Positions 1 to 56,607 of a stretch of DNA of 56,607 nucleotides are shown here, one piece after another (the stretch's first letter is position 1; each line of letters opens with the position of its first letter). The DNA lies in contig QYQM01000147.1 of assembly GCA_007280905.1 (NCBI GenBank), forward strand, positions 1 through 56,607, read 5' to 3'. The position numbers and the translations under genes were made by a program. The DNA is from Porphyromonadaceae bacterium. GTDB lineage: Bacteria; Bacteroidota; Bacteroidia; Bacteroidales; UBA12481. The notes beneath the pieces were generated by a model that saw only the letters and a list, made by a program, of their open reading frames with translations, searched no databases and was not told the origin of the DNA.

Positions 1-1
1 A

Positions 2-3000
2 TCAATCAATGGCATCACCGGATCCTGGAGTCCTGCAATAGTTAATACCGCAGATGTTGGAACAACCACTTATACCTTTAATCCCGTGGCCGGTCAGTGT
101 GCGGCAATTACTTCCCTCGAAATTAGCATCAGTTTGGGGGTCCTTCCAACCTTTGCCCCGATCGGCCCATTCTGCCAGAACTCAGCAGCACCCATGCTGC
201 CAGCCGTTTCCGCCAACGGCATCACCGGTACCTGGAGTCCGGCTGCTATTAATACCGCCATAACTGGCCGTGTTAATTATACATTTACCCCGAATGACCC
301 GGCTCAGTGCGGTAGCCAGATTATTATGGCTATTTCCATTACCCCATCCGTTGGACAACCGGTCTTTATTTTAGGTTCTACTTCCACACGCTGCCAAGGT
401 GCCGGAACGTTGACATACACCGCTACAGCCGTCAACTCAACAAATCTGACTTACTCTCTGGATGTTGCCAGTAAAGCAGGTGGAAACACCATCAATTCAT
501 CCACAGGTGCAATAATGTACACGGCTATCTGGAGCGGAACATCCGTAATCACCGTCACGGCAAATGGTTGCAATGGTCCGGCTATTGCCATCCATACCGT
601 TAGCACCATTCCGATTCCTAATGCCGTAATATCTTATAACGGCTCCTCATTCTGTACCACAACAGATTCTATCAGGGTAACCTTAACAGGAACCAAGGGA
701 GGTGCCTTTAGCGCAGATCCCTCGGGATTAAGTATTGACCCAAAAAGTGGAACTATATCGCCAAGCTCAAGTGTACCAGACACTTATAAGGTTATCTATC
801 AGGTTATCGCCGCTGGCGGATGCGGAACTGCAACGGCAGTAACTACGGTAACGATTATAACGGCTCCAAAAGTCACTATAGCTTATGCAGGATCGCCATT
901 CTGTACATCCATGTCACCAGTAAATGTAATGTTGACCGATGGTTCACCCGGAGGAATATTTAGTGCCGAACCGGCTGGTCTGTCGATTGATGCCATAACA
1001 GGTACAATCACACCAGAAACAAGCCGGGAAGGCAGCTATACAGTCATTTACACGATTAAAGCCGAAGGCGGATGTGGAGAGGTGGTGGCAACCACTATCA
1101 TTACCATCACCAAATTGCCTGTTGCTGACTTTACATACGTTGGAAATCCATTCTGCAGCAGTGGTTCCGATCCGAACCCAACCTTTATCGATGGAGGTGC
1201 GGCAGGTACATTTACCTCCACAGCAGGCCTGGTATTCATCGATATTCATACAGGCCAGGTTGACTTGTCTGAATCGGCAGCCGGAACCTATATCGTAACC
1301 AATACATTTGAAGCTGCAAGCGGCTGCGGACCGGTAACGGCTTCCGGCACCATTACGATAGTCAAAGCTCCAACCGCAATCATTTCTTACCCGGGATCTC
1401 CGTTCTGTGACAACATTACTGCAGATCAGCCGGTAACATTCACGGGAACAACTGGTGGAACTTATTCCGCAACACCTGCAGGATTAAATATTAATCCTGC
1501 AACAGGTGCCATCAAGCCGGATCAAAGCATCCCCGGAACCTATACTGTTACCTACTCTATCAGTGCATCAGAACCTTGCGGCATGGTAACCACCACAACT
1601 TCGGTCACCATCACGGCTTTAGCAGCCACCATATCCTATTCGGGATCGGCATTCTGTACTTCGTCAGGCCCGGTAACTGTCATTTTGACAGGATCCCCCG
1701 GAGGAGAATTTACGTCGACACCAACAGGATTGACCATTGACAGGACCACTGGCGAAATCACTCCGGCAACAAGTGCAGCTGGCACTTATTGGGTTACTTA
1801 CACCACCATAGAAAGAGGATGCGGAGTAATTCAGGCAACTGCCCTTGTAACGATAATCCTGTCCCCTGCCGCCACAATCAGTTATTATGGCTCACCTTTC
1901 TGCCCCGTCGATCCGCCGGCTAGTCCAATCATATCCGGTACCTCAGGAGGGACCTTTACATCATCGCCAACCGGACTCGCCATTGACGGCACTACCGGTA
2001 AGATTGACCCTGGTACCAGCTTGTCCGGAACCTATTTGATCACTTACTCTATCGGTACCACCGGCGGCTGCGGAGATGTAAAGGCAACTGCAGAGGTTAC
2101 CATTAGTTCATCAACCATTGTTACCACTTCGCCAAAAAATCAGACCGTGGTATACCCGGCAAATGCCGGTTTTGGTGTCAAGGCAACCGGAGCCGGTTTA
2201 TCCTACCAGTGGCAGGTTAATACCGGAAGCGGGTTCGTTAACATTAGTAATACCGGCGTCTATTCCGGAGCCTTCACCGATTCTTTGAGGTTGGCATCGC
2301 CAACAGAATTGATGAGCGGTTACAAGTTCCGCGTAATCGTAATCGGCATCTGCGCCCCGCCGGCGATAAGCGGTGAGGCCATACTGATCGTGACACTGAA
2401 AGAATTTGTATTGACAATAACAGCAAAAGGTATCGATAAGATGTATGATGGCAATACAAACGCCACCGTAACCCTGTTTGACAACCGCCAGTCCGGCGAT
2501 CAATTAACGATCACTTATACCAACGTAATTTTCGATACAAGGAATGTTAGTACCAACAAGCAAGTATATGTTAATGGTATCATAATCAGCGGACCTGATG
2601 CTTATAAATACGGGTATAATACCACCACCACAACCATTGCCGATATTATACCTAAACCAATCACGGTAACGGCTGATCCCGGATTGTCGAAGGTTTATGG
2701 CGCTACCGATCCGATATTCACCTATACGTATACTGCGGATTTAATCAAGGGTGACAATTTCACTGGTTTGTTGACCCGTGTTCCCGGTGAAAACCCCGGC
2801 CTGTATACGATCTTTCAAGGAACACTTACCTTAGGAAATAACTATATTATAACATTCATATCCAATGATTTCAAGATTACCGTCAAAACCGTGATCAACG
2901 TGATCGTAACTGCCGGCCAGACCAAGGTTTACGGCGAAACCGATCCCATACTTCTCTATAAATATTATCCTGAGTTAGACCCTGGTGATTCTTTCACCGG

Positions 3001-4243
3001 TCAGCTATCACGAGCTCAGGGCGAAAACGTTGAAGACTATCCGATCAATCGCGGAACTCTTTCGGTTAGTCCGAAATATGGCATCTACCTGGCACCTTCG
3101 ACCTTTACTATCACCCCGAAACCAATCACCATAACTGCAGTTGCTGAGAGTAAGGTATACAATGGAACCATTGCTTCTGATGAAGTACCAACCATTTCAC
3201 CGAATCTGGTCTTCGACGATACAGCTGAATTCATCCAGACTTATGATACCAAAAATGTTGGAACCGGTAAAACAATGAGCCCATCAGGCCGTGCAAACGA
3301 TGGAAATAACGGTAAGAACTATACCGTTACTTATGTTACAGTTGATTTGGGAATTATTACTCCTAAGCCGATTATCGGCAACATCACGGCCGCCGACAAA
3401 GTATATGACGGCACTATTGCGGCCACTATCCTTACACACACTTTAGAGGGGGCAATCCGGGGGGATGATGTAAGTTATGTGGGCGGGACAGCCACCTTTG
3501 ATACACCAACCGTTGGTAAAGATAAAACCGTAACCGGAATCGGATTCAGCCTCTCGGGCGCAGATGCCGATAATTATACGGTAAACGATACTACCACTAC
3601 AAAAGCAGATATCAATGTTTTGGTGGTTGGAACTACTCTCGCAGTTAATGCAAGCACTTTCACACATTACAGTGATCAGGTAACGCTGACAGCAACTGTA
3701 TACGGTGGCGCTCCACTGGCAAATGGTCCACAGGCAGCAGGTTCAGTAACCTTCTCCATCGAAGGATGGGTAATCCGGGATAATGACAACAATGCCAATA
3801 GTCAGTTGTTAGTTTCAGGTCAGGATCTGGTTGCCACCATAACAGTATCTGTACTGGAAACAACTGTTACGGGCTCACTGGTTCCGGGAACCAAGGAGGC
3901 TACAGCTAACTTTAACAATGAAAACATTAATTATAAGCTCGTTCCCAACCCCGTAAAAGCTTCATTCGACTTCAGCCCGGGCTTTAATATTCTGGTTTAT
4001 CCGAACCCATCACCGGGCCAGGTCAGTTTCAAAATTTCCGTGGATGTCGGTGCAATAGTGATCCTGGAACTCTATGCATCTGATGGTCAGTTGGTTGCAC
4101 GGGTATTCGAAGGATTTATTCCGACCGGCGAATCGAAAACCATTCCTTACCACGGCTATTTAGCACAGGGGCTATATCGGTACAGGGCAAGGATCGGGAT
4201 GGAGGTTAAGATGGGTAACGTCATCATTATCGGGGTGTATTAA
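2..4243 (+). CDS. Giant T9SS-secreted repeat protein (5' end outside the window)
   Basis: The reading frame is open to the window edge, so the start is missing; the internal GTG at 86 is not a true start. About 1,413 residues are visible. Roughly 80-residue Ig-like repeats come first, each with a GSPFC-type motif, GG(T/E)F, 'AGL.ID..TG.I.P' and 'GTY.VTY...GGCG'; at least six copies lie between about 600 and 2110. A divergent Ig-like unit follows (about 2110-2400), then several MBG/YDG-type repeats ('KVYDGT', 'KVYGATDP', '2400-3620'). The C-terminus (YPNPSPGQ, then YLAQGLYRYR) is a type A T9SS sorting domain, so the protein should cross the outer membrane and be surface-anchored or released. 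Paired cysteines in each repeat may form disulfides. Adhesin or surface-layer function is inference; no enzymatic domain is visible. Confidence 0.88.
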   Translation, partial: SINGITGSWSPAIVNTADVGTTTYTFNPVAGQCAAITSLEISISLGVLPTFAPIGPFCQNSAAPMLPAVSANGITGTWSPAAINTAITGRVNYTFTPNDPAQCGSQIIMAISITPSVGQPVFILGSTSTRCQGAGTLTYTATAVNSTNLTYSLDVASKAGGNTINSSTGAIMYTAIWSGTSVITVTANGCNGPAIAIHTVSTIPIPNAVISYNGSSFCTTTDSIRVTLTGTKGGAFSADPSGLSIDPKSGTISPSSSVPDTYKVIYQVIAAGGCGTATAVTTVTIITAPKVTIAYAGSPFCTSMSPVNVMLTDGSPGGIFSAEPAGLSIDAITGTITPETSREGSYTVIYTIKAEGGCGEVVATTIITITKLPVADFTYVGNPFCSSGSDPNPTFIDGGAAGTFTSTAGLVFIDIHTGQVDLSESAAGTYIVTNTFEAASGCGPVTASGTITIVKAPTAIISYPGSPFCDNITADQPVTFTGTTGGTYSATPAGLNINPATGAIKPDQSIPGTYTVTYSISASEPCGMVTTTTSVTITALAATISYSGSAFCTSSGPVTVILTGSPGGEFTSTPTGLTIDRTTGEITPATSAAGTYWVTYTTIERGCGVIQATALVTIILSPAATISYYGSPFCPVDPPASPIISGTSGGTFTSSPTGLAIDGTTGKIDPGTSLSGTYLITYSIGTTGGCGDVKATAEVTISSSTIVTTSPKNQTVVYPANAGFGVKATGAGLSYQWQVNTGSGFVNISNTGVYSGAFTDSLRLASPTELMSGYKFRVIVIGICAPPAISGEAILIVTLKEFVLTITAKGIDKMYDGNTNATVTLFDNRQSGDQLTITYTNVIFDTRNVSTNKQVYVNGIIISGPDAYKYGYNTTTTTIADIIPKPITVTADPGLSKVYGATDPIFTYTYTADLIKGDNFTGLLTRVPGENPGLYTIFQGTLTLGNNYIITFISNDFKITVKTVINVIVTAGQTKVYGETDPILLYKYYPELDPGDSFTGQLSRAQGENVEDYPINRGTLSVSPKYGIYLAPSTFTITPKPITITAVAESKVYNGTIASDEVPTISPNLVFDDTAEFIQTYDTKNVGTGKTMSPSGRANDGNNGKNYTVTYVTVDLGIITPKPIIGNITAADKVYDGTIAATILTHTLEGAIRGDDVSYVGGTATFDTPTVGKDKTVTGIGFSLSGADADNYTVNDTTTTKADINVLVVGTTLAVNASTFTHYSDQVTLTATVYGGAPLANGPQAAGSVTFSIEGWVIRDNDNNANSQLLVSGQDLVATITVSVLETTVTGSLVPGTKEATANFNNENINYKLVPNPVKASFDFSPGFNILVYPNPSPGQVSFKISVDVGAIVILELYASDGQLVARVFEGFIPTGESKTIPYHGYLAQGLYRYRARIGMEVKMGNVIIIGVY

Positions 4244-4250
4244 CGAATAA

Positions 4251-4292
4251 CGTGAGGAGGTTAAGGGAGTGAGGGTATTACGGACGTTAAGA
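4251..4292 (+). repeat. Dispersed repeat, family E (CGTGAGGA..GTTAAGGGAGTGAGG)
   Basis: This begins eight bases after the stop of the T9SS gene. The 25 bases at 4250-4274 match, with one mismatch, the reverse complement of a stretch at 53347-53375 that abuts the release factor 3 stop. A shorter related piece follows endonuclease IV (45403-45415), and a GTTAAGAACGT hairpin precedes the DPP7-like gene. Confidence 0.7.
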
Positions 4293-4300
4293 ACATGTTA

Positions 4301-4331
4301 TTGCATTTTACTAAATTGTATTATACCTTTG
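4301..4331 (+). promoter_or_regulatory. Bacteroidota-type promoter of the AAA ATPase gene
   Basis: TTG at 4301-4303 is followed after 20 bases by TACCTTTG at 4324-4331, an exact match to the Bacteroidota -33/-7 pattern (TTG ... TAnnTTTG). Transcription should begin near 4337-4340. That excludes the upstream ATG at 4295 and supports the ATG at 4355. Confidence 0.75.
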
Positions 4332-4354
4332 TGTATAATACCAAGTTGTACAAT

Positions 4355-5476
4355 ATGAATGTCTCACCATTTCAATACGGAAAAATAGTAACAGAACGTG
4401 CTTTCGTCAACCGTACCCGGGAGAAAGAGCTTCTGATCCACCATTTTCAGAGCGGTATCAATACCATTCTGATCTCTCCAAGACGATGGGGTAAGACTTC
4501 TTTGGTGAAAGAATCCGTTCGATTGACTCTGGATAAGGGCATCAAATTTGTTTTTATCGATCTGTTCTCAATCCGTGATGAGCAGGAATTTCTGACCATT
4601 TTTGCCCGTGAGGTCATGATGGCTACCATGAATAAACGCGAGGAACTACTAAAAGATGCCAGGGGCTGGTTCAAACAATTGCTCCCGGTTATGTCGTTTG
4701 GGATTGATCCTTCAAGCAAAATATCGATAAAATTCAACTGGGAGGAAGCCAAAAAACATCGGGATGAAATCATCAATCTTCCTGAAATTATAGCGAAAAA
4801 AAAGAAATTGAGGATCGTCGTCTGCCTGGATGAATTCCAGAATATTGCAAGATTTCCGGAAAACCTTTCCATCGAGAATGAACTCAGATCCTGTTGGCAG
4901 CATCATCAAAATGTGACCTATTGCCTTTTCGGAAGCAAACGGCATATGATGCTGGAGCTATTTAACCAGTCGGAGCGTCCGTTTTACCGCTTTGGCGACA
5001 TGATCCTTCTGGAAAAAATCGCAACTGCAGAATGGATTCCATTTATTATTGACCGGTTTTCAGAATGCGGCAAAACAATTTCCAGGGAACATGCTGAATT
5101 CATCATCCGGTTGATGAAAAATCATCCTTATTATATTCAGATGTATTGCGATTATACTTGGACTTTGACGTCTGATCTGGTTAATAAGGAAATTCTTGAT
5201 AGGGCTTTAGAAGAGATGATTGACCACACATCCTTTCTGTTTCAGGAAGATCTGGAAAGCCTCAGTATTACCCAGTTAAACCTAATTAAAGCTATTTCGG
5301 CCGGGGAAAATCAATTTACTGCGAAGGCGGTCATGGACAAATACAGGCTCGGAACACCGCATAATGTTGTAAAGAATAAAGAGGTGTTACGATTTAAGGA
5401 TATTCTGGATACCCAAGGAAACCAACTTTCTTTCCTGGATCCGTTGTTTGAGATCTGGTTGAAAAAAATGTTCTGA
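4355..5476 (+). CDS. AAA/P-loop ATPase (archaeal-type ATPase family)
   Basis: About 373 residues from the ATG at 4355 (MNVSPFQYGKIV). The frame continues up to an ATG at 4295, but the promoter box lies between the two. The N-terminal 'AFVNRTREKELL' is the usual entry to this family. Walker A is SPRRWGKTSL (about residues 34-43) and Walker B is LRIVVCLDEFQ (about residue 155). The C-terminal part is helical and resembles a winged-helix extension. These STAND-like ATPases are widespread in Bacteroidota and archaea and their role is mostly unknown. It stands between two secreted-protein genes and may be read together with the glycoside hydrolase 28 bases downstream. Confidence 0.85.
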   Translation: MNVSPFQYGKIVTERAFVNRTREKELLIHHFQSGINTILISPRRWGKTSLVKESVRLTLDKGIKFVFIDLFSIRDEQEFLTIFAREVMMATMNKREELLKDARGWFKQLLPVMSFGIDPSSKISIKFNWEEAKKHRDEIINLPEIIAKKKKLRIVVCLDEFQNIARFPENLSIENELRSCWQHHQNVTYCLFGSKRHMMLELFNQSERPFYRFGDMILLEKIATAEWIPFIIDRFSECGKTISREHAEFIIRLMKNHPYYIQMYCDYTWTLTSDLVNKEILDRALEEMIDHTSFLFQEDLESLSITQLNLIKAISAGENQFTAKAVMDKYRLGTPHNVVKNKEVLRFKDILDTQGNQLSFLDPLFEIWLKKMF

Positions 5477-5504
5477 ATCAAACTAATTATTACAGATTAA
5501 ACCT

Positions 5505-8500
5505 ATGAAACCATCTCTTCCAATCCTCCTTCTTGCCGCATTCCTGGCAATATTTTTTCCAGAATATCGGGTCATGGCCCAAGGACCTGTCTATCAGGTC
5601 TCAAACGGCAATCTGACTGCAACGGTCACATCTCAAGGGATTCAATCTATCACGATAGGATCCGGAAAACGGAATTATCCAGTCGAGGCCAACACCCAGC
5701 TCGAAGGATGCAAAACGGTTGGCCGGATAGGAACGAAAGTATTGCCCGGAGGGGGGATCGAGCTGACCCGAAACCTGATCAGGGAGAAAACAAAAGAACG
5801 CTGCACCCTGGCCGAACGCTTTCTGCCGGCCGGTGAAACCATTCTCTGGGAAATCGAAATCCGTGGAGCGGGTGAACCCTGGACCACGCAAATCCAGTCG
5901 GGCATTCGATGGCCGGCAACGATAGAGTCCCGTTTTTGGGCACCCTGGAGCGATCCGCGATTGGGAAGAAAGGAATCATCCCCAGCCGGAACACCGATTC
6001 AGCAGCAGCTTTCTATCCCTGCCCTTGCATTCAACTGGGGCGATCCGCTCCTTCCGCATATTTTCGTTGATGACACCCTCTGGTACGGTGCACCCTATTT
6101 CCGGTATGAAGAACCACATGTGATTTATATTCCCTTCCAGGGCGATCTGATCTGTATCCCGATGGTATCGGTCATCGAACGGAATTCCGATATCGGTTTG
6201 AGCCTTGTACTTGATCCTAATGATGAGATGCTTGATCTCACACTGACGACTTCCGACGACGGTGCTCTCACTTTCAACCGGATCTATAACCGCATATCAG
6301 CGGACCATCCTTTGCACTTTTCGATGAATCTGGTGGCCCATGAGGCCGACTGGCGCGGTGGGCTCCGGTGGATGAGCAGGCAATATCCTGATTTCTTTAA
6401 CCCGGTTATTACAAAGGCGAATGATATGGCCGGAACCAGCGCCTATTCGAATTTCAATACTGGTTTCGATGCAGACAAAATGAAGAAGATGGCCTTCACC
6501 ACCAACTGGCAGGCCAGCTTTGATTTTCCATATATGGGCATGTTTATCCCTCCGGTTGAAGAAAATGAGAAATGGATCCGCTTCGGCGGCGATACCACCT
6601 CGATTGCCGGGATGCGTGATTACGCCCGGAAGATGAAAAAAATGGGATTCTATGTACTCAACTATTTTAATGTCACCGAGTTCGGCACCCGGATGGAAAG
6701 ACCAGTTCCTCCCCGTAAAACACAGGACGATAAGGAGATATGGAAAGATCCGAATGATTTCTTCTATTACAGACTGCCCGAATCCTGGCTGCCGGTTCCC
6801 GGCCGGGTGCTGAAGGATTCTGTTTTTTTCCACCGTCAGACGCTCCCGGGAGGAACCCACCTGACCTGGGAAGGAGGAATCGTAACGGATCCGGGTGAAC
6901 CGGTCTATAGGGAGTTTCTCCTCGATCAGGCCCGCAAGCACGTGAAATACCTGCCTGAAGCATCGGGTATTGCCATCGACCGGATGGACTGGCTCCGAAT
7001 GTATAATGAAAACCGCGACGATGGGATCACCTGGTTCATCGACAGGCCGGCAAGGTCACTGATCACCTCCTGGAAAGTCCTCATGAATGAGCTGGCACCG
7101 ATCATGCACGATGCCGGCAAGAGCATCTTTGTCAATAATCATGTGAAACGAATTGATCTGCTGAAAAATACCGAGGGGATCTTCGATGAGTTCACCTATG
7201 CCGGTGCTCCGCTGAACACAACGGCGCTGATGTGTATCAATAAACCTGCGCTGGGCTGGACTTCTGATAGTTCGAATATCCGAAAAGAGGGTCCCGATGC
7301 GTTTTTCCAGAAGTACCTCTATATGGGCGTATACCCGATGGCTCCCTTCCGGGGCAACGACCACAGTATCCTTCCGGATGACTGGACCGACCAGCAATAT
7401 CTCGATTACGGACCGCTGATGGCCGCTATGCGGGGCAAAAAGTGGGTCCTGGAGCCTCATTGTCTTGAGGTGGAGAACGGAGTTGCCAAGGCTAACCTAT
7501 TCGAGGTACCAGGCGGATATGTGATCCCAGTGGTATTCGGTCCCTCCGGATCAACCGTAACCCTCAGTATACGGAACATACCCGGATTGTCCGCTGTCAA
7601 ATGCGAAGCTCTCTATCCGGGAACCGACAAAGCATCTCAATTGGAATCCTCTTTCACCAATGGTATGTTGCAGATCAAGGTCCCTCTGATCCGGGGCTGT
7701 GCAATGGTCAGAATAATCCGAATGATATCGGATCCGCCCAAACCCAACGGTCCGCTGCCCAGTGCTGCCCAGCTAAAGTGGCATCAATCAGAACTATTTG
7801 GACTGGTTCACTTCTCTACCACCACCTATGCCAACCTGGAGTGGGGTTATGGAAATGAGCCGGCTGCCAATTTCAACCCGAAAGATTTCAATGCCGTTCA
7901 GATCGCAGCCGCAGCAAAGGCCGGCGGACTGAAAGGCCTGATACTCGTAACCAAGCATCATTGCGGCTTCTGCCTGTGGCCATCGAAATATAATGATTCC
8001 TATTCGGTTAAAAACTCGCCATGGAAGGACGGCAAAGGCGACATGGTGAAAGAATATGCCGATGCCTGTAAAAAATATGGACTTAAGTTCGGGGTGTATC
8101 TGTCTCCCTGGGACCGCAACCACAAGGATTATGGCAGGCCGGAATATATCACCTACTATTTGAATCAGCTTCGGGAATTGCTCACTAATTATGGTCCGAT
8201 TTATGAAGTCTGGCTCGATGGCGCTAACGGCGGTGATGGATGGTACGGGGGCACAAAAGAAACAAGGACCATCGATAAAAACTCCTATTATCCATTCGAT
8301 AAAATCTTTGCCATGGTTAGGGAATTGCAGCCCAATGCCTGTATTTTCAGCGATATCGGTCCGGGTACCCGATGGGTGGGCAACGAGTCGGGAATGGCAA
8401 GCGACACCTGCTGGGCCACCTTTACCCCGAAAAACCGAGACGATGAGCGTCTGCCGGCAACTCCTGGAAATACCAAATACGAGGAAGGAGAATCGGGCCA

Positions 8501-9515
8501 CCGCAACGGCAAGTTCTGGATCCCGGCCGAATCCGATTTTCCGCTGCGCAGCGGCTGGTTCTATCATCCTAAGGAGCACCCGAAAACTCCCGATAACCTC
8601 TGGAAAGTTTATCTGGAATCGGTTGGCCGCGGTGCCGCCATGAACATCGGATTGGCCCCGGATACCCGCGGGTTGCTTTGTGATGAAGATGTTAAAGCAT
8701 TGGAAGGTTTCGGCAGGATTTTGTCCGGGACCTTCCGTACCAATCTGGCCGCAAAGGCCAGGATCACTGCCGGAAATATCCGGAATAACGATCCAATGTT
8801 TGGCATCGCCCATCTCACCGACAGCAATCCCGATACCTACTGGGCCACAAACGATGCCGTCACCAACTGCGGTATCGTTTTCGATTTTCCGGAACCAGTC
8901 ACCTTTGATATCGTTCGATTCCGCGAATATCTTCCTTTGGGCCAAAGGGTTGAAGGATGGGAGATCGATACCTGGACCGGAAGTGCCTGGAAACTTTTAT
9001 CCCAAGGCGCCTCCATTGGTTCCTGCCGGATCGTGCAAACAGAACCGGTAACCACCATCAAAGTCCGCTTCCGGGTCACGAAATCGTCCGTCTGCCCGGC
9101 CATCTCAGAGTTCGGTCTCTATCTCAAATCCTCCGGGATCGATCCCGACCAACAGGCCCAAGAGGAGATCATGACCTCCATGCAACAGTCGCAGGACTAC
9201 TGGAACGCCGGCAACCTCGAGGGGTTCATGCATAATTACTGGCACTCGGATTCTTTAAAATTTATCGGCAAAACCGGGATCACTTACGGCTGGGATGCCA
9301 CGCTGAAAAGATACCAGACGAACTATCCGGATAAATCCAAACAGGGAACCCTGAAATTCGATTTCATTCATCTGGAAAAAATCAGTCCGGATGCATGGTT
9401 CCAGGTCGGAAAGTACACTCTGGTCCGGGGAAAAGAGACCTTATCCGGGCACTTTACGCTGCTGTGGAGGATGATTAACGGGCAGTGGCGGATTGTTGCG
9501 GATCATTCGAGCTAA
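5505..9515 (+). CDS. Four-module secreted glycoside hydrolase: uncharacterised GH-like + GH29 fucosidase + F5/8C + SnoaL-like
   Basis: 1,336 residues with a signal peptide (about residues 1-25, ending VMAQ). Residues about 26-745 look like a beta-sandwich followed by a TIM barrel of retaining clan-D/GH31 style; 'GIAIDRMDW' gives Asp492 as a candidate nucleophile, but I cannot assign a CAZy family. Residues about 750-1080 are a GH29 alpha-L-fucosidase domain (LFGLVHFS, TKHHCGFCLWPSKY, GVYLSPWDRN, and VWLDG with Asp905 as likely nucleophile). Residues about 1085-1205 are a discoidin F5/8C-like domain (NPDTYWAT). The last 120 residues (SQDYWNAGNLEGFM ... NGQWRIVADHSS) are a DUF4440/SnoaL-like fold, which is unusual on a fucosidase. 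No T9SS sorting domain is seen, so it is probably periplasmic. The linear order suggests fusion of two separate enzymes. Confidence 0.85.
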   Translation: MKPSLPILLLAAFLAIFFPEYRVMAQGPVYQVSNGNLTATVTSQGIQSITIGSGKRNYPVEANTQLEGCKTVGRIGTKVLPGGGIELTRNLIREKTKERCTLAERFLPAGETILWEIEIRGAGEPWTTQIQSGIRWPATIESRFWAPWSDPRLGRKESSPAGTPIQQQLSIPALAFNWGDPLLPHIFVDDTLWYGAPYFRYEEPHVIYIPFQGDLICIPMVSVIERNSDIGLSLVLDPNDEMLDLTLTTSDDGALTFNRIYNRISADHPLHFSMNLVAHEADWRGGLRWMSRQYPDFFNPVITKANDMAGTSAYSNFNTGFDADKMKKMAFTTNWQASFDFPYMGMFIPPVEENEKWIRFGGDTTSIAGMRDYARKMKKMGFYVLNYFNVTEFGTRMERPVPPRKTQDDKEIWKDPNDFFYYRLPESWLPVPGRVLKDSVFFHRQTLPGGTHLTWEGGIVTDPGEPVYREFLLDQARKHVKYLPEASGIAIDRMDWLRMYNENRDDGITWFIDRPARSLITSWKVLMNELAPIMHDAGKSIFVNNHVKRIDLLKNTEGIFDEFTYAGAPLNTTALMCINKPALGWTSDSSNIRKEGPDAFFQKYLYMGVYPMAPFRGNDHSILPDDWTDQQYLDYGPLMAAMRGKKWVLEPHCLEVENGVAKANLFEVPGGYVIPVVFGPSGSTVTLSIRNIPGLSAVKCEALYPGTDKASQLESSFTNGMLQIKVPLIRGCAMVRIIRMISDPPKPNGPLPSAAQLKWHQSELFGLVHFSTTTYANLEWGYGNEPAANFNPKDFNAVQIAAAAKAGGLKGLILVTKHHCGFCLWPSKYNDSYSVKNSPWKDGKGDMVKEYADACKKYGLKFGVYLSPWDRNHKDYGRPEYITYYLNQLRELLTNYGPIYEVWLDGANGGDGWYGGTKETRTIDKNSYYPFDKIFAMVRELQPNACIFSDIGPGTRWVGNESGMASDTCWATFTPKNRDDERLPATPGNTKYEEGESGHRNGKFWIPAESDFPLRSGWFYHPKEHPKTPDNLWKVYLESVGRGAAMNIGLAPDTRGLLCDEDVKALEGFGRILSGTFRTNLAAKARITAGNIRNNDPMFGIAHLTDSNPDTYWATNDAVTNCGIVFDFPEPVTFDIVRFREYLPLGQRVEGWEIDTWTGSAWKLLSQGASIGSCRIVQTEPVTTIKVRFRVTKSSVCPAISEFGLYLKSSGIDPDQQAQEEIMTSMQQSQDYWNAGNLEGFMHNYWHSDSLKFIGKTGITYGWDATLKRYQTNYPDKSKQGTLKFDFIHLEKISPDAWFQVGKYTLVRGKETLSGHFTLLWRMINGQWRIVADHSS

Positions 9516-9556
9516 AATGAACATTAAGAATCTATTCCATAGCATGTTGCCATTTC

Positions 9557-9650
9557 TCCTCTGTGACCCTCTGTGGTTCTCTGTACACCTCTGTGTAAGA
9601 AAAAAAATTACACGGAGAGCCACGGAGAACCACGGAGAACCACAGAAAGC
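9557..9650. repeat. Long imperfect inverted repeat (CTCTGTGGTTCTC / GAACCACGGAG)
   Basis: The left arm (about 9557-9598) repeats CTCTGTG and the right arm (about 9608-9650) repeats CCACGGAGAA. The arms are reverse complements over about 40 bases with a short A-rich loop near 9599-9607. It follows the glycoside hydrolase stop and could act as a transcription terminator. The remaining gap to the IS630 element holds no gene that I can support. Confidence 0.75.
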
Positions 9651-9906
9651 TTCAGAAAGCCAATGAAGTCCTAAGAAGTTCGAGGGAGGCAAGTTTAAAA
9701 GAATCTCTCAGTATGGGACAAATGACTCCAAATCGGAAAAAATTCATATCAGGCAGGGAAAACGATAATTTTAATGTTCTCTGACTTTGAAGAAAATGAC
9801 AAATGGATTATCATTTTCTTTAACCTTTATGTCTATATACTAAACTACTGTCATGTCAATGTTAATATGACGTAATAATTAATCGTATCTTAGCCCAAAA
9901 AAGGCT

Positions 9907-10368
9907 ATGAACATTTACAAGGTTACTCTGACAAAGGAAGAACGAGATGAATTGACTGAAATGACCAGAACCGGAACTCATGCTGCAAGAAGGATTATTC
10001 ATGCACTAATTCTGTTGAATGTTGATCGGGGTCCCAATACTCCGGAAAACCAGATCAATGAAGACATCTGTAAGGTTTTGAAGATCGGGATGCGAACTAT
10101 TGACCGGGTAAAGAAGCGGTTTGTTGAGGAAGGGCTTGAGGCGGCTTTAAAGATGGCACCTACTACCCGGGTATATGATCAGTTGGTGGATGGAGACATG
10201 GAAGCTCACCTGATTGCGCTGGCTTGTGGTGAACCTCCAGAAGGTTACGCCCGTTGGTCCTTGCGACTATTGGCAGATAAGCTGGTAGAACAACGAATTG
10301 CGGATACTATTTCATACGAAACGGTGCGGCGCACGCTAAAAAAAACGAACTTAAGCCTTGGAAAGTAG
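9907..10368 (+). CDS. IS630 transposase, N-terminal part (helix-turn-helix, frame A)
   Basis: 153 residues with the helix-turn-helix region of IS630 transposases ('INEDICKVLKIGMRTIDRVKKRF', 'GYARWSLRLLADKLVE'). The frame reads CTA AAA AAA ACG at about 10335-10346 and then stops at 10368. A -1 slip in that run of eight A gives 'NELKPWKVVGWVIPAKG', the normal family continuation. The A-run is a plausible A AAA AAA slippery site, so the full transposase may be made by programmed frameshifting. A decayed or mis-sequenced copy is the alternative. Confidence 0.8.
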   Translation: MNIYKVTLTKEERDELTEMTRTGTHAARRIIHALILLNVDRGPNTPENQINEDICKVLKIGMRTIDRVKKRFVEEGLEAALKMAPTTRVYDQLVDGDMEAHLIALACGEPPEGYARWSLRLLADKLVEQRIADTISYETVRRTLKKTNLSLGK

Positions 10369-10415
10369 TCGGTTGGGTTATTCCTGCCAAGGGAAACGCA
10401 GAGTTTGTAGCAGCC

Positions 10416-11042
10416 ATGGAAAAGGTTTTGGATGTTTACAGGAGAGCTTATAATCCAATGAGACCGGTAGTTTGCATGGATGAATCGCCCAAACAGTTGC
10501 TTGGTGAGACACGTGTTGCGATACCCATGAGTAAAGGGCATGCCCGTAAATGTGATTATGAATACGAACGTTTAGGGGTTTGTAATATTTTTCTTGCCAA
10601 TGAACCGTTGGCCGGATTCCGAACAGTGAAAATCACCGAAAGCAAGTGCAAGGTTGATTGGGCTGAGTTCATCAAGGAAATCGCTGACGAACATTATCCG
10701 AAAGCTGAACTCATCACTTTGGTTATGGACAACTTTGGAACCCATACCCCTGGCGCATTATACGAGCGGTATGAACCGGAAGAGGCCAAACGGATATTGG
10801 ATCGGTTTGAGTTTGTTTTTACCCCAAAACATGGGAGCTGGCTCGATATGGCTGAGATTGAACTTAACGTACTGAATAATCAATGCTTAGGATGCAGAAT
10901 TGAAACCATTGAAAAAGCCAGGAAAGAAGTTCAGGCATGGGAGAAAGCTCGCAATGGATTCACTAAAAAAATTAATTGGCAATTCACCACCGAAAAGGCT
11001 CGAATCAAATTGAAAAAACTTTATCCGTCATATGATCGTTGA
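10416..11042 (+). CDS. IS630 transposase, C-terminal DDE domain (frame B)
   Basis: This is the -1 frame continuation of the preceding part; 10416 is only the first ATG in the frame. The DDE catalytic signatures are present: VVCMDESPKQL (first Asp), LVMDNFGTH (second Asp) and 'HGSWLDMAEIELNVLNNQCL' (Glu). Its stop overlaps the right terminal repeat. Both halves look full length, so the element may still be active if frameshifting occurs. Confidence 0.8.
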   Translation: MEKVLDVYRRAYNPMRPVVCMDESPKQLLGETRVAIPMSKGHARKCDYEYERLGVCNIFLANEPLAGFRTVKITESKCKVDWAEFIKEIADEHYPKAELITLVMDNFGTHTPGALYERYEPEEAKRILDRFEFVFTPKHGSWLDMAEIELNVLNNQCLGCRIETIEKARKEVQAWEKARNGFTKKINWQFTTEKARIKLKKLYPSYDR

Positions 11043-11052
11043 CGTGACACTA

Positions 11053-11675
11053 CTCCCCATTTCCTGACCACGGATCAACAAATATAAGTTTAATTTCATT
11101 TTCATTTCCCTAATGTTTTTTCTTTCTAAATACTCTTCATCCGGCACCAGCATCTTTCAAGGCGCCTGTGGACGAAACTGTAGAAATGTCAACTTTCACC
11201 TTCAAGAAGCATAATCATCTGTTCCTTGTACCCTTGTTAAAAACAGTGATTTGCGATATATAATTGCTGGCCAAACTGATCGGCGGTGGTTGGCATTATT
11301 ACTGTTTCATCCACTCTACTGCTGAAACAGCGGTAGTTAATTTTATTCGTCATACATTCAGTAACTTATATTACCTCTGCGAAAATTCTACCAAATTTGG
11401 GGTTACCTTTTGATCTGCTTATGGATTAACAGATATCCGCTAGTCTTTGCAGATTTTCTTTTACTCACTAATTGACAAGTGCCATGGCACCAAATCGGTT
11501 CATTAGATTTAGCCAGATTCGCTGTTAGTTCCGCAAGTCCAGCCCAGCGAATCCAGCGATAACCAGAAAAGTTTTGTTCTTTGGCTGATCGAGGTTTTTA
11601 AATAGCCCGTGTTCCTTGATTTCCGCGAAAGGACATGTCCGGAGCTGGTAGGAGAAAACGATTAATTATTTTCAT
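11053..11675. other. 623-base stretch without a recognisable gene
   Basis: I see no reading frame with family features, no tRNA-like cloverleaf and no strong hairpin. It may be old sequence displaced by the adjacent IS insertion. Confidence 0.5.
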
Positions 11676-12083
11676 ATGAAACGCAAATTATTTTTAACGA
11701 CTATCCTTTTGACCTTTTGTGGCTTTGGTTTGCTGACCCTAAGTTCCTCTATTCCTGCTCCAGATTATTCGATTGCCAGAGTTTATTGGTTTGATGGTTT
11801 AACTTGTGATGCTGAAGTCCACGTTGATGGATATCTTTATGGAGGGGGAACAGGTTCCGAATCCTTTACAGCCACTTATTCGGGCAGCGTCGGAAGCCCG
11901 AATCCTCATAAAGATTATAACCTTGAGAATGCTTATACTTGGGGAACTATTCATATTTCCTATTATTACGTAAAAAATGGCCAAACAATACACTATACTA
12001 ATTATTGGCAATTTAGTAAAACCTCTCAAGAAGCATTCGATCAACTGATTGAGATTCCTGTTTGCAAATATCCAGAAGAGTAA
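11676..12083 (+). CDS. Small secreted protein of unknown function
   Basis: 135 residues starting MKRKLFLTTILLTFCGFGLL, a clear signal peptide (about residues 1-26). The mature part is rich in Tyr, Thr and Gly ('YSGSVGSPNPHKDYNL') and looks beta-stranded, with two cysteines (CDAEV and PVCKYPEE) that could form one disulfide. I do not recognise the family. It ends shortly before a strong hairpin terminator, so it is its own transcription unit. Confidence 0.65.
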   Translation: MKRKLFLTTILLTFCGFGLLTLSSSIPAPDYSIARVYWFDGLTCDAEVHVDGYLYGGGTGSESFTATYSGSVGSPNPHKDYNLENAYTWGTIHISYYYVKNGQTIHYTNYWQFSKTSQEAFDQLIEIPVCKYPEE

Positions 12084-12118
12084 CGCGATGAATAGCGTTG
12101 ATCATTAATTTTTTTTAG

Positions 12119-12150
12119 AATACTCGGGGAACCTTGCTTCCCCGAGTATT
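12119..12150. terminator. Strong hairpin terminator, 13-bp stem
   Basis: The arm at 12119-12131 (AATACTCGGGGAA) pairs perfectly with 12138-12150; the loop is six bases (12132-12137). T-rich sequence lies on both sides, so it may work in both directions. It ends two bases before the promoter box of the next gene. Confidence 0.85.
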
Positions 12151-12151
12151 T

Positions 12152-12159
12152 TATCTTTG
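12152..12159 (+). promoter_or_regulatory. -7 box TATCTTTG of the DUF4249-like lipoprotein gene
   Basis: An exact TAnnTTTG match ends five bases before the ATG at 12165, so the transcript would be nearly leaderless. The nearest TTG (12134-12136) lies in the terminator loop, only 15 bases upstream, so the -33 element is weak or absent. Confidence 0.55.
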
Positions 12160-12164
12160 TCCTC

Positions 12165-13151
12165 ATGAGAAAACTTGGAATCATTATAATTCTTGTTATT
12201 TGTAGTTGCGAAACAGAATTCTACCCTTATGATGCTTCGGTCAAACCGATTCCAATTGTTTTTGGCATGATTGATACCAATGATTCAATACATTCTATTC
12301 GACTCACAAAAACCTTTAGTGGAACGGAGAATGCTTACAAACTTGCAAAAGACACATTGAACCTTTTATACGACTCGGTTAGAATGATCATCGAATGTCT
12401 GGATGGCAATTTAAAAGTTATTGATTCTCTGATTTTTCACAAAACCTATTTTATCCCTCCATCTTCAGGAATCTTCAATACGGGTAAAGGCTGGTATTAT
12501 GTTTCGACCGATAAATTTCCTTCGGCCGATTCTTTTGTACTCTTCAGACTCAAAGTCTGGATTTACGATTCTGGTGATACCATAGTCTCACGCAATATTT
12601 ATACATATAGTACTAGTGATAGGACTCAAATACTGTCACCTTCCAAAATCTCACAATACATTTCCGTGTACAATGAAAGTGTTACCACGATTGCGTATAG
12701 AGGTCATGATATATGTGGGATAAAACTTCGTTTGCACTATTTTGAAATAAGAAATGATACTAAAACTGATAAAAGTATTGAAGAGTTTTGGTTAGATACA
12801 AATGGATCCGGGGCATTTCGCCTTACTCCTGCTAGGTTATTCATGTTTATAAGAAATACCATTCCCGAAAATCCGGATGTCGATTTTCGAATTTTTAGTG
12901 GCTTAGATATTTTTTCATATGCAGCACCAAAGGCATTCGTTATTTACAATCAACTGTTTAATACAGACAGAAGCTTTTATTCAGATATTACCTTTTTTGA
13001 AACACCTTACAGCGATATTACCAATGGATATGGGTTGTTTTACGAGTACACAAAAGATTCAATTATCAGTTTAAAGTTTGATGAAAAGACTTTGGATTCT
13101 TTGGCTTCCGGTCAATATACTAAGAAACTGAAGTTCGTTTCTTACCAATAA
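12165..13151 (+). CDS. Lipoprotein, DUF4249-like
   Basis: 328 residues. The N-terminus MRKLGIIIILVICSCETE has a lipobox with the lipidated Cys at position 15. The following 'PIPIVFGMIDTNDSIHSIRLTKTF' resembles the start of DUF4249 proteins, which in Bacteroidota are often cell-envelope lipoproteins near TonB-dependent receptors. No receptor gene is adjacent here. The assignment rests on this pattern only; the lipoprotein call is firmer than the family call. Confidence 0.6.
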   Translation: MRKLGIIIILVICSCETEFYPYDASVKPIPIVFGMIDTNDSIHSIRLTKTFSGTENAYKLAKDTLNLLYDSVRMIIECLDGNLKVIDSLIFHKTYFIPPSSGIFNTGKGWYYVSTDKFPSADSFVLFRLKVWIYDSGDTIVSRNIYTYSTSDRTQILSPSKISQYISVYNESVTTIAYRGHDICGIKLRLHYFEIRNDTKTDKSIEEFWLDTNGSGAFRLTPARLFMFIRNTIPENPDVDFRIFSGLDIFSYAAPKAFVIYNQLFNTDRSFYSDITFFETPYSDITNGYGLFYEYTKDSIISLKFDEKTLDSLASGQYTKKLKFVSYQ

Positions 13152-13281
13152 ACACTCCCTGCGCTATTGGAAATTGTTATATTCAGCCTACAGTACTGAT
13201 CAGCATGAATTATTCTCCACAACAAATTATTCAGCCGATGGTTTTTTCTACTCCCCATTTTTAAACTACTGCTGGTCAAAT

Positions 13282-13830
13282 TTAAGTTTCAATTCCGGGC
13301 ATCCTTTTCCACTTCCCACTCGATTTTTGAAATTGAACAAGTTGCTCCGGTTCAACCAATCCATAAAATGTACCATCATTCTTAATACCCCAAATTATAC
13401 AATCAGGCATCAATCCAGAGTCAAAACAATCATTGAGGCAATAAATTGCTTTGTTCTTTATTGATTGAAAGAAAGTAAGAAGCTTCATATTATTTTCAGT
13501 TATGAATATCAGAAAATCATCCGTTTTGAAAAAGCTATAGATACACCCGACTCGTTTCCCTTGGTTAATCTGGTCTCTCAATTCAACACTGGAAAGTGTT
13601 GCTAATTCCTTCGATGAAAAATTATACTTTCCAAAATTTAAAATATATCGGATACTTTCGTTGTCTCCAATTAATTTATAGACGTTGTAATTCCAGGGAG
13701 CAACAAATAAAACTTCACTGTTATTAATCCATACCGGACAATAAGAATCATCGAAATCAAGTTTAAATTTGACAATATTATTTAGAACATCAATTAAATC
13801 AATCGGTTCTAATATCAATCCAGAAGGCGC
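13282..13830 (-). pseudogene. Truncated copy of the 6-bladed beta-propeller lipoprotein
   Basis: About 180 residues closely match the C-terminal half of the intact protein at 48966-50117: LFVAPWNYN, 'KYNFSS.ELATLSS.ELR', 'FFQSIKNK..Y.LNDC.DSGL' and GLVEPEQLVQFQKSS are shared almost exactly. The first half (signal peptide and about 200 residues) is missing. The frame is closed upstream by a stop at 13831-13833, and the only start is a TTG at 13818. The last 15 residues also diverge. It is best read as a decayed duplicate. Confidence 0.8.
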
Positions 13831-13849
13831 TCAAGTCAAATATTTGTGT

Positions 13850-13996
13850 CTACAAGATATCTTGCTTTTGTCGCCAATCAAGTGCTTTTTTCTGCAATTC
13901 AAGTGCTGAAAACTTTATATTTTTTAATCCTCCAGCCCAATTCTGTTTTAATTTTTTAGGTTTCTTGATTAATCTTTTATTGCTATCATAATACAA
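13850..13996 (-). pseudogene. Possible antitoxin C-terminal fragment
   Basis: About 48 codons on the minus strand read 'KKPKKLKQNWAGGLKN' followed by 'SALELQKKALDWR' and a TAG at 13850-13852. The 'QnWAGgL ... LqkkALdWR' ending resembles the tails of short antitoxin-like proteins common in Bacteroidota. No ATG or N-terminal DNA-binding part remains, and no toxin gene is adjacent. The next 260 bases up to 14260 hold nothing I can support. Confidence 0.35.
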
Positions 13997-14260
13997 AGAT
14001 AATTAAAAATGATCTGAAGAAAATTGCTTTCCACGTGACTTTTTTGAACTGTTGACCACACCAAAGCAAAAGCCGGGACTTTACACTGCACCCCGGGAGA
14101 ACTTTAATCAGCGTCAAATATTCTGTCCAGGTCACAGTTCCGGTACTGATTCAGCAAGCGGAATGCTACCGGTGTATGCGTACAGACTGTGTGTACGTTA
14201 CGCGAAGGTCATTCCGGAATTCTGTCGGAATCCTGCAGTTAAAACCCATTGTGGCCGTTA

Positions 14261-15538
14261 TTAATAATAATCAGCCATACGCGGGTTGACAACATTGTTA
14301 TAAATCGATCCAAAGGTATAACGGAGCCCGAATTTCAGATTAAATTCATATTGCGAGGCAAACTGCTGTTGACGAAGCAAGATTTCTTCCGGGGTAGCTC
14401 CGGATTTGGGCAACGATAACTGGTCGTGGATCAGGGCTGCCTTACCTTCAATAGTAAAAGAAAGTCCTTTGACTATCCTAAGGTACATTCCGGCTCCAAA
14501 ATTTAAACTGTTTTTTGACCAATCATGAAGATAGTTTGACCACAGAAGCGAGCTGGAGATGCTTCCCCACGGTTGACGAAACTGAAAAGCTATTGATATC
14601 TGCTGGCGAAAAAGCCCTTCTTCAATTTTATTATAGAGAGTCGTATCCCGGTAATAATTATATCCGTATCCAGCCCGATATTGAAAAACCATTTGCTTGC
14701 GGTTTGACTCTGCATAATTAAAATAATTATATTCAATCGCCGGATAGAATGTCCAACTAAATCGATTATTTGAATATGAATCCGTTAAGATATTCGCTCT
14801 TTCTCCGATCGACCAATGATTACCCAGGCTTTTTACAGTTAAATTACTAAGGTAGGCACCGTATCTATAAGATAATATGATGGTATCTTCCAGTATATAA
14901 GTTGTTCGATTACTATAATAATTACTGTGCAAGTCAACCTTCCAATCCGGAGTAATCTTGGTAGCGGATACTCCGGATCCCAATTGAAGGCTGGAATAAG
15001 TTTCCTGTTTAATATAATTTCCTTCCAACCCCAAATCATAAACCCAGCTTTTCCATTGGTCTTCAACAATATTCTGGCCATTCTCAACGCTATCCTTAAG
15101 ATCATAAGTAATATTGAGATGACTGGCCAACGGAGTATTTGCCACGTATTTCATTAAACCTAAGGCGATCATCCTGGTATATCCCTTCCTGGTTAAATCG
15201 TCTGTTTCATCCGGTGATGATGTATAAACAACCCTTTCATCCTGGCCTTCAAATTTATTCTGCCCGATCAGAGCAACCTGGTATTCGATGCCACCCGATC
15301 CGGTCGATTGCCTGGTAACCAGAATATGCACTTCAGATTCTTTGGAATCGCGGACATAATTTACATATGGAATCTCTCTGCGGATAAAATCAATGTCGCA
15401 CATAGAGCAATTCATAAAAACCCGGATTGCTTGTTCTCTAAGATTTACATTGTTTTTGATCACCTGCCCATGGACATTCAGTGCTCCTAAAAAAAATAGC
15501 AAAACGAAGGAGATCAGATTCGCATTTTTCATAATCAT
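14261..15538 (-). CDS. Outer-membrane beta-barrel protein of unknown function
   Basis: 425 residues. The signal peptide ends near ALNVHGQ (the start may be the second Met, two codons in). An N-terminal domain has 'VFMNCSMCDIDFIRREIPYV' with a CxxC pair. Then come alternating aromatic/polar strands throughout and a C-terminal strand ending in aromatic residues (MADYY), typical of outer-membrane barrels. I do not know a named function. The CxxC-containing periplasmic domain before the barrel is the notable trait. Confidence 0.75.
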   Translation of the reverse strand: MIMKNANLISFVLLFFLGALNVHGQVIKNNVNLREQAIRVFMNCSMCDIDFIRREIPYVNYVRDSKESEVHILVTRQSTGSGGIEYQVALIGQNKFEGQDERVVYTSSPDETDDLTRKGYTRMIALGLMKYVANTPLASHLNITYDLKDSVENGQNIVEDQWKSWVYDLGLEGNYIKQETYSSLQLGSGVSATKITPDWKVDLHSNYYSNRTTYILEDTIILSYRYGAYLSNLTVKSLGNHWSIGERANILTDSYSNNRFSWTFYPAIEYNYFNYAESNRKQMVFQYRAGYGYNYYRDTTLYNKIEEGLFRQQISIAFQFRQPWGSISSSLLWSNYLHDWSKNSLNFGAGMYLRIVKGLSFTIEGKAALIHDQLSLPKSGATPEEILLRQQQFASQYEFNLKFGLRYTFGSIYNNVVNPRMADYY

Positions 15539-15822
15539 GGGATTTGGTTGGAATATTTCACTGAAAACATCTTGATTACCATTGCGTCCTGCTGTGCCAG
15601 CGAAGCCCTGAGTGACTTCGGAATGGAAACCACCAGCCCATCAGGGCCGAAATCAAAATAAAAGATTTAGTGTAACGGTTCATGGTATAGTTAATTATAG
15701 ATACGAAAATAGCCATTTTTTGTCGGTTGTCAAGTAGGAATCGTGAAGCGAAATGGGTGATGCGAAGTGCCCTTGGGAGCGTCACCTTCTTTCCCTGGGT
15801 GTGGGTGTGGCATAATTCCAAA

Positions 15823-15854
15823 AAAGTTGCCAACTTTATAGAGTTGCCAACTCT
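15823..15854. repeat. Two AGTTGCCAACT palindromes upstream of the six-hairpin glycosidase
   Basis: AAAGTTGCCAACTTT at 15823-15837 and AGAGTTGCCAACTCT at 15840-15854 lie back to back, ending eight bases before the ATG at 15862. A sister palindrome overlaps the end of the same gene (17832-17846). They could be an operator pair or dispersed repeats. The rest of 15539-15822 holds no gene that I can support. Confidence 0.7.
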
Positions 15855-15861
15855 AATTCTG

Positions 15862-17853
15862 ATGAAACCAAACCTATTGATTCTATTTTCCTTCCTGTCC
15901 TTAAGCCTCCTCTCCGCCCAGGCCCAAAACACCGCAGCCTTCGACTATTTCGCCAACAACTGGAATGTAGTCGGATTAAAAGACTACCAGCGGGGGGCGC
16001 GCATCAGCCCTGAAAACACGGTTTATCTGGATGAATCAAACGGGGTCGTTGAGATCCGGTTTGGGGTGAATCTTACCCTGCTCAGCCGGAAACAGGGGAA
16101 ACTGGCTTATGACGGATGGATGCCGATTATGCTGGTGAATGCGGAAGACAGCGGGATCCGGTATGATTTCACTATCTGGGCTACCCCTATGCCGGATGTG
16201 AAAGACTGGCAGAAAGCGTTCGACTGGCCCACGGAGAGCGAGAACTTTACCGTCTGGATCCGGTACAAAGTAACCAATATCTCGGCCATTCCGGCGAAGG
16301 CAAAGTTGTATATCCGGATAAACCCCAAGGGATCTGCAGGCACCCATTATGTGGATATGCTGCTGAAACCGGGCGAATCCCTCGAACAGGCTGCCCGTTA
16401 TCCGTTTTATCCGGTTAAGGATCCCCTGGCGTTACTTCAGGTTGATTATCACATCTGGCTTCAAAGGACCATCGATTATTGGCAGGGGATGAAAAAGTCG
16501 GTTGCCTCCATAGAGGTTCCGGATAAAATGGCTACCGATGCGCTGAAGGCAGCACATGTTTGCCAGATGATTGCCAACGATCTGGGCGAAGTGCGCGGCG
16601 GTGAAGGGTTTTACGATGAATTCTATATCCGCGACGGCGCTTACCAGGTGATGGAGCTGGAGGAGGCCGGAATGTGGGAGGCTGCCCGGAAATCGATAGA
16701 ATTATACCTTCCCCGCCAGCGGGAAGATGGCCGGTTCGAATCACAGGCCGGTCAGTTCGATGCCAACGGCCAGGCCCTATGGGTTTTATGGCAATACTAC
16801 AAGATGTCGGCCGACCGTGCTTTTCTCGAACGTGTCTATCCCGCTATGCGAAGGGCCGTCGACTGGACGATCAAAACCCTTAAGGAAACGCAGAATGATC
16901 CGGAATTTCCCGGCCTGCTGCCCAAGGCTCTGGCCGACGGCGAATATCTGTGGGAAGGAAAGAACCATATCGTCGGATATGATTTTTGGAACCTCCGCGG
17001 GATGCTGGTCACAGCTGATGCCGCCCGGATCCTGGGCAAAACTGATGAGGTTACCGAACTGATGAAACTGGCAGATCAATACCGGACTGCCATTGATGCC
17101 GCGATGAAAAAGAACGGACTCGGCCATTTTCCGCCGAGCTGGGAACTTGTCGGCACTCACTGGGGCAATACCGAAACCCTCTGGCCAACACCGATTTACC
17201 AAAAAACCGATTCGAGGGTATCGGGACTAATCGATTTTCTCCGGAAGGATTTTGCAGGTGGTTATGTGGAAGGAACCATCCGATGGATGGGCCTGCCCGA
17301 TGTGATCCATCCCTACATGGGGGCCTATACCACGATGGCCGATTTAAGCCTGGGCAATGATGAGCGTGTAGTGCAGGACTTTTACTGGTACCTCCTCCAC
17401 TCCACGGCAGCCCATGCGTTTCCCGAGGGGATCTTTTATAAGAAGCAGACCGCCTGGGGCAACACGATCCCGCATGTAACCGGTGCCTGCAATTATGCGA
17501 TCATGTTGCGCCACATGCTGGTTCATGAAGAGGGCAACGAGCTGCATCTGCTGAAGGCTGTACCCGACTGGTGGCTGGCCGATGGTGAGCAGATCCGGAT
17601 CGAAAAGCTGCCTACCTGGTTTGGCAACCTGTCGCTCATCATAACCGGCACGGCTAAAGGTGTTGAAGTGAAGTTTGATGGCCCGGTCCGGGAAAAACCC
17701 GCCCTTATAATCCTCCATCTCCCGGAAAATCGGCCGCTGATCAATGCTATACCGGGCGTTAACGTTGAAACCCGTAAGCCCCAGTCCATCCGCTGGGACT
17801 TCGATAAGGTAGTCGGTATGTACCATAAAAAAGAGTTGACAACTCTAAAATAA
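15862..17853 (+). CDS. Six-hairpin glycosidase-like protein, secreted
   Basis: 663 residues from ATG 15862, chosen because MKPNLLILFSFLSLSLLSAQ is a clear signal peptide. A frame extension to 15727 would put non-signal sequence in front. The body has an (alpha/alpha)6 toroid pattern: 'DEFYIRDGAYQVMELEEAG', 'DGRFESQAGQFDANGQALW', 'YDFWNLRGML', 'GTHWGNTETLWPTP' and 'WGNTIPHVTGACNYAIM'. The acidic residues in 'EFYIRDGAYQ' and 'GQFDANGQA' are candidate catalytic groups. The family and substrate are unknown to me. Its TAA is followed at once by the ATG of the URO-D-like gene, so the two are probably translationally coupled. Confidence 0.8.
   Translation: MKPNLLILFSFLSLSLLSAQAQNTAAFDYFANNWNVVGLKDYQRGARISPENTVYLDESNGVVEIRFGVNLTLLSRKQGKLAYDGWMPIMLVNAEDSGIRYDFTIWATPMPDVKDWQKAFDWPTESENFTVWIRYKVTNISAIPAKAKLYIRINPKGSAGTHYVDMLLKPGESLEQAARYPFYPVKDPLALLQVDYHIWLQRTIDYWQGMKKSVASIEVPDKMATDALKAAHVCQMIANDLGEVRGGEGFYDEFYIRDGAYQVMELEEAGMWEAARKSIELYLPRQREDGRFESQAGQFDANGQALWVLWQYYKMSADRAFLERVYPAMRRAVDWTIKTLKETQNDPEFPGLLPKALADGEYLWEGKNHIVGYDFWNLRGMLVTADAARILGKTDEVTELMKLADQYRTAIDAAMKKNGLGHFPPSWELVGTHWGNTETLWPTPIYQKTDSRVSGLIDFLRKDFAGGYVEGTIRWMGLPDVIHPYMGAYTTMADLSLGNDERVVQDFYWYLLHSTAAHAFPEGIFYKKQTAWGNTIPHVTGACNYAIMLRHMLVHEEGNELHLLKAVPDWWLADGEQIRIEKLPTWFGNLSLIITGTAKGVEVKFDGPVREKPALIILHLPENRPLINAIPGVNVETRKPQSIRWDFDKVVGMYHKKELTTLK
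17832..17846. repeat. AGAGTTGACAACTCT palindrome inside the 3' end of the glycosidase gene
   Basis: A 15-base palindrome of the same form as the two at 15823-15854. It encodes the last residues (ELTTLK) of the glycosidase and lies seven bases before the next start codon. Confidence 0.7.
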
Positions 17854-19131
17854 ATGACCCGCCGCGAACGATTAATGGCTACCCTGCAGGGTAAACCGGT
17901 TGACAGGCCTGCCGTCTGTTTCTATGAAATAAACGGATATGATGAAAATCCGAATGATCCGGATCCGTTCAATATCTTTTCGCATCCATCGTGGAAACCA
18001 TTGCTCGATCTGACCCGGGAGAAAACCGATCGGATTGTCATGCGCGGTGTGGCTTTCAAAGAGATTGCCCCTGATCCGATCGGGCACATTGCCAAGGATG
18101 AAACCACGATTCGAAACGGGAGCCGGTTTATCAGTCGGACGGTAAAGGCGGGAAGGCGCATCCTGACTATGAAAACCCGGCAGGATCCGGATATCAATAC
18201 CATCTGGACTACCGAACCTTTGCTGAAAGACGTTCATGATCTCGATACTTTTCTGGAGCTCCCGGTTTTCGGGGCGGGAGAAACCGTTGATGCAACTGCC
18301 TTTTTGAAAGCTGAATCTGACATCAGCGATACCGGCCTGGTCATGATTGATACCCCCGATCCGCTCTGCCTCGCGGCACTCCTGTTCGACATGAGCAATT
18401 ACACGATGATCGCCCTCACGGAGCAAGCGCGTTTTCGCCGGCTACTGGAGCGGTTTTCTGATGTACTGATCACCAAAACCCGGGAGGTTGCCCACTTGTT
18501 ACCCGGCAGGCTGTGGCGCATCTACGGTCCGGAATTCGCCTCCCCACCCTACCTGCCGCCATCGCTGTTCCGCAAATATGTCTGCCGGTATGTCGGCCCG
18601 ATGATCGACATTATCCATCAATCAGGCGGATATGCCAGAATCCATTGCCATGGCAACATCCGCGACATTCTCGGTGATATTGTGGCCATGGGCGCTGATG
18701 CCATCGACCCGATCGAACCACCGCCCCAGGGCGATATTGAACTGGGGTATGTCCGGGAAAAATATGGTGACCGGCTGGTCCTGTTTGGCAATCTTGAATG
18801 TGCTGATATTGAAAATCTTCCGACCCCTGAATTTGAAAAAAAGATCAGACGTGCCCTCAATGAAGGTACCTCCGGCTCCGGCCGCGGCTTCGTCCTGATG
18901 CCCTCCGCATCGCCCTATGGCAGGGTATTGGGAGACCAGGCGTTAGAGAATTACCGGGCGATGGTGAGGCTGTCAGATTCGAAGACCAATTCTGAATTCT
19001 GCATTCGCCCCGGCCTTCGCCTGGGTGACAAGTGCTCCTGTCATCCCCGCGAAAGCGCTGTGCTGTCATCCCCGCGAAAACGGGGACCTTTTGACGCTAC
19101 TCCGAGTCCTGCACCTTTGTTATCCAATTAA
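17854..19131 (+). CDS. Uroporphyrinogen decarboxylase-like (URO-D superfamily) protein with a repeat-derived tail
   Basis: 425 residues. MTRRERLMATLQGKPVDRPAV is the standard start of URO-D/methylcobamide methyltransferase-like proteins. The 'IHCHGN' motif near residue 265 matches the His/Cys metal site of MtaA/CmuA-like members, and 'GADAIDPIEPPPQGD' with 'VLFGNLE' are further family hallmarks. Genuine heme synthesis is unlikely given its coupling to a secreted glycosidase; methyl transfer or demethylation is an inference. The family normally ends just after 'ALENYRAMVRL'. The last 50 or so residues (from about 18978) are translated dispersed repeats D and B, so the original 3' end has been overwritten. 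Confidence 0.8.
   Translation: MTRRERLMATLQGKPVDRPAVCFYEINGYDENPNDPDPFNIFSHPSWKPLLDLTREKTDRIVMRGVAFKEIAPDPIGHIAKDETTIRNGSRFISRTVKAGRRILTMKTRQDPDINTIWTTEPLLKDVHDLDTFLELPVFGAGETVDATAFLKAESDISDTGLVMIDTPDPLCLAALLFDMSNYTMIALTEQARFRRLLERFSDVLITKTREVAHLLPGRLWRIYGPEFASPPYLPPSLFRKYVCRYVGPMIDIIHQSGGYARIHCHGNIRDILGDIVAMGADAIDPIEPPPQGDIELGYVREKYGDRLVLFGNLECADIENLPTPEFEKKIRRALNEGTSGSGRGFVLMPSASPYGRVLGDQALENYRAMVRLSDSKTNSEFCIRPGLRLGDKCSCHPRESAVLSSPRKRGPFDATPSPAPLLSN
19023..19104 (+). repeat. Dispersed repeat, family B (GTCATCCCCGCGAAA..CGGGGA)
   Basis: Two units of CTGTCATCCCCGCGAAA start near 19038 and 19063. The second continues into CGGGGACC and then GACGCTACTCCGAG. Bases 19023-19051 are the exact reverse complement of 52019-52047. 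Relatives lie at 24393-24424 (variant), 44459-44530, 52001-52047 and 55059-55103. Here it is translated as the tail of the URO-D-like protein. Confidence 0.8.
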
Positions 19132-19192
19132 CATCAAGCTACAAAATCACTTATCGAGATATGTTGTAAATTGGCGCGCAAATACCCGATCT

Positions 19193-20692
19193 ATGAAATT
19201 ACCCAAATCCGTTAATAACCGGCTCTCCATGACAGGTGCCATTGTGGCTTTTGTCAGCCTGATGTTTATCCTGTTCTTCTACACCCTAAGCATTTTCTAT
19301 CAGCAGGGAAGTTCCTATCTGGGTCTCTTTACCTATATCATTCTTCCTGCATTTCTGATACTCGGACTGATCCTGATCCCGATCGGAATGATTTTAAAGA
19401 TGCAGAGAATGAAACGCGGTGTCGAACCTCTTGAGGGAAAACTCTGGATGATCGACTTCACCGACAGGCGTCACCGGAATGCCACTTTGGTTTTTGCTTT
19501 TGGAACCGTTGTTTTGGTATTTCTAACCGGTATTGGAAGTTACGAAGCATTTAATTATAGCGAATCGGTCAAGTTCTGCGGCATCACCTGTCATAAAGTG
19601 ATGGAACCCGAACATACCGCCTACCAAAATTCAGAACATGCAAATGTAAAGTGCGTGGAGTGCCATGTTGGAGAAGGTGCCGGGTGGTATGTGAGATCCA
19701 AACTTTCCGGGCTCCGCCAGGTTTGGGCAGTTACGACCAACAGCTACCCACATCCTATCCAAACCCCGATCGCCAATTTGCGACCGGCCCGTGAAACCTG
19801 CGAAAAATGCCATTGGCCCGAGAAATTCTATTCCGCTAAAATGGTATCAGAAAAACATTATCTCGCAGATTCAGCCAATACAGAATGGGACATCGATCTC
19901 CGGATGAAAATTGCTGCATCGCACAGCGCCTTGGGTAACTCTGCCGGGATTCACTGGCACATCAATCCGAATATCAAAATTGAATATATCGATCCGGCCA
20001 ACGACCGCGAGGCTTTACCCTGGGTGCGAAGTATAAACAAACTAACCGGTGACACCACCCTTTTCCAGGATACCGAAGCCCCGATCACCGATTCCGCCCT
20101 TCGTGTCGCCATACCGCGTACCATGGACTGCATGGACTGCCATACCCGCCCATCCCATAAATACCGTTCTCCCAGCGTGTTCATTGATAATGGTATTTCA
20201 TCCGGTGATATTCCGGTAACCCTGCCAATGATCAAGAAAGTAGCAATGGATATCCTGACTCCTGCCTGGGAAAACCGTCAGATCGCGCATGACACGATCC
20301 GGAAATATGTTGAAACCTTTTATAAAAACACCTATCCCGATATTTTAGCCAATCATAAACCAGATATTGAAAAGGCGATAACAGGCATGATATCAGGCTA
20401 TTCCAAAAATATTTTCCCGGAGATGAAGGCCACCTGGGAAGCTTATCCCGATCATATCGGACATATTGATGCGGGCGGATGCTTCAGGTGCCATAACGGT
20501 AAACATTCCAGCTCATCCGGCAAGGTGATCTCACGTGATTGTAACCTCTGTCATAACATTATGACTCAAGGCACCCCCGGCCAAGAAGAAATCGCCCCAT
20601 TCAACGGAGCCCTCGAATTCAAGCATCCGGTGGATATCGATAACGCATGGAAGGAGATGGCGTGCGCCGAGTGCCACAAAAAGCTTTACTAA
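19193..20692 (+). CDS. Seven-heme membrane cytochrome c, NapC/NirT-related
   Basis: 499 residues from ATG 19193 (MKLPKSVNNRLS); the frame extends upstream to 19025 only through repeat B. Three hydrophobic segments come first (about residues 12-40, 45-75 and 98-120). Then come seven heme motifs: one CxxxCH (CGITCH) and six CxxCH (CVECH, CEKCH, CMDCH, CFRCH, CNLCH, CAECH). NapC/NirT-type proteins pass electrons from membrane quinol to periplasmic reductases. No reductase partner is adjacent, and a canonical NapC has one anchor and four hemes, so this is a larger variant. Attachment of seven hemes needs a cytochrome maturation system outside the window. The gene ends directly before heptad repeat A. 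Confidence 0.88.
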   Translation: MKLPKSVNNRLSMTGAIVAFVSLMFILFFYTLSIFYQQGSSYLGLFTYIILPAFLILGLILIPIGMILKMQRMKRGVEPLEGKLWMIDFTDRRHRNATLVFAFGTVVLVFLTGIGSYEAFNYSESVKFCGITCHKVMEPEHTAYQNSEHANVKCVECHVGEGAGWYVRSKLSGLRQVWAVTTNSYPHPIQTPIANLRPARETCEKCHWPEKFYSAKMVSEKHYLADSANTEWDIDLRMKIAASHSALGNSAGIHWHINPNIKIEYIDPANDREALPWVRSINKLTGDTTLFQDTEAPITDSALRVAIPRTMDCMDCHTRPSHKYRSPSVFIDNGISSGDIPVTLPMIKKVAMDILTPAWENRQIAHDTIRKYVETFYKNTYPDILANHKPDIEKAITGMISGYSKNIFPEMKATWEAYPDHIGHIDAGGCFRCHNGKHSSSSGKVISRDCNLCHNIMTQGTPGQEEIAPFNGALEFKHPVDIDNAWKEMACAECHKKLY

Positions 20693-20832
20693 GGCTCAGG
20701 GCTCAAGGCTCAAGGCTCAAGTAAGGAATAAGTAATAAACAAGAAAGGCTGAAGTGGCTCACCCGCCCTTCAGCCTTTGTCCATCTTTATACTTTTCCCC
20801 TACTTGAGCCTTGAGCCTTGAGCCTTGAGCCT
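20693..20832. repeat. Heptad repeat A with nested hairpin, between convergent genes
   Basis: The left arm (20693-20723) is a run of GGCTCAA heptads ending in GTA. The right arm (20801-20832) is the reverse complement, TACTTGAGCC and further TTGAGCC units. Inside lies a perfect 11-bp hairpin: AAAGGCTGAAG at 20744-20754 and CTTCAGCCTTT at 20768-20778. The element fills almost the whole gap between the stops of the cytochrome and the activase gene, so it is likely to act as a bidirectional terminator. Confidence 0.85.
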
Positions 20833-20836
20833 TCCT

Positions 20837-21751
20837 TCATCCTCCTACTGCCGCAATGAGCCCATATTCTCCGAAAATCCTGATAGCCATTTCGATGTCC
20901 CCGACAGCCGGTTCTTCCATTTCTCCATTGTTGTATTCCTGGCCGAGCTTGTCGTATTTGTGGATGGCAACATTATGGTAGGGAAGCAGGCTGACCAACT
21001 TCTTTTCGCCTGGCAGGGAGGCAACAAATTCAGCAGATTGCCGGATGTTGCCGTTATCGGCATTCACTCCTTTAATTAACGGTATCCGGATATTGATGTT
21101 GGCACCCGTATCAGCCAGGATTTTGAGATTTTCCAGAATCTTATCGTTAGTTACCCCGGTGAACTTTTTATGTCTTTCCGGATCCATCATCTTCAGATCA
21201 TACAGGAACAGATCGGTCCGTTTTGCAACTTCAAGCAAGGTTTCTGTTTTGCTTAAGCCCGCGGTATCAACCGCCCGGTGGATCCCTTCCTTACCGCATG
21301 CATCGAGCAGTTCAATCAGGAAGTCCGACTGCATCATGGGTTCGCCTCCAGAAATGGTTACCCCGCCTTCCGATTGATCCATCATCACCGTTTCGCGGCG
21401 GATCACCTTCATGACCTCCTCCACCGTTACCGGTTTCCCCGACATCTCCGTAGCCTTCGCGGGACACACATCGGCACAGATGCCGCACAAATCGCAGGTA
21501 TACGTATCGGTTTTAATCCCTTCAGATGTAAGCGTTAAGGCACCTTTTGGGCAATTCTCCACACACGTTCCGCACCCGATGCATTTCGCTTTCGAATACA
21601 GCTTTTGCACCCGCGGCGATATTCCCTCCGGATTATGGCACCATGCACAACTCAGCGGACAACCCTTCAAAAAAATGGTGATCCTTATGCCAGGTCCATC
21701 ATTGATGCTGTAAGGCTTTGTATCGAAGATGAGTGCAGAGTGGTTATTCAT
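20837..21751 (-). CDS. Glycyl radical enzyme activase (radical SAM)
   Basis: 304 residues from ATG at 21751 (MNNHSALIFDTK). An in-frame ATG at 21781 would add ten residues not usual for the family. The radical SAM motif is CPLSCAWC (Cx3Cx2C). Two ferredoxin-type clusters follow, CIGCGTCVENCP and CDLCGICADVCP, as in the larger activases of the non-PFL glycyl radical enzymes. 'VTISGGEPMMQ' and 'HRAVDTAGL' are further family motifs. It uses SAM to place the radical on the C-terminal glycine of the partner enzyme encoded just upstream on the same strand (152 bases apart), so the two form an operon. Confidence 0.92.
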   Translation of the reverse strand: MNNHSALIFDTKPYSINDGPGIRITIFLKGCPLSCAWCHNPEGISPRVQKLYSKAKCIGCGTCVENCPKGALTLTSEGIKTDTYTCDLCGICADVCPAKATEMSGKPVTVEEVMKVIRRETVMMDQSEGGVTISGGEPMMQSDFLIELLDACGKEGIHRAVDTAGLSKTETLLEVAKRTDLFLYDLKMMDPERHKKFTGVTNDKILENLKILADTGANINIRIPLIKGVNADNGNIRQSAEFVASLPGEKKLVSLLPYHNVAIHKYDKLGQEYNNGEMEEPAVGDIEMAIRIFGEYGLIAAVGG

Positions 21752-21903
21752 GGTAGTGATGTGCTGATTAAAGAAAGCCATGAATTAGATGATGTGTTGA
21801 TTTATTGATTTTGTTTGCCATAGTGTTTTTAAAAGAAAAGTACTTCATAACGATATTGAAAATATAATCACGATCCACGCTAATCTCTTATAATCAGCAC
21901 ATC

Positions 21904-24369
21904 TTAGAAGGCTTCGTTTTGAGTTCGATCGATTACTTCTTGTTGGAGATCTTCATTCATATCATTGAAGTAGTCGCTGTAACCGGCCATCCGTACGAGA
22001 AGATCCTTGTACTCTTCGGGATGTTTCTGGGCCATCTTAAGTGTAGCTGTATCCACAATATTGAACTGAACATGGTGGCCTCCGAGTGTAAAATAACTCC
22101 GGATGAGCTGTCCGAGTCGGGCAACATCCTGCTCGCGCTTCAACAGACCGGGCAGAAAGCGCAGGTTCAGCAACGTACCGCCCGATTTGGTCTGATCAAG
22201 CTTGGAGAGCGACCGGATAACGGCTGTCGGGCCATGAGTGTCGCATCCATGGGAGGGAGAAGTACCGTCGGAAATGGATTTACCCGCAAACCGGCCATTC
22301 GGCGTAGCTCCCATTACCTTGCCAAAATAGATATGACAGGTGGTAGAGAGCATATTCAGATGGAAAGTTTCCCCTTTGGTATTAGGCTTGCCGTCGATGG
22401 TTTTATACAGATCATTATAAACCCTTAAAGCAATGGAATCGGCATATTCATCATCATTACCGAAAAATGGGGTCCGGTTCAGAATGAATTGCCGCAGCTT
22501 CTCCTCACCTTTAAAATTCTTAGCCATAGCAGCCAGAATTTCATCCATGCTATGTGTCTTATCTTCAAACACATGCTTTTTGAGAGTGGTCATGCTATCC
22601 GTTACCGTGCCTAAACCGGTGCATTGTATATAATTGGTATTGTAACGCGGACCGCCATTGTAATAATCCCTGCCCTTTTTAATGCAATCATCGATCACCA
22701 CGGAAAGGAACGGAGCCGGGGCGTATTTGGCAAACATCCGATCGATATAGTTACTTACCCTGACTTTTTGATCTACAATAAAATTGAGCTGTTTCAGGAA
22801 AGCCTGATAGAGTTCCTCGAAATCTTTAAAATCACGCGGATCCCCACAATCGATACCAGGCACCTTTCCGGTTACCGGATCGATACCGCGATTTAAAGTA
22901 ACCTCAAGAACTTTGGGCACATTGAGATAGCCGGTCAGTAAAAAAGCTTCTTTACCAAATGCCCCCACCTCAATACATCCGCTACATCCTCCTTCGCGGG
23001 CATCAGTAATTGATTTTCCCATCCCGATCATCTCCATAATATAGGCTTCGGGATTGAAAACCGATGGATATCCGTGTCCCTGCCGGATCACGTGGCACGC
23101 TGCATTCAGAAACCGGTCGGGCGTTTTGGCACTGATATGCACCGAGTTGCCGGGCTGCAGGATATGGAGTTCCTCCACCACCTCAAGCAGGATATAGGAA
23201 ACCTCGCTTACTCCATCCGATCCGTCGGGCTTAACTCCGCCAATGTTGATGTTGGTAAAATCGTTATAGGTACTGCTCTCGCGGGCAGTTATCCCAACTT
23301 TGGGGGGTGCCGGGTGGTTGTTCACCTTGATCCAGAAGCAGGAGATCAGCTCCTTGGCTTCGTCACGGGTCAATTTTCCTTCGGCAATCTCCCGTTCATA
23401 AAACGGAGCCAGGTGCTGATCGAAATGGCCCGGGTTCATGGCATCCCAGCCGTTCAGTTCGGTGATAATACCCAGATGCACAAACCAATACATCTGGATG
23501 GCTTCCCAAAAAGTCCGCGGGGCGTGGGACGGAACCCAGCGACACACTTCGGCTATCCTAAGTAGCTCCTCCTTTCTTTTCGGGTCTTTCTCTCTTTTCG
23601 CTCTCTTCCCGGCTATGTCAGCATGCCGATTGGCAAATACGATAACGGCATCACAAGAGATATCCATCGCTTTCAGCTCTTCGGCCTGATCAGTAGTTTC
23701 CGGATCATTCAGATAATCAAGTGAATCCAGCTGGATTTTGATCTCTTTTTTAAAGTCAAGCATTCCCTTGCGGTAGATTTTCCCGTCGAGAACGGTGTGC
23801 CCCGGGGCGCGCTGTTCCATAAATTCAGTAAACAAACCTGATTCGTAGGCCCTGCGCCACTCATCGGGCACATGGTTGAAGATCCGCTCACGCATGGTGC
23901 GTCCCTGCCAGTAAGGGATCACCTCTTTTTCGTAGATCCCCATATCCGCAGCATCCACGTGATATCTCTGCTGTTCACGGGTGTTCAATACGTGAAAATC
24001 CTCCACAGAATGGCAGTTTAATTCAGGGAAGGTAGGCACTGCTTTGGGTTTCGGACCGCGTTCACCAACGATCAGTTCATCTTCCCCGATATAGATCGTC
24101 TTTTTCTCACAATGATCCAGAAACTGCATGGCTCTCATAACCGGTACCGAATACTTGCCGTTATTGGCCTTGTAAAATGCCGTCTGATGCAATGCCCGCT
24201 CAATGGTGATCGACGGCCCGGTTTCAAAGCTGAGTTTCCGCAGTCGCTGAACCCGCTCGTTCATGCCCGGACCGATCGCATGCGGTTTCGGGATGTAAAA
24301 ATTGCCCTCGGCGTTGGGCTGACGCTCGGGGAGGCTGGCAGGGGCGATATCTAGTTGAGACTGTTTCAT
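21904..24369 (-). CDS. Glycyl radical enzyme, most like trans-4-hydroxy-L-proline dehydratase (HypD)
   Basis: 821 residues, the usual length. The thiyl-radical loop is GGCSGCIEVG (Cys465, Glu467). The C-terminal glycyl radical motif is VRMAGYSDYF with Gly796. The protein lacks the GCVEP context of choline, isethionate and propanediol enzymes. From memory of HypD, long matching stretches include 'EFMEQRAPGHTV', 'QMYWFVHLGI.TELN.WDA', 'PAPPKVGIT', 'TSGC.E.G..GKEA..LTGY' and 'LPTTCHIYFG'-like text. HypD makes pyrroline-5-carboxylate from hydroxyproline; a P5C reductase would be expected but is not in the window. Its loop differs slightly from HypD (SGCVETG), so arylacetate-decarboxylase-like or new chemistry is possible. 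Anaerobic enzyme, oxygen-sensitive. Confidence 0.82.
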   Translation of the reverse strand: MKQSQLDIAPASLPERQPNAEGNFYIPKPHAIGPGMNERVQRLRKLSFETGPSITIERALHQTAFYKANNGKYSVPVMRAMQFLDHCEKKTIYIGEDELIVGERGPKPKAVPTFPELNCHSVEDFHVLNTREQQRYHVDAADMGIYEKEVIPYWQGRTMRERIFNHVPDEWRRAYESGLFTEFMEQRAPGHTVLDGKIYRKGMLDFKKEIKIQLDSLDYLNDPETTDQAEELKAMDISCDAVIVFANRHADIAGKRAKREKDPKRKEELLRIAEVCRWVPSHAPRTFWEAIQMYWFVHLGIITELNGWDAMNPGHFDQHLAPFYEREIAEGKLTRDEAKELISCFWIKVNNHPAPPKVGITARESSTYNDFTNINIGGVKPDGSDGVSEVSYILLEVVEELHILQPGNSVHISAKTPDRFLNAACHVIRQGHGYPSVFNPEAYIMEMIGMGKSITDAREGGCSGCIEVGAFGKEAFLLTGYLNVPKVLEVTLNRGIDPVTGKVPGIDCGDPRDFKDFEELYQAFLKQLNFIVDQKVRVSNYIDRMFAKYAPAPFLSVVIDDCIKKGRDYYNGGPRYNTNYIQCTGLGTVTDSMTTLKKHVFEDKTHSMDEILAAMAKNFKGEEKLRQFILNRTPFFGNDDEYADSIALRVYNDLYKTIDGKPNTKGETFHLNMLSTTCHIYFGKVMGATPNGRFAGKSISDGTSPSHGCDTHGPTAVIRSLSKLDQTKSGGTLLNLRFLPGLLKREQDVARLGQLIRSYFTLGGHHVQFNIVDTATLKMAQKHPEEYKDLLVRMAGYSDYFNDMNEDLQQEVIDRTQNEAF

Positions 24370-24392
24370 CGTTGAATTAGATAAGTAAGTTA

Positions 24393-24424
24393 GGGAAAAG
24401 GTTCCCGCCTTCGCGGGAATGACA
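24393..24424. repeat. Repeat family B variant (TTCCCGCCTTCGCGGGAATGAC)
   Basis: A short hairpin, CCCGC/GCGGG, followed by AATGACAG, resembling the GTCATCCCCGC elements elsewhere in the window. It lies upstream of the glycyl radical enzyme start. Confidence 0.55.
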
Positions 24425-24579
24425 GAAGAAGTCAGACCATCAGGCAGTTGTAGAGGCAGCGGTAGGCCTTCAGAAGGGTGCTATGAAAAAAGGTTGCCAT
24501 AACTGCTACAAAGGTAACTCATAATGGGGTAAATCAAATTGCACTGCGGCAATTTTTTTGAAAGCTACAATGGGAGAGC

Positions 24580-24649
24580 GTTAAGAACGTAAAGAATGAA
24601 AAGATCGTGAGAACGATCTCAACCATCTTATCGTCTTCACGTTCTTAAC
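24580..24649. repeat. Inverted repeat GTTAAGAACGT / ACGTTCTTAAC
   Basis: Perfect 11-base arms at 24580-24590 and 24639-24649 with an inner GATCGT...ACGATC pairing. The arms share the GTTAAG text of repeat family E. It lies between two divergent genes, 54 bases before the DPP7-like ATG. A weak -7-like TATCTTTC follows near 24669. Nothing else is evident in the 24370-24702 gap. Confidence 0.6.
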
Positions 24650-24702
24650 CTTCTCAACGATTTTGTTTATCTTTCCTGCATTAAACAAATCGTATTAACA
24701 AT

Positions 24703-26853
24703 ATGAAAAGATTTACTTCTGTGTTATTGGGTATTGCCTTGCTATTCAGCTTGTCAGCTAAGGCCGACGAGGGGATGTGGCTGCTTCCGCTGATCCAGAA
24801 ACTGAATATCGGCAAGATGACCGAACTGGGCCTCCAGCTTTCGGCCGAGGATATTTACAGCGTGAACCATTCGAGCGTGAAAGATGCCATCCTGATCTTT
24901 GGCGGCGGTTGCACGGCTGAGGTCGTTTCACCTCAGGGACTCGTGCTGACCAACCACCATTGCGGGTATGGATCGATCCAGTACCATTCCACCGTGGAGC
25001 ATGATTATCTCACCGATGGATTCTGGGCAATGAGCAAAGGGGAGGAACTGTCTACCCCTAACCTTTCTGTGACTTTTCTGGATTACATCCAGGATGTTAC
25101 CGCCCGGATAAATGCCAAATTGACCGACGGAATGAGTGAAGCCGATCGTTCTGCTGCCATCCGCGATGAATCACAGAAAATCCAGTCGGAAATAAAAACC
25201 GATGAGTTCCATTCAGCTCGCGTTTCATCCTTTTTCGGTGGCAACCAATTCTTTTTGCTGGTTTATACCCAGTATCGTGATGTCCGCCTGGTTGGTGCTC
25301 CCCCGAGCTCAGTCGGTAAATTCGGTGCCGATACCGACAACTGGATGTGGCCCCGTCAAACCGGCGACTTTTCCGTTTTCCGCATCTATATGTCGCCCGA
25401 TGGCAACCCCGCCGGCTATTCAAAAGACAATGTGCCTTTGAAACCCAAGCACTACCTGCCGGTTTCGGTAAAAGGAGTGAAAGAGGGCGATTTTACGATG
25501 ATATTAGGTTATCCCGGAAGAACAACCCGCTACATGACCTCCTTTGAAGTGGAAGATGTGCTGAAGTACACACACCCGAACCGCATCAAAATCCGTGGTG
25601 CCAAACAGGAAATCATGCTGGCCGATATGCTGGCCGATCCGGAAGTTAAAATCCAGTATTCTTCAAAATACTCCGGTTCAACTAATTACTATAAAAAATC
25701 TATCGGTGAGTCTGCAGGTCTGAAACGCCTGAAAGTAGCCGACCGGAAAAAGGAATTGGAAGATCAGTTCACCAAATGGATCGCTCAGGATCCGGGTCTC
25801 CAGAAAAAATACGGCGATGCCTTGAGTCTCATAAAAACTTCAATCGAAGGTCGCGCTCCATATAATCATGTCAGTCAGTATTTTTCAGAATGTTTTAACC
25901 AGGGATCCGAAATCGTCGGATTGGCCGGTCGTCAGGGTGCGATGCTGAAAGGTCTGCTCGAAAGCGGTGCTGCAGCTAAAATCAAGGAAACTGCTCAAAA
26001 CATGAAGAAAAACATCGGGGGATTCTATAAAGATTATAACATGCCTACCGATAAAAAGGTAACGGCCGCCCTGATGCTTATGTTTAAGCAGGATATCGAC
26101 CCGGCCATGCAGCCGGATATCTATCAGCTGATTGATAAAAAATTCAAAGGAAGTACGGAATTATTTACCGAGAAAATGTTTGCTACTTCAATCTTTGCTG
26201 ACCAGGCAAAATTCGAAGCTTTCCTCGACAACCCAAGCCTGAAGGTTCTCGAAAAGGACCTCGCCTATATCGCAGCCTCGTCGATCAACAAAAAAAGTGA
26301 TGAGATCAGAGGCGAAATGGGAAAATTCATGTCCGATCTGGCTAAAGGCCAGCGCCTTTGGATCGACGGCCTGATGGCCATGGAGAAGGACCGGGTATTC
26401 TATCCGGATGCCAACTCTACCATGCGGTTGAGTTACGGCAGCGTGAAATCGTATGATCCGATGGACGCTGTTCATTATAAATATTTTACCACTCTCGACG
26501 GTGTGATGCAGAAGGAAGTCCCGGGCGACTGGGAATTCGATGTTCCGGCTAAACTTAAGGAACTCTACAAAGCCAAAGATTATGGCATATATGGCGAAGG
26601 CGGCGTGATGAAGATCGGTTTTATCTCCAATAACGATATCACAGGAGGTAACTCAGGCTCACCCGTTCTGAACGCCAAAGGCGAGCTCCTCGGACTAGCC
26701 TTCGATGGCAACTGGGAAGCCTTGAGCGGTGACATCGCTTTCGAACCCGATCTCCAACGCACTATCAGCGTGGATATCCGCTACGTTCTGTTCATCATGG
26801 ACAAATACGCAGGCGCAAAACACCTCGTGGACGAAATGACGCTTACGTACTAA
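24703..26853 (+). CDS. S46 family dipeptidyl peptidase, DPP7-like
   Basis: 716 residues, signal peptide about 1-21 (SLSAKA). The chymotrypsin-like triad is visible: His in VLTNHHCGYG (about residue 85), Asp in RQTGDFSVF (about 222) and Ser in GGNSGSPV (Ser651). The N-terminal region 'ADEGMWLLPLI' is the standard mature start, with the free amino-end recognition of the family. The residue 18 positions after the catalytic Ser is Gly669 (LAFDGNW). In DPP11 this site carries the Arg that selects acidic P1 residues, so Gly suggests a DPP7-like preference for hydrophobic P1. It works in the periplasm to release dipeptides from protein. Confidence 0.93.
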   Translation: MKRFTSVLLGIALLFSLSAKADEGMWLLPLIQKLNIGKMTELGLQLSAEDIYSVNHSSVKDAILIFGGGCTAEVVSPQGLVLTNHHCGYGSIQYHSTVEHDYLTDGFWAMSKGEELSTPNLSVTFLDYIQDVTARINAKLTDGMSEADRSAAIRDESQKIQSEIKTDEFHSARVSSFFGGNQFFLLVYTQYRDVRLVGAPPSSVGKFGADTDNWMWPRQTGDFSVFRIYMSPDGNPAGYSKDNVPLKPKHYLPVSVKGVKEGDFTMILGYPGRTTRYMTSFEVEDVLKYTHPNRIKIRGAKQEIMLADMLADPEVKIQYSSKYSGSTNYYKKSIGESAGLKRLKVADRKKELEDQFTKWIAQDPGLQKKYGDALSLIKTSIEGRAPYNHVSQYFSECFNQGSEIVGLAGRQGAMLKGLLESGAAAKIKETAQNMKKNIGGFYKDYNMPTDKKVTAALMLMFKQDIDPAMQPDIYQLIDKKFKGSTELFTEKMFATSIFADQAKFEAFLDNPSLKVLEKDLAYIAASSINKKSDEIRGEMGKFMSDLAKGQRLWIDGLMAMEKDRVFYPDANSTMRLSYGSVKSYDPMDAVHYKYFTTLDGVMQKEVPGDWEFDVPAKLKELYKAKDYGIYGEGGVMKIGFISNNDITGGNSGSPVLNAKGELLGLAFDGNWEALSGDIAFEPDLQRTISVDIRYVLFIMDKYAGAKHLVDEMTLTY

Positions 26854-26854
26854 A

Positions 26855-26990
26855 AGGCACAAGGCTCAAGGCACAAGGCACAAGGCACAAGGCTCAAGGC
26901 TCAAGGCACAAGTAAGTATAAAGGAAAAAGGCTGAAGAGGTGATACACTTCAGCCTTTCGCCTTTACTTAAGCCTTGAGCCTTGTGCCTT
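26855..26990. repeat. Heptad repeat A with nested hairpin, second copy
   Basis: The left arm (26855-26913) is a run of AAGGCAC/AAGGCTC heptads. The right arm (26965-26990) is the complementary AAGCCTTGAGCCTTGTGCC text. The inner hairpin is AAAGGCTGAAG at 26927-26937 with CTTCAGCCTTT at 26948-26958, the same 11-bp stem as at 20744-20778. The right arm supplies the -33-like TTG of the next promoter. Confidence 0.85.
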
Positions 26991-27003
26991 TTTTCTACCT
27001 TTG
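26975..27003 (+). promoter_or_regulatory. Promoter of the MarC-family gene
   Basis: TTG at 26975-26977, an 18-base spacer and TACCTTTG at 26996-27003. The ATG at 27008 follows after four bases, so the mRNA is essentially leaderless. The promoter overlaps the right arm of repeat A. Confidence 0.65.
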
Positions 27004-27007
27004 TGCC

Positions 27008-27589
27008 ATGAAAATCAATCTCGTCGATATCCTTTCCATCTTCATGGTGCTGTTCGCCGTGATCGATATTTTCGGCAGCATCCCGATTATTTTAAGCATT
27101 AAGCACAAAGGCGGAAAGATCAAGGCCGGTCAGGCTACCCTGGTTTCATTTGCCGTATTGCTGGCCTTTTTGATTGTCGGGGAAAAAATCCTGGGATTAT
27201 TCGGTGTGGATGTCTCCTCCTTCGCTATTGCAGGTTCATTTATCATCTTTATCCTGGCCTTTGAGATGATCCTCGGACACGAATTCTTCAAGAATGACAC
27301 ACCCGAGGGAGCCTCAATCGTTCCCATCGCCTTTCCCCTGATTGCCGGTGCAGGTGCCATTACCACCCTGATCTCATTGCGTTCACAATACGATCACCTT
27401 AACATCATCATCGCCCTGATAATGAATATGATAGTGGTATATATAGTACTAAAGGCCACCTATCGGTTTGAACGCTTCCTCGGACCCACCGGTCTCATGA
27501 TCGTGAAAAAGTTTTTCGGAATTATCCTTCTGGCAATCGCTATAAAGCTGTTCGTGGCTAATACCGGGATCAAAATAGGAGTGCACTAG
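27008..27589 (+). CDS. MarC family integral membrane protein
   Basis: 193 residues from ATG 27008; the promoter excludes the upstream TTG at 26975. Six hydrophobic segments fit the family. Signature stretches are 'VIDIFGSIPIILSI' in the first segment, 'FIIFILAFEMILG' and 'VPIAFPLIAGAGAITTLI'. MarC proteins lie in the inner membrane. The name came from antibiotic-resistance loci, but the transport role remains unproven. It is preceded by a strong repeat hairpin and its own promoter, so it is independent of the peptidase gene. Confidence 0.9.
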   Translation: MKINLVDILSIFMVLFAVIDIFGSIPIILSIKHKGGKIKAGQATLVSFAVLLAFLIVGEKILGLFGVDVSSFAIAGSFIIFILAFEMILGHEFFKNDTPEGASIVPIAFPLIAGAGAITTLISLRSQYDHLNIIIALIMNMIVVYIVLKATYRFERFLGPTGLMIVKKFFGIILLAIAIKLFVANTGIKIGVH

Positions 27590-27639
27590 GAGACACTGAA
27601 ATCCATAGCTTTGTAAGGTTGAATCTTTATTGAGGAATC

Positions 27640-29385
27640 ATGAAAAAACTTCATCCCTTTTTACTTGTCTTCTTTTTGAGCCTTGTGCCTTGCCCGGATG
27701 CCCGGAGTCAAACCAAATCCAACCACAAGTATGTGATCAGGATCCGTTCCGATCAGAAGCAAAGCATTGGATCACTTGCGGATATGAACCTCGACTACGT
27801 ATCGGAGCACAAGGGGCAAACCACCGATGCAGTGGTATCAGCAGAAGAACTCGCAGAGATTTCCCTCCGTGGTTTTAAAACAGATATCCTTCCGATGGAT
27901 CCCCCCGGAGTGAATGTTACCCAGTATCCCTCATACGATCAGGTGGTTGATCAGCTGAATTACTATGCTATCACCTACCCGCAGATTGTCAAACTGGATA
28001 CACTCGGATACAGCGAGACCTGGCAGATGATGATTCCCGTTCTGAAGCTTTCGGATCATCCCGAACTCGAAGAGGATGAGCCGGCGATCCTGTTTGACGG
28101 ACTTCATCACGCCAGGGAACCCGTAGGGATGGAGTGCACTCTGACCATCCTGGAACACCTGCTCCGGAATTATGGAAGCGATCCACGGGTCACCAACTGG
28201 GTGAATGATAATGAGATATGGTTTATCCCGATGATCAATCCGGAGGGATACAAATACCTGGTTGATAATAATCTTAGCAGTCCATGGTGGCGAAAGAATT
28301 TACATGATAACAATTCGAACGGTATCATTGACCAGGATTATGACGGGATTGATCTCAACCGGAACTACGACTGGGGTTGGATCACGGGCGGAAGTGGCGA
28401 CCCGGCAAGCTGGGTTTACCGCGGGACTAACCCCTTCTCCGAAAGTGAAACAGAAGCCAAGCGCCAGTGGGCTCTGGTTCAGAAACCAGTGCTTTCCCTC
28501 ACCTATCACTCCTATGGAGAACAAATCCTGTATAGCTGGCTCGATCGGCCATTATCTCCTGATAATAACCTGATTATAGAGATCGCCGACTCCATGTCTG
28601 TCCGCTTGCCACGGACCGGAGGTATCGGTAATTATTCGGTAGATCCCACGGAATGCACTACTGGTTATAGTCAATGCTGGATGTATGGCGAGATGGGTAC
28701 CATCGAATATACTGTCGAAACTGCCAATGAGTTTGTGCCGCCTCTCACCGTTGGGATGCAGGTAGCCGGGGATAATCTCCAGGCCGCACTCTACCTGCTG
28801 GATCGGGTCAGGGGACCGGGCATTACCGGTCACATTTTCGATGGTAAATCGGGATTGCCGGTTTCAGCCCGGATCAAAATCATGCAACTGGCTGATCAAC
28901 TGGTATCGCCCCGCATGAGCGATACCACCTACGGCCGGTATTACCGCCTCTTGCAGCCGGGTACTTATACAGTTCTTATCTCCAAAGTCGGATATGTAAC
29001 ACAGACTATTGAAACCGTGGTAGTTAATGAAAACAAACTAACTGAACTCAATGTGGTGCTCCAGCCGATCGCCTCCGGAATTGAAGAATACTCTACTGAA
29101 CCGGGCCTGTCGGTTTGCACAGGTGCCCGGATTTATCCGAACCCGGCCAATCAGGAAGCAAATGTAGAATTCCAGCTATCAGTGGAATCCCCGGTGACAG
29201 TCAGGCTTATCGACCTGCTGGGCCGTGAAATCCGGACCCTTCATCAGGGCATTTTGCCTCCGGGAAGGCAATTAATCAGATGGAACGGCAAGTCTAATGA
29301 AGGAGCATCCGTAAAACCCGGCCTGTATATCTGTCTGATCGAAACCAAAGGCGGAACATCCAGGCTCAGCCTGATCAAACAATAA
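27640..29385 (+). CDS. T9SS-secreted zinc carboxypeptidase (M14)
   Basis: 581 residues with a signal peptide (about 1-24). The M14 zinc ligands are in GLHHAREPVGME (HxxE, about residue 155) and LTYHSYGEQ (His). The catalytic Glu is in GTIEYTVET (about residue 354). 'DLNRNYDWGW' and 'INPEGYKY' are further M14 hallmarks. A carboxypeptidase-regulatory-like beta domain follows (GHIFDGKSGLPVSARI, about 405-480). The type A T9SS sorting domain is at about 505-581 (YPNPANQE ... KPGLYICLIETKG). It removes C-terminal residues from peptides outside the cell, complementing the DPP7-like enzyme upstream. Part of its signal-peptide coding (about 27677-27692) is identical to the repeat A right arm. A weak -7 box TAGCTTTG is at 27606-27613. 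Confidence 0.92.
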   Translation: MKKLHPFLLVFFLSLVPCPDARSQTKSNHKYVIRIRSDQKQSIGSLADMNLDYVSEHKGQTTDAVVSAEELAEISLRGFKTDILPMDPPGVNVTQYPSYDQVVDQLNYYAITYPQIVKLDTLGYSETWQMMIPVLKLSDHPELEEDEPAILFDGLHHAREPVGMECTLTILEHLLRNYGSDPRVTNWVNDNEIWFIPMINPEGYKYLVDNNLSSPWWRKNLHDNNSNGIIDQDYDGIDLNRNYDWGWITGGSGDPASWVYRGTNPFSESETEAKRQWALVQKPVLSLTYHSYGEQILYSWLDRPLSPDNNLIIEIADSMSVRLPRTGGIGNYSVDPTECTTGYSQCWMYGEMGTIEYTVETANEFVPPLTVGMQVAGDNLQAALYLLDRVRGPGITGHIFDGKSGLPVSARIKIMQLADQLVSPRMSDTTYGRYYRLLQPGTYTVLISKVGYVTQTIETVVVNENKLTELNVVLQPIASGIEEYSTEPGLSVCTGARIYPNPANQEANVEFQLSVESPVTVRLIDLLGREIRTLHQGILPPGRQLIRWNGKSNEGASVKPGLYICLIETKGGTSRLSLIKQ

Positions 29386-29389
29386 GCAC

Positions 29390-30874
29390 ATGAAGAAGAC
29401 TAAGCTGGAGAGGTATTTCGATCAATACCGTAAAAACACGGTGGGCCACAACCTGACCTATTTTTCACCCTATGGCCGTAAACGAATGATCTATGCCGAC
29501 TGGATTGCCAGCGGCAGGCTTTATCAACCGATCGAAGACCGGATGACCAGGGTGATCGGACCCTGGGTGGCCAATACCCACAGCGAGGCCAGCGAATCCG
29601 GGACTTTAATGACCAAGGCTTATCAATATGCCCTGCAGAAAATCAAGAAATCGGTCAACGCAGGTCCGAATGACGTGATACTCACCGCCGGAACAGGGAT
29701 GACTACTGTGGTTAACAAACTGCAACGCATTCTAGGACTTCGCACCTGCGGCCGCCTTTCCGGAAAAGAGTGCCTGGAGCATGCCGAAAAACCGGTGGTC
29801 TTTATCACCCACATGGAGCATCACTCCAATCATATGTCGTGGTACGAATCAAATGTTGATGTAGTCATCCTCGATCCCGACCCAAATCTTCTCATCTCCC
29901 TCGATAATCTGAAGGCCAAGCTCGAGGAGTATAAAGACCGGGCCTTAAAGGTCGGAGCCTTTACAGCCTGTTCCAATGTCACCGGAATCGAGACTCCTTA
30001 TCATCAGATGGCCAAAATCATGCATGAGCATGGCGGGATCTGCTTTATCGATTTTGCCGCTTCAGCACCGTACCTAGAGATCAACATGCATCCAGCTGAC
30101 CCGCTGGAAAAAATCGATGGCATCTATTTTTCCCCGCACAAATTCCTCGGCGGTCCGGGCTCCTCTGGTGTACTGGTTTTTGATGCCTCCCTTTATAACA
30201 GTCAGACCCCGGATAATCCCGGCGGAGGAACAGTCGACTGGACCAATCCCTGGGGTGAGTACAAGTATATCGATGATATCGAACTCCGGGAAGATGGCGG
30301 CACCCCGGGCTTTCTGCAGGCTATGAGGGTAGCATTGGCCATGGAGTTAAAGGAAATTATGGGTATTGATAAAATCCGCGCCCGGGAGCAGGAATTGCTG
30401 GAAATCACTTTCCGCGAGATGTCGAAAATCCCTAATCTCCGCATCCTGGCTGAGAAAGTTAAAGATCGGCTTGGTATTGTATCATTTTATATTGAAGGTA
30501 TTCATTTTAATTTGGTTGTTAAGCTGTTATCCGATCGATACGGCATACAGGTACGCGGCGGCTGTGCCTGTGCGGGCACTTATGGCCACTATCTCCTGAA
30601 TGTTAGCTACGACGATTCTCATAAGATAACCGAACTGATCAGCCATGGTGACCTATCGCTAAAACCGGGCTGGATCAGGCTATCCCTTCATCCTACCATG
30701 ACCACAAAGGAACTGATCGAAACCCTGAAGGCCCTGAAGGAAATCCAGTCTAATTTTAAGGAATGGCAGAAAGATTATATCTATAATAACCACACAAACG
30801 AATTCCGGCATGCATCGGAACCCGAGGATAAAACCGGGTTAATCCGGTCGTGGTTTAACTTTGACAGAAATTAA
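29390..30874 (+). CDS. Class V aminotransferase, cysteine desulfurase-like
   Basis: 494 residues, four bases after the carboxypeptidase stop, so probably co-transcribed. PLP-binding Lys251 lies in [11 protein letters not shown]. '[14 protein letters not shown]' and '[13 protein letters not shown]' are typical of group II (SufS/CsdA) enzymes. The C-terminal '[16 protein letters not shown]' holds two Cys in the region of the catalytic Cys loop. It is longer than SufS (about 410), with an N-terminal extension and a longer C-terminus, so it may be a specialised desulfurase or selenocysteine-lyase-like enzyme. No SufU/IscU partner is adjacent. Its stop overlaps the stop of the cysteine-synthase relic on the other strand. 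Confidence 0.85.
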
Positions 30875-31436
30875 TGTCTGGCCGGACAACCGGGCAAAGT
30901 ACATTTCGGATGTTCACAAACGTATTCGGCTTCAGCACATTCCGATGGGTCACAACAGAGGTAACAAACCCGTTTAAAGGACCGGAACCCGATCAGCTCA
31001 ACATCAGGAGATAAAAAGCCTTCCTTTACTGGTTCTTCCTTCAGAAGGTCGGTACTCAGATACTTCTTGTTATCATCAGAAAAAGCAATTACAACGACCG
31101 CATCTTCTGACATCTCATTCTGGATTTTCAGGGCCCCGATAAAATTCGCTCCCGAAGAAATGCCAACTCCAAGTCCGATCCCTGCCAGTTTCTGGGCCAT
31201 GATAATACCATCCCCATCATCCACGCAAATGATCGAATCCAGTTGATGCGTTCCGAGCTCATCCAATTGGGCATAAATATAGTAACCGGGTGCCCGAGCG
31301 CACGGCCAATAGCTGAAAACGATATCCCGGTATTGCCGCTGGTGGCTTCGATAATCGGTTTACCCTCTTTTAAAACTCCCATCTCGATAGCAGTCCGTAA
31401 AATATGAAATGCCATACGGCGAAACACAAAAAGCAA
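30871..31436 (-). pseudogene. Cysteine synthase-like (PLP) gene with internal deletion and missing 5' end
   Basis: The first frame (31436 down to about 31245) gives '[16 protein letters not shown]', '[20 protein letters not shown]' and '[13 protein letters not shown]', the SGNTG substrate loop of CysK-type enzymes. The second frame (from about 31245 to 30871) gives '[20 protein letters not shown]', '[14 protein letters not shown]' and '[12 protein letters not shown]', the C-terminal part. Between MSSER and LDSII about 150 residues are missing and the frame changes. The N-terminal 50 to 60 residues with the PLP lysine (SxKDR) are also absent. The tail is Cys-rich ([12 protein letters not shown] ... 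CEHPKC). It cannot make an active enzyme. It is convergent with the desulfurase-like gene, with overlapping stops. Confidence 0.85.
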
Positions 31437-31469
31437 GGAAGATCTGCTCAGGGAAAATCAGCTTTCCTT

Positions 31470-32165
31470 TCAGCCAAGATCAGATAATTTCGATAGTAGT
31501 CGCATATCCACTATTTCCAGCTCCTTCCCTTCCAAACTGATAATATTTTCATTCCGCAACTCGGTCAATAACCGCACCGTATTCTCCTCCGATATCCCGC
31601 TCAGCATTCCCAGATCTTTCCTGGTGATTGGTAAGGTAAATTTTGTACTGCCATAAAATTCCGACAAATAGATCAGACTCTCGGCTACACGGCCCCGTAT
31701 GTTCTTCTGATTCAAGGTGATGATTTTTTTCATGATCATCGAAACCGAGCGGCCGAATGCTTGGTTCAGGTTTAAAAGCAGATCATGATCCTCGAGATAC
31801 AACTCTTTCACAAAATCCAGATCCACCATGCAAACGCGTGAATCTTCGATGGCCATAACCGAGTAGGAATAGTGAACACTCTCGAAAAAAGACAGCAACC
31901 CGATATAGGACGGAGGTTTCATCAGGTAAAGTATAATATTCCGATCGTTGATCCCCTCAATATAAAGTTTGGCCGTTCCGCTCACCAGGTAAATGGCATG
32001 AGTAACCGGGCTCCCCTGCTTGCAGATCTTTTCGTGCCGTTTGAAATTGGCGTGGATTGCCCTGACCTCAGAAAATGACTGACCTGACAGCTTGATGGCA
32101 ACAGATAGATCGCACTTCAGCGGACAATCCTGACAAGATATCTTGCTGGAAACTTTCATCGGCAT
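31470..32165 (-). CDS. Crp/Fnr family transcriptional regulator
   Basis: 231 residues from the ATG at 32165 (MPMKVSSKIS); the next Met is two codons on. A -7 box lies just upstream, so the long frame to 32306 is not used. The N-terminus has CQDCPLKCDL, resembling Fnr-type cysteine clusters, but an Fe-S role needs proof. A cyclic-nucleotide-binding beta-roll fold follows ('QGSPVTHAIYLVSGTAKLYI'), then a winged helix-turn-helix ('LPITRKDLGMLSGISEENTVRLLTEL'). It is likely to respond to redox or a small ligand. It stands between the cysteine-synthase relic and metK, divergent from metK. Confidence 0.87.
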   Translation of the reverse strand: MPMKVSSKISCQDCPLKCDLSVAIKLSGQSFSEVRAIHANFKRHEKICKQGSPVTHAIYLVSGTAKLYIEGINDRNIILYLMKPPSYIGLLSFFESVHYSYSVMAIEDSRVCMVDLDFVKELYLEDHDLLLNLNQAFGRSVSMIMKKIITLNQKNIRGRVAESLIYLSEFYGSTKFTLPITRKDLGMLSGISEENTVRLLTELRNENIISLEGKELEIVDMRLLSKLSDLG

Positions 32166-32174
32166 GTATTTTCT

Positions 32175-32182
32175 CAAATTTA
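32175..32182 (-). promoter_or_regulatory. -7 box TAAATTTG of the Crp/Fnr gene
   Basis: An exact TAnnTTTG match on the minus strand, ending ten bases before the ATG at 32165. The nearest TTG on that strand is 25 bases upstream, so the -33 part is weak. Confidence 0.55.
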
Positions 32183-32360
32183 CCTGATTTATTCCAGGTT
32201 CCGTTGCCAACCCTAATTGTAATTTTGGGGCCTGAAACCGAAAAGTGTCATTTAGCACACTTGGGGGATTGCTGATTATACCTCCGCTCGAATAATTAAT
32301 AACCAATATTACTAGTTAGTAAGTAACCTATTCTAAAAATTTGTGGATCTCTTTGTCCGG

Positions 32361-32392
32361 TTGCTCTGAATATGAAAAAATATTTATATTTA
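32361..32392 (+). promoter_or_regulatory. Probable metK promoter
   Basis: TTG at 32361-32363, a 21-base spacer, then TATATTTA at 32385-32392 (one mismatch to TAnnTTTG). Transcription would start near 32397-32400, leaving a leader of about 145 bases before the metK ATG. Confidence 0.55.
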
Positions 32393-32542
32393 CGGCTGCA
32401 TCAGGAGCCCCGGAAATGGGGGCACCAACCGAGCACAAAAGCCGCGGTGGTCTAGAATGCGGGCCGTCTGGTCAAAAAAATGTTTTCAGACAATCCCGAT
32501 AAACTTGATGCAAAAAGCGTGTTTAACTTAACTTTTTGCACA
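32393..32542 (+). promoter_or_regulatory. Structured metK leader RNA (candidate riboswitch)
   Basis: Possible P1: CGGCT 32393-32397 with GGCCG 32462-32466, although a start near 32397-32400 would remove its 5' strand. P1 encloses a GCCCC/GGGGC hairpin (32407-32411/32419-32423) and an ACCA/TGGT stem (32424-32427/32448-32451). Next comes GTCTG/CAGAC (32466-32470/32487-32491). A perfect 9-bp hairpin, TGCAAAAAG (32509-32517) with CTTTTTGCA (32532-32540), ends two bases before the ATG. That last hairpin could control ribosome access, and the upstream multi-stem part looks like an aptamer. The consensus of the S-box (SAM-I) is not present. CAACC and CCGCGGTGG recall SAM-IV-type text only loosely. 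Pairings were found by eye. Confidence 0.5.
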
Positions 32543-33757
32543 ATGACTAAAGTAAAAACTTTTCTGTTTACGAGTGAATCCGTGAGTGAAGGGCACCCGG
32601 ATAAAGTGGCTGATCAGATTTCAGATGCCCTCGTCGACGCCTATCTGAGCAGCGATCCTAACTCCAGGGTGGCAATCGAAACACTGGTTACTACCGACAG
32701 GGTGGTTCTGGCCGGTGAAGTGGGATCAACCACCCGCGTCGACCATGAAGCGATTGCCCGTAAAGTGATCTGCGGGATCGGATATGATCATCCCGGAATT
32801 GGGTTTGATGGACATGATTGCAAAATCACCAACCTGATCCATGAACAGTCGGACAATATCGCCAAAGCTGTTCTGCGCGAAGATCCGGCCAATCAGGGAG
32901 CCGGTGATCAGGGTCTGATGTTCGGATATGCCTGTACCGGAACCGAAACATTGATGCCGCTGCCTATCGATTTGTCGCACAGACTAATGCGACTCCTTGC
33001 GGAAATTCGTCGCGAGGGCCGCGAAATGACTTATCTCCGCCCCGATGCAAAATCACAGGTCACCATTGAATATGATGATCAGAATAATCCGTTGGCGATC
33101 CACACCATCCTGGTATCCACCCAGCACGATAACATGAATGGCATCGAACGGCCTGATCTGCTGATCGGAAAGGATATTGCACGCGTTCTGATTCCACGCC
33201 TGCTCGATTCCTTGCCCGAGGCAATCCGCTCATTATACACCTCATCCTCGAAACTTCTCGTCAACCCATCCGGGAAATTTGTTACCGGTGGTCCCGATGG
33301 AGATACCGGCCTCACCGGCCGTAAGATCATTGTCGACACCTATGGCGGCTGGGCCCGTCATGGCGGCGGTGCTTTTTCCGGAAAAGATCCTTCGAAGGTT
33401 GACCGCTCCGGAGCGTATGCTGCCCGCTATATCGCCAAAAACCTGGTGGCAGCCGGTTTATCATCTGAGGTTGAAATTCAATTGGCCTACGCGATCGGTC
33501 AGGCTGATCCGGTATCCGTATCGGTCAATACCTTTGGCAAACAGCAAACTGATTTCAAGGCAAATGACCTGGAACAGCTGGTCAGGGAAAACTTCCCGCT
33601 CAGGCCTTATCACATCATCCGTGATCTTGCACTGAAAAATCCAATTTACCAGTCGACCGCCTCATACGGCCACATGGGCCGGACCAGCTATTCCTTCAAC
33701 GGGATCAAGTTTTTCCCTTGGGAAGAGACGAATAAAGCCGACTCACTTCGTTCGTAA
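32543..33757 (+). CDS. metK: S-adenosylmethionine synthetase
   Basis: 404 residues from ATG 32543 (MTKVKTFLFTSESVSEGHPDK); the frame runs up to 32480 only through the leader RNA. The enzyme makes S-adenosylmethionine from methionine and ATP. Signature motifs are SEGHPDKVADQISDA, GAGDQGLMFGYACTGT and GGGAFSGKDPSKVDRSGAY, with the GPDGDTGLTGRK loop. It is intact and typical in length. The cytosolic enzyme forms homodimers or tetramers. The long structured leader suggests feedback control by SAM or a related metabolite. The radical SAM activase in this window depends on its product. Confidence 0.97.
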   Translation: MTKVKTFLFTSESVSEGHPDKVADQISDALVDAYLSSDPNSRVAIETLVTTDRVVLAGEVGSTTRVDHEAIARKVICGIGYDHPGIGFDGHDCKITNLIHEQSDNIAKAVLREDPANQGAGDQGLMFGYACTGTETLMPLPIDLSHRLMRLLAEIRREGREMTYLRPDAKSQVTIEYDDQNNPLAIHTILVSTQHDNMNGIERPDLLIGKDIARVLIPRLLDSLPEAIRSLYTSSSKLLVNPSGKFVTGGPDGDTGLTGRKIIVDTYGGWARHGGGAFSGKDPSKVDRSGAYAARYIAKNLVAAGLSSEVEIQLAYAIGQADPVSVSVNTFGKQQTDFKANDLEQLVRENFPLRPYHIIRDLALKNPIYQSTASYGHMGRTSYSFNGIKFFPWEETNKADSLRS

Positions 33758-33807
33758 TTATGCTCCCTGCGGTCGCTAATTATACACTGCGCGCTTTGGC
33801 CCTTGGC

Positions 33808-33867
33808 ATCCACCTCACCCCCGACCCTTCTCCCGTGCTCGCTCCGCTCACGGGAGAGGGGAGAGTG
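33808..33867 (+). repeat. Dispersed repeat, family C (CTCACCCCC ... ACGGGAGAGGGG)
   Basis: The core hairpin pairs TCTCCCGTG with CACGGGAGA-type sequence around GCTCGCTCCGCT. A nearly identical copy in the same orientation follows the methyltransferase gene at 53259-53317. It lies 50 bases after the metK stop. Confidence 0.8.
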
Positions 33868-33942
33868 TTCACCTGCCTGGCTTGATGTAGCGCGAAGGGG
33901 TCCCCACTTTCGAGGATTGCAATGCCTAGAGGACGACTCATG

Positions 33943-33995
33943 CAATACTTGAATCTTCAACTTCGGAACTCGGAATTCTAAATTCAGATCTCATC
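33943..33995 (+). repeat. Dispersed repeat, family D (ACTTGAATCTT..ACTTCGGAACTCGGAATTC)
   Basis: It shares ACTTGAATCTT and ACTTCGGAACTCGGAATTCT with 36904-36950, and looser GAATTC-rich text with 18970-19005 and 45427-45480. Confidence 0.7.
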
Positions 33996-34006
33996 ATTCA
34001 AACATT

Positions 34007-34351
34007 TCACCCTCCCGACTTCTTGGGTATATATCCCTCAGCAGCAAGTACCTGTACAACCTTATCGCGAAAATCCCCCTGAATGAGGATCTCGCCGTCT
34101 TTGGCGGTTCCGCCGACTCCGCATTTGGTTTTCAATAATTTTCCGAGCGATTCGAGGTCTTCCGTTGAGCCGATAAAACCGGTAACGAGTGTCACTGCTT
34201 TTCCTTTCCGGTTCTTTTTATCGAGCTGAACAATCAGTTTCTGCTGATTAGCAGGGAGGGTATCAGGCTCACGCTGATCTTCCTTATCATATTTAAAATC
34301 GGAATTCGTTGAATAAACAACTCCCAGCCGATCTTTCCAGTCTTTAACCAT
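34007..34351 (-). CDS. SUI1/YciH family translation factor-like protein
   Basis: 114 residues. The eIF1/SUI1 fold is seen from residue about 35: 'QKLIVQLDKKNRKGKAVTLVTGF', then 'LGKLLKTKCGVGGTAKDGEILIQGDFRDKV' and 'LAAEGY'. Bacterial YciH proteins resemble eukaryotic initiation factor eIF1 and can influence start-site fidelity; the exact bacterial role is uncertain. It is a single gene on the minus strand, convergent with metK and divergent from the ABC permease. Confidence 0.92.
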   Translation of the reverse strand: MVKDWKDRLGVVYSTNSDFKYDKEDQREPDTLPANQQKLIVQLDKKNRKGKAVTLVTGFIGSTEDLESLGKLLKTKCGVGGTAKDGEILIQGDFRDKVVQVLAAEGYIPKKSGG

Positions 34352-34455
34352 CGGATTTGATTTATCTGCAAAATAAGTAAAATCGTTAATTGAAAATGAT
34401 CCTGAAATTTGTAACGAATTTCAAATCCTTGCGTTATATATTTAAACCAAACCCG

Positions 34456-36831
34456 ATGTTCTCACTTCAATTGAAACTGGCGCTACGCTATCTGTATCGA
34501 AACCGGTCGTTTACCTTCATCAACCTGATTGGCCTGTCACTAGGTCTGGCGGCATTCATTTATGTTTTGATCCTGGTGAGTCATGAAACACAATTCGATA
34601 ATTTCTATCCGGATAACAAACGGATTTATCGTGTGACCTCAACCCTGGTGAACGGAGATAAACGAATGTCGAGCGGCTTTTGTAATGCTCCGGTTGGTCC
34701 AACTGTTGCAGCGGAGATCCCGGGTATCGAATCCTTTTGCCGGGTATCTGCCGAAAATCAGCAGAAGCTCATAGTCGGATCAGATATGATCACTATCGGA
34801 AGATTCCGCTACGCCGAAATGAATTTCTTTAATTTCTTTGGATTCAAGCTCATCCAGGGCTCTTCAGATCGGGTTCTTAATCAGCCAGGGAGCATCGTTT
34901 TATCACGGTCCGAAGCCATCCGGATATTTGCCTCAAAAAATCCATTGGGACAAGTGGTAAAAACACCGGAAGGGATGGAATTTGTGGTAACCGGTGTGGC
35001 CGAAGATCCACCGTCCAACACCCATCTTATTTTTGATGCTGTGGCCTCCTACCTTACACTCGAAAACCGCCGGGGGATCTATCTGGAATGGGATGGCGGC
35101 TGGACCTTCCTGACCTATCTTCGTTTGAGTCCCGCGATCGATCCTGATAACCTGACAGAAAAGTTTCCGGCATTTCTCGAAGATAAGATCAATAAAAAAT
35201 TCCGGTCGGCCGGCTGGGAAATGTCACTCGGACTTCAGCCAATCCGGGATGTTCACCTGAACAGCCATCTCGATTACGACTGCCCAACGAACCGGAGTAA
35301 GGCAAGCCTTCTGATTATCAGTACTATCGCATTTCTGATCTTGATTCTGGCCATCATCAACTATATCAATCTATCCACCGCCATAGCGTTTACCCGTGTC
35401 AGGGAAACCGGAATGCGGAAAATTATGGGAGCTGCCGGTTCTCAAATCTGGACACAGCTTCTGGCAGAATCCGTTGTCCTGACATTGCTCGCCGGTGCGA
35501 TCTCGATCTTCCTGCTCTTAAGCTTTTGCCCGATGCTGAACCAGTTTACGCGATCGGATTTCGCCTTGAAGGATTCTCCTGTGCTTGTGGCAGTTATTAC
35601 CCTGCTGGCTACCCTCTTCACCGGATTCATATCAGGGGTTGGACCAGCATGGCTGCTCAGCCGGCAAAAAGCAATGGCAGGAATTCAAAATACGATCATG
35701 GGAAGGCGACGAAACTATTTTCGCAACGGCCTCGTGTCGTTCCAGTTCTTCGCAGCTGTGGTGCTGATAGTCACTTTAATGCTGATGCAGAAACAAAATA
35801 GCTTTGTCAACAGTATGGATTTGGGCTTCGAACGGCATTCAATCGGGAGCCTGAATGTCAGTAAAGGATTTGAACTCAAAGATGCTGGCCGGGTAATCGA
35901 TGAACTGAAAAAAATACCCGAAATCGTTGATGTCAGCATATCCAGTGAAATGCCCGGAGCCGGCGTTACTTCTAATGGGTATGGATTGGAAGGCAAGGAG
36001 AATATCGAACTGATCAAGACAATCTATACAGATGAGAATTTCCTTAATTGCTATGGGATCAAACTCATAAAGGGCCGCGATTTCCGGGGGACTACCGGTT
36101 CAGATGCCAGCGGTTTTTTGGTAAATCAGGCTTTAGTGGATTTCGCCGGTTGGACCGATCCCATCGGGAAAAAAATCACCCGAAACCAGGCATTTGAGGT
36201 GATCGGGGTGGTGGATGATTTCCATTTCTCTTCATTGTATGAGCCTGTTGCACCGTTAATTATCTCGGTAAACCCTGCTAGTGACAGTTGGAGCTATTAT
36301 TTCGTAAATATGCGCTTTAATACTACGGATGTTGCCAGTTTACTAAATAAGATCAAGGCAGTTTGGGAAAGAACCATGCCTGAACAATTATTTGAATTTC
36401 AGTTTCTCGATAATTATTTAGCCACCAGTTATCAATCTCTCGGACAAAACCAGAAGATGATCACTCTATTCTCCCTGCTGGCAGTTCTGATCGCTGCCAT
36501 CGGGCTGTTCGGGCTTTCAGCCTTTATCACGGTTAGTCGCCGGAAAGAAATCGGCATTCGTAAGGTCAATGGTGCCACCACTGCACAAATCATGGCACTG
36601 CTGAATTACCGGATGGTTCGCTGGGTGCTCATCGGCTTCGTAATAGCCTGCCCGGTTGCCAGTTACCTTATGAACCTATGGCTCCAAAGCTTTGCCTTTA
36701 AAACAACCATTTCCTGGTGGATCTTTATGGTCTCGGGTGCTTTAGTAGTTCTGGTTGCCGTGGTCACCGTTTCATGGGAATCATTTAAATCGGCCCGGCG
36801 AAACCCGGTGGAGACACTGAGGTATGAATAA
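34456..36831 (+). CDS. ABC transporter permease, FtsX/MacB-like
   Basis: 791 residues from ATG 34456 (MFSLQLKLALRYLYRNRSFT). The frame to 34390 adds 22 residues outside the family pattern. The two-half layout is typical of Bacteroidota FtsX-like permeases. The first transmembrane segment is at about 21-42. Then come a large periplasmic MacB-like domain (about 45-270), three membrane segments (about 280-400), a second periplasmic domain and a C-terminal FtsX domain (LLAVLIAAIGLFGLSAFITV, RRKEIGIRKVNGAT). Such proteins extrude substrates or transmit mechanical force; the substrate is unknown and no ATPase partner is adjacent. ARETGMRK-type and RKEIGIRK coupling motifs are intact in both halves (RVRETGMRKIMGA). 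Confidence 0.9.
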   Translation: MFSLQLKLALRYLYRNRSFTFINLIGLSLGLAAFIYVLILVSHETQFDNFYPDNKRIYRVTSTLVNGDKRMSSGFCNAPVGPTVAAEIPGIESFCRVSAENQQKLIVGSDMITIGRFRYAEMNFFNFFGFKLIQGSSDRVLNQPGSIVLSRSEAIRIFASKNPLGQVVKTPEGMEFVVTGVAEDPPSNTHLIFDAVASYLTLENRRGIYLEWDGGWTFLTYLRLSPAIDPDNLTEKFPAFLEDKINKKFRSAGWEMSLGLQPIRDVHLNSHLDYDCPTNRSKASLLIISTIAFLILILAIINYINLSTAIAFTRVRETGMRKIMGAAGSQIWTQLLAESVVLTLLAGAISIFLLLSFCPMLNQFTRSDFALKDSPVLVAVITLLATLFTGFISGVGPAWLLSRQKAMAGIQNTIMGRRRNYFRNGLVSFQFFAAVVLIVTLMLMQKQNSFVNSMDLGFERHSIGSLNVSKGFELKDAGRVIDELKKIPEIVDVSISSEMPGAGVTSNGYGLEGKENIELIKTIYTDENFLNCYGIKLIKGRDFRGTTGSDASGFLVNQALVDFAGWTDPIGKKITRNQAFEVIGVVDDFHFSSLYEPVAPLIISVNPASDSWSYYFVNMRFNTTDVASLLNKIKAVWERTMPEQLFEFQFLDNYLATSYQSLGQNQKMITLFSLLAVLIAAIGLFGLSAFITVSRRKEIGIRKVNGATTAQIMALLNYRMVRWVLIGFVIACPVASYLMNLWLQSFAFKTTISWWIFMVSGALVVLVAVVTVSWESFKSARRNPVETLRYE

Positions 36832-36834
36832 TGA

Positions 36835-36962
36835 GATTCGAATTCAGAATTTCGAATTCAGAGGTTTGAGATTCAGGTTATCAAGAAGTTGTAAATTTCT
36901 ACTTCATATATACTTGAATCTTTTACTTCGGAACTCGGAATTCTGAATTCGAATCTCAACCT
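36835..36962 (+). repeat. Repeat family D, long copy
   Basis: GATTCGAATTCAGAATTTCG opens just after the permease stop. ACTTGAATCTT and ACTTCGGAACTCGGAATTCT with GAATTCGAATCTCA close it, the latter shared with 33943-33990. The two ends are roughly complementary (GAATTC-rich), so a long hairpin can form. Confidence 0.7.
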
Positions 36963-37044
36963 TCACCACCCCCTGCCATTCTGACCCCATAATTACCCTG
37001 GCAAACAAATTGATGCACCATCTACGGTATTAAAAAGTACGGAC

Positions 37045-39633
37045 ATGAATCTCAATAATTTTACCATTAAGGCACAGGAGGCTATACAGCAAGCATTCAC
37101 GATAGCCGAAGGGTATCAGCACCAGGCGGTTGAGAGCGGGCACCTTCTGAAGGGCCTGTTTTCGGAAGCTGAAGATGTGACACATCACCTGCTGGCAAAG
37201 GTCTCAGCCCATGCAACGGCTGTGGAATCGGCGCTCGACCGGATTATACAGCGATATCCGAAGATTATCGGTGGTGAGGCCTACCTGTCGAAATCGGGTA
37301 ACCGGTCCCTGACCAAAGCGCAAAATCTCTCGAAAGAAGCTGGCGACCAGTTTGTTTCAGTGGAATATATCCTGTTGGGATTATTAGATGCCGGCGACGA
37401 TGTAGCCCAGATGCTAAAAGATAGCGGTGTAAATGAAAAACAGCTCAAAGCAGCCATCGCAGAATTGCGAAAAGGCCAGACCGTGAACACTCAAACTGCC
37501 GAAAACACTTTCGACTCGCTCAACCGTTTCGCCATCAATTTGAATGAACAGGCCCGGCTCGGCAAGCTCGATCCGGTGATCGGCCGGGATGAGGAGATCC
37601 GGCGTGTTCTTCAGATCCTATCGCGACGAACAAAAAATAATCCGGTGCTGATTGGCGAACCCGGTACCGGTAAAACAGCTATCGTTGAGGGAATTGCACA
37701 CCGGATCCTGAGCGGGGACATACCCGAAAACCTCAAATCGAAACAAATATTTGCCCTCGATATGGGAGCCCTGATAGCAGGAGCCAAATACAAGGGCGAA
37801 TTTGAGGAACGACTGAAAGGTGTTGTGAAAGAGGTGATTAGCTCGGAAGGGGAGGTCATTCTGTTTATTGATGAGATCCACACATTGGTGGGGGCCGGTA
37901 AATCGGAAGGAGCAATGGATGCAGCCAATATCCTGAAACCTGCCCTGGCAAGGGGTGAACTCAGGGCCATCGGTGCAACCACCCTGGATGAGTATCAGAA
38001 ATATTTTGAAAAAGATAAAGCACTGGAACGCCGGTTCCAGAAGGTTCTGATTGATGAGCCCGATGTGCTCAGCGCCATTTCAATCCTGCGTGGACTAAAA
38101 GAAAGGTATGAGATGCATCATAAGGTCAGGATCAAGGACGACGCCATTATTGCCGCTGTGGAATTGTCGCACCGGTATATCACCGACCGGTTTCTGCCCG
38201 ACAAGGCGATCGACCTGATGGACGAGGCTGCAGCCAAGCTCCGGCTCGAGATGAATTCGTTGCCCGAGGAACTGGATGAACTCGAGCGGCGTATCCGGCA
38301 GCTGGAGATCGAGCGTGAAGCCATCAAGCGGGAAGGCGACAAAGAGAAAATTACCCGTATCAGCGAAGATATCGCCAACCTGTCGGACCAGCGGACCAAG
38401 CTCCGGGCTGAATGGCAGCGCGAAAAGACCACGGTTGACGAAATTCAGAAAAACAAATCAGCCATTGAGCAATTTAAACTGGAAGCCGACCAGGCTGAGC
38501 GATCGCTCGACTATGAACGGGTAGCCGAACTCCGGTACGGGCGTATCAAAGAGGCTGAGCAAAAGATTATTGAGCTGAACAAGGAGCTCGGCAACCTTCA
38601 TATAAACGGAGCCCTCATCAAGGAGGAAGTGGATGCCGATGACATCGCGTATATTGTATCCAGATGGACCGGAATACCCGTAACCCGCATGATGCAAAGC
38701 GAAAAAGACAAGCTTCTCCACCTCGAAGAAGAATTGCATCTGCGCGTGGTTGGTCAGGATGAGGCCATTGAGGCGGTCGCAAATGCAGTGCGCCGCAGCA
38801 GGGCCGGCTTGCAGGACCCGAAACGGCCGGTGGGGTCGTTTATCTTCCTGGGCACCACGGGCGTTGGGAAAACAGAGCTCGCACGTGCCCTGGCAGAGTA
38901 TCTGTTTGATGATGAGAACCTGATGACCCGTATCGATATGAGCGAGTATCAGGAGCGGCATAGCGTATCGCGACTGGTTGGCGCCCCTCCCGGATACGTG
39001 GGATATGACGAAGGAGGGCAACTTACTGAAGCTGTTCGCAGAAAGCCTTACTCCGTGATCCTGCTCGATGAGATCGAAAAGGCCCATCCGGATGTTTTCA
39101 ATATATTACTCCAGGTGCTTGATGATGGCCGGTTGACTGATAATAAAGGACGGACGGTCAGTTTCAAAAACACGATCGTGATCATGACTTCCAACATCGG
39201 ATCCCATATCATTCAGGAAAAGATGTCGCATGTGACCGATGCCAACCGGGTTTCGGTTTATGAAGATACCCGCGAAAAAGTTTTTGAACTGATGAGGCAA
39301 ACCATCAGGCCTGAATTTCTCAACCGGATCGATGAGGTGATTATGTTCACCCCGCTCAGTCGCGATCAGATTAAGATGATTGTCCGTATTCAAATAGCCA
39401 TCGTGCAGAAACAGATAGCAGGGCAGTTGACTCTTGAGCTTACCGAAAAAGCGGTCAACTGGATTGCTGACAAAGGGTATGATCCGCAGTTCGGAGCCCG
39501 ACCGGTTAAGCGACTGATTCAAAAAGAAATACTGAACGAACTCTCCAAACAAATCCTCGCCGGAACCATCCAATCCAACGCACCGCTGATTATCGATGCA
39601 GATGAAACGGGGTTGAAATTCAGGAATGAGTGA
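37045..39633 (+). CDS. clpB: ATP-dependent chaperone ClpB
   Basis: 862 residues, the usual ClpB length. It has a Clp N-domain (about 1-145), AAA1 with Walker A GEPGTGKT at about 204-211 and Walker [11 protein letters not shown], then a coiled-coil middle domain (about 400-530, Arg/Glu-rich). AAA2 follows with Walker A GTTGVGKT at about 603-610 and the arginine-finger region '[11 protein letters not shown]'. The middle domain and the lack of a ClpP-binding IGF loop mark ClpB rather than ClpA/ClpC. It disaggregates proteins together with DnaK, is cytosolic and is usually heat-induced. No heat-shock promoter or inverted CIRCE-like repeat is visible upstream. Confidence 0.96.
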
Positions 39634-39661
39634 CAGTTTTGAGATTCATCCCTCCTGTCGT

Positions 39662-40792
39662 CTACTCAAACCCTACAACAGCGTCCCCGTTAAAATTCTT
39701 CGAGGTAATCTCCTTCTGGATGGTCAGGTAATTAACACGGATCAATCCATTGGTATGGTCATATCCGGTAATGTTACCGTGCAGGATAAAGCGATCGAAT
39801 ACCCATGGGATTCCTTTGCTTCTGAGGGGATCGGGGCCATCCATAACCTGAAGGTGCAGTTGCGGGGCATCACTGTTGCCCGAGTTGCCGAGCCTTCCGA
39901 TCGGCTGGCCTGCTTCCACTTTATCACCGACTTTGAGATCGGAGCTGGCCCGCACCAGGTGACCATAAAAAACATACATACCCTCTGACACCTTTACTAC
40001 AACCTGATTGCCACCGGCCCGGTACAAGGCGGCGGGATCAATTTCAGGAACTTTTGGCGGGATGTTGTCGGGTAAGGTATCGATCAGGCTCACGATCACG
40101 CCTGAAGTAGCTGAATATACAATATCATCAAAACCATAATAATCTGTATTGACATTCTGCCGGCCTTCCCGGTAACGATTACCGGCATCCAGCCCGATGA
40201 AATCCACCGCATATCGTTCGGATGTCCAGAATTTTTCATCCAGGAAATTGATGGTACGGCGATGATAGGAACCATTGGATGGAGCTCCGGCGGTAGCATA
40301 CCGGCGGGCTTTCAAGGGAGCCGATATTACCAGCGGAGTTGATTGATCCACTGATACTTTTAACTCCTTGGTGTATTGCTTGCCATCAGAGGTCCGGTTA
40401 AACTGGATTGTTTGGGTCAGGGATTCCGGCACCGTCAGATCGGGCGAGAGTTCAACCCACATATACAAAAATGCAGTTTCACCGGCCCGCAATGATTTCT
40501 GTGTGGAATGATAGACAGAAATTACTGTTTCTAATTCATTACCTGTAAGATTCAGAATACTTAACGAACCATCCTTAACACTTATCGATTCAAAAGTATA
40601 GCTGTCGATAGAGGAGTTTTTCACCTTAACCTCATACACCAGCGCCACTTTATCATTCATCAGAGGAAATCGCGACGGGTTGTTCACTACCAACCAATCC
40701 AGGCCTTCGGGCAGATTATCCTTTTTGCACCCGGATATAAGGCAAAGGGTAAGAAGGAAGGAAAGCAAGAAAGGAAGAAGCTTGGTTTTCAT
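39662..40792 (-). CDS. M23-like peptidase-fold lipoprotein with an altered zinc site
   Basis: 376 residues from ATG 40792 (MKTKLLPFLLSFLLTLCLISGC). The lipobox LISGC marks a lipoprotein; the frame extends 18 bases upstream. An N-terminal beta domain (about 25-170) precedes an M23-like domain with 'GNQVVVKVSEGMYVFYGHL', 'VEAGQPIGRLGNSG' and 'LHLQVMDG'. In active M23 enzymes the first motif is HxxxD; here it reads RYAVD, so the first zinc His is replaced by Arg. The His of YGHL and of LHLQ are present. The enzyme may therefore be inactive on peptidoglycan, or a binding or regulatory factor. Confidence 0.82.
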   Translation of the reverse strand: MKTKLLPFLLSFLLTLCLISGCKKDNLPEGLDWLVVNNPSRFPLMNDKVALVYEVKVKNSSIDSYTFESISVKDGSLSILNLTGNELETVISVYHSTQKSLRAGETAFLYMWVELSPDLTVPESLTQTIQFNRTSDGKQYTKELKVSVDQSTPLVISAPLKARRYATAGAPSNGSYHRRTINFLDEKFWTSERYAVDFIGLDAGNRYREGRQNVNTDYYGFDDIVYSATSGVIVSLIDTLPDNIPPKVPEIDPAALYRAGGNQVVVKVSEGMYVFYGHLVRASSDLKVGDKVEAGQPIGRLGNSGNSDAPQLHLQVMDGPDPLRSKGIPWVFDRFILHGNITGYDHTNGLIRVNYLTIQKEITSKNFNGDAVVGFE

Positions 40793-40955
40793 AATCCTGG
40801 CATTTAGCATACCAAAGATAATCCTTTTGCGTTTTTCATGTTTTGTAATTTATTTCACCGCTATAACGCAACTTTCGATCCCTGAATTTTGTTACAATCA
40901 CTGAATTAATCTGTTAACTTTATCACAAATCTAACAGCCTTTTGTCTTCTGTCAT

Positions 40956-40973
40956 AGACGCAAGTATGCGTCT
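40956..40973. repeat. Perfect hairpin AGACGCA-agta-TGCGTCT within GTCTTC-rich text
   Basis: A seven-base-pair stem with a four-base loop lies in repeated GTCTTC(T/C)GTC text (about 40940-41000), 43 bases upstream of the NADH dehydrogenase ATG. It may be an operator, attenuator or dispersed repeat. Confidence 0.6.
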
Positions 40974-41015
40974 CTGCAGTCTTTCGTCTTCCGTCTTCTT
41001 ATCTCATAGTCTCAC

Positions 41016-42317
41016 ATGCTATCTTTACCAAACATTCCCGTTTCCAATAATCCACGCATCATTGTGATAGGTGCCGGATTTGCCGGATTGCGCCTCGTAC
41101 GCAGTCTGGTTAAGCGCAACTTCCAGGTGGTGCTGATCGACCGCAATAATTACCATCAGTTTCAACCTCTTTATTATCAGGTTGCTACATCCGGACTGGA
41201 ACCGAGTTCGATTGCTTTTCCCTTACGAAAACTCTTCCAGGGGATTCCGGATTTTCATTTCCGGATGGCTGAACTGGAGAGGGTGGATGTTGAAAATAAC
41301 CAGATCCAGACTTCTATCGGTACCCTTGGATATGATATCCTGGTGCTTGCGCTGGGTGCCGTTACCAATTATTTCGGAAATAAGGAAATCGAAGCCAATA
41401 GCCTGGCTATGAAGTCGGTATCTCAGGCTATCCAGCTGCGGAATATCCTGCTTGAGAATTACGAGGAGGCTTTAAACCTGCCTGTGGAAGCCGATCAGGA
41501 GGGGATCATGAATATAGTGGTTGTCGGAGGCGGTCCAACCGGTGTTGAGCTGGCCGGGTCTATTGCTGATATGAAAAAGTTCGTTTTTCCATCGGATTAT
41601 CCTGAACTGGATTTTACCCGGATGAAGATATTTATTCTGGAAGCTGCCGACCGGCTTCTTGCACCCATGTCGGATTTTGCATCCAAAAGGGCTACAAGTT
41701 ACCTGATAAAAATGGGTGTTACCGTGAAAACCGGGGCTGCTGTTGAAGGATATGACGGAGCCACGATTACCTTAAATACCGGAGAAAAGATTGCCAGTCG
41801 AACGGTGCTCTGGGCAGCAGGTGTTAAGGTGCCTGACATTCCCGGACTCGAAAATGCTTCCAGAGGACGCGGCGGACGAATTGTGGTGGACCGGTTCAAC
41901 CGCCTTTCACCCCATAAAAATATTTATGTGATAGGTGACCAGGCCATCATGACCGAGGATGCATTTCCTCAGGGACATCCGCAGGTTGCCCAACCGGCAA
42001 TTCAGCAAGCCAGACTCCTGGCTCATAATTTGTTACGCAGCAAAAAGAACCTGGAAATGGTACCATTCACCTATCATGATAAAGGGTCGATGGCCACCGT
42101 GGGCAGAAATAAAGCGGTTGTCGACATCGGCCACCTCCACATCGGAGGATTTATTGCCTGGCTCATCTGGATACTCGTTCACCTGATGGCCATCGTCGGC
42201 ACCAAAAACCGCTTCTTTATCTTCATAAACTGGGCATGGAACTACCTTACGTATGATCAATCGCTCAGGCTTATCATACGCTCGGCTGCGCCTCGCATTC
42301 CGCAGGTAATGGTATAA
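41016..42317 (+). CDS. Type II NADH:quinone oxidoreductase (NDH-2)
   Basis: 433 residues. Two Rossmann motifs are present: VIGAGFAGL at about 17-25 (FAD) and VVVGGGPTGVELAG at about 168-181 (NADH). 'YQVATSGLEPSSIAFPLR' and 'VWAAGVKVPDIPG'-like text are family features, and 'VIGDQAIM' is the FAD-binding end motif. The C-terminal amphipathic region ('GGFIAWLIWILVHLM') anchors it to the membrane. It feeds electrons from NADH to quinone without pumping protons. Quinol so produced would serve the multiheme cytochrome or an NO reductase. Confidence 0.92.
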   Translation: MLSLPNIPVSNNPRIIVIGAGFAGLRLVRSLVKRNFQVVLIDRNNYHQFQPLYYQVATSGLEPSSIAFPLRKLFQGIPDFHFRMAELERVDVENNQIQTSIGTLGYDILVLALGAVTNYFGNKEIEANSLAMKSVSQAIQLRNILLENYEEALNLPVEADQEGIMNIVVVGGGPTGVELAGSIADMKKFVFPSDYPELDFTRMKIFILEAADRLLAPMSDFASKRATSYLIKMGVTVKTGAAVEGYDGATITLNTGEKIASRTVLWAAGVKVPDIPGLENASRGRGGRIVVDRFNRLSPHKNIYVIGDQAIMTEDAFPQGHPQVAQPAIQQARLLAHNLLRSKKNLEMVPFTYHDKGSMATVGRNKAVVDIGHLHIGGFIAWLIWILVHLMAIVGTKNRFFIFINWAWNYLTYDQSLRLIIRSAAPRIPQVMV

Positions 42318-42326
42318 AACATCATA

Positions 42327-42367
42327 GCCTTCGTAGTTTTATGGTGCTAACCAAAACAAACGAAGGC
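42327..42367. terminator. Hairpin after the NDH-2 gene
   Basis: GCCTTCGT at 42327-42334 pairs with ACGAAGGC at 42360-42367; inner TTTT/AAAA extends it. There is no following T-run, so the terminator role is uncertain. A 37-codon frame starts three bases after the hairpin (42370-42483), but nothing supports it. Confidence 0.45.
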
Positions 42368-42520
42368 GTATGAAGACACAGTTAAAAGTTTTAACCATGT
42401 ACAACGAAATTAAGAATACTTATTTTATAAATTTCATATATAAGTTTTTAGAACATCTGTGGGGGATTACCGGTTTCGCCTAAGGCTACTGTCACAATCG
42501 GAGCATCTGCCCATAAAGGC

Positions 42521-43786
42521 CTACCTGAAATGCGGTGATTCCCGCAGCATCATGCCCAGCAACATCGTGATGAAGGTCAGTGCTACGAACAGGGTCATAA
42601 AGGTGCCAAGGTATTGGTTCTGGTGGATACTCATTCCGGCTACGAAAATCATGCCGGTAATCTGCCCGATCAGGAGCAGCAGGCCCTGGGAGGTAGATTC
42701 GGGTGCCGGGTAGCTGACTTCCGCAGCGTATTGAAAACCAATGGGACCGGCGCTCATAACGAAGAATCCCATTATGAACGACCCGGCCAGGGTGATGCCA
42801 TAAATAACACCTGGATTACTGGAAAGATGATCAGCCAGCGAGAGGCAAATCATACCGGGTACCATGCCGATCACGCAGATGACCAGGAAAAATTTGCGTT
42901 TTTTATATATATCTGATAACCATGGTATTATGACAGCCCCGATTATTCCGCCGATCAGCATAACCCCACCAATGAGACCCTCAGAATCCTTGACACCCAT
43001 GTGCTCGGCAATGGCATCGGTCATGCTGCTGACCGCATTGAAAATTCCAAGCCCTATCAGAAAGATTATTAATATGATACGCATATCCCGCAAACCGAGA
43101 ATATGTTTGAGCCCGGAACGAAAGCTCATCCGCACGACTAATTCATCACCCGGAGGTTCCGGTGGGGTTTCCCGGATCAGGATCAGGGATAATATTCCCG
43201 CAACTGCTGTGATTACACCATAGATCATCAGCATATGCCCAAACCCGCTGCCATACTCCGGCTTGTCAGGATCGATGCCGATCATCAATGGAGTTACAAG
43301 CATAGCTAGGATAATCCCGAGATACTGCGCCAGTGCTGAAAGTCCGGCAGCCATGCCACGTTCCCGCAACGGAAACCAGCGAACGGTGATGGCGGTTACC
43401 GCATTCAATATAAATGGTTGGGCAACAGATAGCCCGATCTGAGCAATCAGAACGCCCATATAACTATTGGCCAGAAAGCCTTTTAACAGGCCCGCTGCCA
43501 CCGTGATGCCGGCACCGATGCCGAGCCCGATCCTGATGCCGTAGGTATCGATGACATACGAGGCCGGAATACTGACTACAATGTACACCAGCATATACAA
43601 AAGAGCCAGAAAATCGATATTAAACAGTCCATCAGGATTAAACTGTCCGTGATAAAAGACCTGGGCCGGCCTGGCTACTGCAGCATGTGCAAGCCACTGG
43701 ATCTGAATCGTAATAGATAAAAACATGTAAACCGCGAGGATCACCCATCGGTATCCGAAAACCGGATAAAACTTTTTTTCTTCCAT
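42521..43786 (-). CDS. MFS transporter, FLVCR-like
   Basis: 421 residues with twelve hydrophobic segments. 'YRWVILAVYMFLSITIQIQW' at the start, 'SIPASYVIDTYGIRIGLGIGA', 'RWFPLRERGMAAGLSALAQYLG' and 'LSDIYKKRKFF' are MFS motifs. The 'WLAHAAVARPAQVFY' entry loop resembles the FLVCR group (heme, choline or similar small organic substrates), but this is a weak resemblance. The substrate is unknown. It is convergent with NDH-2, and no neighbouring gene shows a pathway link. Confidence 0.85.
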   Translation of the reverse strand: MEEKKFYPVFGYRWVILAVYMFLSITIQIQWLAHAAVARPAQVFYHGQFNPDGLFNIDFLALLYMLVYIVVSIPASYVIDTYGIRIGLGIGAGITVAAGLLKGFLANSYMGVLIAQIGLSVAQPFILNAVTAITVRWFPLRERGMAAGLSALAQYLGIILAMLVTPLMIGIDPDKPEYGSGFGHMLMIYGVITAVAGILSLILIRETPPEPPGDELVVRMSFRSGLKHILGLRDMRIILIIFLIGLGIFNAVSSMTDAIAEHMGVKDSEGLIGGVMLIGGIIGAVIIPWLSDIYKKRKFFLVICVIGMVPGMICLSLADHLSSNPGVIYGITLAGSFIMGFFVMSAGPIGFQYAAEVSYPAPESTSQGLLLLIGQITGMIFVAGMSIHQNQYLGTFMTLFVALTFITMLLGMMLRESPHFR

Positions 43787-43801
43787 ATCTTTCTGCGTTT
43801 C

Positions 43802-44394
43802 TTACATTTCTATTTTGAACACAAAAGCCTCATTAACCCATCTGCCGTTGGGATCATACGGTGGTATTTCGATGAGCAGATCTTTGCCCTTGATGCGCGT
43901 TTTGAGTTTTTGGCCAGTCTGGAGAAAAGTGACTCCCACTTTCGTGGGGGCAGGCTCATGCGACGAGTGACACCTATATCTTTGATCTTCAAGATTTTTC
44001 CGGGCCATTTAGGTACTGTGGCGTACACAGAACTGCCTTTCGCGGTGAAGAAAATTTCTTTTACAGCCTGACCTGAATCGGGCTGGATGGTTTCTCTAAG
44101 GATATTGTAAGGAATCATATATTCGCCGCGATTCTCTTCCCACGGATGCGCATCGTTGTCGAGGCCCGAACCATACTCGGTGGTATAAAATCCGCCATGC
44201 TTGTGCCGCGAGTCATTTCCCCAGCATACGATGATGCCGAATTTGGCATCGGTGAACCACTGCGGGGTGGGCCGGCTATCGATGGATTCCCAGTTGGGAA
44301 GATAGCGGGTTTGGGCATGTACAGAAAGAGAGATGAGCGCAGACATCAAACCAAAGACCGCGAATCGAAGAACAAAATTATTAGGTCGTACCAT
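43802..44394 (-). pseudogene. GH29 alpha-L-fucosidase relic with internal deletions and a frameshift
   Basis: The 194-residue frame starts with a signal peptide (to about VHAQ), then '[21 protein letters not shown]', the GH29 opening. It jumps straight to '[21 protein letters not shown]', which belongs near the middle, and then to '[13 protein letters not shown]' and '[15 protein letters not shown]', the C-terminal beta domain. So about 200 residues including the catalytic Asp region are missing in the first gap, and a second gap lies near WEENRG. A frame change near 43950 leaves '[19 protein letters not shown]' and '[10 protein letters not shown]' in another frame. It cannot be an active fucosidase. 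An intact GH29 module is at 5505-9515. Confidence 0.85.
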
Positions 44395-44458
44395 TGCCGG
44401 AAAGTTTAGGTGCCGGAAAGTTATTGAAAAGTCGGAAAAAAACTAAACCGGCCAAAAG

Positions 44459-44530
44459 TTGCGATTGTCACCCCGTCGTAAGCCGGGGCCCGCTTTCGCG
44501 GGGATGACAACGCTTCGAGACGAGTAACCT
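44459..44530. repeat. Repeat family B copy
   Basis: GTCACCCCGTCGTAAGCC and GGGGCCCGCTTTCGCGGGG-type arms end in ATGACAACG, then CGAGACGAGTAACC. It relates to 19023-19104 and 55059-55103. It sits directly upstream of the endonuclease IV promoter region. Confidence 0.7.
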
Positions 44531-44565
44531 ATTTTTATTTACTTTAGAGCTTTAATAACCCAGTT

Positions 44566-45405
44566 ATGAAATACATCGGAGCCCATGTCAGTGCCGAAGG
44601 CGGTGTGGAAAACGCCCCGGTAAATGCCCATAAAATCGGGGCAACGGCTTTCGCATTATTCCTGAAAAATCAGCGTCAGTGGGTGGCCAAGCCGCTCAGC
44701 GAGGCGAGTATATCAGCCTTTAAAAAGAATTGCGAGCAATATGGCTATACCCCGCAGCAGATTCTCCCGCACGACGGCTATCTCATCAATGTGGGCAGTC
44801 CCGATCCGGAGATGCTCGAAAAATCCAGGGCAGCATTCCTCGATGAGATGCAGCGGGCCGAACAATTGGGTCTCGACCGGCTAAATTTCCACCCGGGAAG
44901 TCATCTTCAGAAGGTGTCGGAAGAGGAGTGTATGAAAACCATTGCTGAATCCGTGAATATCACCCTCGGTAAAACCAAAGGGGTTACTGCGGTCCTTGAA
45001 CTTACTGCCGGTCAGGGCAGTAGCGTGGGATATTCATTTGAACATCTGCGGTTTATCATCGACCGTATTGATGACAAATCGCGTATAGGGGTTTGTATCG
45101 ATACGGCCCATGCCTATTCAGCCGGATACGAAATGAAAACGGCGGAAGGATTCGATGAAACATTTCAGAAATTCCATGAAATAATCGGATTTAAATACCT
45201 CTGCGGCATGCATATCAATGACTCTAAAAAAGAATACCGGTCGCGCGTCGACCGCCATGAAAGTCTGGGAAAAGGTACTCTCGGCTGGGATCTTTTCACC
45301 CGGATTATGAAAGATCCCAACTTCAATGATATGCCTCTCATCCTCGAAACACCTGATGAGGATATCTGGGCCGAAGAGATCCGGAAGTTGAAGAGCTGGG
45401 CGTGA
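44566..45405 (+). CDS. nfo: Endonuclease IV
   Basis: 279 residues. Family motifs are [17 protein letters not shown], 'LNFHPGSHL', '[19 protein letters not shown]', '[14 protein letters not shown]', 'HINDSKKE', '[14 protein letters not shown]' and 'ILETPDED', which supply the three-zinc ligands (His, Glu and Asp residues). It cleaves DNA at abasic sites in base excision repair. A -7-like TACTTTAG lies about 30 bases before the ATG. The gene is alone on its transcript and ends in repeat text. Confidence 0.96.
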
Positions 45406-45480
45406 GGACGTGAGGAATTCATCCCTCCGTGCACACTTAAATCTTGTACTTCAGAATTCAGAATTGGTCTTCGAATCTAT
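45403..45480. repeat. Mixed repeat text (families E and D)
   Basis: CGTGAGGACGTGAGGAATTC begins at the endonuclease IV stop. It is followed by CACTTAAATCTTGTACTTCAG and AATTCAGAATTGG text like families D and E. The stretch reaches the stop of the Rrf2 gene. Confidence 0.55.
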
Positions 45481-45914
45481 GAATTCCTCCTTAGCCTGCC
45501 CTCCCCTTCAACCGTCTTCCTCGCCAGCCCCTGTATCGTCTCCTGTTCAGCAAGGTTTATCAGATCGGTACGAATACGTGAAAACTCACTATGAAGCGGG
45601 CAGGGATGATCCTCATCGCATTTCAGCAATCCAACCACACATCCGGTAAAGTATTTGTCGCCCTCAAGTGTACGGATCACTTCAGCGAGCTTCAGTTCAG
45701 GGCTCTTCGAATTAAAAAAGAATCCACCCCCCCTGCCCCGCACGGATTTAACCAACGCTGCTCTCGACAGGGTTTGCAAAATCTTGGCAGTAAACTGAAC
45801 CGGTGCATCGATCGATTCGGCAATTTCCCGAAATCCCGGCCTGCGCCCCCCGATGTTGCACACTGCAACCTGAACCAATGCCCGAATCGCGTATTCGGTG
45901 GTTTTCGACCACAT
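45477..45914 (-). CDS. Rrf2 family regulator, NsrR/IscR-like
   Basis: 145 residues. The N-terminal winged helix reads 'EYAIRALVQVAVCNIGGRRPGFREIAESIDAPVQFTAKILQTLSRAALVKSVRGRGGGFFF', the standard Rrf2 DNA-binding region. Three cysteines, Cys92, Cys99 and Cys105 (GCVVGLLKC ... CPL), form the iron-sulfur ligand set of this family (spacing x6, x5). It is divergent from the nitric oxide reductase gene, as NsrR-type NO sensors often are, so NO sensing and repression of that gene is a reasonable inference. No sequence here proves which ligand it senses. Confidence 0.85.
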   Translation of the reverse strand: MWSKTTEYAIRALVQVAVCNIGGRRPGFREIAESIDAPVQFTAKILQTLSRAALVKSVRGRGGGFFFNSKSPELKLAEVIRTLEGDKYFTGCVVGLLKCDEDHPCPLHSEFSRIRTDLINLAEQETIQGLARKTVEGEGRLRRNS

Positions 45915-45934
45915 AATTAATTGTGTTTTAGTTA

Positions 45935-45942
45935 CAAAAATA
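45935..45942 (-). promoter_or_regulatory. -7 box TATTTTTG of the Rrf2 gene
   Basis: An exact TAnnTTTG on the minus strand, 20 bases upstream of the ATG at 45914. Confidence 0.55.
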
Positions 45943-45997
45943 GTATAACTTGATTAACTTTTTATTCATTGAATATCTGCCTAAGATATAAAGACCT

Positions 45998-46029
45998 TTT
46001 GGTGTTTTATTAAATACTTGTTACCTTTG
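45998..46029 (+). promoter_or_regulatory. Promoter of the nitric oxide reductase gene
   Basis: TTTG at 45998-46001, a 20-base spacer and TACCTTTG at 46022-46029, a near-ideal Bacteroidota promoter. The ATG at 46061 is 31 bases downstream. The AAGATATAAAG at about 45983-45993 is a loose candidate for an Rrf2/NsrR half-site. Confidence 0.7.
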
Positions 46030-46060
46030 GCACACTAACACTGATAAAAACCTAAAACGA

Positions 46061-48171
46061 ATGAAAACACGTTCATTATGGATTGGATTTACGATAGTAG
46101 TGACCCTCTCCTTTGCGGTGCTGCTCTTCTTTGGGCGCGAGATTTACCGGCAGGGCCCGCCGATTCCTAAACAAGTGGTTACCACTTCCGGCGAAGTATT
46201 ATTTACCGGGGTCCAGATCCGCGACGGCCAAAACGTATGGCAATCAACAATTTTGAGGCACTCGGTTTGGAGCAGCAGGCAGGCTTGCAAGCCCGGCTTA
46301 AACAGGAGATCCGGACCAATACCTATGACAAGAAAACCGGCAACCTCGTAATCTCTGAGATGCGTGCGAAAGCCTACAGGGCTAACAGCAGCTATTATGC
46401 AAAGTTATTCATGAACGACCCCTCGATGGCCTCCCTTAGGGATGCTTATGCCATGATGGATAATACGGTTAAGGATCCCGACCGGATGGCCCTGATGAAT
46501 ACTTTCTTCTTTTGGGCAACCTGGGCAACATCAACCAATCGCCCCGGTCAGGATATTACCTATTCCAATAACTGGCCGCCTGAAAAGCTCATCGATAACG
46601 TACCTTCTCCTTCTTTGATTTTCTGGACTGGATTCAGTGTAATCATTCTGCTGGCCGGTATCGGGCTGCTCGCCTGGTATAAGGCATCGGTTAAAGAAGA
46701 TAGCCTGGACTTCATTCCCGACAAGAACCCAACCATCGGAACTTTGATGACCCCTTCTATGAAGGCTACCCTCAAATATTTCTGGATTGTTACCGCCCTG
46801 ATTCTGGTTCAGATCCTGATGGGAGTAATTACCGCCCATTATAGTGTTGAGGGACAGGGTTTTTATGGATTGCCACTTTCGAAAATCCTGCCCTATTCCC
46901 TCTCCCGTACCTGGCATATTCAATTGGCTATCTTCTGGATTGCCACTTCATGGTTGGCAACCGGCTTGTTCTATGCACCAATCATTTCCGGTCATGAACC
47001 CAAATACCAGAAACTGGGTGTAAACCTCCTCTTTGGCGCGCTGCTGGTTATCGTTGTAGGCTCATTGGCCGGCCAGTTTTTAGCTATCATGCAAAAACTC
47101 GGATTAGTTCAGAACTTCTGGTTCGGACATCAGGGTTATGAGTATGTCGATCTGGGCCGGTTCTGGCAAATATTTCTATTCGCAGGTCTGTTCATTTGGC
47201 TTTTCCTGATTACCCGGGCCATTATACCGGCCTTAAAGAAGAAAACCGAAAGCCGCAGTATGCTGATAATGTTTGTGATAGCCTCATTGGCCATTGCCGC
47301 CTTTTACGGAGCCGGTCTGATGTGGGGCCGTCAAACCAATCTGGCCATGGCCGAATACTGGCGTTGGTGGGTAGTTCACCTCTGGGTGGAAGGATTCTTT
47401 GAGGTATTTGCCACGGTGATCATCGCCTTCCTTTTTGTCAGGATGCAACTCGTTCGGGCACAAACAGCCACAACAGCGGTTCTTGTTTCGACCATCATTT
47501 TCCTTTCCGGCGGGATCCTCGGAACATTTCATCATCTTTACTTTATAGGAACACCAACGGGAGTGCTTGCCCTCGGTGCCACTTTCAGCGCACTGGAAGT
47601 CGTGCCATTGGTATTGATCGGGTTTGAGGCCTGGCATAACCTCCGGCTGAGCCGCTCATCCGACTGGATAAAAATTTACCGCTGGCCTATCTATTCCTTT
47701 ATGGCGGTAGCCTTCTGGAATCTCGTCGGTGCCGGAATTTTCGGTTTCCTCATCAATCCCCCAATTGCGCTTTACTACATGCAGGGATTAAATACCACCC
47801 CGGTACACGGACATACCGCCCTTTTCGGGGTATATGGTATGCTCGGTATCGGTCTAATGCTGTTTGTATTACGCGAAATGGATCTAAAAGTCATCTGGAA
47901 GGAAGGCGCTCTCAAATGGTCGTTCTGGCTTATAAATATTGGCCTGCTGGCGATGGTATTAATCAGTGTTTTGCCGGTTGGGCTTGCCCAAACCATTGCC
48001 TCTGTTAAACATGGCCTCTGGTATGCACGCTCTGCCGAATTTCTCGATACGCCGATGATTGCAACCTTCCGGTGGATGAGGATTTTTGGTGATATGCTCT
48101 TTTCTGCCGGTGCCGTTTGCCTGGCCTGGTTTGTATTTGGATTGAAACTCGGCTGGAGTGTGAAGAAATAA
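46061..48171 (+). pseudogene. norZ: Quinol-dependent nitric oxide reductase (qNOR/NorZ) with a small deletion and frameshift
   Basis: Frame 1 (46061 to about 46240) carries the first membrane helix and 'VLFTGVQIRDGQNVWQS'. Frame 2 (ATG 46237 to 48171) resumes at 'ALGLEQQAGLQARLKQEIRTNTYD' and then encodes the rest of the enzyme. Functional qNOR has about 45-50 residues (GGQ..GT.WGHGAYVAPDW region) between these points, so about 140 bases are missing and the frame changes. All later elements are intact: 'WHIQLAIFWIATSW', 'EGFFEVFATVIIAF', 'GTFHHLYFIGTPTG' and 'VHGHTALFGVYGM', holding the heme and non-heme iron ligands. Frame 2 alone would lack helix 1. It is either a recent pseudogene or an assembly error. 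Confidence 0.85.
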
Positions 48172-48215
48172 GGCTCAGGGCTCAGGGCGCAAGTAAGGCT
48201 CAAGGCACAAGGGTA
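48171..48215. repeat. Fragment of heptad repeat A
   Basis: GGCTCAGGGCTCAGG and GGCTCAAGGCACAAGG units directly after the nitric oxide reductase stop, lacking the right arm and inner hairpin seen in the two full copies. From here to 48315 there is no gene that I can support. Confidence 0.65.
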
Positions 48216-48315
48216 AAGGATTCGAATTTATCCCCTGATGACCCTGATAACACAGATTTTCGCTTTTACTATCTGGGTTATCAGTGCCATCTGCGGACAA
48301 TAATCTTTAAGAGGT

Positions 48316-48453
48316 ATGTTTATTTTAAAGGATTTCAATTTGCCCGGCATTCATACGGTCAGCATGGATGCTTCAAGCCTGCCGAAAGGGAACTATTTTA
48401 TACGACTGGTTTCGGACGGACAAGTTCTGTCGAAACCGGTTGTGCTGCAATAA
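48316..48453 (+). pseudogene. Remnant of a T9SS sorting domain
   Basis: 45 codons reading MFILKDFNLPGIHTVSMDAS, then LPKGNYFIRLVSDGQVLSKP and VVLQ before TAA. The 'LPKGNYFIRL..DGQ....P.V' text is the C-terminal third of a type A T9SS domain. No larger protein precedes it, so the gene that carried it is gone. Confidence 0.75.
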
Positions 48454-48502
48454 ACAGACATTACACAGAGACGGATGATCATCCGATAAAATGGTAAAAA
48501 AA

Positions 48503-48533
48503 GGCTGCCTCACAAACGAGGCGGCCTCTTTTT
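48503..48533. terminator. Rho-independent terminator
   Basis: GGCTGCCTC at 48503-48511 pairs with GAGGCGGCC at 48518-48526 around ACAAAC, with T-run 48528-48533 and an A-run upstream, so it can serve both strands. Confidence 0.85.
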
Positions 48534-48645
48534 GTTTCAGTTAATACACACTCTACACATTCTTACAATTCAGATGCAGAAACCCGCATCCTGAAAGTCC
48601 TCCGAGATAAATACAGAGCAATCTGCCCGAATCAGGATATAGGTT

Positions 48646-48903
48646 CTATTCAGGATTAACGGCTTCTTTACATCCCACATGATTAATGTCAGTTGCTTCT
48701 CCGCAACATATAGGAATGTAAAAACCATATACCCAAGTATCATGAGTCCTGTAATAGTGTCCATTTGCGGTATCACATTGTGGACCACTACAGGTAGTTG
48801 GTCCACCTTCGTCTGCATAAACCTTTATGGGTGGAGATGTCGTAAACACCAAGACGGAACAAGCAATTAATGCCGTTCCAAATAAAATAGTTTTTCTTTT
48901 CAT
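48646..48903 (-). CDS. Small secreted cysteine-containing peptide, NVEALA-like
   Basis: 85 residues, MKRKTILFGTALIACSVLVF signal region, processed near KVYADEGGP. The mature part has five Cys ('TTCSGPQC', 'PICC', 'GCKEA'). The layout of a short basic N-terminus, hydrophobic stretch and small Cys-containing tail beside a 6-bladed propeller resembles NVEALA peptides of Bacteroidota, although the NVEALA motif itself is not present. It lies 62 bases downstream of the propeller gene on the same strand. Function unknown. Confidence 0.6.
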   Translation of the reverse strand: MKRKTILFGTALIACSVLVFTTSPPIKVYADEGGPTTCSGPQCDTANGHYYRTHDTWVYGFYIPICCGEATDINHVGCKEAVNPE

Positions 48904-48965
48904 AATTATTTAAGTTTTAGTTCGTCGGAATTTTTGGTTTCGATATTACCATTATAAGAATTGTA

Positions 48966-50117
48966 TTAAAGCTCACTAACAGAGAATATAATAATGTATG
49001 GATTATCGTTATCATTAATGTCTAACTCTTTAAACTGATCACTAGATTTCTGAAATTGAACAAGCTGTTCCGGTTCAACCAGTCCGTAAAAGGTGCTATC
49101 ATTCTTAATGCCCCAATTAAAACAAAAGGGAATTAAACCAGAGTCAATACAATCATTGAGACTATAGATTTTCTTATTCTTAATTGATTGGAAAAAGGTG
49201 ATTAGCTTCCTGTTATATTCGACTATGAATACCAGAAAGTGATTCGTTTTGAAAATGCTATATAAGGATCCTACTTTGCTCCCCTGATTAATTTGCTCTC
49301 TCAATTCATCACTCGAAAGCGTTGCTAATTCGGTGGATGAGAAATTGTACTTTCCAAAACTCAGATGGTAGCGGATTCTCTCCTTGTCTCCAACAAGGTG
49401 ATAGATGTTGTAATTCCACGGAGCGACAAATAAAATTTCATCGCGATTAATAAATACGGGAGTAAACAAATCCATGGATACTTTATTGTTACTCAAAAGA
49501 ATGTCAAAATGTTTTTCCTTTGTAAAACTATTAGTGAATAAGGTATATGTTAGAAATTGGGTCTTTCCCTTTGGACTTGGGTTAGGGCTTGTAGCACAAT
49601 TATATACAAGAAATGTGTCTCGATTAATATGGTAGAAGTCCTTAATAAATACATTCGGGTGTTTCTTGGAATAAATAAAATTGCCATTCAAATCATACGT
49701 GTTGATCGCACTTAATGCCTGGTCGTGTAATAAAATTACTGAATCTTCTTCATTGATGGCAAATGCATATGGTTCTATTACTTCCCCTGGTCCTTTCCCC
49801 TGAATGGTTTTCCAAACGAATTTTCCCTTTTCGTCAAAAACAAAAAAAGTCGGTTTTTGAAACCTGTTCTTATCAATAAGATAGAACCGATGGTTAAAAT
49901 ACTTTACCTGAGATGCATAACCTATTAGGCTATTTTGAGAGGTTTCAAGAGGGATCACATCCTTAATGCTAACGTTTAATAAAGCTCCGTTTTTGTCATC
50001 TATGTTTATTATTATTTCCTCTGGACTCTTATCCATTCCCGATTCGCGATTCGCACAAGAAGCCAGAAGGACAAATAGAATGCTGGCAACAGTAATAATA
50101 GTAATTGGATATTTCAT
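48966..50117 (-). CDS. 6-bladed beta-propeller lipoprotein
   Basis: 383 residues; MKYPITIITVASILFVLLASC has a lipobox (LASC). Repeated strands such as 'GYASQVKYFNHRFYLIDK', 'VFDEKGKFVWKTIQGKGPGE' and 'DEILFVAPWNYNIYHL' are typical of 6-bladed propellers. Members sit in the periplasm or outer membrane facing inward and are often encoded with small secreted peptides; the biochemical role is unknown. A truncated copy lies at 13282-13830. It is followed by the small peptide gene and preceded by the thioredoxin-fold gene, 63 bases apart, so the three are probably an operon. Confidence 0.85.
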   Translation of the reverse strand: MKYPITIITVASILFVLLASCANRESGMDKSPEEIIINIDDKNGALLNVSIKDVIPLETSQNSLIGYASQVKYFNHRFYLIDKNRFQKPTFFVFDEKGKFVWKTIQGKGPGEVIEPYAFAINEEDSVILLHDQALSAINTYDLNGNFIYSKKHPNVFIKDFYHINRDTFLVYNCATSPNPSPKGKTQFLTYTLFTNSFTKEKHFDILLSNNKVSMDLFTPVFINRDEILFVAPWNYNIYHLVGDKERIRYHLSFGKYNFSSTELATLSSDELREQINQGSKVGSLYSIFKTNHFLVFIVEYNRKLITFFQSIKNKKIYSLNDCIDSGLIPFCFNWGIKNDSTFYGLVEPEQLVQFQKSSDQFKELDINDNDNPYIIIFSVSEL

Positions 50118-50180
50118 AAGGTAAATGGCTATTTAGTTGAGATTTTGGTTTTGTTTCTGGATGTTTGATATACAATGTTT

Positions 50181-50801
50181 TTAAAATCCTTTTCTAAAAA
50201 ATGCTCGAATTCTACTAAAATAGATTTCATTCAATTCTGGATACTCATCCGCTAAAAAAGCATATTGAATCTTAAGTTTTTCATCCAATAAGAAAAAAAA
50301 GGGTGTCTTCTTTATGTCTGAGTCAGTTTCAATACTTAGATTAAAACTTCCTGTAAAATTGTAACAAGGAAAATTTATTCCAGTGCTATTTCTGAAAATA
50401 TTCAATAAGCGAGTATTTTCATAGTCAGAAATGATAATAATGTTTTGGTACCCTATGCTATCTCCTAGTTCTCTCAAGTACTTAATATCATCAGCAACGC
50501 AGGCGCTACAGGATTGGTTTGAAAATCGGTAAATGAGTTTTGACGAGGTAACTAAACTCTTAATTGGAACAGTATCATTATTCAAATCAGTTAAATAGAG
50601 ATCTCGTAATGTCAGATTTTCAGTATATAACTCCCTATTAAACCTGTAGACATACTTCTTAATTCTATACTCAGATAGTATTAAATCCTTTCTTAATTCT
50701 TCATAATGTTTAAAAGTCTGTCTTGACTTAAAGGATAAATAAATCAATACAGGAACGAAAATTAATAATAACAACCAGCAAAGATTAAGGTTCCTTTTCA
50801 T
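50181..50801 (-). CDS. Membrane-anchored thioredoxin-fold protein with CSAC motif
   Basis: 206 residues. One N-terminal hydrophobic segment (about residues 7-24, LCWLLLLIFVPVLIYLS) anchors it. Then come a short coil and 'YRFSNQSCSACVADDIKYL', a CxxC in thioredoxin-like position (Cys98/Cys101). 'NIIIISDYENTRL' and 'TPFFFLLDEKLKIQY' complete the fold, including the cis-Pro (KKTPF). It could reduce or form disulfides in the periplasm, perhaps those of the Cys-rich peptide two genes downstream; that link is inference. Confidence 0.75.
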   Translation of the reverse strand: MKRNLNLCWLLLLIFVPVLIYLSFKSRQTFKHYEELRKDLILSEYRIKKYVYRFNRELYTENLTLRDLYLTDLNNDTVPIKSLVTSSKLIYRFSNQSCSACVADDIKYLRELGDSIGYQNIIIISDYENTRLLNIFRNSTGINFPCYNFTGSFNLSIETDSDIKKTPFFFLLDEKLKIQYAFLADEYPELNEIYFSRIRAFFRKGF

Positions 50802-50823
50802 AGAATATGTTATTACTTATTCA

Positions 50824-50976
50824 TTAGAAATATGAAACGGGGGTAACAAATTGAACACCTTTGCAAATAATCCCTCCAAATGCTGTCTTCGTTTTTGTTG
50901 GGCCAAAAGTTTCATTGTCGTTTTCCGACCCTTTCTTACCGGATAACCTCCTTTTTCTTATAGAAAATATCAACAT
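50824..50976 (-). CDS. Possible 50-residue ORF upstream of the thioredoxin-fold gene
   Basis: MLIFSIRKRRLSGKKGSEND and further to VSYF. An AGGAGG-like purine run lies in its own 5' codons, not upstream. It stands immediately ahead of the 50181-50801 gene on the same strand. No family is recognised. It may be spurious. Confidence 0.25.
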   Translation of the reverse strand: MLIFSIRKRRLSGKKGSENDNETFGPTKTKTAFGGIICKGVQFVTPVSYF

Positions 50977-50997
50977 CATAATAATTTTACAAATTTC

Positions 50998-51345
50998 CTA
51001 AAGGTATGTAAAACAAAATTCCTGTATATCAGGATTGTGTAAACTGCAGGGGTTACTGTGTAGTTGGTAACTTTTCAAGGATAACTGGTATTTAGTATGA
51101 ATAAATAATGAAACAGCTTCAAAAAGGGGCTGTCTCAAATTGGCAGCCTCCATTTTATTGATCCAGTCGGAGCAGCATCCACTTATCGAACAAAATGCCT
51201 TCCAGCACATTCTGTAAGCAAAGGTTCCAGCCGATAAACTATCGAATAAAAGCTTTGTCGGGGAGTTTTTAGGGTTTCTCTTTTCATTGCATTGGATAAA
51301 GAGCAAGGCAAATGCACTATATATCAATATTTTGTAAAGCTTCAT
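50998..51345 (-). CDS. Small lipoprotein-like ORF with a terminator inside
   Basis: 115 residues from ATG 51345: MKLYKILIYSAFALLFIQCN, a lipoprotein-like signal with an imperfect lipobox. The next section 'FAYRMCWKAFCSISGCC' is Cys-rich. After 'WINK' the frame runs through a terminator hairpin (51128-51148), so the final 50 codons are probably not natural and the original gene is truncated or frame-broken. A longer frame to 51822 is only an extension of this one. Confidence 0.45.
   Translation of the reverse strand: MKLYKILIYSAFALLFIQCNEKRNPKNSPTKLLFDSLSAGTFAYRMCWKAFCSISGCCSDWINKMEAANLRQPLFEAVSLFIHTKYQLSLKSYQLHSNPCSLHNPDIQEFCFTYL
51128..51148 (-). terminator. Terminator-like hairpin for the minus strand
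   Basis: On the minus strand GGCTGCC (51148-51142) pairs with GACAGCC (51134-51128) with one mismatch, then CCTTTTT. It resembles the terminator at 48503-48533. Confidence 0.55.
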
Positions 51346-51487
51346 TTTTAATATTATTCCATTGGTGTGAGATGTTGAATTTATTAAGATTTTTACGTCT
51401 TTACGTCTTACACTATCGATTAAACAATTTGCCGTTTCAATCGTATAATGACCAATAAAACACCAAACAAATAAACTTAAACACAGT

Positions 51488-52009
51488 ATGGCATCAATTA
51501 CCTTAAAGGGGAATCCAATCAATACTATGGGATCACTTCCCAAAGCCGGACAGCAATTGTCGGACTTTGACCTGATCGCAAACGATTTATCACACGTTTC
51601 TCTCAAAACTTTTTCAGGCAATAAACTGGTATTGAACATTTTTCCGAGCCTGGATACTGGTACTTGTGCCGCTTCGGTAAGAGCATTTAATAAAGCTGCT
51701 GCCGGACTGAAAAATACGAAGGTTTTGTGCATTTCACGTGACCTTCCATTTGCCCAGGCCCGTTTCTGCGGAACCGAAGGTATTTTCAATGCCATTACCC
51801 TTTCTGATTTTGCAACCGGCAAATTCGGTAAAGATTACCAGGTCGAAATCACTACCGGACCATTGGCTCATTTGCTTTCACGCGCAGTAGTCGTAGCCGA
51901 TGCCAGCGGTAAAGTTTTATATTCCGAACAGGTTCCTGAAATCGTGAACGAACCCAATTACCAGGCAGCACTGGCGTCACTGGGTGCCGGACAACCCCGA
52001 GTAGCGTGA
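51488..52009 (+). CDS. tpx: Thiol peroxidase (Tpx-type peroxiredoxin)
   Basis: 173 residues. The peroxidatic cysteine is Cys60 (FPSLDTGTCAASVR) and the resolving cysteine Cys94 (ARFCGTEG), the atypical two-Cys arrangement of Tpx. 'VLCISRDLPFAQARF' is a signature. It reduces hydrogen and organic peroxides with thioredoxin in the cytosol. The last eight residues (GAGQPRVA) come from repeat B text, beyond the family's normal end. Confidence 0.95.
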   Translation: MASITLKGNPINTMGSLPKAGQQLSDFDLIANDLSHVSLKTFSGNKLVLNIFPSLDTGTCAASVRAFNKAAAGLKNTKVLCISRDLPFAQARFCGTEGIFNAITLSDFATGKFGKDYQVEITTGPLAHLLSRAVVVADASGKVLYSEQVPEIVNEPNYQAALASLGAGQPRVA

Positions 52010-52047
52010 CGGGGCCCCCGCGGGGATGACAGGAGCACTTGTCACCC
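52001..52047 (-). repeat. Repeat family B copy, inverted
   Basis: GTAGCGTGACGGGGCCCCCG then CGGGGATGACAGGAG and CACTTGTCACCC. Bases 52019-52047 are the exact reverse complement of 19023-19051. It overlaps the end of the tpx gene. Confidence 0.8.
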
Positions 52048-52072
52048 GTCTGGGGAATAACGCCTATCTTTG
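52039..52072 (+). promoter_or_regulatory. Promoter of the methyltransferase gene
   Basis: TTG at 52039-52041, a 23-base spacer and TATCTTTG at 52065-52072. The ATG at 52077 follows after four bases, giving an essentially leaderless mRNA. The -33 TTG lies in repeat B. Confidence 0.6.
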
Positions 52073-52076
52073 AAAG

Positions 52077-53252
52077 ATGGAAAACAATCCAAACGGCATA
52101 TTCTTCGATAAGCTTGCCCAGGTTATCGACAGCAAAGAACTTATTAAACTGATCGTCAGCAATCAAAAAAACAAATCATCCGGTCTGCTTAGTATCATTG
52201 TAACCATTGCGCAGCTGAAACGCGGATACCGGCTGAATTTTGTCTATCGGCATACTACTAAAGATATTACCAAAAACTATGAGTTTACCGAAGGTATCGA
52301 GTTGCTCAAGGAAGCCCTGGCAACTGATTTTAATAATGCCGACCTGTTTTCCAATCACGAAAACGTAACTCTGGTTACCACGCCTGCCGGGAAAGTAAAG
52401 ACGAGCACTCATGAACCTACTTTACAACCTTTTACCGCATTCCATCATGATAGAATAAAAGTACGGCTGATTAATACCATCGGCAATATTTATTTAAGAG
52501 AACTGGGAATTACCAATGCGAATTGGGAAGTCAGACGGGAAATGAGCGATAAGTATAAACAGATCAACCGGTACATCGAACTGATAGAACCTGAATTAAA
52601 AGAAATTACACTACCTTCTGATTATCATGTTGTTGACATGGGATCGGGCAAAGGGTACCTGACATTTGCCCTCTATGATTATCTGGCAAATAGCTTGGGG
52701 AAAATCCCCGTAATGACTGGTGTGGAATTCAGGGAAGATTTAGTTCAATCCTGCAATTTAATTGCAGAAAAATCAAAATTCGATCATTTAAATTTTATTT
52801 CCGGCACTATAGAAAAGGTTGAATTAAATAAAATCGATATTTTAATTGCCTTGCATGCGTGCGATACTGCCACTGATGATGCTATTTACAGAGGAATTAC
52901 ATCCAATGCTTCCTTAATTGTTTGCGCTCCATGCTGCCATAAACAAATCAGAAAAGAATTAAATGTAACCAATGAGCTTAATAATATTGTAAAATACGGG
53001 ATATTAAAGGAGCGGCAGGCTGAAATAATTACCGATACCATCAGGGCCATGATCCTCGAAGCATTTGGTTATAAAACTAAAGTCTTCGAATTCATTTCAA
53101 CCGAGCATACCCCCAAAAATGTGATGATAATCGGCCGGAAAACAGCAAAAGAAAACCCCGATAAACAGAAGATTTTTAACGATATCAAAGCAATCAGGGA
53201 AGTTTTTGGCATAGAGAAGCATTATTTGGAAGAACTGATGAGAAGACCTTAA
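52077..53252 (+). CDS. Class I SAM-dependent methyltransferase (METTL25/RRNAD1-like)
   Basis: 391 residues. The SAM motif I is VVDMGSGKGYLTFAL (about residue 188). 'ALHACDTATDDAI' and 'IVCAPCCHKQIRKEL' match a family with Rossmann fold and a conserved Cys-Cys-His, of the METTL25/RRNAD1 group. The N-terminal 130 residues are an extra domain of unknown role, possibly RNA-binding. Substrate (tRNA, rRNA or protein) not known. The gene has its own near-leaderless promoter. Confidence 0.8.
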   Translation: MENNPNGIFFDKLAQVIDSKELIKLIVSNQKNKSSGLLSIIVTIAQLKRGYRLNFVYRHTTKDITKNYEFTEGIELLKEALATDFNNADLFSNHENVTLVTTPAGKVKTSTHEPTLQPFTAFHHDRIKVRLINTIGNIYLRELGITNANWEVRREMSDKYKQINRYIELIEPELKEITLPSDYHVVDMGSGKGYLTFALYDYLANSLGKIPVMTGVEFREDLVQSCNLIAEKSKFDHLNFISGTIEKVELNKIDILIALHACDTATDDAIYRGITSNASLIVCAPCCHKQIRKELNVTNELNNIVKYGILKERQAEIITDTIRAMILEAFGYKTKVFEFISTEHTPKNVMIIGRKTAKENPDKQKIFNDIKAIREVFGIEKHYLEELMRRP

Positions 53253-53258
53253 GACGAG

Positions 53259-53317
53259 ATCCACCTCACCCCCGTCCCCTCTCCCGCGCTCGCTCCGCTC
53301 ACGGGAGAGGGGCGAGA
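53259..53317 (+). repeat. Repeat family C copy
   Basis: CTCACCCCCGTCCCCTCTCC then GCGCTCGCTCCGCTCACGGG and AGAGGGG, the same element as 33808-33867 and in the same orientation, seven bases after the methyltransferase stop. Confidence 0.8.
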
Positions 53318-53346
53318 TCTCCGCATCAGCCTTGTAACTCCTTCAT

Positions 53347-53375
53347 ACGTCCTCACTCCCTTAACGTCCTCACGT
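53347..53375 (-). repeat. Repeat family E copy at the release factor 3 stop
   Basis: The reverse complement reads ACGTGAGGACGTTAAGGGAG then TGAGGACGT, matching 4250-4274 with one mismatch. It ends one base before the stop codon of the prfC gene. Confidence 0.7.
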
Positions 53376-54959
53376 CTACTCCTTATTCTCTGACGTGCTG
53401 TGAAAAACCAGCGCCGGATAAACCTCCCTGGTAATCTTAAAGTGCCATTCGCTTTCGGCCATAAATACCGGACGGTCATCTTTGTCGAAAGTAATATGCT
53501 GGACATTGATCGACAGGAACTTGGTGATCTGGGCTTTGTCTTTGGATGTAAACCAGAAAGCTTTAAAATACCGCAGCGGCTGAAATGAACAGGATGCCCC
53601 GTACTCATGAAGCAACCTGAACTGTATCACCTCAAACTGCAATTCTCCAACGGTTCCGATAATCTTGATGTTTCCCGGCTGACGGATAAACAACTGTGCA
53701 ACCCCTTCATCTGATAGTTGCCTTACGCCCTTCTCCAACTGTTTGGTCTTGAATGGATCCTTGTTGATCAGCTCTTTGAATATCTCCGGCGAAAAGCTCG
53801 GAATGCCTTTAAATGAAAGCTTTTCACCCTCGGTTAAGGTATCTCCGATCTTGAAATTTCCCGTATCATACAAACCAACAACATCACCCGGAAAAGCTTC
53901 CTCCACGATGCTCTTTTCGTTGGCCATGAAACTCGTCGGACTCGAAAAGCGCAATTTCTTATCTAAACGGGTATGATAAAAAAACTTATTCCGCTCAAAC
54001 TGCCCCGATACCACCCGGCAAAAAGCAATCCTGTCGCGATGCTTGGGATCAATATTCGCATGAATTTTAAAAACGAATCCGGTGAAATCATTTTCCTCCG
54101 GTTTCACCTCCCGCATATCCGTCAACCGCGGCAGTGGGGCGGGGGCTATCGAAATAAAAGTGTCGAGCAATTCCTTTACCCCGAAGTTATTGATGGCACT
54201 GCCAAAAAAGACAGGTGCCAGGTAGCCCTCGCTATACAGCTCCCTGTCGAAAGGCTCATAAGCGCTGTCAATTAATTCGATATCTTTCCTGAGATGGTTG
54301 GCCGAATCGGCTCCCACCCGCTTGTCGAGTTCCGGACTGTCCAGATCGTCAATGGCAAAATTATCATCGGAGATCCGGGTGATATGCGGAGTAAACAGTT
54401 GCAGATGCTTGGTAAACAGGTTGTAAACACCTTTAAAACCCGCACCCATTCCGATGGGCCAGGTAAGCGGCCGGGTGTGAATGCTCAGCTCTGTCTCGAT
54501 AATATGCAGCAAATCATACGGATCGATTCCCTCGCGGTCGAGTTTGTTGATGAAAATGATCACGGGAGTATGCCGCATCCTGCACACTTCCATCAGTTTG
54601 CGGGTCTGCTCTTCAACCCCCTTCACGCAATCAACCACCAGAATCACGCTGTCGACAGCCGTTAAGGTACGGTAGGTATCCTCGGCAAAATCCTTGTGAC
54701 CGGGAGTATCGAGAATGTTGATTTTGAAGCCGTCGTATTCAAAACCCATCACCGAGGTAGCCACAGAAATACCGCGCTGCTTCTCGATTTCCATAAAATC
54801 GGAAGTTGCGGTTTTGCGAATCTTGTTCATTTTTACAGCACCTGCTGTTTTGATGGCTCCACCGAATAAAAGGATTTTTTCCGTCAGGGTTGTTTTTCCG
54901 GCATCGGGGTGGCTGATGATCCCAAATGTTCGTCTTCTGCTGATTTCTTCTTGATTCAA
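53376..54959 (-). CDS. prfC: Peptide chain release factor 3
   Basis: 527 residues from the TTG at 54959; an in-frame TTG at 54983 adds eight residues. The shorter start is chosen because the family begins '[21 protein letters not shown]' (here [11 protein letters not shown]) and a -7-like TTCCTTTG lies just upstream at 54981-54988. It is a GTPase of the EF-G family: P-loop [10 protein letters not shown], switch [20 protein letters not shown] motif INKLDREG. Domains II and III follow. It recycles release factors 1 and 2 after termination and is cytosolic. Confidence 0.95.
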
Positions 54960-55013
54960 AGTATTCCAATAGATTGATCGCAAAGGAACGAATTTTCGCG
55001 CTGATGGGCAAAC

Positions 55014-55044
55014 CAGAGTTTCAGAGTTTCAGAGTTTCAGAGTT
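55014..55044 (+). repeat. Tandem repeat (CAGAGTTT)x4
   Basis: Three full copies and one near-copy of an 8-base unit. It is followed at 55059 by repeat B. Confidence 0.8.
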
Positions 55045-55058
55045 ACGCCGGAGCTATT

Positions 55059-55103
55059 GTCATCCCCGCCTTCGCGGGGATCTCGTGACGTTACTCCGAG
55101 GTA
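55059..55103. repeat. Repeat family B copy
   Basis: GTCATCCCCGCCTTCGCGGG then GATCTCGTGACGTTACTCCG and AGGTAAC. It contains a CCCCGC/GCGGGG hairpin and the GTTACTCCGAG end also seen near 19090-19104. Confidence 0.75.
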
Positions 55104-55225
55104 ACTGGCAGGAAACACTTTAAAGAAGTACCGGTTATATTGACTATCTTTATGCCACTATGCCTGCTCAAATACAAGAGGCTAACTACTATTAATGAGA
55201 ACAAAAATTAGCTAAAAATATTGAC

Positions 55226-55384
55226 ATGAAAATAATTCAATTCCTTCAGATTATTGTTCTGATTGATTTTGAAATTCTCCTGGGAGGTTTACCGGATAGC
55301 ACAATGTCGAATAAAACTAAGATTACGGCATATGAGAATGATGCCATTGAAGCTACCTGGACAAAAGAGATAACATTTAAATAA
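55226..55384 (+). CDS. Short ORF of unknown function (52 residues)
   Basis: MKIIQFLQIIVLIDFEILLG, then to ITFK. The N-terminus is hydrophobic and the end 'DAIEATWTKEITFK' looks domain-like, so it may be a fragment of an older gene. Support is weak. Confidence 0.25.
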   Translation: MKIIQFLQIIVLIDFEILLGGLPDSTMSNKTKITAYENDAIEATWTKEITFK

Positions 55385-55412
55385 CGCCGCAGCATTGGGA
55401 TGCGCAAGCCAT

Positions 55413-55640
55413 ATGACTATTAGAAAAATGAGGATTTTTTTGTTAATCTGTGGATTAGCAATTTCTTCAGCCGGGTTTAGTCAATCGGGAATTCTGTATA
55501 CCCTTTTTCATAATCCGACCGGATTAACTGTTGGAACATTGAATAATGCCGATGACACCTATGTTGCTTTATCTGAAACATTTTGTTTTTCGGCTTTTTG
55601 TTCAACTCTGGATCCGGTTAATGGTCAATTAATCTTTTAG
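55413..55640 (+). pseudogene. Secreted protein gene cut by the IS1595 element
   Basis: About 75 residues: 'MRIFLLICGLAISSAGFSQ' is a signal peptide (start at 55413 or 55428) and the mature part 'LYTLFHNPTGLTVGTLNNAD' continues to LDPVNGQLIF. The stop TAG (55638-55640) is contributed by the first bases of the insertion element. The downstream half should lie beyond 56607, outside the window. Confidence 0.7.
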
Positions 55641-56560
55641 GTATAGGCGCTTAGGTATCCCTTCGAAATGCCCATATTTAAACGAATTGGTTTATTTAAT
55701 ACCATTCTTTTAAGGAGTAAATCGAATATTGTATTCATATTATTTCTTCTATTGTATCTAAAGTGATATTCATTTAGATACCCTTGCAATCTATCTTTAC
55801 TACAATGATGATGAATTCCTCGCAGCCAGCCTTTCAAATTCATGATATGAACATGCAGGTCTATAAAGGCATTCCCATCGTTTGATTTCCGTTGTTCAAG
55901 TCCTGGATACTCTTTCTTTAATGGACCGTATCCTTTCCATTCATCGGTAATTATTTTTGCATGGGTTGAAATATGTTTTGAGAAAAAAACACGAAACTCT
56001 TTTGCTGATGCGCTTTCTATCACTTGTGCATAAGCCCGACCGACTCCTTCTGGTATTTTTTCTAAAGCCAAAACCACTAATTTTTTTGATCCTTTACTCC
56101 GACCTCTTTTCATTTCTTCAGGTCCTCCGATCCACAATTCATCAACATGGATTTCACCTTCAAGAGGATAGTTTAAACTACTCTGCATCGCTTGTTGTAT
56201 CTTCCATTTAAACTCCCAGCAAGTTTTTTGTCTCAATTCGAATTCATGACTTAATTCTAGTGATGACATTCCTTTTTTCTTAGTGCTAATTTTAAAAGCA
56301 ATATGGAAAGCAATTAATATGGGAAACTTGATTTTATCAAACACTGTACCTGCAGTAGGGCTTTCATCATACTTACATTTTGAGCACCGTTGTGAAAATA
56401 GTTTCTTTCCGGGAATAAATTTTGTATTTCCGCATTTCTTGCACTCATATCCTTGTTCCCATTTGATTGCTGCAATATAGGAGTAACAATCTTCATCCGT
56501 TTTAAATCGTTGATTGAATTTGATTGAGTTCACTCCGGCGAATATTTCTCTGTTTTCCAT
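55637..56560 (-). CDS. IS1595-family transposase (ISXO2-like)
   Basis: 307 residues. A zinc ribbon (CKKCGNTKF ... CSKCKYDES) is at about 38-65. The DDE-type catalytic region has HVDELWIGG (Asp) and IITDEWKGY (Asp), with 'HIMNLKGWLRGIHHHCS' and 'YLNEYHFRYNRR' near the third acidic site. The stop codon uses the terminal bases of the element and one base of the target. It looks complete. Confidence 0.93.
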   Translation of the reverse strand: MENREIFAGVNSIKFNQRFKTDEDCYSYIAAIKWEQGYECKKCGNTKFIPGKKLFSQRCSKCKYDESPTAGTVFDKIKFPILIAFHIAFKISTKKKGMSSLELSHEFELRQKTCWEFKWKIQQAMQSSLNYPLEGEIHVDELWIGGPEEMKRGRSKGSKKLVVLALEKIPEGVGRAYAQVIESASAKEFRVFFSKHISTHAKIITDEWKGYGPLKKEYPGLEQRKSNDGNAFIDLHVHIMNLKGWLRGIHHHCSKDRLQGYLNEYHFRYNRRNNMNTIFDLLLKRMVLNKPIRLNMGISKGYLSAYT

Positions 56561-56604
56561 GGTTCAAAGGTATCAAAATTGGGATACCTAAGCGCCTATA
56601 CCTA
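55638..56604 (-). mobile_element. IS1595-family insertion sequence with perfect 24-bp ends
   Basis: 967 bases. The 24-base terminal inverted repeats at 55638-55661 and 56581-56604 are perfect complements (outer text TAGGTATAGGCGC). The left flank TAATCTTT (55630-55637) is the probable 8-base target duplication; the right flank starts TAA at 56605-56607 and matches its first three bases, the rest being outside the window. Confidence 0.92.
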
Positions 56605-56607
56605 TAA

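Follow-up and report, generated by a model that had tools for sequence, protein, structure and literature searches.

A recurrent thioredoxin-propeller-peptide cassette in Bacteroidota and its possible role in the folding of exported peptides

Bacteroidota genomes repeatedly encode NVEALA (PF14055) peptides and DUF5128 propellers, and to our knowledge neither family has an established function. In a contig of a Porphyromonadaceae bacterium, which was analyzed as a single stretch of 56,607 nucleotides (hereafter, the window), the gene for a DUF5128 propeller lipoprotein lies between those for a thioredoxin-fold (Trx) protein and a small, Cys-rich, secreted peptide. This arrangement raises the question of whether the three genes form a unit and, if so, what the Trx-fold protein and the propeller do for the peptide. 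Here, we describe the three products, their recurrence in related genomes, and the readings that this recurrence allows.

The three genes in the window and their products

A preliminary description of the window had reported three same-strand genes separated by 62 to 63 bases, and the open reading frames (ORFs) were indeed found at those places on the minus strand (Table 1). They are transcribed in the order Trx-fold protein, propeller lipoprotein, peptide, with 63 bases between the first two genes and 62 between the last two. A TAnnTTTG box was absent from the 350 bases that precede each of the three genes, none of the PADLOC families was matched by the three proteins at an E-value of 0.01, and neither MauE nor signal peptidase I is present in the window cassette. 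No peptide-modifying (RiPP-type) enzyme was spotted among the neighboring ORFs of the window, which were inspected by eye.

Table 1. Positions in the window of the cassette genes and of the parts of their products
Feature	Position	Strand	Basis
Trx-fold (ResA/TlpA-like, CSAC) protein with N-terminal membrane anchor, 206 aa	50181..50801	-	ORF and family profile
C98-S-A-C101 redox motif of the Trx-fold protein	50499..50510	-	Alignment of 10 rows, both Cys invariant
DUF5128 six-bladed beta-propeller lipoprotein, 383 aa	48966..50117	-	PF17170, 1.2e-29; model closest to 4raa
Lipobox L-A-S-C of the propeller	50055..50066	-	Sequence; Cys21 invariant in 11 rows
Secreted Cys-rich peptide, 85 aa	48646..48903	-	ORF; relative beside the sister-genus propeller
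Likely signal peptide, residues 1-30	48814..48903	-	Sequence, and same place in other cassette peptides; putative site
Likely mature peptide with 5 Cys (C38, C43, C66, C67, C78)	48649..48813	-	Sequence

The first gene had been described as encoding a membrane-anchored Trx-fold protein with a CxxC motif, and this was borne out by a hydrophobic N-terminal stretch, by the CSAC motif, and by a match to ResA through a family profile. On its own, the protein scored 17.9 bits against Pfam Redoxin, which is below the cut-off of 26.6, and a profile built from 10 of its relatives found ResA structures (4nmu) at an E-value of 1.6e-8. In the same 10-row alignment, P167 was nearly invariant. The structure model was poor (pLDDT 59.3); it shows a long N-terminal helix, and the order of its strands and helices fits the thioredoxin fold. 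When this poor model was used for fold comparison, Trx-type entries reached only Z-scores of 2.0 to 2.8, and the top entries were V-ATPase helices, which match the long N-terminal helix and not the domain.

The propeller scored 103.9 bits against PF17170 (DUF5128) in a Pfam profile search (cut-off 22.9), and its structure model (pLDDT 72.7) was closest to 4raa, with a Z-score of 28.0, an rmsd of 3.2, 330 aligned residues, and 15% identity. The lipobox Cys is the sole invariant Cys across 11 aligned propellers, C332 being common to the four closest, and a lipobox-like Cys occurs in 140 of 168 propellers. Two or more acidic residues follow this Cys in 6 of the 35 propellers with a cassette neighbor, as against 20 of the 105 without one. 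The two propellers most similar to that of the window (50% and 48-49% identity), both in one genome (G002), have neither a Trx nor a peptide gene adjoining, so the propeller can persist without them. A narrower search with the propeller alignment gave three loci in two MAGs, apparently the same places as in G002 and in the sister-genus genome described below (G001). The window also holds the remnant of a second copy of its propeller (13282-13818, minus strand; aligned part 13317-13738), without a start or neighbors, which is 79% identical over 420 bases, with residues 216-365 at 72%.

The small peptide had been said to carry five Cys; it has six in total, one of which lies inside the hydrophobic stretch and five in the part that is likely exported. 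The peptide starts with positive charges and a hydrophobic segment that ends in KVYA-DEG, with the five Cys behind, and cleavage would be expected after KVYA and before DEG. The peptide had no Pfam or NCBIfam match up to an E-value of 1, and a direct search of named genomes gave no relatives. Among the 12 genomes of the family set, one other match was found (E-value 4.8e-4), in the sister-genus genome.

Several other features of the window were recorded. At 11676-13151 (plus strand), a 135-aa secreted protein with two Cys after a hydrophobic start is followed by a 328-aa lipoprotein that is DUF4249-like by eye, and neither protein had a Pfam match at an E-value of 0.01; a weak DUF4249 match also occurs after the Trx gene at another locus (L109). 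At 46061-48171 (plus strand), a gene that is nitric oxide reductase-like by eye appears to be split, its 96-aa start overlapping the 644-aa rest in another frame, through a frameshift or an assembly error. ORFs that look transposase-like by eye lie at 9907-11042 (plus strand, in two pieces) and 55637-56560 (minus strand).

Recurrence of the cassette in related genomes

The genome that contains the window has 26 DUF5128 places and 11 places that match the Trx profile, 8 of them strongly, that of the window included. Each of the eight strong Trx places adjoins a same-strand propeller, at no more than 69 bases in seven cases; at L070, the Trx gene is 549 bases from the propeller, with a signal peptidase I gene between. 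Different Cys-rich secreted peptides are encoded near the Trx places L056, L061 (two peptides), L063, L068, and L070, and the Trx places L054 and L059 have looser peptide neighbors. At a further locus of this genome (L066, contig C59, 3-5695), a DUF5128 propeller is flanked by a Cys-rich peptide, whose leader is by eye of the double-glycine type (LDALKGG), and by a 546-aa protein that matches VKOR below threshold; here, a different kind of peptide is found with disulfide machinery and a propeller.

In the sister genus (G001), a locus with the same gene order as the window encodes a Trx-fold protein (CPPC), a propeller with 41% identity to that of the window, and two tandem peptides, the relative of the window peptide adjoining the propeller. 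Upstream on the same strand lies a second unit that consists of a signal peptidase I (matching PF10502), another Cys-rich peptide, a propeller, and a Trx-fold protein. A further cassette occupies the same place, beside genes that are moeA- and moaA-like by eye, in the genome of the window (L061), in G005 (L105), and in the sister-genus genome (L108). Its upstream peptide shares 46, 39, and 45% identity in the three pairs, as compared with 32, 32, and 26% for the Trx-fold protein and 30% (one pair) for the propeller, and the second, downstream peptide is, at 28%, no better conserved than the propeller. At this shared cassette, therefore, conservation exceeds that of the machinery for only one of the two peptides. 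The dN/dS comparison gave no usable ratio here, as dS was undefined in all pairs but one (3.5).

We then consider the wider counts. Among 149 genomes of the order, PF17170 was found in 30, and NVEALA in 7, all of them within those 30, although one of the seven (G063) is doubtful, its sole match being weak and lying inside a long frame. The Trx family was found in 15 of the 149 genomes at an E-value of 1e-5 or better, and in six of these at better than 1e-20. We called ORFs in the stretches around the listed propeller places of the PF17170 genomes and recorded small, secreted peptides that had two or more Cys. The control consisted of 300-480 aa ORFs taken from 20 regions, each of 20 kb (400 kb in all). 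This peptide definition was set after the cassette peptides had been viewed and is to that extent tuned, and it was applied uniformly to survey and control. A same-strand peptide of this kind was encoded within 1 kb of 29 of 151 propellers, among the matches listed, versus 1 of 61 control ORFs (Fisher p = 3.5e-4, with related loci counted separately and thus not independent). The peptide was far more frequent where a Trx gene lay within 1 kb of the propeller (13 of 19) than where it did not (16 of 132; p = 4.6e-7), a difference that holds at 500 and 1500 bases and also when at least three Cys are required. L103-L114 were chosen for their Trx match, so the share of propellers with Trx is inflated, but not the share with a peptide given Trx; L114, which overlaps L053, was excluded from these neighbor counts. 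The distance between Trx and propeller genes was -41 to +69 bases in 19 of 22 cases. A majority of the propellers surveyed lack both a Trx and a peptide neighbor.

On a tree of 168 propellers (from which L105 and L114 were excluded), the Trx label changed 17 times and the peptide label 25 times, indicating that the arrangement has been gained or lost many times. When the association between Trx and peptide was corrected for the tree, 11 independent pairs gave about 5.5 concordant and 0.3 opposite cases, the rest showing no difference (median p = 0.06), so the corrected association runs in the right direction but is weak. The preliminary description would have fallen if relatives of the propeller had lacked conserved peptide and Trx neighbors; both were found to recur with the propeller above the control, and together. 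The three-gene cluster is thus not a product of chance.

Cassette peptides and larger operons

The preliminary description had also linked propellers of this type to NVEALA peptides. Among 40 cassette peptides picked by hand from propeller neighborhoods, 13 matched PF14055 at an E-value of 0.01 or better, and the link therefore stands for the cassette; it does not extend to the window peptide, which has no such match. Membership of the window peptide in NVEALA was considered and rejected, both on the profile result and because the mature parts do not align, and PF14055 had no match anywhere in the genome of the window at an E-value of 1. Twelve aligned NVEALA rows all have A-L-A and an E three positions further on; no NVEALA-like motif is present in the window peptide, which has IKVYADEG. 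The other cassette peptides have different residues at the motif place after a hydrophobic start, and many have a short segment that ends in A and is followed by acidic residues. By these features, the window peptide belongs with the non-NVEALA cassette peptides. In a comparison of the window-type and NVEALA alignments, the signal region alone aligned (probability 61); the two types share their place in the cassette, and the likeness in sequence found between them is limited to the signal region. A secreted Cys peptide adjoining a DUF5128 propeller is found in the window, which is a trait of the setting and not of the Pfam model. Because the peptide can change almost completely while the machinery stays, profile searches miss many cassette peptides (27 of the 40 picked), and the ORF caller also overlooked some, for example, an NVEALA match at G115:C85:20404-20568.

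The Cys content of these peptides bears on their chemistry. An even number of Cys was found in the exported part of 33 of the 39 hand-picked peptides that have Cys and, by sequence cluster, in 18 of 21 peptide clusters (p = 7e-4). In an automatic peptide set, which excludes L105 and L114 and holds a few doubtful ORFs, the count was even in 30 of 40 (p = 0.0011). Among the propellers of the same loci it was even in 88 of 165. As peptide counts are mostly even and propeller counts are not, the peptide is a likelier disulfide substrate than the propeller. The trend in the automatic set was equally strong with a Trx neighbor (12 of 15) and without (18 of 25), which argues for disulfides and not for this Trx-fold protein. 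The window peptide, with five exported Cys, is an exception, and one of its Cys would stay free or link two molecules. A CC pair is common to all 11 hand-picked window-type peptides and occurs in 17 of the 40, against a mean of 9.6 and a maximum of 18 in shuffled sequences, so this excess is suggestive only.

Some relatives of the cassette are considerably larger. L104 encodes a peptide, a propeller, a Trx-fold protein, a signal peptidase I (PF10502), and a Wzy_C protein (PF04932). L106 encodes an NVEALA match, a propeller, a Trx-fold protein, a signal peptidase I, a transglutaminase-like protein (sub-threshold, 17.7 bits against a cut-off of 23), and a Wzy_C-TPR protein; the relative of the transglutaminase-like protein at L104 had no Pfam match. 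L288 (G084) combines an above-cut-off NVEALA peptide with proteins that are propeller-like and Trx-like by eye and with signal peptidase and transglutaminase-like matches. The most complete NVEALA-type operon was L291 (G116, contig C16, 2-8849), in which two sub-threshold NVEALA peptides, a weak propeller match, and a second protein that is propeller-like by eye share one strand with a transglutaminase-like protein, a CSSC protein (Trx-like by eye), and MauE, signal peptidase, and Wzy_C profile matches. Outside the class, the Trx family was found in 3 of 296 genomes of the phylum besides that of the window. One of these loci (L282, from another class) encodes, in one row, MauE (PF07291, 3.3e-25), Wzy_C, a 98-aa peptide, a propeller, and a Trx-fold protein (CSVC). 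Beyond this row lie a further MauE (4.6e-23), a DUF5128 propeller, a trio of short peptides (2 to 4 Cys each), and a CKPC protein that resembles Trx by eye. L283 encodes a peptide, a DUF5128 propeller, and a Trx-fold protein, and at L284 the Trx match is interrupted by a stop.

With profiles built from cassette members, signal peptidase I was detected at seven separate loci of the survey, never more than 1.3 kb from a propeller, and nowhere in the 400 kb control. Wzy_C-TPR gave 10 matches outside the control (two of them weak), at loci that include L104, L106, L147, L154, L159, L227, and L282, versus one weak match within it; since the surveyed stretches mostly extend about 4 kb from the propeller, the closeness of both families is partly by design. 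A transglutaminase-like protein occurred once in the control. The single MauE match in the genome of the window is on contig C102, away from the window cassette. Some Wzy_C proteins transfer glycans to proteins, which makes glycosylation of the peptide conceivable.

What the cassette may do, and how it compares with known systems

In our view, these results are best explained by a cassette that is dedicated to exporting and oxidatively folding a disulfide peptide, the partner of the DUF5128 propeller, a reading to which we assign a probability of roughly 0.58. The peptide would leave the cytoplasm by the general export route, and signal peptidase I would cleave it between A and DE. In the periplasm, the Trx-fold protein, tethered to the membrane and encoded first in the operon, would pair or proofread the Cys of the peptide, and the folded peptide may then act as a ligand or subunit of the propeller lipoprotein. 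The window cassette would be a short relative of the larger NVEALA-type operons with signal peptidase I, MauE, Wzy_C-TPR, and transglutaminase-like proteins. Use of the peptide as a signal, as an antagonist, or as an enzyme subunit is possible; the variability of the tandem peptides favors exchange with other cells, and the good conservation of the upstream peptide at the shared cassette argues against a pure arms race. We put forward only tentatively, as a proposal with the odds somewhat against it, that all NVEALA-type operons, the short form included, are one Bacteroidota system for exported disulfide peptides, with its own signal peptidase I, MauE and Trx machinery, Wzy_C-TPR perhaps adding a glycan, a propeller that binds the product, and the peptide as an intercellular signal or ligand.

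The same gene row could arise if the Trx-fold protein served the propeller, or the envelope generally, with the peptide as a passenger; DsbL, for example, serves the propeller enzyme ASST. Trx and propeller are indeed the tightest pair, 6 of the 19 Trx-adjoined propellers have no peptide within 1 kb by the definition used, the parity of the peptide Cys is independent of Trx, and the window propeller weakly resembles arylsulfotransferase (PF05935, 16.3 bits, under the cut-off of 24.2). We nevertheless consider this unlikely, since the propellers offer the lipobox Cys as their only invariant Cys and show no Cys parity, and since the presence of the peptide goes strongly with that of Trx. A role of the peptide as a bacteriocin-like or contact toxin in variable forms, with the propeller as a display or self-protection factor, would account for the strong differences between the peptides of different loci, for their tandem sets (three at L179, three at L282, and two at L053), and for the patchy cassette that is expanded in single genomes. 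Such a role also seems improbable, given that the upstream peptide is the best conserved gene of the shared cassette, that PADLOC gave no match, and that no immunity-like partner or bacteriocin-type exporter was spotted by eye in the cassettes, except at the differently arranged L066.

Methylamine dehydrogenase has a propeller subunit and a small disulfide-rich subunit, and propeller and peptide might likewise be two subunits of an enzyme with MauE-/MauD-like maturation. The row of MauE, peptide, propeller, and Trx at L282 fits such an enzyme; MauE is absent beside the window cassette, the window peptide has only one Trp, the peptides vary greatly, and 4raa, the nearest structure, is of no stated function, so we regard this as a distant prospect. 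Least probable of all, to the point of being hardly credible, is that the small ORF is a spurious call and that the genes cluster by coincidence: the window peptide has a single detectable relative in the family set and none in the named-genome scan, but that relative has the same place and order in the sister genus, and peptides are enriched over the control.

Read as an oxidative-folding cassette, the cluster has links to Trx, signal peptidase I, and MauE that would make two families without an established function into one testable pathway. The cassette is real and recurrent, its parts belong to named families, and as a system it is undescribed in the open-licence literature searched: in the open-licence part of PMC, we found no description of a Trx-propeller-peptide cassette.

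Among known systems, methylamine dehydrogenase maturation (MauE, MauD) has a similar set of parts, with a true MauE (PF07291) in the distant L282; it differs in that MauE is absent at the window and that there is no sign of a tryptophan cofactor. MauE has been speculated to form the disulfides of the methylamine dehydrogenase small subunit, and the function of MauD is described as unclear (PMC7794033). In the candidate RiPP clusters of Streptomyces that the same source presents, mauE and mauD homologues lie beside a precursor with at least eight Cys, and the authors proposed a role for them in modifying that precursor (PMC7794033). Mau-type genes thus stand beside a Cys-rich precursor there as in the cassette relatives, whereas the Streptomyces clusters are actinobacterial and come, in the passages of the source that concern them, with no mention of a propeller (PMC7794033). 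The Trx-fold protein shares with the ResA/TlpA oxidoreductases the membrane anchor, the CxxC motif, and the conserved Pro; unlike them, it forms a subfamily of its own that is tied to the propeller and the peptide and has a variable CxxC dipeptide. NVEALA proteins, like the window peptide, are small, secreted, and adjoin DUF5128 propellers, mostly have Cys, and show a hydrophobic start, a segment ending in A, and an acidic residue shortly after, and some of their operons carry Trx or signal peptidase I. The structure closest to the propeller, 4raa, is BF0058 of Bacteroides fragilis, which has the same DUF5128 family and fold and is titled only "putative exported protein"; to the DUF5128 propellers as known, the present analysis adds the association with a Trx-fold protein and a peptide.
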